A stretch of 35,441 bases of DNA, taken from assembly GCA_003242955.1 (NCBI GenBank), contig QJPH01000154.1, positions 1 through 35,441 on the forward strand. Direction: 5' to 3'. Shown piece after piece: positions 1-35,441 of this stretch. The stretch's first letter is position 1; every line of letters begins with the position of its first letter. Source of the DNA: Candidatus Methylumidiphilus alinenensis. GTDB lineage: Bacteria > Pseudomonadota > Gammaproteobacteria > Methylococcales > Methylococcaceae. The position numbers and the translations under genes were made by a program. Under the pieces are notes generated by a model that was not told the DNA's origin, made no database searches, and saw only the letters and a list, made by a program, of their open reading frames with translations.

Positions 1-47
1 ACCCGCACATTACGAATGTGCTGCTCTACCGACTGAGCTACATCGGC
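1..47 (-). tRNA. tRNA-Thr (anticodon CGU), 5' part only
   Basis: Read on the minus strand from 47, the sequence gives a 7-nt acceptor strand GCCGATG, then TA, a D-arm with GCTC/GAGC stem, and an anticodon stem closing the 7-nt loop TTCGTAA, which places CGT at the anticodon. This matches the layout of proteobacterial tRNA-Thr(CGU), which reads ACG codons. The T arm, acceptor 3' strand and CCA lie outside the window. Confidence 0.9.
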
Positions 48-229
48 ATCAATCCAATATTATATAGTGAAATCAGATGCCTTGCTACAAGTCTTTCACC
101 CCGGGGTGCGATTAAAAGTGATGCGGCAAGCTCGTCATTCAGTGTCATCATGCAACCTAGCCCCTGCAAATCCCCCTTGAGGGATGCATCACTGTTAATT
201 GCACCCTTCATCCCGTAAGAATTACGTTC

Positions 230-1318
230 TTATTGCGGAAAATAGGGTTCCGGCGGCACGATGGAAGTTTGTCGCAATAGGTGGTTTGCCAGCAGTCGGG
301 CGGCGGCTGGGGCCATCACGAAGCCGTTTCTAAAATGCCCACAGTTGAAAAACAAATTGGCAACTTCAGGGTGGGGTCCAATCGTGGGTATGCCGTCGGG
401 CGATCCTGGGCGTAAACCGGCCCAGTGTTTTTCTATCGTGCATTGTTTGAGCGGGGGTAACACGGAGGTGGCAAAACAACTTAAAGCTTCGAGTGCCTTG
501 TCGGTGCAGCTTTTGTTGAATTGGGCGTTTTCAATGGTGCTTCCGGCCAGAATCTTACCGTCTTTGCGAGGTATCAGATAACGCCCTCCGCTTATCACCA
601 TATGTTTAAGCAATCCGGGGGGGGAGTCGAAGATGAGCATTTCCCCTTTGACCGGAATGATGGGCAATTCAGGCAAACCCGAATTATACGCAACTAGGCC
701 GGACCAAGCGCCTGCCGTGACCACATAATTCTCTGCGGTATATGTGTGGTTGCGAGAAACAACGCCAACGGCCCTGTCGTGTTTAATCCTGATTTCATCA
801 ACCGGATGGTATTCTAGCAACTCTACGCCACGTTGCGCCAAATCAAGCTTCAACGCCCTCAACAAGCGGGGATTGCGCACTTGGGCTATATCGGGCAGTA
901 GCAGGGGATTATTCAGGGTAGCGTTGATATTCGGCTCGATGTGGGCTATGTCATTGCAAGCCAACGTGTCATACCTTGTTTCGTGGCAATCGGCCCAAGA
1001 CTGGGCAAGCTCATTCGCCTCGCAATCGGTGAATAACAGGCCGCTAGGCAACCATTCCGGGTCTATGCCTGTGCTTGCCTGCAATTCCTCCGCCAATAAA
1101 GGATAAGCTGACTGGCTCCATCGGCACAGTGCCGTGATAGGTTCCGCTGCCCGCCAAGGCACCAATGGTGACAATATGCCCCCGCCCGCCCATGATGACT
1201 CCTTGCCTAGTGCCTGCCTTTCGAACAAGACTACGCGTTTTCCTGCGCATGAGAGTTCGCGGGCGCTCAATAGACCGGAAACGCCCCCGCCGATGATGAT
1301 TACGTCGGGTTGGTTCAT
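230..1318 (-). CDS. thiO: Glycine oxidase ThiO-like FAD-dependent amine oxidoreductase
   Basis: The protein of about 362 residues belongs to the DAO family of FAD-dependent amine oxidases. In thiamin synthesis ThiO oxidises glycine to the imine used for thiazole formation. A Rossmann FAD-binding GGGVSG lies at residues 10-15, followed by the acidic end of the second strand (VVLFE) and the family segment SSWAGGGILSP. The C-terminal part has GLRPGSPDGIPTIGP and the CGHFRNGF stretch seen in ThiO. The start at 1318 (MNQPDV) puts the Rossmann fold at the N-terminus; the reading frame extends 30 codons upstream but into the preceding gene. The upstream UPF0182 gene stops 4 bp before it, so the two are probably co-transcribed. 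No other thi genes are nearby, so another DAO-family activity is possible. Confidence 0.85.
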   Translation of the reverse strand: MNQPDVIIIGGGVSGLLSARELSCAGKRVVLFERQALGKESSWAGGGILSPLVPWRAAEPITALCRWSQSAYPLLAEELQASTGIDPEWLPSGLLFTDCEANELAQSWADCHETRYDTLACNDIAHIEPNINATLNNPLLLPDIAQVRNPRLLRALKLDLAQRGVELLEYHPVDEIRIKHDRAVGVVSRNHTYTAENYVVTAGAWSGLVAYNSGLPELPIIPVKGEMLIFDSPPGLLKHMVISGGRYLIPRKDGKILAGSTIENAQFNKSCTDKALEALSCFATSVLPPLKQCTIEKHWAGLRPGSPDGIPTIGPHPEVANLFFNCGHFRNGFVMAPAAARLLANHLLRQTSIVPPEPYFPQ

Positions 1319-1322
1319 ATTT

Positions 1323-4004
1323 TCACATCGGCCCGGCTTTAGGCTGTTTTTCATCTGTGGGTTGTGCGTTTGGGTCTGGGATGCCTTCCGGGGTAAACCG
1401 CTGGTCATTGCGCAAACGGGATTCTAATTGATTCCATGCCCCTTCCAAACTAGTGTCCATCACGACGATATTGCCCATGGAAAGTATGATCCGGGCAAGT
1501 TCAGGAATTTTGATGTTTCCTGTCGAGACTAGGTAAACCGGTTGCACATAGATGATTGATTTGCCAATCGGCAGGACGATGATGCGCCCACGCACCACAT
1601 GGGAGCCTTTTTGGTCCCATAGCGCGAACAAGCGGGAGATTTGGGGGTCTTGATCAATCAATGCATTAACTTGCGAGGGTCCGTCAACCTGCACTTGACG
1701 GCTGAATTTGTAAACAACGATTTCCCTTTCATAGGGTGCGTTGGGGGAATCGTTTTTGTGCGCCCCGGCCACCGCCAGCATGCTGAGATTGTTGCGCCCT
1801 ATGGGTGTCATCGGGTTGAGCAACACAAAAGGCTGCATCTCGTCCGCACCTAGCAGCATCGTGGTCAGATAATAGGGAGCGACCGGTTTTTCGCCCACTT
1901 TGGCGAAATCCCATGTTTCTGACTGCTGGTAAAACAAAGCCGGATCGGTCTGGTGGTATTTGGCATAGATTCCCATCTGCACTTGGAAAATATCGCGTGG
2001 GTAGCGCGTTTGCTCACGCAATCTCGGAGGCATCGTTGCGATGTCCTTGAACAACCCGGGATAAGCGTTGTTAAATCCTTGGATGATAGGGTCTTTTGGG
2101 TCGGCGATATAATAGTCCACGGTTCCGTCGAAGGCATCGACGACGATTTTGACTGAATTGCGGATATAGTTGAAGCTCTTTTTGTCTTCTTGCTTGAAGC
2201 CTTGGAATTTGAATGTGTAGTCCTTGGCAGCAGGATACCAGTCCGAAGTCGTGTAAGCATCCTGTATCCAGTAAATTCGTTTCGGCGTTACTACGATATA
2301 GGGGTCGTTGTCGAGTGAAAGATAAGGGGTTAGCGTTTTGATGCGCTCTGTGATATTTCGGCGGAACAATGCCTTGCTTTCACGAGTAACGTTGACCGAA
2401 TAAAATAATTTCTCTTCCCGGAAATAGATGGACAGCAGCAGTCTCCTGAACAGCGACGAAATCTGTACGCCATCTTTGCCCGAGTAGCTTTGACTGGAAC
2501 CCATGTCATCGAAAGTGGAAATGTCGGGAATCCTCAGCCTGTTTGGCACAATGGCGTAATTAAGGTTTTCAGTGCCGAAATAGATATCCGGCTTTTCGAT
2601 ATTTAGCCCAACATCAGATTGCAAATTCAAATCGCGCAGGAACCAATGCATGGTCTTTTCGCCGTCTTGGGCGGCAGGCGTAACCACTGCGCCATAACCA
2701 TGGGTGAAGCGCAGGTGGGTGTTTTCCCAATTTTGCGCTTCGCGAGGCAGTTTTTCGATATTGATTTCACGCGCGGCTAGGTTGACTTGCTCGATCAGCC
2801 CGTTTAGTTGATAGCGTCCCACATCCACGTCGGTGAAATTGTAATAGGGCCTTATGCCTTGCAATTGTTGATAGACATCGTCGAGGAATTCGGGGTCCCA
2901 TACCGGGATATTGTGCAAATACAGGCGCATTTCCGGTTCGATCATATCGGTTCCGGTGGTGGCGGTCACTGGGATGGTGTTGATGATTTCAAGGTCGAAT
3001 GCCTTCAGGGTTGCCTTGATGTTGTTGTCCATGTATTGGCGTTCGAACTTGACGGGGTTGGGCTTTACCACGAATCGGTCCAGAAATTTTGGCACAAAGT
3101 CGCTAAACCGCAGCCCCCAAGCCAATAGGAAGACACCGATCAAGGCTAGGGTCGCCTTCAAGCCCTTGCCGGAATGTGGCCAGTAAACTCCCGTCACCGT
3201 TGCCGCCAACAAGGCGATCACCGAAACCCAGATGAGTGGCAACAAGTAGTTCATTTCGACAAAGCCTGGTCCGAAGAAGACTGGCTCATGCACCGAGGTG
3301 TAAAGCAAATCGTCCAAGTCTAACTTGAAGCCCCAGGCCAAGATCACTGAGGTTACGAAGACTAGGACACTCATATGAATCTTTGCGCCCTTGGGCCATT
3401 CTTTTTTGTCTTCGGGGGTTAACTGATGCTCCAGCCAGTACAAAAAGGCAATGGCAAGCGACAAAACGGAAAAGGCGATCAACATTTCCTTTTGAATAAC
3501 GACAAAGATTGGCAGACGGAACAGATAGAAGCTGATGTCCTTGTGGTAAACCGGATCGAGTGTTCCTGAATCGGGAGCGAAGAAGAACAGCAGTGCGGTT
3601 TCCCACTGGCTGTAGAAAGGCGCTGCGATCATAATCGCCAGAATCAGCGAAACTGGTATGTAGACCCGCATGGAACCGCTTTGGAACATCTGCAACACAT
3701 TTCTGTAGTTGTTTTCGGTCCCATTGCGCCCCAACGCGGAAAACGCGTTCCGGTCTACCCCCAGATAGCGCGATGCCGCCCAGAAATTCATGAAGAATAT
3801 CAAGAAGAAAAAGATCGTCACACCGCCGGAGAAGATATAACGGTAGAGTACTCGGAGCCAGAAATAGCTACCGAAATCCAGCGAGGTGAACCACCAGAAG
3901 TCGACCAGAAAATCAGTCAGCATGATGCCCAGCGCAATTGCAACCGCAGCCAGTACACCAAGCGACACGGCGATGATCGTCAGCATGCTTTTCCAGTTTC
4001 GCAT
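1323..4004 (-). CDS. UPF0182 family large membrane protein
   Basis: This 893-residue protein matches the UPF0182 family in architecture. About seven hydrophobic helices fill the first ~320 residues (for example residues 8-30 and 55-75), and a long soluble region of about 550 residues follows, with the family stretch around YYNFTDVDVGRY and a conserved C-terminal part. The function of the family is unknown; it should be an inner-membrane protein with a large extramembrane domain. A good Shine-Dalgarno, GAGGAA, precedes the ATG at 4004. thiO begins 4 bp after its stop, so a two-gene operon is likely. The final residues are proline- and lysine-rich and probably disordered. Confidence 0.85.
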   Translation of the reverse strand: MRNWKSMLTIIAVSLGVLAAVAIALGIMLTDFLVDFWWFTSLDFGSYFWLRVLYRYIFSGGVTIFFFLIFFMNFWAASRYLGVDRNAFSALGRNGTENNYRNVLQMFQSGSMRVYIPVSLILAIMIAAPFYSQWETALLFFFAPDSGTLDPVYHKDISFYLFRLPIFVVIQKEMLIAFSVLSLAIAFLYWLEHQLTPEDKKEWPKGAKIHMSVLVFVTSVILAWGFKLDLDDLLYTSVHEPVFFGPGFVEMNYLLPLIWVSVIALLAATVTGVYWPHSGKGLKATLALIGVFLLAWGLRFSDFVPKFLDRFVVKPNPVKFERQYMDNNIKATLKAFDLEIINTIPVTATTGTDMIEPEMRLYLHNIPVWDPEFLDDVYQQLQGIRPYYNFTDVDVGRYQLNGLIEQVNLAAREINIEKLPREAQNWENTHLRFTHGYGAVVTPAAQDGEKTMHWFLRDLNLQSDVGLNIEKPDIYFGTENLNYAIVPNRLRIPDISTFDDMGSSQSYSGKDGVQISSLFRRLLLSIYFREEKLFYSVNVTRESKALFRRNITERIKTLTPYLSLDNDPYIVVTPKRIYWIQDAYTTSDWYPAAKDYTFKFQGFKQEDKKSFNYIRNSVKIVVDAFDGTVDYYIADPKDPIIQGFNNAYPGLFKDIATMPPRLREQTRYPRDIFQVQMGIYAKYHQTDPALFYQQSETWDFAKVGEKPVAPYYLTTMLLGADEMQPFVLLNPMTPIGRNNLSMLAVAGAHKNDSPNAPYEREIVVYKFSRQVQVDGPSQVNALIDQDPQISRLFALWDQKGSHVVRGRIIVLPIGKSIIYVQPVYLVSTGNIKIPELARIILSMGNIVVMDTSLEGAWNQLESRLRNDQRFTPEGIPDPNAQPTDEKQPKAGPM

Positions 4005-4075
4005 AGATTCCTCTTCGTTTATTGTTTATTCGGCAAAGCGCTTAAGGGGTTGTCAGAGTAGAGATGACCGCTATT

Positions 4076-4163
4076 GTAAACACTCAGTTCCCCTGGGAAC
4101 GCGGGCATCCTGCCCGCATTGGGCGGGTGAGACACTCGCTTTCCCAGGGGGGTGAACGCTTAC
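4076..4163. repeat. Miniature inverted-repeat element, GTAAGCG/CGCTTAC family (copy 1)
   Basis: The right end GGTGAACGCTTAC (4151-4163), preceded by CCCAGGGG, recurs at 26165-26177. The left part (4076 onward, GTAAACACTCAG...CCCC) is a diverged inverted copy of that end. Internal hairpins (CGGGC...GCCCG) lie between. It occupies the space between the divergently transcribed UPF0182 and apbE genes and probably leaves apbE's promoter in the remaining ~100 bp. Confidence 0.55.
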
Positions 4164-4261
4164 TCGACATTGGTAGCGGTCTATTATGTGCTAATAATAC
4201 CGCGTATGTTCGCAAACCTGTAGACGGAAATGTGTAGTAAATTTAAAATAGGCTTTTTGAT

Positions 4262-5281
4262 ATGAATTTAAGCAAGAGACAACTAATTGCCTTTTCAACA
4301 TTTTTTTTCCTTGCCGCTTGCCAGAAGGGGCAGGAAGAAGCTGAATTGAGCGGTGTCGCACAAGGCACCACCTATCACATAAAAATGGTTCTCAACAGCC
4401 CGGACGTGAAGCTGGATGACTTGCACAAGGCGGTGGAGGAGACTTTGGCAGATATTGATGTCAAGCTGTCTAATTATCGCGAAGATTCCGAGATTTCCAA
4501 ACTTAACCGGGAAAAAACGACCCAATGGTTGCCCGTTTCTAAGGAAATCGCCGATCTGCTTGCCGTTGCCAAGGTAGTCAGTGCCAATTCCAATGGATGC
4601 CTGGACCTTACCATCAAACCCCTGTTTGATCTTTGGGGGTTTTCCAAGCATGAAATGAAGGTGCCGGAACAGGCCGACATCGACAAGGCCCTAACCCACG
4701 TTGGCATGGACAAAATTGAGCTTGACCAAGGGCAATCGCGCCTATTGAAAAAAGACCCGGAAGTCGGAATTGACCTGTCTTCGATTGCCCAAGGTTATTC
4801 GGTCGGTGCCGTTGCCAATCTGTTGGAAGCCAAGGGCATACAGAACTACATGGTGGAAATTGGCGGAGAAATGAAGGTCAAGGGCCGCAAAGCCAATGGC
4901 GATGAATGGAGAATTGCCATTGAGAAACCGACGCCATTCAGCCGTGAAGTGCAGAAGATTATCGCCATTAACCAAGTAAACGGCGAGGCGGTCACCACCT
5001 CGGGCACTTATCGTAATTTTTTTGAAGAGAACGGGAAGGTTTATTCACACATCATCAACCCGAAGACCGGCAAGCCGGTTGACCACAACCTGCTGTCGGT
5101 CACGGTGTTGCATGACGACCCGACTTGGGCTGATGCCTGGGACACGGCTTTGCTTTGCATGGGCGAAGACGAGGGCTATCAGGCGGCTGAGTTCAACCAT
5201 CTGCGCGTTTTGTTCATTTACCACGACGGCAAGGAACTGAAAGAACGGATTAGCAGCGAATTGGCAAGGGTACCTCAATGA
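4262..5281 (+). CDS. apbE: FAD:protein FMN transferase (ApbE), lipoprotein
   Basis: ApbE transfers FMN from FAD onto threonine residues of target flavoproteins such as NqrB/NqrC and RnfD/RnfG, at the periplasmic face. The 339-residue product begins with a lipoprotein signal peptide whose lipobox LAAC puts the lipidated cysteine at residue 20. Family features are the GVAQGTTYHIK start of the mature domain, NYREDSEISKLNR, the GIDLSSIAQGYSVG block, the GGEMKVKG block, TTSGTYRNFFE and the late YSHIINPKTGKPV. All key stretches are present and the length is normal. The gene stands alone: no nqr or rnf genes are seen, and it converges with the small membrane gene 4 bp downstream. Confidence 0.93.
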   Translation: MNLSKRQLIAFSTFFFLAACQKGQEEAELSGVAQGTTYHIKMVLNSPDVKLDDLHKAVEETLADIDVKLSNYREDSEISKLNREKTTQWLPVSKEIADLLAVAKVVSANSNGCLDLTIKPLFDLWGFSKHEMKVPEQADIDKALTHVGMDKIELDQGQSRLLKKDPEVGIDLSSIAQGYSVGAVANLLEAKGIQNYMVEIGGEMKVKGRKANGDEWRIAIEKPTPFSREVQKIIAINQVNGEAVTTSGTYRNFFEENGKVYSHIINPKTGKPVDHNLLSVTVLHDDPTWADAWDTALLCMGEDEGYQAAEFNHLRVLFIYHDGKELKERISSELARVPQ

Positions 5282-5285
5282 AACC

Positions 5286-5771
5286 TCATATAATCTTCAT
5301 GTGGTCGTTCAGCCACAGCAGGGCCAACCCGATAGGCAAGGAAAACAGCCACATCCATAGGGAAACCGCCATGCCGTCTTGCAGCCCGATGGGCATTCCG
5401 TTGCGGGGGTTGCGAATTGCCACGGCGTAAAATACCCCAAGTATTTGTGTTGCCACCACCAAGCAAAAGACTAAAATAAAGCGTTCGGCGAAATGGAATT
5501 GATGGGTTATGATATCGTTTAGAATAGTTGCCATGGCCGGTAGATAAAACAGTAGCGAGGGCAAAGCCAAAAAATAGGCCAGCCAATACGGCGGCGCAAC
5601 CTCCGTCACCTTCCTTGTGCCTTGCCACAGCCCAATAGCCCAGACTAGATTGATGGCAAGATAAATCAGGATCGCCTTGAGGGCATCATGAAAAGAATGT
5701 GCAGCCGGATTCGCCAGCAAATCAACGGTTAGGTGCATTAAAGGGTGAGCTTTGTATAGTAAGGGATTCAT
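5286..5771 (-). CDS. Small integral membrane protein of unknown function
   Basis: A 161-residue hydrophobic protein with about four predicted membrane helices (around residues 32-50, 64-82, 94-115 and 132-152). I do not recognise a family or catalytic motif. It begins 21 bp downstream of the ppk2 stop on the same strand, so it may be co-transcribed with ppk2, and it ends 4 bp from the convergent apbE stop. No strong Shine-Dalgarno precedes either the start used or the internal Met 12. The gene is supported by length, composition and neat spacing rather than homology. Confidence 0.7.
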   Translation of the reverse strand: MNPLLYKAHPLMHLTVDLLANPAAHSFHDALKAILIYLAINLVWAIGLWQGTRKVTEVAPPYWLAYFLALPSLLFYLPAMATILNDIITHQFHFAERFILVFCLVVATQILGVFYAVAIRNPRNGMPIGLQDGMAVSLWMWLFSLPIGLALLWLNDHMKII

Positions 5772-5792
5772 GGCAGTTCATCAAAGGGCGGG

Positions 5793-6809
5793 TTAAAAAT
5801 GGCTGATAATCCTTTCGTCCTCTTCCAAAACCTTGCAAGCTTCACCAACCAGCAAGATGTCAGGCAGATGGGCGATTTTGTGGTTTTTGTCGGGGTAGGG
5901 CAGTGAAAAGAGAAAATGCCTCATGCAATTCAGGCGCGCACGTTTTTTGTCATCGGATTTGATCACTGTCCATGGCGCGTCGGCTGTGTCGGTGTGGAAG
6001 AACATGGCTTTCTTTGCCTCAGTATAATCGTCCCAGCGGTCTAGCGATTTGATATCAATGGGGCTTAGCTTCCAGTGCTTGAGCGGGTCGTCACGGCGGG
6101 ATATGAAGCGACGCAGTTGCTCGTCACGACTGACCGAAAACCAGTACTTGAATAACCTGATGTTGCTACGAACCAGCATTCTCTCGAACTCTGGGGTCTG
6201 ACGCAAAAACTCCATATATTCGAGTGGGCGGCAAAAGCCCATGACGCGCTCCACCCCTGCGCGGTTGTACCAAGAGCGGTCAAAAAAGACAATTTCACCG
6301 GCAGTGGGGAAATGGTTGACGTAACGCTGGAAGTACCATTGCCCCCGTTCAGCCTCGGTGGGCTTTTCCAGTGCCACCACGCGGGCGCCACGTGGATTGA
6401 GATGCTCCATGAAACGCTTGATGGTGCCGCCCTTCCCAGCGGCATCGCGGCCCTCGAACAGTACAATGATCTTCTGGCCGGTTGCTTTGACCCAGCTTTG
6501 CACCTTAAGCAATTCGACCTGTAAGTCTTGCTTGTTGCGTTCGTACTCGCGTCGGCGAATACGCTCGGGATAGGGATACCCCAAGGGCAATTCGGCGTCT
6601 TCGCTGTCTTCATCGGTCCCATGCGGGGCGTTTGCCACCAGCATGGCTGTAGGTCCATGGCTGATTGCTTCTATCTCCTCGGCGGCCGTTGGGTTGGGAG
6701 GCTGGAAGTGGCCTTTATTCTCGCCAACCAGACTGTAATCGGCCCCGCTAGCGGGGGTGGATGGTGGTTCAGGCGATTTAGCGGCAGACTTGCGTCGGTT
6801 TTGGGCCAT
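5793..6809 (-). CDS. ppk2: Polyphosphate kinase 2 (PPK2 family)
   Basis: PPK2 enzymes transfer phosphate between polyphosphate and nucleotides, usually making NTP or NDP from polyphosphate in the cytoplasm. The 338-residue protein has the Walker A motif FEGRDAAGKGG (residues 118-128), the second phosphate-binding motif FFDRSWYNRAGVERVMGF (from about residue 175), and the IKSDDKKRARLNCMRHFL helix that is standard in the family. The first ~75 residues are low-complexity and probably disordered, so the catalytic domain is about 260 residues, the usual size for one-domain PPK2. The start at 6809 is supported by AAGGAG seven bases upstream. The nucleotide preference cannot be read from the sequence. 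Confidence 0.93.
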   Translation of the reverse strand: MAQNRRKSAAKSPEPPSTPASGADYSLVGENKGHFQPPNPTAAEEIEAISHGPTAMLVANAPHGTDEDSEDAELPLGYPYPERIRRREYERNKQDLQVELLKVQSWVKATGQKIIVLFEGRDAAGKGGTIKRFMEHLNPRGARVVALEKPTEAERGQWYFQRYVNHFPTAGEIVFFDRSWYNRAGVERVMGFCRPLEYMEFLRQTPEFERMLVRSNIRLFKYWFSVSRDEQLRRFISRRDDPLKHWKLSPIDIKSLDRWDDYTEAKKAMFFHTDTADAPWTVIKSDDKKRARLNCMRHFLFSLPYPDKNHKIAHLPDILLVGEACKVLEEDERIISHF

Positions 6810-6973
6810 GGAATCGACTCCTTAGTTAATTAGGCACTTCTTTTTGCTTGATCTTACTACCCTTGCGGGTTAAATAAACAGTGGCTAGGCGATCCAAGTT
6901 GAAAAAAAAACCTGAATTACCTATTCTTTGCCAATATTCCGAATTTAATACGATAACTTAAAGAGGGAAGGAC

Positions 6974-8251
6974 ATGACCGACAGCAGCAGCCAAATTTGG
7001 GAAAACGTCCCTAGCCCATTTTGCGGCATCAGTTCCGACGATCTAAAGATTCAGGCTACCGGCAACGTGATTAAGGTGTTGGAAAACGGCGATGCCGTCA
7101 CCCGAGCCGGCTTCGAGCAAGTGCCCACCGACACTCAACCCCGCATAGGCGGCAAAAATGCTACGCTGGATCAAGCAGTCGCGGCGGCGGCTGGCTATTT
7201 GCGCGATGCCCGGCTACCGCTGTTCGGCGGTTTCGGCACCGATGTCAACGACACCCGTGCCGCTTTGTCTTTGGCTGACCGGTGTGGCGCAGTTTTGGAC
7301 CAGGCCCGCGCCGAAGGCGGTTTGCGCAATCTGCTGGTGCTGTCCGATACCGGCTGGGTCGCCTGCACCTTGGCCGAATTGAAAAACCGCGCCGAAGTGG
7401 TGGTCGTGTTTGGAAGTGACATTGAAGCCGATTTCCCTAGGTTCTTTGAACGTTTTGTCTGGAATAAAGAAACCCTGTTCGGACAAGATACCAGTCAGCG
7501 CGAAATTATTTACATAGGCCGGACCCCTGCCGGTGATGCCTCCACCTCTCCTAGTGGACGCAAGGCGCAAGTGCTGCCTTGCAGTGCCGAAAGCTACCCG
7601 GAAGTCGCCGCCGCCTTAAATGCCTTGGCGCGAGGCGTAAGCTTGCAAGCCGAATCCATTGGCGGCATTGCAGTGACCGAGTTGCAAACCGTCATCGACA
7701 AACTGAAGGCGGCGAGTTACAGCGTAGTGACTTGGGCCGCCGGTCATTTGAACTATGCCCATGCCGAATTGACCGTGCAGCAACTTTGCCAAGCCGTCGT
7801 CGCCTTAAACAAGTCAGGTGCCACCCGCTCTGCCGTATTACCCTTGGGTGGGCAAGACGGCGACCGCACCGCCAGCCAAGTCTTCGCCTGGCAAACCGGC
7901 TATCCGACCCGCATCAGCTATGCGCGTGGCTATCCTGAGTATGACCCCTATCACAACTCTACCAGTCGGCTGCTGGCGAATGGCGAGGCTGATGTGCTGG
8001 TGTGGGTTGCAACGATTAATGCCAAGCAGACACCGCCTGTCGCATCCATTCCGACCATTGTAATAGGCCGGTCTGGCATGGTGTTCGAGAAAGAGCCGGA
8101 GGTGTTCATTCCTGTTGGCGCACCGGGCATCGACCACGCGGGGCATATGTATCGTTGTGACAATGTGGTGTGCTTGCCTTTGCGCAAGCTAAGGGATTCG
8201 GGGTTGACTAGCGGGGCGGAGGTGTTGAAGGGGATTGAGGGGGTGTTGTGA
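6974..8251 (+). CDS. fhcB: Formylmethanofuran dehydrogenase subunit B homologue (FhcB)
   Basis: FhcB is the FwdB-like subunit of the formyltransferase/hydrolase complex that releases formate from formyl-H4MPT in methylotrophs, as part of formaldehyde oxidation. The 425-residue protein shows the N-terminal block around SPFCGISSDDL (residues 15-25), where archaeal FwdB carries cysteines for an Fe-S cluster and only one Cys remains here, and the family features GGFGTDVNDTRAAL and GYPEYDPYHNS. This fits methylotroph FhcB proteins, which are thought not to work as redox subunits. AGGGAAGG gives a strong ribosome binding site. In methylotroph clusters fhcB is normally followed at once by fhcA; here a 3.8-kb insert intervenes. 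Its stop lies at the left edge of that insert. Confidence 0.92.
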   Translation: MTDSSSQIWENVPSPFCGISSDDLKIQATGNVIKVLENGDAVTRAGFEQVPTDTQPRIGGKNATLDQAVAAAAGYLRDARLPLFGGFGTDVNDTRAALSLADRCGAVLDQARAEGGLRNLLVLSDTGWVACTLAELKNRAEVVVVFGSDIEADFPRFFERFVWNKETLFGQDTSQREIIYIGRTPAGDASTSPSGRKAQVLPCSAESYPEVAAALNALARGVSLQAESIGGIAVTELQTVIDKLKAASYSVVTWAAGHLNYAHAELTVQQLCQAVVALNKSGATRSAVLPLGGQDGDRTASQVFAWQTGYPTRISYARGYPEYDPYHNSTSRLLANGEADVLVWVATINAKQTPPVASIPTIVIGRSGMVFEKEPEVFIPVGAPGIDHAGHMYRCDNVVCLPLRKLRDSGLTSGAEVLKGIEGVL

Positions 8252-8263
8252 AAAAACTCAACA
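8251..8263. repeat. Left direct repeat (candidate target-site duplication) of the fhcB/fhcA insert
   Basis: AAAAAACTCAACA here and AAAGAACTCAACA at 12061-12073 match at 12 of 13 positions. They lie just after the fhcB stop and just before the ribosome binding site of fhcA. Joining fhcB to fhcA through a single copy recreates a tight, normal fhcB-fhcA spacer of about 36 bp with AGGAG ahead of the fhcA ATG. Confidence 0.65.
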
Positions 8264-8299
8264 TTGAACAAGTAACCAGATTTAAGGCAAAAACTTAAG

Positions 8300-9433
8300 G
8301 TGTCTACTTTTCGTGCAAAAATAGGTGTACCCACTCCAGATTGTCCAATCACATTATTGGAGTTCGATTATCAAAATCCACGTCTTCTCACAGGCGATGA
8401 TTTGGCATCGCATGATGAAAAGAGCATTATTTGCTCGTTGCGTGATATTGCTGCCTTAGATGAGTTGATTCAGTCAATTTGCGCGAATGGCTATCTCAAT
8501 CTTGAACCGTTGATTGTATCGAGTGATAGCGAGTTTGGCCCCTTCACTGTCTTGGAAGGAAATCGGCGTCTTGCCTCAATTAGGCTAATTCAGAATAGAA
8601 GCCTTGCTAAAGATTGCAGGATATCAATGCCGTCCAGCATTCCTCAGTCTACGCTAGATTCTATTGAGAAAGTCAGCATCTGGCGGGTTAAGGAACGTTC
8701 CGATGCCCAGGCATTTATTGGTTTTAAGCATATTAATGGCCCTCATCGGTGGGAATCCTATGCCAAAGCACGGTTTGTCGCTGACTGGTACAAAAGGGAC
8801 AAGGATAAAGGATTGACGATTGAATCCATAGCAAGACAACTTGGCGATGATAATGACACCATTCGATCCTATATTGGTGCGATTTTGATTCTGGAACAGG
8901 CCGAAGAAGAACGCCTGTTTAGCATCAAAGACCGTTCCAAACGCGGCCCTTTCGGGTTTTCCCATTTATATACCGCTTTAGGTAGAAAGGAATACCAAGA
9001 GTTTTTGAATTTGCCAAGAGGCTGGAATGCCAATCCAAGCGATCACCCCATAGATAAGACAAAAAGCAAACACCTTAAGGAAGTTTTGACATACATTTAT
9101 GGATCAAAGCAAGACGACAAACCTTCCCTTATCAAGAGCCAAAATCCTGATCTTAAACACATTGGCGAAGTTTTGGCCCATCCTGTCGCATTGGAAAAAC
9201 TTAGAGGTGGCTCCGACCTCGAAACAGCACATAACGAAACGCGTAAGCCACATGAGATTTTCAGTGATGCATTGGTGCAAGCGAGCTTGAAGATTGATGC
9301 CGTAGTTGGCTTGTTAGCAAAATATGATGGCTCAACTGCCTTGTTGTCAATCGCAAAAGAACTGTCTGAAAAGTCAGAAATGCTCATGTTAACCATGAAA
9401 CGTAAGCATGAAAAGTCTTTGAAGAAGCAATAA
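8300..9433 (+). CDS. ParB-like domain protein, first gene of a candidate defence operon
   Basis: The 377-residue protein has a ParB/sulfiredoxin-like N-terminal domain: the LDELIQSICANGYLNLEPL stretch, then the phosphate-binding core VLEGNRRLASIRLI (about residues 82-95), which corresponds to the GxRR box of ParB. A helix-turn-helix-like segment follows (GLTIESIARQLGDDNDTIRSYI). The C-terminal third is helical and lysine-rich and is not recognised. The start is GTG at 8300; no better in-frame ATG precedes the domain. It lies 18 bp upstream of the next gene, and no parA is near, so a plasmid or chromosome partition role is unlikely. ParB-fold proteins also occur in DNA-modification defence systems such as Dnd (DndB). 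A DNA-sensing or nuclease role alongside the methyltransferase is inferred. Confidence 0.8.
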   Translation: MSTFRAKIGVPTPDCPITLLEFDYQNPRLLTGDDLASHDEKSIICSLRDIAALDELIQSICANGYLNLEPLIVSSDSEFGPFTVLEGNRRLASIRLIQNRSLAKDCRISMPSSIPQSTLDSIEKVSIWRVKERSDAQAFIGFKHINGPHRWESYAKARFVADWYKRDKDKGLTIESIARQLGDDNDTIRSYIGAILILEQAEEERLFSIKDRSKRGPFGFSHLYTALGRKEYQEFLNLPRGWNANPSDHPIDKTKSKHLKEVLTYIYGSKQDDKPSLIKSQNPDLKHIGEVLAHPVALEKLRGGSDLETAHNETRKPHEIFSDALVQASLKIDAVVGLLAKYDGSTALLSIAKELSEKSEMLMLTMKRKHEKSLKKQ

Positions 9434-9451
9434 GACAAATGGAAAGTATTA

Positions 9452-10468
9452 ATGATTGAAACTCCTCTAGCTATACTCCCTTTGGATTGTGGAAGCCAAG
9501 AAATTTGTGATTGGTTTGAGCTATATACTTTATCCTCAGAATATTATGCCGTTAGTTTGCATGAACTAGCTCGTGTTTGGGATAAACGCAAGAACTCAGA
9601 AGATGCTGATTTTGAGGGAAATACAGTGGAGGCTCAGGACTTTCTGGAAGAAATCTATCAAGAAATCCGAGATAGAATGGAACAATTGGGCGAATGTTAT
9701 CCTTTTCAATTCAGTGACAATGATCAAGAATTGATATTTTTGAATGATGGTTTAAATGATGGATCAAATATCTATATTTTTTGTTTGTTTATATCGCATA
9801 CAAACAATAAAGTAATATTTGATAAGCCTTCATTTTATATCATTAACAATCGAGTCAGAGACCTCTTCCAAGCTTGTGCCACTTGGGCTGCTGCTGGTCT
9901 GGTTGAGGGTCATTCGTACTCTTTTGGGTTTCCACGCCCCGATCAATCGGGCTTTCTAGAGAAACTTACTATCATCTACCAACGTTTTGGTGATGGGAAG
10001 GTCATGGACACACCATTACCTGGTGTTTCTAAAAGTCCGAAAGATGAAGAAATTGATGTCATCTCATGGCATCCAAGAGCAGATTCCGCCCCTGGAACAT
10101 ATTATATTCTAGGGCAAGTAGCTTCAGGCAATAATTGGCTTGATAAGAGCATAAAGGGAGCTATTGAAGCTTTTCATGGAAACTGGCTATCTCCTATACC
10201 AGCAAGTACCCCCATTTCGGCCATGTTCATCCCCTTTGTTATTGAGCCAGTAAAAAACGAGAATATTAGCGATAGACTTGGTGTTTTAACCAGACGTTTA
10301 GGCCATATCTACCATAGGCTCCTTATTCCCGCTCTAGCAAGAAAAGGACTTGAACTCGGTAGAAACCGTAAACACTTGGTGATTGAGCGAATCGATGATG
10401 CCGTTGAAATATCAAACTGGATTGAAAAGGTAATTAATGACTTTAGGGGTTCTTGTGTGTATTCTTAA
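9452..10468 (+). CDS. Unrecognised protein with a PD-(D/E)XK-like core, candidate nuclease
   Basis: A 338-residue soluble protein that I cannot assign to a named family. The central part has an acidic-hydrophobic strand, DEEIDVISWHP, then a glycine turn and the strand YYILGQVASGNNWLDKS (about residues 197-235). This D...Q-x-x...K layout resembles PD-(D/E)XK nucleases in which Gln replaces the catalytic acid, followed by a conserved-looking NW..K. The N-terminal half is acidic and helical; the C-terminus is basic and helical. It sits 18 bp after the ParB-like gene and overlaps the methyltransferase gene by 32 bp, so translation is probably coupled. The position between a DNA-binding protein and a DNA methylase suggests the restriction component. 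That is inference from one weak motif and context. Confidence 0.75.
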   Translation: MIETPLAILPLDCGSQEICDWFELYTLSSEYYAVSLHELARVWDKRKNSEDADFEGNTVEAQDFLEEIYQEIRDRMEQLGECYPFQFSDNDQELIFLNDGLNDGSNIYIFCLFISHTNNKVIFDKPSFYIINNRVRDLFQACATWAAAGLVEGHSYSFGFPRPDQSGFLEKLTIIYQRFGDGKVMDTPLPGVSKSPKDEEIDVISWHPRADSAPGTYYILGQVASGNNWLDKSIKGAIEAFHGNWLSPIPASTPISAMFIPFVIEPVKNENISDRLGVLTRRLGHIYHRLLIPALARKGLELGRNRKHLVIERIDDAVEISNWIEKVINDFRGSCVYS

Positions 10469-11372
10469 CAAAATAACAAGCCCCTTGCGCTATCCGGGAA
10501 GCAAGGCCACTTTTTTGAATGTTGTTCTTCAGTTTATTGAAGTCCATGGTTTAAAAGGAAGGGAAATTGTAGAGCCTTATGCGGGAAGCGGCATCGTGTC
10601 CCTGTCACTTGTTGCAAATAATCTCGTCAGCCATGCAACGCTTGTGGAGAGAGACCCACTGCTCTACTCGTTCTGGAAAGCGGTTTTTGAACATACGGAT
10701 ATTTTGCTGTCTTCTATAGAAGAAATTAATGTCAACATGGATACTTGGCACGAACTCAGAGTCCTTCTTAAACATGAAATACCAATAGATGAACTTATTG
10801 CTGATTTAGCGTTGGCATGCCTATTTTTTAACAGAACAAATTTTTCAGGCGTTCTACACAGCGGCCCTATTGGTGGAAAATCTCAGAACTCTGATTATAA
10901 ATTAGACTGTCGATTTAATAAAAAAGAAATAATATCTAGGATTCGACAAATTTCTTTACTTGGAGATAGAGTTTCAGTGAGGTTTGATGATGCGTTTGAT
11001 TTTCTGCAAAAGGCAAATACTCAGAACAATGAAAATCGCTATTTCTACATTGATCCACCCTATTTTAAGCAAGGACGAAAGCTTTATAGGTACTATTACA
11101 AAGTAATCGATCACAAAAGATTACATGATATTCTTTCGGTTGCAACGTTTCCATGGCTACTCAGCTACGATAAACACGAGTTTATAGAATTGCTCTATGA
11201 TAGCTTTCCCCAAGTTAATCAGAGCTTTAGATATATGACTAGGACACCAAAAAAGGAAAATGAATTAGTAGTCACTAACATGGGAAGATCAATTTTAGCT
11301 GCTCAATCTCAGCCCTCTTTGAGACCTGTTACAACCTTACGTGATGTGTCTATCATGCTAATAGAACCATAG
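10437..11372 (+). CDS. D12-class DNA adenine-N6 methyltransferase (Dam/DpnM-like)
   Basis: D12-class enzymes methylate adenine N6 in short, often palindromic sites. The 311-residue protein shows the motifs in alpha-type order: LRYPGSK (motif X, residues 17-23), EPYAGSGIVSLSL (motif I, SAM binding, about residue 46), and YIDPPYF (motif IV, the catalytic DPPY, about residue 203). FFNRTNFSG is also typical of the class. The ATG at 10437 has AAAGG at good spacing and lies inside the end of the preceding gene, a 32-bp overlap. Low G+C marks it as acquired. In context it is the modification arm of a possible restriction-modification-like module; an orphan or regulatory methylase is the alternative. 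Confidence 0.93.
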   Translation: MTLGVLVCILNKITSPLRYPGSKATFLNVVLQFIEVHGLKGREIVEPYAGSGIVSLSLVANNLVSHATLVERDPLLYSFWKAVFEHTDILLSSIEEINVNMDTWHELRVLLKHEIPIDELIADLALACLFFNRTNFSGVLHSGPIGGKSQNSDYKLDCRFNKKEIISRIRQISLLGDRVSVRFDDAFDFLQKANTQNNENRYFYIDPPYFKQGRKLYRYYYKVIDHKRLHDILSVATFPWLLSYDKHEFIELLYDSFPQVNQSFRYMTRTPKKENELVVTNMGRSILAAQSQPSLRPVTTLRDVSIMLIEP

Positions 11373-11380
11373 ACAGAACC

Positions 11381-11983
11381 ATGGCAATCAACCCAAAAAC
11401 CTATTGGATCAGCGAAGAAGACTATCTCCAAAGCGAGCTAATCAGCGAAACCAAGCATGAATACATGGATGGACAGGTTTATGCGATGACCGGTGCTAGC
11501 CGCAATCACGAGCGAATAGCGGGTAATGTGTTTGGCGAAATTAGGAATTGGTTAAAAGGCCGTCCATGTGAACCCTTTGCTTCAGATATGAAAGTCAAAG
11601 TCGGGAATAATTTCTTCTACCCCGATGCGATGGTCGTCTGTGACGAGCAAAACCCGCATGAATATTACACAGACTGCCCGGTTCTGATCGTCGAAGTTTT
11701 GTCGAAGAATACTCGCCGTAAAGATGAAACCACCAAGCGGCTGGCTTATTTTAATATCTTTACCTTGCAAGAATATGTCTTGATCGAGCAAGATATTGTC
11801 GATGTCGAGCTATGCAGGCGTAGCAAAGGCTGGGTGTCGGAGCATTTTTTCATGGGCGACGAGGTGTGCTTTGAATCCATCGGTTTGACACTCACCGTGG
11901 AGGAAATTTATGCGAGGGTCGATAACGAGGATGTGAAAACCTATTTTGAAGAAAAACGTATGGCTTTAGAACAAAGCGTCTAA
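11381..11983 (+). CDS. Uma2 family (DUF820) PD-(D/E)XK endonuclease-like protein
   Basis: The 200-residue protein has the full Uma2/DUF820 layout: the start EEDYLQSELISETKHEYMDG, GASRNHERIAGNV, then PDAMVVCDEQ with the catalytic acidic residue and PVLIVEVLSKNTRRKDETTKRLAYF with the second catalytic Glu and following Lys, then LQEYVLIEQD. The fold is restriction-endonuclease-like; the biological role of the family is unsettled, although members are abundant in cyanobacteria and some methanotrophs. It begins 8 bp after the methyltransferase stop. It may be a passenger rather than part of the three-gene system, since Uma2 genes usually stand alone. A tail fragment of a second copy lies at 13728-13757. 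Confidence 0.9.
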   Translation: MAINPKTYWISEEDYLQSELISETKHEYMDGQVYAMTGASRNHERIAGNVFGEIRNWLKGRPCEPFASDMKVKVGNNFFYPDAMVVCDEQNPHEYYTDCPVLIVEVLSKNTRRKDETTKRLAYFNIFTLQEYVLIEQDIVDVELCRRSKGWVSEHFFMGDEVCFESIGLTLTVEEIYARVDNEDVKTYFEEKRMALEQSV

Positions 11984-11985
11984 AA

Positions 11986-12026
11986 CCGGAATGACGGAAT
12001 AGCTGAGACATCTCGCTAATCAGGAA
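11986..12026. repeat. Fragment of the 171-bp miniature element (end sequence)
   Basis: This ~41-bp stretch, starting CCGGAATGACGGAATAGCTG and ending CTAATCAGGAA, matches the reverse complement of 24776-24816, the left end of the inverted-repeat element at 24775-24945, with a few differences. It lies just after the Uma2 stop at the right side of the fhcB/fhcA insert. Confidence 0.65.
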
Positions 12027-12060
12027 ACCGAATATGCCCAATAGCCAACGAATATAATAT

Positions 12061-12073
12061 AAAGAACTCAACA
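12061..12073. repeat. Right direct repeat of the fhcB/fhcA insert
   Basis: AAAGAACTCAACA matches 8251-8263 at 12 of 13 positions. It is followed directly by GGAGAGCC, so with its last base it forms the AGGAG ribosome binding site of the fhcA start, as expected if this is the original fhcB-fhcA junction. Confidence 0.65.
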
Positions 12074-12087
12074 GGAGAGCCACTACC

Positions 12088-12555
12088 ATGCTAACCAAAC
12101 TCACCGGCGGTAAAGTCTATGACCCCGCCCACGGCATCAACGGCGAAATCCGCGATATTTGGATTCGGGATGGTCGCATCGTCGCCAATCCGGGCGACAA
12201 CCAGCCCACCGAAGAATACGATTTGCTCGGTAAAATCGTCATGGCCGGGGCCATCGACATGCACACCCATATTGGCGGAGGCAAAGTCACCATTGCCCGG
12301 AACCTGTTGCCGGAGGATCATCGTGGCGATTCGGTCGAACGTGAAGGCTTGATGCGGGCCGGTTGCGGCCATGCCGTGCCATCCACGCTGACCACCGGCT
12401 ACCGTTACGCGGAAATGGGTTACACGGCGGGCTTCGAACCGGCGGTGCTGCCGATCAATGCCCGTCAGGCCCACCATGAAATGGCCGATGTGCCATTGAT
12501 GGACGTGGGCGGTTTTGCTCGTTCCCAAGCTCCCGCTTGGGAATGGGGTTTTTGA
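12088..12555 (+). pseudogene. fhcA: fhcA, formylmethanofuran dehydrogenase subunit A, 3'-truncated
   Basis: FhcA is the zinc-dependent amidohydrolase-like subunit that hydrolyses formylmethanofuran-type intermediates; family members are about 550 residues long. Here only 155 codons are open. The N-terminus is convincing: LTGGKVYDPAHGINGE, the metal-ligand motif DMHTHIGGGKV (about residues 57-67) and NARQAHHEMADVPLMDVGG. Homology stops near codon 144, at about 12515-12520, and the last dozen residues are encoded by a palindromic repeat. The active-site residues beyond the first His-x-His are missing, so this copy cannot be functional. A good AGGAG site shows the start is original. fhcD and fhcC, expected next, are absent from the window. 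Confidence 0.88.
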
Positions 12556-12627
12556 AGCTCCAGCTTCCCGAAGAACGACCAAGCAGGAGCTTGCAAGATA
12601 AGGGTTCCCAAGCTGGAGCTTGGGAAC
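12521..12627. repeat. Palindromic repeat cluster at the fhcA breakpoint
   Basis: Two near-perfect hairpins built on GTTCCCAAGCT...AGCTTGGGAAC lie at 12521-12544 and 12604-12627, with a related GAAGCTCCAGCTTC hairpin between. The first hairpin is read through as the last codons of the fhcA fragment. Similar but not identical hairpins occur at 17658-17755 and 21141-21191. Confidence 0.75.
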
Positions 12628-12642
12628 CAGTCAAATAACCTG

Positions 12643-12651
12643 TGCTATAAT
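12643..12651 (+). promoter_or_regulatory. Possible extended -10 promoter for the Panacea operon
   Basis: TGC followed by TATAAT (12646-12651) is a perfect sigma-70 extended -10. The nearest -35-like hexamer, TTGGGA (12620-12625), is spaced 20 bp away, which is long. It lies 90 bp upstream of the Panacea antitoxin ATG, with repeat-element ends in between. Sequence match only. Confidence 0.4.
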
Positions 12652-12662
12652 ACCCACTACCA

Positions 12663-12716
12663 AGTAACTCTTTGATGTTGAAAATGCTGTAATTATTCGA
12701 TATTAAAAACGCTGTA
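12663..12716. repeat. Two partial right ends of the TACAGC-type miniature element
   Basis: AGTAACTCTTTGATGTTG...AATGCTGTA (12663-12692) and ATTCGATATTAAAAACGCTGTA (to 12716) each match the right terminus of the ~121-bp elements at 25876-25997, 26316-26436 and 26439-26559. They stand in tandem, as at 26.3-26.6 kb, but without the left halves. Confidence 0.65.
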
Positions 12717-12741
12717 TCAACACGGGATTAACAGAATAACC

Positions 12742-13302
12742 ATGTTTTCTGAACAACGCGTAGCACAAATGGCAGCTTACCTCTTGCAAAAAAGAGGTGG
12801 AAGAATGGCTTATATCAAGCTCCTGAAACTGCTCTATCTGGCAGATCGGGAGGCCATGGGGAAATGGGGCGAATCAATCAGCGGCGATTGTTTTGTTTCA
12901 ATGCCGCATGGGCCTGTCTTGTCACAAACATGCGACCTCATTCGTGGTTTTGGCTCTTCAATTGAAATGGGGTGGGATTTCTGGATTAAAGACGAAGACA
13001 ATTATGAAGTGTCTTTACGGCAACCGGCATCTAACCGCGAATGCTTTGATGAATTGAGCGATGCCGAACTTGGGATATTGGATGGTGTTTTTGAAAAATT
13101 TGGCCGGATGAGGCGATTTGAGATTGTAAAATATACTCATGACCATTGTGCCGAATGGGAAGACCCGCATGGCAGTTCATTTCCAATTAAACCAGAGGCA
13201 GTTTTTCGTGCTATGGAAACCAAAGAAGAAAGGGTTCAAGTGTTGCTTAGGGAGCATAGAAAACTGGTTGATCTTGACTTGGCTAGAAGCGCGTTGAGAT
13301 GA
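12742..13302 (+). CDS. Panacea-domain (SocA-like, DUF4065) antitoxin
   Basis: The 186-residue protein has the Panacea/SocA-like layout: a helical start with AAYLLQKRGGRMAYIKLLKLLYLADREAM, the SGDCFVSMPHGPVLSQTCDLIRG block with the conserved PHGPV, and a late helix DAELGILDGVFEKFG. Panacea proteins neutralise unrelated toxins encoded next door, sometimes by helping proteolysis (SocA) and often by direct binding. The next gene overlaps it by ATGA, the usual bicistronic arrangement, and encodes the likely toxin. A possible extended -10 lies about 90 bp upstream. The family call is strong; the antitoxin role is inferred from family and context. Confidence 0.85.
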   Translation: MFSEQRVAQMAAYLLQKRGGRMAYIKLLKLLYLADREAMGKWGESISGDCFVSMPHGPVLSQTCDLIRGFGSSIEMGWDFWIKDEDNYEVSLRQPASNRECFDELSDAELGILDGVFEKFGRMRRFEIVKYTHDHCAEWEDPHGSSFPIKPEAVFRAMETKEERVQVLLREHRKLVDLDLARSALR

Positions 13303-13709
13303 GCCTGTGTGTACCTTTTCGCAAAGGTTCGCTATTAATTCCAACAGGGTCATGCCAACATCTTCACATAATTTGTAACGACCCTGTTTTCTACCCAGCG
13401 TTGGCGAAGGAGTGCTTTTTGGCGGTTAATATCAGCAGCATTGATCCAATCATACAATACGACACAACCTGTATATTAAAAGATGGAGACCATCCTTTCA
13501 TCAAGCATGATAGCTATGTGTATTACAGGAAAGCAGATATATTCGGCGCAACGACTACCGAAAGGATGGTTGCAGAAGGTGATATATCATTACATGATCC
13601 TTTCTGTGATGTGGTTTTTGAAAAAATACTGGCTGGATTTTACCAATCAAATGAAGTCAGACCAAAGATTTTGAAATTTTTTCAGAAATATTGTACCCAT
13701 TCGGAGTGA
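13299..13709 (+). CDS. Probable toxin partner of the Panacea antitoxin
   Basis: A 136-residue protein whose ATG overlaps the Panacea stop by 4 bp. Visible features are GSLLIPTGSCQHLHIICND at the N-terminus, the strand FLAVNISSIDP, and CILKDGDHPFIKHDSYVYYRKADI, which looks like a conserved core in a small beta-rich protein; helical residues end the protein (FEKILAGFYQS...). The opening resembles the start of PemK/MazF-like small beta-barrel toxins, but I cannot assign a named family. No frameshift is needed and the length looks complete. The toxin call rests on gene order. Confidence 0.7.
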   Translation: MSLCVPFRKGSLLIPTGSCQHLHIICNDPVFYPALAKECFLAVNISSIDPIIQYDTTCILKDGDHPFIKHDSYVYYRKADIFGATTTERMVAEGDISLHDPFCDVVFEKILAGFYQSNEVRPKILKFFQKYCTHSE

Positions 13710-13727
13710 TCTATAACAACCAGCTTC

Positions 13728-13757
13728 TTTGAAGAAAAGCGCATTGCTTTAGAATAA
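13728..13757 (+). pseudogene. 3'-terminal fragment of a second Uma2 gene
   Basis: In one frame this encodes FEEKRIALE followed by a stop. It matches the C-terminal FEEKRMALEQSV of the intact Uma2 gene (from 11945), 24 of 27 bases identical over the shared part. The rest of the gene is missing, so it is a deletion scar to the right of the Panacea pair. Confidence 0.55.
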
Positions 13758-13776
13758 TTGCCCCCGTTAATGCCGA

Positions 13777-14019
13777 CTAACGCTTGAGTAGCCGAAGCAG
13801 CTTCATCAATTTTTCTAGCCTGCCCGGTACGGAAGGATACATGAAGCGCAACGGAAAGCGTGTCAATTCCGAGTCAGGTGCCACTTCAACCAAGGCTTTG
13901 TAGAGCAGTTTCGCACTATCCATCCTACCAGTGGCAGCAAAATAAGCGCACATCACCCCGTTGAAACCGCAAAATTCGGTCACATGAAAGCAGTTTCGAT
14001 TTGGGAATAGCAGCTTCAA
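13777..14019 (-). pseudogene. Short ORF, possible C-terminal remnant of an unknown gene
   Basis: The 80-residue reading frame starts only with TTG, and no ribosome binding site is visible. Its content looks protein-like: GRMDSAKLLYKALVEVAPDSELTRF resembles a TPR-type helical pair, and the end is basic (LEKLMKLLRLLKR). It faces away from ahcY and lies beside the Uma2 fragment, so a truncated remnant is more likely than a working gene. No family assigned. Confidence 0.3.
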
Positions 14020-14028
14020 ATCTAATCT

Positions 14029-14058
14029 TTGCGTTTAGCATTCCCATTCCTGTATAAT
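14029..14058 (+). promoter_or_regulatory. Sigma-70 promoter of the SAH riboswitch-ahcY unit
   Basis: TTGCGT (14029-14034) and a perfect TATAAT (14053-14058) are 18 bp apart. Transcription would start near 14065, just before the riboswitch. No competing match is seen between here and ahcY. Confidence 0.7.
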
Positions 14059-14074
14059 ACCATCTTTAAACCTT

Positions 14075-14141
14075 ACCGAGGGGCGCTGCGACGGTTTACC
14101 CGCCAGGCTCGGAAGGGTGTTCCAATGTGAACGGCGCTCGA
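14075..14141 (+). ncRNA. S-adenosylhomocysteine (SAH) riboswitch
   Basis: The core CCGAGGGGCGCTGCGACGG (14076-14094) and GCCAGGCTCGG (14102-14112) match the SAH riboswitch consensus. CCGAG at 14076-14080 pairs with CTCGG at 14108-14112 (P1). GCGC at 14083-14086, flanked by possible G-U pairs, can pair with 14134-14137 as the pseudoknot. The class binds S-adenosylhomocysteine and switches on SAH recycling genes, and ahcY follows directly. The segment 14142-14228 holds the expression platform and an AAGGAG ribosome binding site. Confidence 0.93.
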
Positions 14142-14228
14142 TCACCCATCTTCCGATGGCGGTGTATCGAGCTTCATACCCCCCATGCGAAAGATGGCTT
14201 TCAACTGCTTTAAGGAGCATACGAAACC

Positions 14229-15650
14229 ATGAACGCGCAACTAAAAACCAACTTCACCGATTTTCAAATAGCCGACCTTTCCTTGGCTTCCTGGGGTCAC
14301 AAGGAAATCCGCATCGCCGAGACCGAAATGCCGGGCTTGGTGGCAATCCGCGAGGAATTCGCCGCCTCCCAACCATTGCAAGGCGCACGGGTCACCGGTT
14401 CGCTGCACATGACCATCCAGACGGCGGTGCTGATCGAAACCCTCGTCGCACTAGGCGCGGAAGTGCGCTGGGCCTCCTGCAACATCTACTCCACCCAAGA
14501 CCATGCCGCCGCCGCAATTGCCGACCAAGGCATTCCGGTGTTCGCAGTCAAGGGGGAAAGTTTGGTGGACTACTGGGATTACACCCATCGCATCTTTGAA
14601 TGGGCCGACGGCGGCTATTCCAACATGATCTTGGACGACGGCGGTGATGCGACCTTGTTGTTGCACTTAGGTGCCCGTGCGGAATCAGACATTTCGGTAC
14701 TCGCCAGTCCGGGCAGCGAAGAAGAGCGTATCCTGTTCGCCGCGATCAAGGCCAAACTAGCGGTTGATGGAAAGTGGTATTCCACCCGTCTGGCCGAGGT
14801 CAAAGGCGTGACCGAGGAAACCACCACGGGCGTACACCGCTTGTACCAGATGCATGCCAAAGGCGACCTGAAATTCCCCGCGATCAATGTGAACGACTCG
14901 GTCACCAAGTCCAAGTTTGACAACTTGTATGGTTGCCGCGAGTCCTTGGTGGACGGCATCAAACGCGCCACTGACGTGATGATCGCCGGCAAGGTTGCCT
15001 TGGTCGTCGGTTATGGCGATGTCGGCAAGGGTTGCGCCCAAGCTTTGAGTGCGTTACGCGCCCAAGTGTGGGTGACGGAAATCGACCCGATTTGTGCATT
15101 GCAAGCTGCGATGGAAGGCTACCGGGTAGTCACCACGGACTATGCCGCCGACAAAGCCGATATTTTCGTCACCGCCACCGGCAACTACCATGTCATCACC
15201 CATGATCACATGGCGAAGATGAAGGATCAGGCCATTGTTTGCAACATCGGCCATTTCGACAATGAGATTGAAGTCGCTGCGATTGAAAAATACCAGTGGG
15301 AAGAAATCAAGCCACAGGTGGACCATGTCATCTTCCCCGATGGCAAACGCATCATCCTGCTGGCCAAGGGGCGTTTGGTGAATCTAGGTTGCGGAACCGG
15401 CCACCCATCTTATGTGATGAGTTCCTCGTTCGCCAACCAGACCATTGCCCAAATCGAGTTGTGGGGCGAGAAGGATTCAGGCAAGTACCCGGTCGGGGTC
15501 TACACCTTGCCGAAGCACTTGGACGAAAAAGTGGCCCGCTTGCAGTTGAAGACACTCAATGCCGAGTTGACCGAACTGACCGAGGAGCAAGCCGATTATA
15601 TCGGCGTGCCTAAGGAAGGTCCGTACAAGACCGATCATTATCGGTATTGA
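14229..15650 (+). CDS. ahcY: Adenosylhomocysteinase (SAH hydrolase)
   Basis: AhcY reversibly splits S-adenosylhomocysteine into adenosine and homocysteine, removing the inhibitory product of methyltransferases. The 473-residue protein has the family start [50 protein letters not shown], the NAD-binding [12 protein letters not shown] (about residue 258), GHFDNEI and the C-terminal end KTDHYRY, which places a residue on the partner subunit's NAD. The ATG at 14229 is preceded by AAGGAG. It is the sole gene behind the SAH riboswitch, so expression should rise with SAH. Length and motifs are complete. Confidence 0.98.
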
Positions 15651-16072
15651 GGTAATCCAACACTGTGACATTTCGGCATGGATGCCGAAATCCAGCGGTC
15701 ACGGATGGCAAGCAAAGAGTTACAGCATACCTCGCGTACATTTTGAATGACAGTGTTTCCCTTCGCTCTAGGTTGGGCGGGAATACAAATCCTGCCCTGT
15801 TCTGTACCATCGAGTTTCACTTCCAACGCCAATGCAATAACTTCAGCCTCACCCCGGTCAAGCGTGGGCAGCGTCGTTAGACAATCCATGAACTCAACTA
15901 CGCTCATTCCGGCAAGTCGGGCCGCTTTGCCTAGAGAAATTGTTTCCTCGTCGAAAAGTTTGATAGCGAGAGCCACATTCACGCCTTCTCGCACCAATAT
16001 TTCATCGAACGGAACCACCATAAAAATAGGTTGCCCATCTTGAGTCACCACGGATAATTTTCCCGCCTCCAC
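15638..16072 (-). pseudogene. Decayed Phd/UPF0175 antitoxin joined to a PIN toxin scrap
   Basis: Three pieces can be read in one frame. A Phd-like antitoxin segment (LTREVEAGKLSVVTQDGQP, continuing upstream of the GTG at 16072 to about 16105) runs into a UPF0175 helix pair (ETISLGKAARLAGMSVVEF, close to the intact antitoxin at 17280-17540). It then jumps to LDRGEAEVIALALE, the central motif of DUF3368 PIN-like toxins (compare LDLGAGELSAMALALE in the gene at 16814). After about 15809 the reading frame is repeat DNA and noise. The N-terminus runs into a repeat end at about 16110. This is a deletion remnant of an antitoxin-toxin pair, not a working gene. Confidence 0.65.
15670..15691. terminator. 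Perfect hairpin 20 bp after ahcY, possible terminator
   Basis: ATTTCGGCATGGATGCCGAAAT is a perfect inverted repeat of nearly no loop. It is not followed by a T-run, and the sequence also belongs to the CCGGCATGG...CCGGAATCC repeat family, so it may be a repeat fragment that serves as an end hairpin. Confidence 0.4.
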
Positions 16073-16080
16073 CTCACGAG

Positions 16081-16375
16081 TGAGTTCGTCGGCGCGGGTA
16101 CTTAGGCGATTTCCAATAATGAATTAACCAAAAGAATCGTCCACGAAAAACACGAGAGGCACGAACGAATCTTGCTTTTTTTCGTGCTTTTCGTGTCTTT
16201 CGTGGACTCTATTTTTTTATACGGATCAAATTTCTTCATGGGATATTCTTTCTCAGGAATCACCTTAAATCACGAAGATTGAAGTGTGCAGGGTAGGTTT
16301 CCAGTTTGGGGATGGCTTTTGCAAATAAGCAGAAAGAACCGTTGAAGGATGCTCGTCTTGGTTTTGGGTCAAGGA
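16081..16375. repeat. Gene-free stretch with a 27-bp-arm inverted repeat
   Basis: The arms GTCCACGAAAAACACGAGAG... (16139-16165) and ...CGTGTCTTTCGTGGAC (16180-16206) pair imperfectly into a long hairpin. The preceding TTTCCAATAATGAATT recurs in diverged form at 21064-21079, followed by a single CCACGAAAATCACGAAC half at 21102-21118. Nothing gene-like is seen in 16207-16375. Confidence 0.7.
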
Positions 16376-16675
16376 TTATGCCGCATCAGCCAAGTCCAAG
16401 CTTACTTTCATTCCTGCCCGCGTTGCTAGGGTAATCAACAGTTCAATACTGAATTTATCCCATTTGCCGCGTATCAGTTCAGCAACACGCGATTGGCTGA
16501 TACCCAAGCGAGCGGATATTTCAGCTTGAGTTTGCCCACTCGCTTGAATCCATAAACGCAACTCACCCATTAGCTGTGAGCGTAGAGACAGCAAAGCCGA
16601 TTCATCGGATGAAAACCTTAGGTCTAAAAACACGTTGCCGGTAGATTCAGTAATATTGGCTTCTTGGGAGTTCAT
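16376..16675 (-). CDS. HigA-like XRE-family antitoxin
   Basis: A 99-residue protein with one helix-turn-helix domain in the middle: LMGELRLWIQASGQTQAEISARLGISQSRVAELIRGKWDKFSIELLITLATRAGMKVSL. The sequence SQSRVAELIRG as recognition helix and the C-terminal beta strand are typical of XRE antitoxins paired with phage Gp49-like RelE/HigB toxins, where the toxin gene lies directly upstream. Here the upstream position holds only the toxin's C-terminal 44 codons (16679-16813). The antitoxin start at 16675 lies 3 bp after that fragment's stop. It could still bind DNA and repress, but has no toxin here to neutralise. Confidence 0.85.
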   Translation of the reverse strand: MNSQEANITESTGNVFLDLRFSSDESALLSLRSQLMGELRLWIQASGQTQAEISARLGISQSRVAELIRGKWDKFSIELLITLATRAGMKVSLDLADAA

Positions 16676-16678
16676 GGT

Positions 16679-16813
16679 TCAATCTCCGATGGATCGATAG
16701 CGACGACGGGTTAACTCTAGATCACTTTGGCGAGTTTTCTGGGATTTCTTCTGAAATGTATGAAGGAGACCTCGTTCCGCGTGGGCAAACGATAGAGCCG
16801 TTTGCCTACCCGG
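16679..16813 (-). pseudogene. RelE/HigB (phage Gp49-like) toxin, C-terminal fragment
   Basis: Translated in frame directly after the TAG of the PIN gene, this stretch reads FAHAERGLLHTFQKKSQKT and then SDLELTRRRYRSIGD before the TGA at 16679-16681. The LLHxFxKKxQKT pattern followed by a basic helix is the C-terminal hallmark of RelE/HigB toxins of the Gp49-like family. No start codon or N-terminal half exists; the homologous sequence begins at the PIN stop codon. It is a fusion scar, likely untranslated. It precedes the intact antitoxin by 3 bp, the normal toxin-antitoxin spacing. Confidence 0.7.
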
Positions 16814-17296
16814 CTATTCCCCGGCAAGTTTCAGGATACGCCGTTTTATATCGTCAGAAATCCACATGCCCGCCTCGCTAAAACGACTTATCATGGGTTC
16901 AATCCTGTCCACTAAACCGAGAGACTTGGCTTCAAGCAATACTTTCAAAGTTCCCCAAACCGTCAAACCCGCCGCCGTTGCCGTCCGTCGCGCCAATCCA
17001 TCATCCAACAAGATAATATGGTTTGGGTTTTCCAAAGCCAAGGCCATGGCGGACAATTCACCAGCCCCCAAGTCCAACGCCAGCCATTCCGAAGGCATGT
17101 TTTTTGGGTTGACCGTGCGCAACCAAGGATAGTTTACTGAAATTGGCACGTCATATCCTTTCGTCTGGCCCACCAGCAATTTATTCCGCACCGCTTCAGT
17201 TGTCCAGATTTCATCAAACATTATTGGTAGCCAATCAATAGCACCCACACGATACAGATAGAGTAATGGTGACGCGTTGCTAATGGCTTTGGACAT
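16814..17296 (-). CDS. DUF3368 PIN-like toxin
   Basis: The 160-residue product (from MSKAISNASPLLYL) matches DUF3368, a PIN-domain ribonuclease-like family that is the usual toxin partner of UPF0175 antitoxins. Conserved points are SNASPLLYL with the first acid replaced in this family, LDLGAGELSAMALALE with the central Glu, ILLDDGLARRTATAAGL with the acidic pair, and GTLKVLLEAKSLGL. The start at 17296 overlaps the antitoxin stop by 17 bp, the standard order; the frame extends 10 codons further upstream inside the antitoxin gene. Its stop abuts the RelE fragment. It looks intact. Confidence 0.88.
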   Translation of the reverse strand: MSKAISNASPLLYLYRVGAIDWLPIMFDEIWTTEAVRNKLLVGQTKGYDVPISVNYPWLRTVNPKNMPSEWLALDLGAGELSAMALALENPNHIILLDDGLARRTATAAGLTVWGTLKVLLEAKSLGLVDRIEPMISRFSEAGMWISDDIKRRILKLAGE

Positions 17297-17540
17297 GCCC
17301 GTTTTCCAATTCATCCAGTTCGGCACTTAAAGGGAAAACTTTGTACCGGCTTAAATTCAGCAAGAACTCAACCCTTGGCATACCGGCCAGTTCCGCTGCC
17401 CGCCCGGAGGAAAGTCGGCCCATTTCAAACAACTTGACCGCAGCGAGCATCTGCATTTCACGACCAAAACTGGCGGCATCGGTCTTTTCCGCCAATAAGA
17501 CTTTTTCAGGGATTTCAAATATGGCTTGGTAGGTGGTCAT
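17280..17540 (-). CDS. UPF0175 family antitoxin
   Basis: The 86-residue protein has the UPF0175 core: EKTDAASFGREMQMLAAVKLFEMGRLSSGRAAELAGMPRVEFLLNLSRYKV, which includes a helix-turn-helix-like pair for DNA binding. UPF0175 proteins act as antitoxins to DUF3368 PIN toxins, and the next gene is such a toxin, overlapping by 17 bp. The start at 17540 (MTTYQAIFEIPEKVL) is typical. A paralogous relic lies at about 15.8-16.1 kb. Confidence 0.87.
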   Translation of the reverse strand: MTTYQAIFEIPEKVLLAEKTDAASFGREMQMLAAVKLFEMGRLSSGRAAELAGMPRVEFLLNLSRYKVFPLSAELDELENGHVQSH

Positions 17541-17657
17541 ATTTCCGCCTGTATACGATAATGAGGCAAGCGATTTAACGGCTTGTTTCTTAATGCACTT
17601 GTGTCAACCGCCAAATCAATCGAATAAACCGTGTTCATTGTAACCCATGATTTTGAT

Positions 17658-17755
17658 GGTTCCCACGGTCTCCGTGGGAACCAATCGCCTGACGCTCCGC
17701 GTCAACAACCGCTGGAGCGGTTGGAGCCGCATTCCCACGCCGGAGCGTGGGAACG
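17658..17755. repeat. Palindromic repeat cluster (GTTCCCAC...GTGGGAAC type)
   Basis: The hairpin GGTTCCCACGG/CCGTGGGAACC (17658-17682) is followed by GACGC/GCGTC and CCGCT/AGCGG hairpins and a closing ATTCCCACGC...GCGTGGGAACG hairpin (17731-17755). It fills the gap between the XRE regulator and the UPF0175 promoter region. The pattern is similar to the cluster at 12521-12627. Confidence 0.7.
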
Positions 17756-17772
17756 ATCAAATACCAAAGTTT

Positions 17773-18204
17773 TCATAGTGAATCATTAGCTCTAAGCAAC
17801 TCGACCACTTCCGTCAAATGGCGGATTTTCTCGTCCCTTAATTCAATTTCCTTGTCTTTCAGTTGAATCATCAACTGTTGTTTTTCAAGTTCGGATTGGA
17901 GCTCGGAGGCTTCGGTAGTCGAATAATGATGATTATTCTGGGTATCCATATTGTTTGTCGAATAGTTAGTACAACTACTTGTGCAAGTTAGATTAAAAAC
18001 ATTTTTATCCACAGTACCCAATAACTCAATTGCCTCAACATCAAAAACATTTGCAATTTGTTCCAAACGAGTCAGATTAATATCACAATCGCCCCGTTCT
18101 ATTTTGCCATACCCATTGACGGACAAATTCAATTTGTCAGCCACCTCCTCCTGCGTCAACCCTTTCACTTGCCGAGGCAGCCGGATTTTTTCATGGATGG
18201 GCAT
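17773..18204 (-). CDS. XRE-family transcriptional regulator with coiled-coil tail
   Basis: The 143-residue protein starts with a helix-turn-helix domain (residues 1-62: RQVKGLTQEEVADKLNLSVNGYGKIERGDCDINLTRLEQIANVF). A Ser/Thr/Asn-rich linker and a C-terminal coiled coil (ELQSELEKQQLMIQLKDKEIELRDEKIRHLTEVVELL) follow. The same layout is common in small regulators of methanotrophs and Bacteroidetes. It is a single gene bounded by repeats; the target is unknown and self-repression is typical. Confidence 0.85.
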   Translation of the reverse strand: MPIHEKIRLPRQVKGLTQEEVADKLNLSVNGYGKIERGDCDINLTRLEQIANVFDVEAIELLGTVDKNVFNLTCTSSCTNYSTNNMDTQNNHHYSTTEASELQSELEKQQLMIQLKDKEIELRDEKIRHLTEVVELLRANDSL

Positions 18205-18352
18205 CGTTACACACTATAAGTTGCAAAATGAAACGGGCAGGTGGTGGTGAAAATTGATGAATATCTTACACTACGTGCAAGTTTAGCATAAAAATATTTT
18301 TCAATCGTTCCAACGTCCCTGCGCTCGTCGTTATACACCAGTGTCGGAGGCA

Positions 18353-18513
18353 CGTCATTCCGGCATGGACCGCCGGAATCCAGTCACAGGGAAGTGAATC
18401 TGCCAGTTGCCAGCGATGCAAAATCAAGCATTTATGGAAGCGGCGAGTAAGATAACCCGGCTAGTCCTGCCATCCATGGAACCTGGATTCCGGCGGTCCA
18501 TGCCGGAATGACG
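18353..18513. mobile_element. 161-bp inverted-repeat element (CCGGCATGG family)
   Basis: The 31-bp ends at 18353-18383 and 18483-18513 are near-perfect inverted copies containing CATTCCGGCATGGACCGCC. No ORF is inside, so this is MITE- or REP-like. Diverged members are at 24810-24905 (inside another element), 26848-26988 and 15665-15700. It lies in the 444-bp gap upstream of the secreted protein gene; the remainder of the gap shows nothing else clear. Confidence 0.75.
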
Positions 18514-18648
18514 GCATATTTCGACTTGGCTAAATTTGTGTAACATTCAAGGGTACGCACTTGGTGATACAGAGCACTATGAATTTCATAGCCATGCTGA
18601 TCCAGTGCCGCTTTGACTTTACTATCTCATTAAAGTGGAGACTGTACC

Positions 18649-19017
18649 ATGAAACGCCTAATCTCTGTTGTGTTTGCTTTGTTGATCGGTTGGTGTTCTT
18701 CGGTTGCTGCCGAAACCAACGTCTATGGTACGTTTAAAATTCTTGGGATTGGTGGGCAAACGACTGACCCCTATGTTGTCGTATTCGCGTCTTATGTGGG
18801 GGGCAACGATGGATGGCAATTACAATATTGCGCTCAACAAAATTGGTGGTGGCCGACGGGAACTACTCATACATGGTGGCTGGATCGTAACGACATGACA
18901 ACTTATGCAACTTTTTTAGCGGCTTCTCGTACACAAAGCAAGATTTTCATATCAGGATATGTAGATCCAAAATGGTATGCTCAATGCCGAATTTGGCAAT
19001 TTGCAACAGGTAGATAG
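18649..19017 (+). CDS. Small secreted protein of unknown function
   Basis: The 122-residue product has a clear signal peptide (KR start, hydrophobic LISVVFALLIGW, cleavage likely after SVAA at about residue 21), giving a ~100-residue exported protein. The mature part is rich in Trp and Tyr, with two Cys (in LQYCAQQNWWW and AQCRIW) that could form a disulfide. I recognise no family. The ATG has GGAG at good spacing. It lies 128 bp before the next secreted gene on the same strand, suggesting a secreted-protein locus. Confidence 0.75.
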   Translation: MKRLISVVFALLIGWCSSVAAETNVYGTFKILGIGGQTTDPYVVVFASYVGGNDGWQLQYCAQQNWWWPTGTTHTWWLDRNDMTTYATFLAASRTQSKIFISGYVDPKWYAQCRIWQFATGR

Positions 19018-19145
19018 CTGAGCATTTTTTAAACGGCTTGCAAAGTAGCATTCCTGTTTTGCTTGCAGTCGGTATTCTTTTTCGATAAAGAAAGCCTAAC
19101 AAGCCAAATTGAGTCGTCTGATGCATCGGTGTCATTGAGGCCACT

Positions 19146-19889
19146 ATGAAAATCTTTAATTTTGCCAAGGCAACAGTTGCTTTGTTTATACTGGCGAATT
19201 TTGCCACTATTGCCTTGGGGGATAGTGCAACAGTTCCGAATAATCTCAGCGCAACGGCTACTTCATGCAACAGTATTAATCTTAGTTGGTCGGCAATAAA
19301 TGATTACACATCACTAACAATGCTGATTGGCTTTAATGGTAAAGATGGAGCTTTCAGCACAGAGGCTTATTTGTCATCCTCAGATAGTAGCTATAATGAC
19401 TCTGGGTTACAATCATCGCGCCAATATTGTTATAAAATTCGCGGAGAAAAATCTGTCGATGACCTCAACAAGCCGATTTATGACAAAGATAAAAAAACAA
19501 TAATTGGTTACGAAAAGAAGACTGATACACAATATTCAAGTCCAGCTTGTGCCACAACACCCGCTCCGGCTCCTGTCACACCCGGAAAACCATTACTCTC
19601 GATCAATCATGGTGAGAATAATCTAACCATATACTTGACTTGGATAGTCAATCCCAATGGTAATGTACCGAATGCCTGTGTTCAGCAATCAGGTTTTGAA
19701 GTATGGCGACAGAGTGGTAGTAGCCCAATGGCACTCTACCAATATTACTCAACGAATTCCTATTTGGTGACAGGTATCCAAAACGGTGTACAGTATTCCT
19801 ACCAAGTAAGAGCCTATCTTTCCACTTTTCCGACGGCATATTCTGGCTTTAGCCCTTCTACACTAGTAAGTGTTACTGGGCGTTATTGA
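19146..19889 (+). CDS. Secreted fibronectin type III protein, 5' part of a frameshifted gene
   Basis: This 247-residue frame has a signal peptide (ATVALFILANFATIALG) and two fibronectin type III modules, at about residues 27-135 (starting PNNLSATATSCNSINLSWS) and 145-245 (starting TPGKPLLSINHG). It stops in TGRY at 19889. The next frame continues with the downstream domains at once, so the two were probably a single gene: one extra T in the run at 19886-19887 would join them. GAGG precedes the ATG. FnIII modules in exported bacterial proteins usually mediate carbohydrate or surface binding. Confidence 0.8.
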   Translation: MKIFNFAKATVALFILANFATIALGDSATVPNNLSATATSCNSINLSWSAINDYTSLTMLIGFNGKDGAFSTEAYLSSSDSSYNDSGLQSSRQYCYKIRGEKSVDDLNKPIYDKDKKTIIGYEKKTDTQYSSPACATTPAPAPVTPGKPLLSINHGENNLTIYLTWIVNPNGNVPNACVQQSGFEVWRQSGSSPMALYQYYSTNSYLVTGIQNGVQYSYQVRAYLSTFPTAYSGFSPSTLVSVTGRY

Positions 19890-20923
19890 CAACAGGAATC
19901 AGCGGCAATGGTTCAGTGAATGGACCGAGCGGGCTGGGCATCAATTGTCCAAGCGACTGCAAGGAAATGTTCGCAGCGGGGACACCGATTACCCTGACTG
20001 CGACCGCTGCGGCTGGCTATAAATTTGTGAAATGGCAGGGTGGCTCCTGTAATTTGGCCAATCCATGCAGTTTTACGATGAACGCAACAACCAATATCAC
20101 TGCCATCTTTGAAGCTGATAAGACACCTCCCGTCGTTTCTTTGACTTCCCCCACCACTGGGCAAACGCGTATGGATGCCATTAATTTTGCGGCCCAAGCC
20201 AGCGACGATGTAGGAGTCACAAAGGTTGAATTCTATGCCAATACGACATTGCTTGGCACGGTGACAAGTGCGCCCTATCAATCGCGAGTCAATTGGAACC
20301 CGCAAACACTGCCCTATGGCACTTATGATTTTACCGCCAAAGCTTATGATGCAGCGGGTAATGTGGGGGTTTCAGCACCTGTTAAGGCCAAAGTAATTTC
20401 AGGCCAGTTGATCCGCAATTCCAGTTTTGAACCACAAGTGACTGAATGGACTGCGACAAACGGTGTTTTAACCAATGGCCCTACGACCATGGCCCATACC
20501 GGCAGTGGTTACGGCAGCCTTCATCTTGCCAACATAGCCGGTTCAACCGATAGCGTCTATCAACCCGTCACCTTGCCAGCCGATGCCGTGACAGCCAACC
20601 TCAGCTATTGGTTGCGGGTCGATAGCTCAGCACCCAACGGCACTGTGTCATACGATAAGCTAACCGCCACCGTGCGTGACACGGCTGGAAACATTCTTGG
20701 CACACTCGGTACCTATTCCAGTATAAACAGGACGGCAAATTACACCGAGAATCGTTTCGACCTGTCTGCATACAAGGGCATGACTATTGGGTTATATTTC
20801 CAAAGCAGTAAACCGAGCAGCCCCTTGATGCTGCCGGTCGATGATGATGTCATCCTGTCTTCACCATTGGATAAATCACTTCGGTTTTACCTTGATGATG
20901 TGACGCTGAACGTTACTCAATAG
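19886..20923 (+). CDS. Ig-like and jelly-roll domains, 3' part of the frameshifted gene
   Basis: The 345-residue frame can start only with TTG at 19886 and has no signal peptide or ribosome site of its own, which supports it being the continuation of the preceding frame. Domains in order: a bacterial repeat with GSVNGPSGLGINCPSDC and AAGYKFVKWQGG (residues 8-75); an Ig-like domain from PPVVSLTSPTTGQT to VKAKV (80-168), with VTKVEFYANTTLLGT; and a C-terminal jelly-roll-like domain from LIRNSSFEP to the end, ending LRFYLDDVTLNV. Joined, the protein would be about 590 residues, exported and probably carbohydrate-binding or adhesive. A hairpin 8 bp after the stop may end transcription. Confidence 0.75.
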   Translation: MTTGISGNGSVNGPSGLGINCPSDCKEMFAAGTPITLTATAAAGYKFVKWQGGSCNLANPCSFTMNATTNITAIFEADKTPPVVSLTSPTTGQTRMDAINFAAQASDDVGVTKVEFYANTTLLGTVTSAPYQSRVNWNPQTLPYGTYDFTAKAYDAAGNVGVSAPVKAKVISGQLIRNSSFEPQVTEWTATNGVLTNGPTTMAHTGSGYGSLHLANIAGSTDSVYQPVTLPADAVTANLSYWLRVDSSAPNGTVSYDKLTATVRDTAGNILGTLGTYSSINRTANYTENRFDLSAYKGMTIGLYFQSSKPSSPLMLPVDDDVILSSPLDKSLRFYLDDVTLNVTQ

Positions 20924-20931
20924 TGCTATAA

Positions 20932-21191
20932 GATGCGCCGACGAAGGAGGCGCATCGGTAGCGATGGATACGCTGCCTGTAGGAGCGGTTTTGGAACCCG
21001 CAACTACAGGCTATTGCGCCCTTGCATTGCGCTTCGTTTTGGCACTTTCATTGACCTAAGGAGATTTCCAATAACGAATCCACCAAAACCGAAATGAATT
21101 GTCCACGAAAATCACGAACAATTCCTCCGCAAATCAACTTGCCAAGCTGGTGCTTGGCGTTCCTTCTGGGAGCGCCAAGCACCAGTTTGGC
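20932..21191. repeat. Gene-free stretch with three hairpins
   Basis: GATGCGCC...GGCGCATC (20932-20956) stands 8 bp after the Ig-like gene stop and may act as its terminator, though no T-run follows. GCCTGTAG...CTACAGGC (20975-21011) is a repeat-type hairpin with a GGTTTTGGAACCCGC core. GCCAAGCTGGTGCTTGGCG...CGCCAAGCACCAGTTTGGC (21141-21191) is a long nested hairpin. Between them, 21064-21118 carries the diverged half of the repeat at 16111-16206. Confidence 0.65.
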
Positions 21192-21223
21192 CTTTGGATG
21201 GGGTGTTCATTATTGGATATCAC

Positions 21224-22006
21224 CTAACCACTATTCCTCCCATCCTCCCCCGGCTCCACCCGGCAATCCGCCCAATCTTGCTGCTGCGGCAGTGGCATGT
21301 TGATATCAATGCCATGCTCTTGCATGGCTTCTTGCATCGCCTCCACCTGTTCCTTTAACTTCAAAATATGTTCCAGTAAATGGTCGATGGCGTTGGCGAC
21401 GGGGTCGGAAATGTCGGCGGTCATGCCATAGGCTTCAAAGCCAATTTTATCGGCGATGGCTTGGCGTTGCGCATCTTGCACCTTGCGGTCGGGGTTGACC
21501 CGGTGGCTGGGTATGCCGACCACGGTAGCCCCGGCAGGTACGTTCTTCAAAACCACCGAATTGGAGCCGACTCTCGCGCCATCGCCCAATGTGATTGGCC
21601 CTAGCACTTTTGCCCCTGCGCCGATGACCACGCCTTTTCCCAATGTCGGATGGCGTTTGCCCTTTTTCCAACTGGTACCCCCCAAGGTGACACCGTGGTA
21701 GAGTGTGCAGTCGTCGCCGATGTCGGCAGTTTCGCCGATGACCACGCCCATGCCATGGTCGATGAATACGCGGCATCCAATCTTCGCGCCAGGGTGGATT
21801 TCGATTCCAGTCAGCCAGCGCCCGATATGTGACAGAAAACGCGCGGGCCAGCTTAGCCTAAGGTTCCAGAGCCGGTGGCTGACGCGGTGCAATAGCAAGG
21901 CATGGACTCCGGGATAACAGGTGATGATTTCAAAGTAAGATTGCGCAGCCGGGTCGCGTTCGAAGATGCAGCCGAATTCGTCTTTTATTTTTTTCAGCAT
22001 AGTCAT
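21224..22006 (-). CDS. cysE: Serine O-acetyltransferase
   Basis: CysE acetylates serine with acetyl-CoA, the first step of cysteine synthesis. The 260-residue protein has the short helical N-terminal domain ([26 protein letters not shown]), then the left-handed beta-helix of hexapeptide repeats, with [11 protein letters not shown], the catalytic [35 protein letters not shown] and [21 protein letters not shown]. The C-terminal tail is long, with a possible coiled coil ([19 protein letters not shown]). The start overlaps the trmJ stop by ATGA, so the two are translationally coupled; an alternative Met lies two codons in. Confidence 0.95.
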
Positions 22007-22929
22007 GAGTCCTGTGCCGGAGGCAGGGTGGGTCCAGTCAAGTTATCTTGGTCGTCGTTCAGCCCACGGTCCAATGCAAACATGGAGTGCGGCGACTCGT
22101 CGTCGCATGGCACGAAAGGCTGCGACGAGTCGCTGCACTCCACAAACTCATCCAATTGGGCTGAACGATGACCAAGGCCAGTCAAACTTGGGCGGATGTG
22201 TTTTTGCACGGCATTCAGAATTCCTCGCAAGATATGGATGTCGGTTTTTTCCAGTTCGGAACGGTTGAATATCCTGCGCAAGCGGCGGATCAGTGTAGGG
22301 GAGGATTTTCTTTCGTGCAAAAAACCGATGTCAAAAAGAGTCTGTATCAAGTGTCCGTGGAAAGATTCGAGTTCTTCGCCGTTGGCGCGTTCCTCTCCAT
22401 CGGCTCGTTCCCCGTCACTGTCTTCGGCTAGGAGAGGATTAGCAGCCGAACTGGCTGCTTGGAACAGTTCATAGGCGACCACTTGCACGGCGGCGGCAAC
22501 GTTGAGTGATTTGAACTCAGGGTTGCAGGGGATGTGCAATAGGAAATGACAGCGCTCCAATTCCTCGTTAGTCAGGCCGGTGCGCTCACGACCAAACAAG
22601 ATGGCCGTTTTGACATTGCCGTTGGCAATGACTTTTTCTGCGCATTGCTTCGGGTTTAGCTGGGGCCAGGCCACCGTGCGCAAGCGGGCACTGGCCCCGA
22701 TAATCATTTGGCGGTCGGCCAGCGCTTCGTCCAGGCTTTCAAAAACCTGGGCATCCCTTAATATATCATCGGCGCCGGCAGCGCGGGCGTTGGCATCCTC
22801 GCTGGGGTAAATTTTCGGAGCCACTAGGCCAAGATCGGTTAGCCCCATGTTCTTCATGGCGCGGGCCACACCGCCGATGTTGCCGGGATGGGTGGTGGCG
22901 ACTAAAAGGATGCGAATATTTGACGGCAA
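22003..22929 (-). CDS. trmJ: tRNA (cytidine/uridine-2'-O-)-methyltransferase TrmJ, with element-derived insert
   Basis: TrmJ is a SpoU-class (SPOUT) methyltransferase that modifies the 2'-O of residue 32 in several tRNAs. Family features are [43 protein letters not shown] and [23 protein letters not shown], which forms the knot. The C-terminal region contains [25 protein letters not shown], then a 50-residue tail that is mostly coded by an inverted-repeat element (22034-22185). No ATG starts the frame: TTG at 22929 fits the family start and has AGG 9 bases upstream; TTG at 22953 would add eight residues. cysE overlaps the 3' end. The insert lies beyond the catalytic fold, so the enzyme is probably still active. 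Confidence 0.92.
22034..22185. mobile_element. Inverted-repeat element inserted in frame in trmJ
   Basis: Arms of 20 bp at 22047-22066 and 22157-22176 are inverted copies with one mismatch. Inside, a second imperfect palindrome (TGGAGTGCGGCGACTCGTCG and its inverse, about 22083-22143) stands. CCAGTCAA occurs at 22034-22041 and 22178-22185 as a flanking direct repeat, so that LTG is encoded on both sides of the insert in TrmJ. The insertion adds in-frame sequence of about 48 codons and no stop. Confidence 0.7.
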
Positions 22930-23028
22930 GACTATTAACCTAAGCTTTTGCAAGCAATATGGACAAAAAGAGTAAAATACTAGCAGAAATTTTACCTTAC
23001 TAACTGCATTAAATCTTAACGGTGAACC

Positions 23029-23850
23029 ATGGACCCAATGTTGACTATTGCCGTGCGCGCTGCCCGTGCCGCCGGTGACCTGATCGTCCGCTATGTCGAT
23101 AGAATAGACACCCTGAATATTTCAGTCAAAGGACGCAATGACTTCGTCAGCGAAGTGGATAGCCTAGCCGAGCAGGAAATCGTCAGTATTCTGAGCAAAG
23201 CCTATCCCAGCCATGCTTTCCTCGGCGAGGAGGGTGGACGCCACGGACTGCCCAAAGGTGAGTTCACCTGGATCATCGACCCGTTGGATGGCACAACCAA
23301 CTTTTTGCATGGATTCCCCCAGTTTGCCGTTTCCATCGCACTGATACACCGGGGCAACATCGAGTGCGGGGTTGTCTATGACCCCATGCGGCAGGAGTTG
23401 TTCACCGCCAAGCGCGGCGGTGGCGCGGCACTGGAAAACCGGCGCCTGCGCGTCACCAAGCAGAAAACATTCACAGGGGCCTTGCTAGGCACGGGCTTTC
23501 CGTTCAAGGATCAGCGCCACCTTGATGCCTATCTAGGCATGTTCCGCGAATTAATGAAGGACACCGCAGGCATCCGCCGCCCCGGTTCCGCCGCGCTGGA
23601 CTTGGCGTGGGTGGCTTGTGGCCGGATGGACGGTTTCTGGGAATTTGGCCTGATGCCTTGGGACATTGCCGCGGGGGTTTTGCTGATTCAGGAGGCCGGT
23701 GGCATCGTCACCGATTTGGAAGGCGGCACTAAATTTTTGGAAACCGGCAATGTGCTGGCTGCCAACCCTAAGTTGCATGTGCTGATGTTGGATGCCATCC
23801 GGCCCCATGTCACCGATGCGTTGCGCTATAAGGCGCCGTTGGGGGAATGA
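23029..23850 (+). CDS. suhB: Inositol-1-monophosphatase family protein SuhB
   Basis: The 273-residue protein is an inositol monophosphatase-family phosphatase; proteobacterial SuhB also joins the rRNA antitermination complex. Metal-binding motifs are all present: FLGEEGG (about residues 64-70), IIDPLDGTTNFLHGFPQFAVSIAL (84-108) and MPWDIAAGVLLIQEAGG (about residue 213). The start MDPMLTIAVRAARAAGDLI is typical and is preceded by GGTGA. It is divergent from trmJ with a 99-bp shared promoter region, an arrangement common in gammaproteobacteria. Confidence 0.95.
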   Translation: MDPMLTIAVRAARAAGDLIVRYVDRIDTLNISVKGRNDFVSEVDSLAEQEIVSILSKAYPSHAFLGEEGGRHGLPKGEFTWIIDPLDGTTNFLHGFPQFAVSIALIHRGNIECGVVYDPMRQELFTAKRGGGAALENRRLRVTKQKTFTGALLGTGFPFKDQRHLDAYLGMFRELMKDTAGIRRPGSAALDLAWVACGRMDGFWEFGLMPWDIAAGVLLIQEAGGIVTDLEGGTKFLETGNVLAANPKLHVLMLDAIRPHVTDALRYKAPLGE

Positions 23851-23861
23851 ATGGGGTTTGT

Positions 23862-24075
23862 TCTTTTACTTTGCGTCGTTGCGCCGTTGCGTGAGACAAA
23901 AAATTTAGCTCTGGTGCATGGTCAAGCCGCAATGTGAGAGGGACAAAAAGAAAGTTTCACGCAAAGGCGCAAAGACGCAACGTAGAGCAAAGCGTTGAAC
24001 CGCAGCCGGACGGGATTTGTAATCCCGTCCTTAACGTTTTGCAGTTTGGCAGGCATGGTTGAATACACAAAACGT
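23862..24075. repeat. TTGCGTCGTTGCG repeat, copy A
   Basis: This stretch reads TCTTTTACTTTGCGTCG... and ends in ATACACAAAACGT; it matches 24731-25093 on both sides of a later insertion there. The left arm (about 23868-23898) and the right arm (about 23957-23986) are inverted copies. A hairpin GACGGGATTTGTAATCCCGTC at 24009-24029 follows. The remaining DNA before 24167 has a CGGGGTT/AACCCCG hairpin (24082-24097) and nothing else clear. Confidence 0.75.
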
Positions 24076-24166
24076 AAGCTTCGGGGTTCAAACCCCGTCG
24101 CGTTTTGGCAAAGATATTGTAAAATCTAATGTACAATTTTTATCATGTTAATGATACGGGGTAGTC

Positions 24167-24394
24167 ATGATTCATAGTGTGGAACAACTGGAGGCTGAAC
24201 TATTGCAGCTTCCCATAGGCGAGCGGGCTAGGCTTGCCGAAAGACTGATTACCAGTCTGGATGAGGAAGCAGAAGTTGAAGCGGCATGGTCCAATGAAGT
24301 TCAGCGGCGGTTGGCCGCGTTCGATGCCGGTGAGGCAGCATCTTTCCCGGCTGAGGAAGTAATCGCCGAGGCACTTGGGCGTTGTTTGGCATGA
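24167..24394 (+). CDS. Orphan addiction-module antitoxin (putative addiction module component family)
   Basis: The 75-residue acidic protein follows the pattern of the putative addiction-module component family (TIGR02574-like): VEQLEAELLQLPIGERARLAERLITSLDEE, then VEAAWSNEVQRRLAAFDAGEAASFPAEEVIAE. These are antitoxins normally followed by a RelE/ParE-type toxin gene. Here no toxin frame follows; the end of the gene instead meets a truncated membrane protein gene coming from the other side. The antitoxin is full length or nearly so, with perhaps the last few codons changed. It may be expressed but has no local partner. Confidence 0.75.
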   Translation: MIHSVEQLEAELLQLPIGERARLAERLITSLDEEAEVEAAWSNEVQRRLAAFDAGEAASFPAEEVIAEALGRCLA

Positions 24395-24645
24395 TTATTC
24401 GGTTCTTGGGAGATTGCATTTAATAGAGCCAAGTCCCTCTCAACGATCTTCATGAATTCTTGGCAGCATTCAAAGAATTGCTCTGCCCATTTTTTGTGAA
24501 AATCCGATTCTTTTGTAACCCTAGCTTTTACGCTTTCTGTTAGACGGAGAAATGAAATACCGATGATTGCTACAATTATTGGAGTTGCTATACTGGCAAG
24601 AAACTTGACGATGTCTAGCCAGAATTTAATGTCATCATTTGTCAT
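24301..24645 (-). pseudogene. Small membrane protein, 3'-truncated at the antitoxin junction
   Basis: The 114-residue frame has a convincing start: TNDDIKFWLDIVKFLASIATPIIVAIIGISFLRLTESVKARVTKESDFHKKWAEQFFECCQEFMKIVERDLALLN, one membrane helix (about residues 11-30) then an amphipathic helical part. After about residue 82 (near 24400) the sequence is simply the antisense of the antitoxin's 3' end (SASAITSSAGKDAAS...). The natural C-terminal part is therefore lost. Family not named; function unknown. Confidence 0.6.
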
Positions 24646-24730
24646 TTGGTCAATTCCATAATAATCATATAAATTGGGAACCGCTAATTATAGTGCTATT
24701 GGACAACATGATCCCAGTGTTGTAGGTTTT

Positions 24731-25093
24731 ATTCTTTTACGTTGCGTCGTTGCGCCGTTGCGTGAGACAAAAGAATTCCTGATTAGGAAGATGCTTCAGC
24801 TATTCCGTCATTCCGGCATGGAGCGCCGGAATCCAGATTGCAGGGATGCCATGAAACCTTGCCGTCCATGGAGCCTAGGTTCCGGCTATCCCTGCCGGAA
24901 CGACGACGTTTTGGGTTTAGCTAAAACATCTTCCTAATCAGGAATCGCAATGTGAGAGGGGCAAAAAGAAGGTTTCACGCAACGGCGCAACGACGCAACG
25001 TAGAGCAAAGCGGTGAACCGCAGCCGGACGGGATTTGTAATTCCGTTCTTAACGTTTTGTAGTTTGGCAGGCATGGTTGAATACACAAAACGT
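24731..25093. repeat. TTGCGTCGTTGCG repeat, copy B, carrying a nested element
   Basis: It matches copy A at 23862-24075 on both sides: left part 24731-24772, right part 24947-25093 (GCAATGTGAGAGGG... to ACACAAAACG). In this copy the two 29-bp arms (24739-24767 and 24975-25003) are perfect inverted repeats. In place of the short middle of copy A it contains the 171-bp element at 24775-24945. Together with the following element, the 693 bp from 24646 to 25338 are almost wholly repeat DNA. Confidence 0.8.
24775..24945. mobile_element. 171-bp miniature element nested in repeat copy B
   Basis: The ends ATTCCTGATTAGGAAGATG (24775-24793) and its inverse at 24927-24945 extend to 27-bp inverted repeats with two differences (27-bp arms at 24775-24801 and 24919-24945). 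It contains a CCGGCATGG-type inverted repeat inside, so three layers are visible. No coding capacity. The same end sequence is at 11986-12026. Confidence 0.8.
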
Positions 25094-25119
25094 TCTGGAC
25101 TTTTCCTGTGGGCTAAGAT

Positions 25120-25289
25120 AGCAGCAATTCTCATTTTGGCAAAGATTGATAAGGGCGGGTTTGGAACCCGCCCCTACGCAAGAAATTTATTTTCATATTA
25201 TCAATGAATTATAAACGGGATACGGAACAACGATTCGTAGGGGCGGGTTCCAAACCCGCCCGGTTCTGTTCAAAATGAGAATTGCTGCT
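25120..25289. mobile_element. 170-bp miniature element with 11-bp flanking direct repeats
   Basis: The ends AGCAGCAATTCTCATTTT (25120-25137) and AAAATGAGAATTGCTGCT (25272-25289) are perfect inverted repeats. Inner arms (GGGCGGGTTTGGAACCCGCC near 25153 and its inverse near 25241) form further hairpins. GCTAAGATAGC flanks at 25112-25122 and 25287-25297. A second copy in the opposite orientation is at 35111-35274. Confidence 0.8.
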
Positions 25290-25338
25290 AAGATAGCGTA
25301 CATTTAAATGTGCATCAAACTGTCAAGAAGGAACCTCA

Positions 25339-25566
25339 ATGAAACAAGCGTCATTCACTGAATTGCGCAACAATGCCCGACATTTCTTCGATCTGATTGA
25401 GTCTGGCGAGCCAGTGCGTATTTTGCGTAACGGGAAACCCATTGCCGACATTGTGCCGGTGCCTACCGACATTCCCTCATGGAAATGTCGCAAAGCCCAG
25501 CCTCTAGTGTTGGATGGTGTTTCGCTTAGCCGTTTGATTCTTGATGAACGAGACGTAGGCTTGTGA
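25339..25566 (+). CDS. Phd/YefM-type antitoxin
   Basis: The 75-residue protein has the Phd/YefM pattern: an N-terminal FTELRNNARHFFDLIESGEPVRILRNGKPIADIVPVP that binds DNA, and a C-terminal tail (PSWKCRKAQPLVLDGVSLSRLILDERD) that would wrap the toxin. AAGGAACC upstream is the ribosome site. It is followed by the start of a PIN-domain toxin, sharing TGATG, but that toxin is only 26 codons long, so the antitoxin appears to be left without a working partner. Confidence 0.85.
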   Translation: MKQASFTELRNNARHFFDLIESGEPVRILRNGKPIADIVPVPTDIPSWKCRKAQPLVLDGVSLSRLILDERDVGL

Positions 25567-25646
25567 TGCGGGTTTTTTTCGATTCTTCAGCCTTTGCATC
25601 ACTTCAGACCGAAAGCAATGCATTGCCGCGCAAGCGGCTGGATTAA
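25566..25646 (+). pseudogene. VapC-like PIN toxin, deletion remnant
   Basis: The frame reads MRVFFDSSAFA and then SLQTESNALPRKRLD before a stop. MRVFFDSSAFA is the exact start of PIN-domain VapC toxins, with the first catalytic Asp at residue 6. The ~110 residues expected after it, with the remaining acidic residues, are missing. The start overlaps the antitoxin stop by 1 bp, so this was the cognate toxin. Confidence 0.7.
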
Positions 25647-25670
25647 GGGTGATTGAGTTGTGAGGGTTTA

Positions 25671-25874
25671 ATGCACCGCCTAATAGAAATCGAAACCAAA
25701 CTGGCTTTCCAAGAAGATGCCATCCAAACGCTTAACGACGTGGTATGCCGACAACAACGGCAGATCGAACAATTGGAGGCAACCCTAACGTTGTTGATTG
25801 ATCGTTACCGGCAAATATCGGAGACTCAGGAGTCAGGTAATAAGCCAGTTGACGAGAAGCCGCCGCATTATTGA
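25671..25874 (+). CDS. slyX: SlyX family protein
   Basis: The 67-residue product (from MHRLIEIETKL) matches SlyX: one coiled coil, IEIETKLAFQEDAIQTLNDVVCRQQRQIEQLEATLTLL, and the end PPHY, which is the SlyX C-terminal signature. Function is unknown; it is widespread in proteobacteria. The ATG at 25671 with GAGGG 5 bases upstream is a better start than the TTG at 25653. Confidence 0.93.
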   Translation: MHRLIEIETKLAFQEDAIQTLNDVVCRQQRQIEQLEATLTLLIDRYRQISETQESGNKPVDEKPPHY

Positions 25875-25875
25875 T

Positions 25876-25997
25876 ACAGCGTTTTCAACATCAAAGAGTT
25901 ACTTGATAACTTGCATGAAAGGGCAAGACATTCAGTTAACTTGCAGAGTTAACTGAATATCCTTTATTAGGGATATTTTAAAGATGAAAACGCTGTA
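25876..25997. mobile_element. 122-bp TACAGC-type miniature element
   Basis: The ends TACAGCGTTTTCAACATC and ...GATGAAAACGCTGTA are inverted repeats of about 14 bp. It begins 1 bp after the slyX stop. Inside are GTTAACTTGC/GAGTTAAC-type hairpins. Size and ends match the tandem copies at 26316-26559. Confidence 0.7.
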
Positions 25998-26074
25998 TAT
26001 CAAGATTTATCTATGCTTCACATACCTTTTGCAGAAATGTATGCCAACCAATCATTTAAACGCGTATAATAATG

Positions 26075-26177
26075 GTAAGCGTTCACCCCCCCCCGCTTTT
26101 TCCCGGCAGCGCGGCCATCTTGGCCTCCATTTCAGCGGGCGAGACGCCCACGCTCCCAGGGGGGGGTGAACGCTTAC
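26075..26177. mobile_element. 103-bp inverted-repeat element, GTAAGCG/CGCTTAC family (copy 2)
   Basis: GTAAGCGTTCACCCCCCC (26075-26092) and GGGGGGTGAACGCTTAC (26161-26177) are perfect terminal inverted repeats. Several short hairpins (GGCGAGACGCC type) are inside. The right end recurs at 4142-4163. The 138 bp from 26178 to 26315 hold nothing I can identify. Confidence 0.75.
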
Positions 26178-26315
26178 TAATAATGCACCTATGGGCTTCC
26201 CTCAACGCAAGGGCGCAACAGGCGTGTTCCGTCGTTTTGGCAACGTCTTTTGTTGACCGTCAAAACGGCCTATGTGCCATTTTTTTCACCGCTAGGAGTC
26301 CCGATTTGCATTCAT

Positions 26316-26436
26316 GTAAAGCGTTTTTTCTTAACAAAGGAAAATAATAAAGGACACTCATTCAAACTATCCTGTGTGCCTGTGCTTTGCAAAATGGTAA
26401 CCCAACAAGTAACTATTCGATATTAAAAACGCTGTA
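26316..26436. mobile_element. 121-bp TACAGC-type miniature element, tandem copy 1
   Basis: It begins GTAAAGCGTTTTTTC, close to the TACAGCATTTTTTC of copy 2, and ends ATATTAAAAACGCTGTA. Both share CTTAACAAAGG...AATAATAAAGGAC inside. Only 2 bp separate it from copy 2. Confidence 0.75.
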
Positions 26437-26438
26437 TG

Positions 26439-26559
26439 TACAGCATTTTTTCTTAACAAAGGGTAATAATAAAGGACGCTCAATCAAATCATCTCGCGTG
26501 TATGTGCCTTGCAAAATAATATGACCTAAAAGTAACTCTCTGATATTAAAAATGCTGTA
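26439..26559. mobile_element. 121-bp TACAGC-type miniature element, tandem copy 2
   Basis: TACAGCATTTTTTC at the left and GATATTAAAAATGCTGTA at the right form terminal inverted repeats. It ends 3 bp before the ATG of the GDCCVxC-motif gene, so any ribosome binding site of that gene must lie within the element. Confidence 0.75.
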
Positions 26560-26562
26560 AGT

Positions 26563-26799
26563 ATGGAAAACAATTCTATTAAATCCCAATCGACATTGAC
26601 CTGCCCTGTTTGTGGTCAAGCCAGCTTGGAAACCATGCCCGTGGATGCCTGCTTGTATTTTTGGGAATGTCCGGCCTGTAAAACATTACTCAAACCCCAA
26701 CCAGGGGATTGCTGCGTGTTTTGTTCCTATGGAGACATTCCCTGTCCGCCGGTGCAAACTGTTACAATGCATGGTCGTTGCTGTTGTCCGCCGCAATAG
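26563..26799 (+). CDS. GDCCVxC-motif small cysteine-rich protein
   Basis: The 78-residue protein has a zinc-ribbon-like start with two CxxC pairs (CPVCG and CPAC, about residues 14-17 and 36-39) and the signature GDCCVFCSYG (residues 48-57), then PCPPVQ and a terminal CCC. It belongs to the small GDCCVxC-domain family, in which some members use selenocysteine; here the signature cysteines are ordinary. Function unknown; a metal or redox role is plausible. The start codon lies 3 bp after a miniature element. No cognate genes flank it. Confidence 0.85.
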   Translation: MENNSIKSQSTLTCPVCGQASLETMPVDACLYFWECPACKTLLKPQPGDCCVFCSYGDIPCPPVQTVTMHGRCCCPPQ

Positions 26800-26847
26800 A
26801 CAGTTGTCATTCAGCCTTAGACCTGATGCTGTAAATTTGTGTTCCCC

Positions 26848-26988
26848 CGTCGCTCCAACATGAACCGCCGGAATACAGATTACAGGTATATGATAGTCAA
26901 CTGGAATGCATCTATAGATCATACACCGCTGTGTTTGATAGTTTGCCATCCATGGACGCTGGATTCCTGCATCCCTGCCGGAATGACG
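26848..26988. mobile_element. 141-bp diverged CCGGCATGG-family element
   Basis: CGTCGCTCCAACATGAACCG at the left and GCCGGAATGACG at the right, with CCGGAAT/GGATTCC halves inside, is a decayed version of the element at 18353-18513. It lies between the GDCCVxC gene and rlmI, and the open frame of rlmI runs backwards into it without being coding. Confidence 0.55.
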
Positions 26989-27041
26989 ATAAACATTTAA
27001 TTCAACAGCATGGGTATCTTTACCCCAAGGCAGGCATCGAC

Positions 27042-28238
27042 ATGAACATGAACCCGCTTCGCTTGGCAAAAAACGAGGAAAAGCGCCTGCGTGCCGGGCA
27101 TCTTTGGATTTTCAGCAATGAGGTTGACAACGGGCAGACACCGGTCAAGGGTTTCCAGCCCGGCGAACTGGTTAAGGTGGAAGATTCAAAAGGACAGGCA
27201 TTGGGTGTTGCCTATGTCAATCCGGACACGCTGATTTGCGCCCGTATCCTAAGCCGCGACCCGCGGGTGAACATCAATGAAAAATTCTTCATGCACCGAT
27301 GCCAGATGGCCTTAGGTCTGCGCCAAAGGCTGTTCGACCAACCTTACTATCGGCTTGTGCATGGGGAAAGCGATGGCTTGCCCGGTCTGGTGGTAGACCG
27401 CTTCGGCGATGTGTTGTCGGTGCAGACCAACACCGCCGGTATGGAGAACCTGCAACCGCAAATTATCTCTGCTTTGGAGAAACTCCTGTCGCCCCGCGCC
27501 ATCGTTTTGAAAAACACCTCTAGCTTGCGCCAACTGGAAGGTTTAGAACAATATACCAAACTGGTTGTCGGTGAATTGACCGGCTCGGTTGAGATCGAGG
27601 AAAACGGCGTAAAATTTCATATTGATGTCATGGGTGGGCAGAAGACGGGTTGGTTTTTCGACCATCGCTGCAACCGGGCGCTGGCATCCAAACTGGCGAA
27701 AGGCCAAGCAGTGCTGGACTTGTTTTCCTACGCCGGAGGATGGGGCATACAAGCGGCCGCAGCGGGGGCGGAAGCGGTTGATTGCGTGGACGGCTCGGAG
27801 GCGGCGATTAGCCTTGCACGAGAAAATGCCAAATTAAACGGGGTGGCGGACAAGGTCAGTTATGAGCGGGGCGATGTGTTTGAGTTTCTGAAGCTGGCTC
27901 GTGAGGAAAGGCGCAAATACGGGCTGGTCATCCTCGACCCGCCGGCCCTAATCAAGCGCAAAAAGGATGTCAAAGCCGGCATGGAAGCTTACCGACGGCT
28001 GAACCAAGGTGCGCTGCAACTGCTAGTACCGGGGGGGGTTTTGGTTTCGGCTTCCTGCTCCCACCATCTGTACCGGGAAGTGCTGCACGATATCCTTCGT
28101 GCAGCCGCCCGTCACGGCGACCGCCATATGGCATTCATCGCCCAAGGTGGCCCTGGGCCGGACCATCCCATCCACCCGGCCATCCCCGAAACCGATTACC
28201 TGAAGGCATTTTTTTGCAGTGTGACGGAAAGTTTGTAG
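27042..28238 (+). CDS. rlmI: 23S rRNA (cytosine1962-C5)-methyltransferase RlmI
   Basis: RlmI methylates C1962 of 23S rRNA with SAM. The 398-residue protein has an N-terminal PUA domain (LRLAKNEEKRLRAGHLWIFSNEV... GVAYVNPDTLICARIL), the linker with YYRLVHGESDGLPGLVVDRFGD, the Rossmann methyltransferase core (VLDLFSYAGGWGIQAAAAGAEAVDCVDGSEAAI), the ILDPPALIKRKKD motif IV and the catalytic-type SASCSHHL. The start at 27042 (MNMNPLRLAKNEEKRL) begins the PUA domain and follows AAGGCAGG; the longer open frame lies in repeat DNA. Confidence 0.95.
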   Translation: MNMNPLRLAKNEEKRLRAGHLWIFSNEVDNGQTPVKGFQPGELVKVEDSKGQALGVAYVNPDTLICARILSRDPRVNINEKFFMHRCQMALGLRQRLFDQPYYRLVHGESDGLPGLVVDRFGDVLSVQTNTAGMENLQPQIISALEKLLSPRAIVLKNTSSLRQLEGLEQYTKLVVGELTGSVEIEENGVKFHIDVMGGQKTGWFFDHRCNRALASKLAKGQAVLDLFSYAGGWGIQAAAAGAEAVDCVDGSEAAISLARENAKLNGVADKVSYERGDVFEFLKLAREERRKYGLVILDPPALIKRKKDVKAGMEAYRRLNQGALQLLVPGGVLVSASCSHHLYREVLHDILRAAARHGDRHMAFIAQGGPGPDHPIHPAIPETDYLKAFFCSVTESL

Positions 28239-28304
28239 GGAATGGAAGGTTCGGGCATCAGCATTGTAAAATAGGGTCTGCACTGAAACATCCTGGAGAA
28301 AACC

Positions 28305-28829
28305 GTGAGCACCATACCGCAAGCCTACTTGGATACCTTGGACCCATTGATTGCCACGGCAAGAAAGTTTATGGAAGAGGGACAGTCGCTACATCCTGTG
28401 GCATTTGTTGGAAACTTCACAACCGGCATTACCGTGCCAGTCTTGTTTGACACGTCTTCAGCCGCTGCCAAAGATGGTTCGTCAAAAGGTATCCGGCAGG
28501 CAGCCAAGGAGTTGGATGCCGATTTTGTGGCTGTCATCATGGAGGCATGGTCCCTGCCGGAGGACAAGGCGAGAAATTACCAAGCTATCTTGGAACGTTA
28601 CGGTTCAATAGCGGCTTCGCCCTACAGAGTCGATATTGTCACCATCTCTGTCGAGACTCGCCACGGGCTATGGCTTGCGCAAATGCCCATCAAACCCAAG
28701 GGAGTGTCCAAAAAGCTACGAACCTTCGGCGAACCGAAGTACCGCCTTTTTTCCGAGGCCGAGGGAAGATTCGTCGGTTTGCTGCCATTAAAAGATGATG
28801 CGATGCCAGTACCCGGCGGGCTTCATTAA
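28305..28829 (+). CDS. Hypothetical protein
   Basis: A 174-residue soluble protein starting with GTG at 28305 after GGAG. No recognised domain. It has mixed alpha/beta character, with DFVAVIMEAWSLPE, YRVDIVTISVETRHGLWLAQMPI, and a hydrophilic end, PLKDDAMPVPGG. It lies 66 bp after rlmI on the same strand and could be in its transcript. A paired hairpin begins 4 bp after its stop. Confidence 0.75.
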   Translation: MSTIPQAYLDTLDPLIATARKFMEEGQSLHPVAFVGNFTTGITVPVLFDTSSAAAKDGSSKGIRQAAKELDADFVAVIMEAWSLPEDKARNYQAILERYGSIAASPYRVDIVTISVETRHGLWLAQMPIKPKGVSKKLRTFGEPKYRLFSEAEGRFVGLLPLKDDAMPVPGGLH

Positions 28830-28833
28830 TCAA

Positions 28834-29169
28834 GACCGACTCGGTTTTAAAACCCGAGTCGGTCTGGCACGGGAGCCTGCCCCCGTGTTCAATACGGTTG
28901 AATTAAGGGGTAGGTCGGCATCCCTATGCCGACTGGGCACACGGTTAGTCTCGGCGGCAAAGGATTGCCGCCCTACGATTTGGTTCGTGAGTGTGCTTAA
29001 TTCAACAGTATTGGCCCCCGTTTTGGATTTGATGGATTTTAGAAGCTGATGTTACGCACCGTAGGCCGGAATAAGCCCGTTTACGGGCGTTTCCGGCAAG
29101 AGCATCACCCGGACAAGTGCTGCTTACTTCGCCGGAAACGCCCACCGGGGCGGGCTTATTCCGGCCTAC
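28834..29169. repeat. Gene-free stretch of hairpins and a 109-bp inverted-repeat element
   Basis: GACCGACTCGGTTTT/AAAACCCGAGTCGGTC (28834-28864) stands just after the hypothetical gene and may end its transcript. GTCGGCATCCCTATGCCGAC (28916-28935) and GGCGGCA...TGCCGCC follow. GTAGGCCGGAATAAGCCCG (29061-29079) and its exact inverse at 29151-29169 bound a 109-bp element with an inner CGTTTCCGGC/GCCGGAAACG pair. No ORF. The panB stop is 25 bp further on. Confidence 0.75.
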
Positions 29170-29193
29170 GTCTGGCGGCATGCCTAACATCAG

Positions 29194-29994
29194 TTAGAAG
29201 CTGTGTTCCTTTGCCGGGAAGCTTCCGTTGCGGACGGCTTGGGCATATGCCAGGATGGCAGAGGGAATGTCACCGGCACCGGCCATGAAATCCTTCACGA
29301 AGCGTGGCCGTTTTCCAGAGCCTAAGCCCAAAAGATCATGCAGCACCAAGACCTGTCCGTCGCAACCCGCTCCCGCACCGATGCCGATCACGGGAATGTC
29401 AAGCGCACGGGTAATTTCCTCGCCCAAGGTGGCCGGCACACATTCAAGGACCAGCAACCCAACCCCTGCTTCTTGCAAAAGCAAAGCGTCTTCTAGAAGC
29501 GTTTGGGCGGAGCGGTCTTCCCTGCCTTGCACTAGGTAGCCTCCCATTTGATAGACGGATTGGGGCAACAGCCCAAGATGACCGCATACCGGGATGCCCT
29601 GTCCAACCAGAAAGCGCACGGTTTCTGTCCTGCTGCGCCCACCCTCCAATTTGACCATTTGCGCATGGCCCTCGCGGATCAACCGTGCGGCGCTTTCGGC
29701 GGCTCGTTCCGGCGTGGGATAGCTCATAAAAGGCAAGTCGGCTAGCAGCAACGCCCGCTTGGCTCCGCGCGCCACGCAGCGAGTGTGATAGACCATGTCG
29801 TCTAGTGTCGTAGTCAAAGTGGTTTCATGGCCCTGAATCACCATGCCTAGCGAGTCGCCGACCAGAATGACATCAACCCCGCTTTCGTCCAGTAATTGGG
29901 CGAAGGTTGCGTCATAGGCGGTCAACGCGACGATTTTTTCATCCCTTGCCTTCATGGCTGCAAGTTCTGGGATTGTGATGGCAGAATTAATCAT
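29194..29994 (-). CDS. panB: 3-methyl-2-oxobutanoate hydroxymethyltransferase (ketopantoate synthesis)
   Basis: PanB transfers a one-carbon unit from methylene-THF to ketoisovalerate, the first committed step to pantothenate and CoA. The 266-residue protein has the family blocks ALTAYDATFAQLLDESGVDVILVGDSLGMV (with the metal-binding Asp), TTLDDMVYHTRCVARG, ADLPFMSY, MVKLEGG, GHLGLLPQSV, LVLECVPA and IGIGAGAGCDGQVLVLHDLLG. The start at 29994 (MINSAITIPELAAMK) overlaps the folK end by 8 bp. panC, often next, does not follow; repeats begin instead. Confidence 0.96.
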   Translation of the reverse strand: MINSAITIPELAAMKARDEKIVALTAYDATFAQLLDESGVDVILVGDSLGMVIQGHETTLTTTLDDMVYHTRCVARGAKRALLLADLPFMSYPTPERAAESAARLIREGHAQMVKLEGGRSRTETVRFLVGQGIPVCGHLGLLPQSVYQMGGYLVQGREDRSAQTLLEDALLLQEAGVGLLVLECVPATLGEEITRALDIPVIGIGAGAGCDGQVLVLHDLLGLGSGKRPRFVKDFMAGAGDIPSAILAYAQAVRNGSFPAKEHSF

Positions 29995-30499
29995 GTCTGA
30001 TGACCTCCAAGCCACGCAACGGACAGGCTGCGACAAGGTCGCACAATAGGCCCATGCCGGGAATTTCTAAATTGGGCTGAGCGATTTCCGCCAACGGATA
30101 AAGAACAAACTCACGGTCGGCGATGCCTGTGTGGGGTATGGTCAGGCTCTCGTCGGCGATGTTTCCATTGCCGTAGAGTAATATGTCCAAATCCAAGATT
30201 CGTGGTCCCCAACGCTGACCGGTGCGGACTCTTCCGTGAGACAATTCGATCATTAGCAAGGCCCTTAACAAGCCGTGGGGAGGTAGTGTGGTTTCCACCG
30301 CCATGACCGCGTTGATATAATCAGGCTGGTCGGTTGGACCCATTGGTTTGCTGGCATAAAAACTGGAAAAGGCTATTTCGCGGATTCCAGGCACGGCGGC
30401 AATCGCCTTGCGCGCCGAAGCAAGCAGGTCCAGCGGGTTGTCGAGGTTTCCGCCCAAACCGAGGTAGGCTATGACGGGTTTAAGGGGTTCATGTGTCAT
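29987..30499 (-). CDS. folK: 2-amino-4-hydroxy-6-hydroxymethyldihydropteridine pyrophosphokinase
   Basis: FolK (HPPK) pyrophosphorylates 6-hydroxymethyl-dihydropterin for folate synthesis. The 170-residue protein has YLGLGGNLDNPLDLL, SSFYASKPMG, DQPDYINAVMAVET, HGRVRTGQRWGPRILDLDILLYGN, with the DLDILLYG metal site, and IPHTGIADREFVLYPLAEI. It overlaps pcnB upstream (11 bp) and panB downstream (8 bp), forming the conserved gammaproteobacterial pcnB-folK-panB operon. Confidence 0.96.
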   Translation of the reverse strand: MTHEPLKPVIAYLGLGGNLDNPLDLLASARKAIAAVPGIREIAFSSFYASKPMGPTDQPDYINAVMAVETTLPPHGLLRALLMIELSHGRVRTGQRWGPRILDLDILLYGNGNIADESLTIPHTGIADREFVLYPLAEIAQPNLEIPGMGLLCDLVAACPLRGLEVIRHD

Positions 30500-31847
30500 G
30501 GGTGATTTTCGGTTTTCTCGGACCGCGCTTGCGTACCCGTGTCTTGCGTGTACCCGTGCGTGCGCCTCCTTCGCGTGTCATGGCTCGCTGTTGGGCCTCG
30601 TCGGCACTTTGGAAATGCGTCCACCATTCGGCAAGTTCTTGGTCGGCTTCGCCGGTTTCGGCGCGCAGTACAAGAAAATCGTAAGCTGCGCGAAATCGTG
30701 GGTGTCCGAGCAGCTTATAGGGCCTGACCCCCGTGGTTCGCTCCAAACGGGGTTGAAGTGCCCAAACTTCACGCATGATAAGGCTGATCGCTCGCGGAAT
30801 GGCGACACTTCGGACTTGCCGGGTGAGCACCTCGCTGGCAGCTTCCTGGTAAGCAAATACATCGTTGTCGCCCGATTTTATCTTGGCATTGGCAAGAATG
30901 CGCACTGGTTCCCAAAGTAAGGCGGCAAACAGAAAAAAAGGCGCGACCCCCTTATTTTGCTGTATCCGTTCGTCTGTCCGTTCCAGAACCTTGGCAAGAA
31001 AAACCAATGGATAGCCTTCGGGTTGTCTTGCCAGGCAATGCTCGGTCTCTGGAAATAAACGGCCAAACAGATTGAAATGGCGCAATTCCTCAAATGTTTG
31101 CACCGAATATCCCGAAAGCAGTAGTTTAATCACTTCATCGTAAAGGCGGGCAGAAGGAATTCCTTCTAGCAGGGGGGCCAGACGGTGTATGGGTTCTGCG
31201 CAAGTGGGGTGGATGGTAAAGCCAAGTTTTACCGCGAAGCGTACTGCCCGCAGCATACGCACCGGGTCTTCGCGGTAGCGCTGTTCGGGCTCTCCGATCA
31301 GGCGGAGAATTCCGGCTTTATGATCGTCCATCCCACCAACGAAATCCACTACGGAAAAATCGCGGATGTTGTAATACAAAGCATTTACGGTGAAGTCCCT
31401 ACGCCAAGCGTCTTCTTCAATTGTGCCGTATATATTGTCTCGGAGGATGCGTCCGTCCCGGCTGTGCTGCCTGTCGCCTTCGCCGTCTTCATTGTTCAGT
31501 GCGCGGAAAGTCGCCACTTCCACGACCTCGTTTCCGAAGTGGACATGAGCAAGGCGAAAACGCCTGCCAATCAAGCGGCAATTGCGGAAAACAGCCCGAA
31601 TCTCCTCAGGGTGGGCATCGGTTACGACATCAAAGTCTTTGGGTTCCCGCCCTAGCAGCAGATCGCGCACACATCCGCCAACCAGATAAGCCTGATAATT
31701 TTCTTTGCGTAACCGATAGAGCACTTTCAGCGCATGATCGCTGATTAGGGTTCGCGAGATGTTATGTTCTGATCTTGGGTAGATGCTGGTCTTCGGCGAG
31801 GTGGGCTCTTTAGGTTTAAAGGGCTGCGGTTGCCGAGACGTGAACAA
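30489..31847 (-). CDS. pcnB: Polynucleotide adenylyltransferase (poly(A) polymerase I)
   Basis: PcnB adds 3' poly(A) tails to RNAs and marks them for decay. The 452-residue protein has the nucleotidyltransferase core YLVGGCVRDLLLGREPKDFDVVTDA (the catalytic DFD), FRNCRLIGRRFRLAHVHFG, WRRDFTVNALYYNIRDF and the RNA-binding RMLRAVRFAVKLGF. These are the PcnB rather than CCA-enzyme forms. The C-terminal tail is basic (GTRKTRVRKRGPRKPK). The only N-terminal start in frame before the core is TTG at 31847, whose MFTSRQP resembles the E. coli start. It heads the pcnB-folK-panB operon. Confidence 0.94.
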   Translation of the reverse strand: MFTSRQPQPFKPKEPTSPKTSIYPRSEHNISRTLISDHALKVLYRLRKENYQAYLVGGCVRDLLLGREPKDFDVVTDAHPEEIRAVFRNCRLIGRRFRLAHVHFGNEVVEVATFRALNNEDGEGDRQHSRDGRILRDNIYGTIEEDAWRRDFTVNALYYNIRDFSVVDFVGGMDDHKAGILRLIGEPEQRYREDPVRMLRAVRFAVKLGFTIHPTCAEPIHRLAPLLEGIPSARLYDEVIKLLLSGYSVQTFEELRHFNLFGRLFPETEHCLARQPEGYPLVFLAKVLERTDERIQQNKGVAPFFLFAALLWEPVRILANAKIKSGDNDVFAYQEAASEVLTRQVRSVAIPRAISLIMREVWALQPRLERTTGVRPYKLLGHPRFRAAYDFLVLRAETGEADQELAEWWTHFQSADEAQQRAMTREGGARTGTRKTRVRKRGPRKPKITHDT

Positions 31848-32322
31848 GTTTTGGACAAAGTCGAGTATGGACAGGGGCGTTTTCTAAGTAGGTTGGTTAG
31901 TGAGGCAGTAAAATATTACTCTACACGGACGATAGTCACAAATCCGCATTAGGCAACACAGCCCAAAAGCATAGACACAGTCCATGCCAAAGGCAAAAGA
32001 AAACAAGTGAAATGCTTCAATGCTTTGTTTTGGTATTTAGCCATTCCAGCCGGGTTCAAATGCAGTTATAATTGATGGTCGATTAGAAATCCGTTTACGC
32101 AAGCAAATCCGGGGGTGGGATGTGTGGGCTTTCAATCAATTGATGGCATTATACACTATCAAGCATATATCGTATCTGGCAAGTGAATCGGTGTCAGCGT
32201 AGAAGTTTTCACAAGGCGAAAACCTACGATGGATAGGCCGTTTAAGCCTTGTGAGAATTGCTGTTGCCAGCAATTCCCGTTGTTTTCAAACTTGGCGCAA
32301 CCTAAGTCAATCCTATATCAAA
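31848..32322 (+). promoter_or_regulatory. Intergenic region and structured leader of rpoD
   Basis: This 475-bp gap separates divergent pcnB and rpoD and must hold both promoters, which I cannot place with confidence. Close to rpoD two hairpins stand side by side: TCACAAGGC (32209-32217) pairs with GCCTTGTGA (32246-32254), and GAATTGCTG (32255-32263) pairs with CAGCAATTC (32268-32276). They end 47 bp before the rpoD ATG. An open reading frame runs in front of the rpoD ATG from 32251, but it falls inside these hairpins and is unlikely to be translated. Confidence 0.5.
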
Positions 32323-34113
32323 ATGAATCAAGAAGATCAGCAATCTGAGTTCAAAGAACTTATCGCCAAAGGCAAAATGCAAGGCTTCCTCACTTATGCG
32401 GAAGTCAATGACCACCTGCCGACTTATTTTGATGATCCTGACCAGATGGAAGATATCATCAGTCTGATCAGCGGTATGGGCATCCAAGTACACGAGGAGG
32501 CACCCGATCTTGGGCTTATCCCTGTTACAGCCGTGGTTTCTGACGATGATGAAGAAGCCGCTGAAATGGCGGCGGCACTTGCCACGGTGGGTTCCGAATT
32601 GGGCAGAACCACCGATCCTGTGCGTATGTATATGCGCGAAATGGGATCGGTTGATTTGTTGACACGCGACCGTGAGTTGAGCATTGCCAAACGCATTGAG
32701 GAAGGCATCAATCAGTCTGCCCGTGAATTGGTGCGTTTTTCAGCTTCGATGGACCATTTCATCAAGGCATTTGACCATCTGGAAAGTGGTGAAACGCGCC
32801 TTGCCGATCTGATTCTGGACATTTTTGATCCCAACTTGCCTGAGCCGGTCTTACTTGACGACTCGGCAGACCCGGATATTGTTGAAGAAGCTGAAAGTGG
32901 GCCTGCTCCTGAATTAGTCAAAGAGAAGTTGGAAAATTTCAAAAAACAGTACAAAATCGCTCACAACGCACGTAATAAATACGGGCATGAACACCTGAAG
33001 ACCCAAGAGGCGTTCAACGTGCTTGCGACGAGTTTCCTTGAATTCAAAATGACTCCGCCTTTCTTTAAGGAACTGACGGATATTTTGCATTCGGCCATCG
33101 AAAAAATCCGGGAACAAGAGCGTAATATCCTTAGCCTGTCGGTGACTGTATCGAAAATGCCCAAGACGGAATTCCTTGCATCGTTCGTTGGTAACGAAAC
33201 CAACCCGGAATGGCTTATCAGTCATATTGAATCGGGTAGACCCTACGTCAAGGATTTGTCTACCCACGCTGATGAAATTAGGCGTATGCAAAAGAAACTT
33301 TTGCACATTGCCAAAGAAAATCGGCTAGGCATCCGCGAAATCAAAGAAATACACCATCGCATGGCCGATGGGGAAAATCTGGCAAGGCAGGCTAAAAGCG
33401 AAATGATCCAAGCCAATCTGCGTTTGGTCATTTCCATAGCGAAAAAATATACCAACCGTGGCATGCAGTTTCTTGACTTGATTCAAGAGGGCAACATAGG
33501 GCTTATGAAGGCGGTAGACAAATTTGATTACCGCCGTGGTTTCAAATTTTCCACCTATGCCACTTGGTGGGTTCGTCAGGCGGTGACTCGTGCCATTGCC
33601 GATCAAGCGCGCACGATCCGTATCCCTGTGCATATGATCGAGACGATCAACAAACTAAACCGGGTTACCCGGCAAATGCGCCAGGAAATGGGTCGCGAGG
33701 CGACATTGGAAGAACTGGCCCCGCGCATGGAGATGACGGAAGATAAAGTCCTCAAAGTGCTAAAAATAGCCAAAGAGCCTATTTCAATGGCATCCCCGGT
33801 TGGGGATGACGAGGATTCCCACTTAGGGGATTTTATCGAGGACGAGGGCATCATGTCGCCTGTGGAATGGGCGACGGTGGCGGGTTTGCGCGAAACCACC
33901 GAACAAATCCTCGCCGGTCTAAGTGAGCGGGAAGCCAAGGTTTTGCGTATGCGCTTCGGCATCGACATGCACACCGATTACACCTTGGAAGAGGTTGGCA
34001 AGCAGTTTGATGTCACTCGCGAACGCATCCGGCAGATTGAGGCCAAAGCCTTGCGCAAACTCAGGCATCCCGCACGTTCAGAGGTACTGAAAAGCTTCCT
34101 TGACCTAGACTGA
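32323..34113 (+). CDS. rpoD: RNA polymerase primary sigma factor RpoD (sigma-70)
   Basis: RpoD directs RNA polymerase to housekeeping promoters. The 596-residue protein has region 1.1 ([27 protein letters not shown]), region 1.2 ([31 protein letters not shown]), the long non-conserved insert typical of proteobacterial primary sigma factors, region 2 ([56 protein letters not shown]), region 3 and region 4 ([29 protein letters not shown]). The start at 32323 ([10 protein letters not shown]) matches the usual family start; upstream codons belong to the leader. No dnaG or rpsU precedes it here, unlike the classic macromolecular synthesis operon. Confidence 0.97.
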
Positions 34114-34124
34114 TGGTTTGAGTT

Positions 34125-35105
34125 TTGCGGGAGGTCAACATACGGCAGGAGTCATGGCCATTGCACGGGGTGTTTCGCATCTCGCGCAGTGCTTGCACTG
34201 AAGTTGCATTGGTGGTGGTCGAGATATCGGAAGATGGCTTACTCGGACGTGGGGAATGCCGCCCTTATGTTCGCTACGGCGAGACACCGGAGGGTGTTGC
34301 CTCCGACATAAAAGCCATAATCCCTGCACTGGAAGCAGGCATGGAACGGGAAGAATTAAACGCCAAGTTCCGCCCCGGCGCAGTGCGCAATGCCATAGAC
34401 TGCGCTCTTTGGGACCTGTCCTCCAAACGTTCAGGCCAGCCAGTTTGGCATCTGGCTGGCTTGCCTGCTCCAACCTCCCTGACCACCGCCTATACCCTCA
34501 GCGTCGATACCCCTGCCAATTTGGCGCACACAGCTAGAAGTGAAGCTTGGCGTCCCTTGTTGAAGTTGAAATTGCAAGGTGCCGGTGACTTGGACAGGGT
34601 GGTTGCGGTGAGGCGTAATGCCCCGAACGCCCGATTGATAGTCGATGCCAATGAAGCATGGACTGCCGACGATTACCAAATACTTTCCCCTGAGCTTGCT
34701 CGTTTAGGGGTGGAAATGCTTGAGCAACCCTTTCCATCAGACTGTGACCATTGGCTTGCCACGCTGGGTAGGCCGTTGCCGGTCTGTGCGGATGAATCCT
34801 GCCACGCTGCCGACATTCTGATGGAATTGGCCGGCCTATATGATGTCGTCAATATCAAACTGGACAAGACCGGCGGGTTGACTGAAGCCTTGCGGATGAA
34901 ATCGCTGGCCGAGGCGAGTGGATTCAAGGTCATGGTAGGTTGCATGGTGGCGACCTCTTTGTCTATGGCCCCGGCTTTCTTGCTGGCCCAAGGTGCCAGC
35001 TATGTCGATATTGACGGTCCCTTGTTACTGCAAAATGATCGCCAATCGGGACTACGGTACGAAGGCAGCCGGGTTTTCCCGCCGAGCCGGGAACTCTGGG
35101 GTTAG
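34125..35105 (+). CDS. L-Ala-D/L-Glu epimerase (enolase superfamily dipeptide epimerase)
   Basis: This family epimerises L-Ala-D-Glu from murein peptides to L-Ala-L-Glu for recycling. The 326-residue protein has the enolase-superfamily capping domain and barrel: the first catalytic Lys pair in LLKLKLQGAGD, the three metal ligands in VDANEAW, EQPF and ADESCH, and the second catalytic Lys in IKLDKTGGL, as in the MLE/dipeptide-epimerase subgroup. The only possible start before the domain is TTG at 34125, with a purine-rich stretch upstream. It lies 11 bp after rpoD on the same strand and could be read from its transcript. Substrate assignment follows the KxK and GECRPYVRYGET pattern and is less certain than the superfamily. 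Confidence 0.88.
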   Translation: MREVNIRQESWPLHGVFRISRSACTEVALVVVEISEDGLLGRGECRPYVRYGETPEGVASDIKAIIPALEAGMEREELNAKFRPGAVRNAIDCALWDLSSKRSGQPVWHLAGLPAPTSLTTAYTLSVDTPANLAHTARSEAWRPLLKLKLQGAGDLDRVVAVRRNAPNARLIVDANEAWTADDYQILSPELARLGVEMLEQPFPSDCDHWLATLGRPLPVCADESCHAADILMELAGLYDVVNIKLDKTGGLTEALRMKSLAEASGFKVMVGCMVATSLSMAPAFLLAQGASYVDIDGPLLLQNDRQSGLRYEGSRVFPPSRELWG

Positions 35106-35110
35106 TCAGA

Positions 35111-35274
35111 CATTCTCATTTTGAACAAAACCGGGCGGGTTTGGAACCCGCCCCTACGAATCGGCATTCCGTATCCTATTTGTAATTCATTGATAATTCA
35201 AAATTAAATTCTCTGCGTAGGAGCGGGTTCCAAACCCGCCCTTATTAATCTTTGCCAAAATGAGAATTGCTGCT
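35111..35274. mobile_element. 164-bp miniature element, inverted second copy
   Basis: ATTCTCATTTTGAACAAAACCGG... at the left and CTTATTAATCTTTGCCAAAATGAGAATTGCTGCT at the right match the element at 25120-25289 read on the other strand. The inner GGGCGGGTTTGGAACCCGCC pairs are conserved. It begins 6 bp after the epimerase stop. Confidence 0.8.
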
Positions 35275-35277
35275 GCG

Positions 35278-35298
35278 GACGGGATTATAAATCCCGTC
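35278..35298. terminator. Perfect hairpin between the epimerase gene and the edge gene, possible bidirectional terminator
   Basis: GACGGGAT...ATCCCGTC forms a short-loop perfect hairpin between convergent genes. It lacks a long T-run and is similar to a hairpin at 24009-24029, so it may be repeat-derived. Confidence 0.4.
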
Positions 35299-35309
35299 CG
35301 GCAATGTTT

Positions 35310-35441
35310 TCACTCTCTGTCCCTCGCACGGGTAATCCCTAAAAACTCTTTCCCTATGGTTACTTGGTTATCGGGTTCGGTGATAAAAGCGAATAGATCG
35401 TCATAAAAAAAATAATAAAATACGGCGACCAATGCCGTTAT
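35310..35441 (-). CDS. C-terminal end of an unidentified gene running off the window
   Basis: Read on the minus strand from the window edge, 43 codons stay open before TGA at 35310-35312. The start of the segment is strongly hydrophobic and aromatic (TALVAVFYYFFYDD) and is followed by a soluble tail with FAFITEPDNQVTIGKEFLGI and a charged end, RARDRE. That looks like the last membrane helix and tail of a membrane protein. The A/T-rich codons in the helix could also be chance. No family recognised. Confidence 0.45.
   Translation of the reverse strand: MTALVAVFYYFFYDDLFAFITEPDNQVTIGKEFLGITRARDRE

Follow-up and report, generated by a model that had tools for sequence, protein, structure and literature searches.

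A recurrent prophage cassette of a ParB-like protein, a predicted nuclease and an exchangeable DNA methylase as a candidate restriction-modification-like defence system

The window, a 35,441-nucleotide stretch of Candidatus Methylumidiphilus alinenensis DNA, contains a cassette of three genes, A, B and C, that encode a ParB-like protein, a predicted PD-(D/E)XK-type nuclease and a D12-class DNA methylase. The cassette is interpreted here, with about an even chance of being right, as a phage-derived, restriction-modification-like DNA defence cassette, in which A and B would form the core and the methylase would mark resident DNA. The A-B pair is the constant unit, and the methylase is the variable part.

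The window locus and the three proteins

As shown in Table 1, the three genes are co-directional, with a gap of 18 bp between A and B (9434-9451) and an overlap of 32 bp between B and C (10437-10468). The G+C content falls from 0.577 in fhcB to 0.431 in A, 0.394 in B and 0.379 in C, where the flanks are near 0.51, and the motifs LEGNRRLASIRL, LRYPGSK, EPYAGSG and DPPY are all found in the translations of the window ORFs. The spacing, coordinates, motifs and low G+C described in the original prediction, which had read the three genes as a candidate defence operon, agree exactly with these results.

Table 1. Features of the cassette and its flanks in the window
Feature	Position	Strand	Basis or remark
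Gene A, ParB-like, 377 aa, GTG start	8300..9433	+	ORF; ParB/KorB/Noc-type N-terminal fold, helix-turn-helix, long helical C-terminus
Gene B, predicted PD-(D/E)XK-type nuclease, 338 aa	9452..10468	+	ORF; D202 and Q222 on adjacent strands; W229/K232 conserved
Gene C, D12-class N6-adenine DNA methyltransferase, 311 aa	10437..11372	+	ORF; PF02086 and PD-Lambda-5_B matches
Inserted low-G+C cassette	8252..11380	.	Between fhcB and the Uma2-fhcA part; G+C, relatives' loci
fhcB	6974-8251		Flank of cassette
Uma2 gene	11381-11983		Between gene C and fhcA
fhcA	start 12088		Far flank of cassette

In 7 of the 18 fhcB loci from 17 relatives, fhcB and fhcA are separated by 17-100 bp, which indicates that the A-B-C cassette is an insertion. 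The same site in relatives holds GmrSD, HEPN, SocA-like or PIN genes. The Uma2 gene was considered as a fourth member of the cassette and rejected; it belongs to the insertion site, since it adjoins fhcA alongside different cargo in three genomes of the same genus. A scan for promoters and terminators was uninformative (9 promoter-like elements against 9.5 expected; 4 terminator-like elements against 3.4 expected).

The AF2 model of A (pLDDT 94.1) has the ParB-type fold that had been proposed from its sequence; the top Foldseek match is KorB (8qa9, E = 2.5e-6), followed by ParB and Noc, and 24 KorB/ParB/Noc chains lie below 1e-3. A also matches the PHROG family phrog_3694 over residues 17-373 (E = 2.8e-81). 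Among 53 sequences, E86, G87, N88 and R90 of the nucleotide-binding motif are invariant and R89 is nearly invariant, and A combines this motif with a predicted ParB/Srx-type fold, two features of the ParB CTPase family, whose CTP binding and clamp sliding A may share. The predicted N-terminal fold and the helix-turn-helix are like those of ParB, KorB and Noc, and EGNRR of A stands at the position of the GERR motif of ParB; however, the C-terminus of A differs, and A matches the NCBIfam ParB model far below the cut-off of that model.

B matches phrog_14650 (E = 1.3e-38), and profile searches of Pfam, PADLOC and NCBIfam gave no family match. The top Foldseek match of its AF2 model (pLDDT 92.3, pTM 0.92) is MspJI (PDB 4f0p; E = 2.8e-3, probability 0.98), and a weak HMM alignment onto MspJI (E = 0.12) places D202 and Q222 of the B core on GDGGVDFIG...LGQAK. 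D202 is conserved in 70 of 70 family members, Q222 in 69 of 70 and K232 in 65 of 70, and the lysine normally located two residues after Q222 is absent from the window B and from 20 of the 21 aligned members. Judging from the model, B probably has a PD-(D/E)XK nuclease-type fold closest to MspJI, with the catalytic lysine off its usual position. The nuclease-like core suggested for the 338-residue protein is supported by structure prediction, and the predicted fold is that of a restriction nuclease and not of a housekeeping protein. The cores of B and MspJI are similar, but the scores are weak, and B lacks the lysine of QAK and is accompanied by A. No match to B below 1e-3 was obtained in the viral structure library, and tblastn against phage records returned none; profile searches find B in phages Wphi, 12474III and D14A, which tblastn missed.

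The assignment of C as a D12 N6-adenine methyltransferase was confirmed by Pfam D12 (PF02086; profile positions 1-242 of 253, E = 2.3e-18), and C matches PADLOC PD-Lambda-5_B over residues 12-286 (E = 6e-84).

Linkage of A and B and exchange or loss of the methylase

Of the 102 B-family ORFs across 107 loci, 100 are immediately preceded by A, the two exceptions being fragments of one broken B, and the linkage is therefore beyond chance. A methylase adjoins all 75 A-B pairs on viral contigs with enough flanking sequence, in several arrangements. These methylases belong to three unrelated families (D12, C5 and N6/N4), and C5 or N6/N4 takes the place of D12 in 44 of the 75 viral trios. The methylase class switched at least 5 times on the A tree, and class and arrangement together track this tree, with 19 changes over 8 groups compared to 40.2 in shuffles. 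The co-occurrence of the three families is thus widespread and includes many prophages, although, of the trio that had been proposed as one unit, only A-B is constant.

In P2-like prophages, the trio has the replication endonuclease gene on one side and the portal gene on the other, a site described as a defence hotspot in the text of Vassallo et al. 2022 (PMC9519451). The expectation that the cassette lies in defence islands therefore holds, either in this hotspot or in the evident hotspot between fhcB and fhcA, and A-B is also present in chromosomal genomes and at defence-like cargo sites. In E. coli, where the cassette occupies the P2 hotspot, two types of it occur in 139 of 5,426 complete genomes (about 2.6%), and a methylase is annotated in every row among the matches listed (40, 40 and 60 of 139). 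The three disrupted E. coli copies examined are all broken in A or B with the methylase whole, a number too small for significance. One further E. coli row has a split B, and another has IS2 in the stretch.

In the methanotroph genus of the window, the methylase was lost at least 3 times with A-B intact: genomes G001 and G003 carry a common scar, and G000:C19 and G004 carry differing remnants. After the G001/G003 loss, A-B shows 12 synonymous versus 3 nonsynonymous changes, which indicates purifying selection in this one testable case. No PF02086 match was found in G003 at E ≤ 0.001, and other D12 genes are present in G001; a same-specificity methylase of another family is possible in the genomes with the loss. 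No methylase is adjacent in 8 of the 21 A-B pairs from the other collections, where two of the eight share one loss and two sit on one scaffold. The persistence of A-B in some lineages that lack the methylase makes it improbable that this enzyme is a strict antidote. The original prediction had the methylase protecting and the other two proteins sensing and cutting; the three losses oppose the simplest form of this mechanism.

Methylases that are 91-98% identical are paired with A proteins about 30% identical and B proteins about 22% identical. For C5 pairs in which A is 15-45% identical, the identity of the recognition helix is 29, 33, 29 and 27% at methylase identities of <50, 50-70, 70-90 and ≥90%, respectively (n = 123, 283, 211 and 19 non-independent pairs; the helix, residues 184-196, is our own assignment). 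Within A lineages of the C5 set, this helix is kept at 84-92% when A is 45-70% identical. The helix-turn-helix of A as a reader of the methylase's site is not supported by these values. Since near-identical methylases accompany divergent A-B pairs and the helix does not track the methylase, there is no sign that A-B reads the methylase-protected site.

Named systems and rival explanations

The nearest named system is PD-Lambda-5 (Vassallo et al. 2022, PMC9519451; PADLOC), termed in the text of that paper a compacted prophage version of a restriction-modification plus Abi system; its two profiles match the N-terminus of A and C, and its methylase profile in PADLOC is of the D12 type. The cassette could be a subtype acting in the same mode, with the effector on a separate gene, and two-gene loci that pair a D12 methylase with a long ParB were found in the same searches, the ParB ORFs measuring 513 and 522 aa and being somewhat shorter as annotated. 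However, the match of A to PD-Lambda-5_A (E = 1.2e-16) is limited to residues 16-189 (best profile span 8-186 of 466), so that only the first ~190 residues are matched in profiles that, in all but one case, have 428-613 positions. PD-Lambda-5 has two genes and lacks B, which stands between A and C in the window; the B profile has no hit in L037 or L041, both of the two-gene kind, and the D12 methylase is replaced in more than half of the viral trios. Plain PD-Lambda-5 was rejected on the partial match of A and the two-gene loci without B, and the subtype is improbable.

The cassette is like Type II restriction-modification in having a DNA methylase (C, PF02086) beside a probable PD-(D/E)XK nuclease; it differs in the linked ParB-like partner, in three unrelated methylase families around one A-B family, in the apparently tolerated loss of the methylase in some hosts, and in near-identical methylases beside very divergent A-B. 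Phage Wphi also has the trio, there with a C5 methylase in convergent orientation, as gp98-gp96-mth (AY135739). This trio was deposited as two unnamed ORFs and a methylase, and its A and B are 25% and 15% identical to those of the window. Proteins in which a ParB fold is fused to methyltransferase domains occur in phages, and their nucleotide binding was studied (PMC12704722). They tie the ParB fold to DNA methylases in phages and prophages, as the cassette does, but each is a single protein for which that text mentions no B-like partner, whereas the window cassette has separate genes. No paper naming the trio was found in the literature texts searched, and a DefensePredictor or P2-hotspot table may list it. 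The claim of an unnamed gene combination stands in that no named system with this gene set was found in those texts, although the ParB and D12 half resembles PD-Lambda-5; the claim of an undescribed system is weakened by the unnamed Wphi deposit.

In the interpretation as a defence cassette, A would be a ParB-type DNA clamp, probably nucleotide-dependent, that loads through its helix-turn-helix, and B would be a nuclease recruited by A to cut DNA. The neighbouring methylase (D12 adenine in the window, C5 or N6/N4 elsewhere) would mark resident DNA, and A-B would normally act on unmarked incoming DNA; the methylase may supply target specificity or serve as a conditional guard. A bolder form of this mechanism, rather unlikely, is that A-B is a new self/non-self DNA surveillance unit, in which a ParB clamp delivers a PD-(D/E)XK nuclease and some function could be kept after methylase loss; the methylase, whether adenine, C5-cytosine or N6/N4, would be an interchangeable 'password' because the methylase itself, or its DNA occupancy, and not a sequence read by A-B, would signal self.

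The repeated loss of the methylase, the purifying selection after one loss and the pairs without an adjacent methylase also suit a nuclease or abortive-infection module that works alone and is blind to the methylase mark, where the methylase would be separate cargo for anti-restriction or regulation and a frequent co-traveller. MspJI, the nearest solved structure to B, is a modification-dependent restriction enzyme, which also speaks for such a module, although the present evidence does not support dependence of B on modified DNA. The presence of the methylase beside every testable viral pair is hard to square with an unrelated passenger, and its class and arrangement are distributed in line with the A tree, so that this explanation is rather unlikely. 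A prophage partition or gene-regulation module, with A as a KorB-like regulator, C as an epigenetic switch and B as an accessory nuclease, would fit the closeness of A to KorB and ParB and the recognition helix kept within A lineages. Such a module is very unlikely, because the annotation of the phage trios L021-L023 shows no ParA next to A, unlike in ParB systems, A-B is also found in chromosomes and at defence-like cargo sites, and a strictly linked nuclease-like partner would be unexpected.

If the cassette defends, it would be a widespread prophage system, present in about 2.6% of the complete genomes of E. coli and so far without a name, possibly because none of the Pfam, NCBIfam or PADLOC models fits its middle gene. 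Defence by the cassette would also bring a ParB clamp into restriction-type immunity, and a nuclease unit that accepts three methylase families would raise the question of how self is recognized.

The cassette and its insertion site

ORF calling bore out the three co-directional genes of the original prediction, including the 18-bp spacing and the 32-bp overlap, and their low G+C content was confirmed (0.431, 0.394 and 0.379 for the ParB-like gene A, the putative nuclease gene B and the methylase gene C, compared with 0.577 for the upstream fhcB and about 0.51 for the flanks). The cassette lies between fhcB and fhcA, which we take to be formylmethanofuran dehydrogenase subunit genes; fhcB had no Pfam match, and the start of fhcA gave amidohydrolase matches.

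Coordinates of the cassette and of related features
Feature	Location	Strand	Description
A	window 8300-9433	+	377 aa, ORF call
B	window 9452-10468	+	338 aa, ORF call
C	window 10437-11372	+	311 aa, ORF call
fhcB-fhcA interval	window 8252-12087; L172-L174		cargo hotspot of the genus, flanked by two C1-metabolism genes; restriction-, HEPN-, PIN- and SocA-like genes differ by genome
fhcA, interrupted	window 12088-12635		broken at ~12517 by inverted-repeat element of ~112 bp (arms 12513-12543 and 12605-12635)
SocA pair	window 12742-13709		SocA/Panacea-domain gene, then 136-aa gene without Pfam match
Similar SocA pair	L173:2950-3917		SocA and partner, cargo in the G002 site
Wphi mth	L022:2331-3266		C5 methylase of E. 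coli trio
Facing A-B pairs	L024:4794-9633		faecal phage scaffold; two A-B pairs face each other, C5 methylase ~2 kb upstream of one
PD-Lambda-5-like locus	L038:3132-5568		Vibrio phage ValB1MD-2; long ParB protein as two shorter ORFs, then D12 methylase

The draft assembly of the window's genome comprises 597 contigs, and the nearest named relatives in the comparison are uncultured Methylococcaceae. Among 18 fhcB loci from 17 relatives, the fhcB-fhcA distance was 17-100 bp in seven and 449-847 bp in four; in the other seven, three of them from same-genus genomes, fhcA was not found within the fetched stretch. In longer stretches of three same-genus genomes, a Uma2 gene adjoins fhcA with different cargo upstream. 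Genome G002 carries one gene each of the GmrSD restriction, HEPN and SocA-like types there; in G006 the cargo is a PIN gene plus a borderline Cas2-like match, and in G004 it is ORFs without identification. The fhcB-fhcA interval is thus a site for cargo resembling defence genes, of which A-B(-C) is one example among several, and Uma2 belongs to the site itself.

A complete fhcA on another contig of the window's genome, downstream of a presumably metK-like gene, has 540 bp in common with the window at 92%, so that the cut fhcA reflects a rearrangement or an assembly join. Since a pair similar to the SocA pair is cargo in G002, these two genes may form a unit.

Predicted properties of the three proteins

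C belongs to the D12 adenine methylases (PF02086, E 2.3e-18) and also matches the PADLOC profile PD-Lambda-5_B (E 6e-84). A has no Pfam match; PD-Lambda-5_A covers only its residues 16-189 (E 1.2e-16), and the phage family phrog_3694 covers nearly its whole length (E 2.8e-81). Its AlphaFold model (pLDDT 94.1) matches KorB, ParB and Noc structures, with 24 chains below 1e-3 and a best value of 2.5e-6.

For the B sequence, the only matches are to phage families without an assigned function, the best being phrog_14650. The 57 B-family members gave no Pfam family at 0.01 and, in PADLOC, three stray matches of one member each. The closest solved structure to the AlphaFold model (pLDDT 92.3, pTM 0.92) is MspJI (E 2.8e-3, probability 0.98, TM-score only 0.25), with N.BspD6I (E 0.05) and FokI (E 0.3) next; none reached 1e-3. 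Independently, the B profile aligns onto the same MspJI (SSGDGGVDFIG...VVLGQAK, E 0.12), and E23, R75, P84, D202 and R289 are each conserved in 70 of 70 sequences, Q222 in 69 and K232 in 65. The nuclease-like core originally proposed for the middle protein is thus probably a PD-(D/E)XK core with a displaced lysine, a reading that depends on these lines combined, each of which is weak alone.

Linkage of A and B and exchange of the methylase

In 107 loci, consisting of the window's stretch and 106 of 121 collected loci (15 duplicating or overlapping others were left out), 100 of 102 B ORFs have A immediately upstream; both exceptions derive from a single broken B in Microvirga, at a locus with an intact D12 ORF. 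The viral loci, the best 80 of 145 confirmed with near-copies included, contain 81 A ORFs. Of these, 75 belong to A-B pairs that adjoin a methylase and three to pairs located at a contig end; the last three have no B within reach, two of them lying at a contig end and one being half of a split A. Among 21 pairs from other collections (phage records, plasmids and similarity-chosen genomes), 11 have a full adjacent methylase, two a shortened one and eight none; it is adjacent in all three later genome loci (L148-L150) and in the window. The three families co-occur elsewhere, as the original prediction requires. B is rare across genomes at large (4/249, 3/369 and 5/398, each count including the window's own genome, with genomes partly shared between counts) and present in 6 of 61 relatives. 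Outside the genus, the closest complete trios come from two Nitrosomonas drafts (A 71-73% and B 64-66% identical).

The methylase of the 75 viral pairs, classified using our own iterative profiles, belongs to three families: D12 (22 convergent, six downstream on the same strand, three upstream), C5 (37 convergent, three same strand) and N6/N4-type (four, same strand). Pfam, run on one C5, one N6/N4-type and the window's D12, assigned the first two to PF00145 and PF01555. On a tree of 68 A proteins, built by a quick method and having several long branches, the methylase class changes at least five times, or at least 11 if arrangement is counted as well. In 40 C5 pairs with methylases at least 90% identical, near-copies included, A was less than 50% identical in 19 (mean 32% for A, 22% for B). 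Conversely, no pair with A and B both at least 50% identical had a methylase less than 45% identical, and the recognition helix of A gave no signal tracking the methylase.

The phage Wphi trio (AY135739) matches 139 of 5,426 complete E. coli genomes; 103 hold at least 80% of the query, and 36 match at 90-95% identity, where coverage is of the methylase only among the matches listed. The second E. coli trio, 12474III, likewise matches 139 genomes, 36 in full, and the two genome sets are complementary among the matches listed for both. Their methylases are 97.8% identical as proteins, compared with 32% for A and 25% for B. In E. coli the trio is flanked by the replication endonuclease and portal genes, together with two small genes on one of its sides; in PMC9519451 this position is described as a P2 defence hotspot. 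In three disrupted copies (one with IS5 where B begins, one with B divided between two frames, one with IS1 in A), the methylase is intact, which agrees with restriction-modification, with three copies being too few to weigh. The Wphi methylase matches the Druantia DruM profile (E 1e-110), hinting at methylases shared between unrelated defence systems.

Methylase loss and reading of the cassette

The genome G001 has fhcB-A-B-fhcA and G003 has A-B-fhcA on a contig beginning inside A, both with no methylase between. They share one break, where the alignment stops a few codons into C and restarts in a decayed Uma2, so that their divergence postdates the loss. Between them, A (164 codons) has five synonymous and three nonsynonymous changes and B (338 codons) has seven and none; the nonsynonymous share is 3/15, against about 78% expected without selection (P ~3e-6). 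G003, a 97%-complete draft, gave no D12 match at E ≤ 0.001 and carries an N6/N4-type enzyme, 32% identical; G001 has three D12 matches, one spanning the whole domain. Next to the second A-B of the window's genome, codons 11-86 and 354-377 are what is left of an N6/N4 methylase; beside the A-B of G004, a methylase fragment covers codons 147-166. Since neither remnant contains the other, the losses number at least three; all come from draft genomes of one genus. The B proteins of these loci keep the conserved core residues; among 21 aligned, K232 is absent from B of another methylase-less locus (L031).

Linkage, hotspots and folds favour DNA-directed defence as the most likely role of the trio: A would be a clamp that recruits, B would be the nuclease and the methylase would mark self. 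Its parts are of known kinds, and no name for it was found in the main-text passages of the literature searched. The arrangement is close to PD-Lambda-5, but the trio departs from that system in defining features; it is also close to type II restriction-modification, as a candidate likeness only. That A-B reads the methylated site cannot be claimed, because of the three-family exchange, the decoupled divergence of methylase and A-B, and the lack of a recognition-helix signal. That A-B stays under selection after its methylase has gone argues against lethality of the unaccompanied pair and for some role of its own, unless protection comes in trans from a different methylase.
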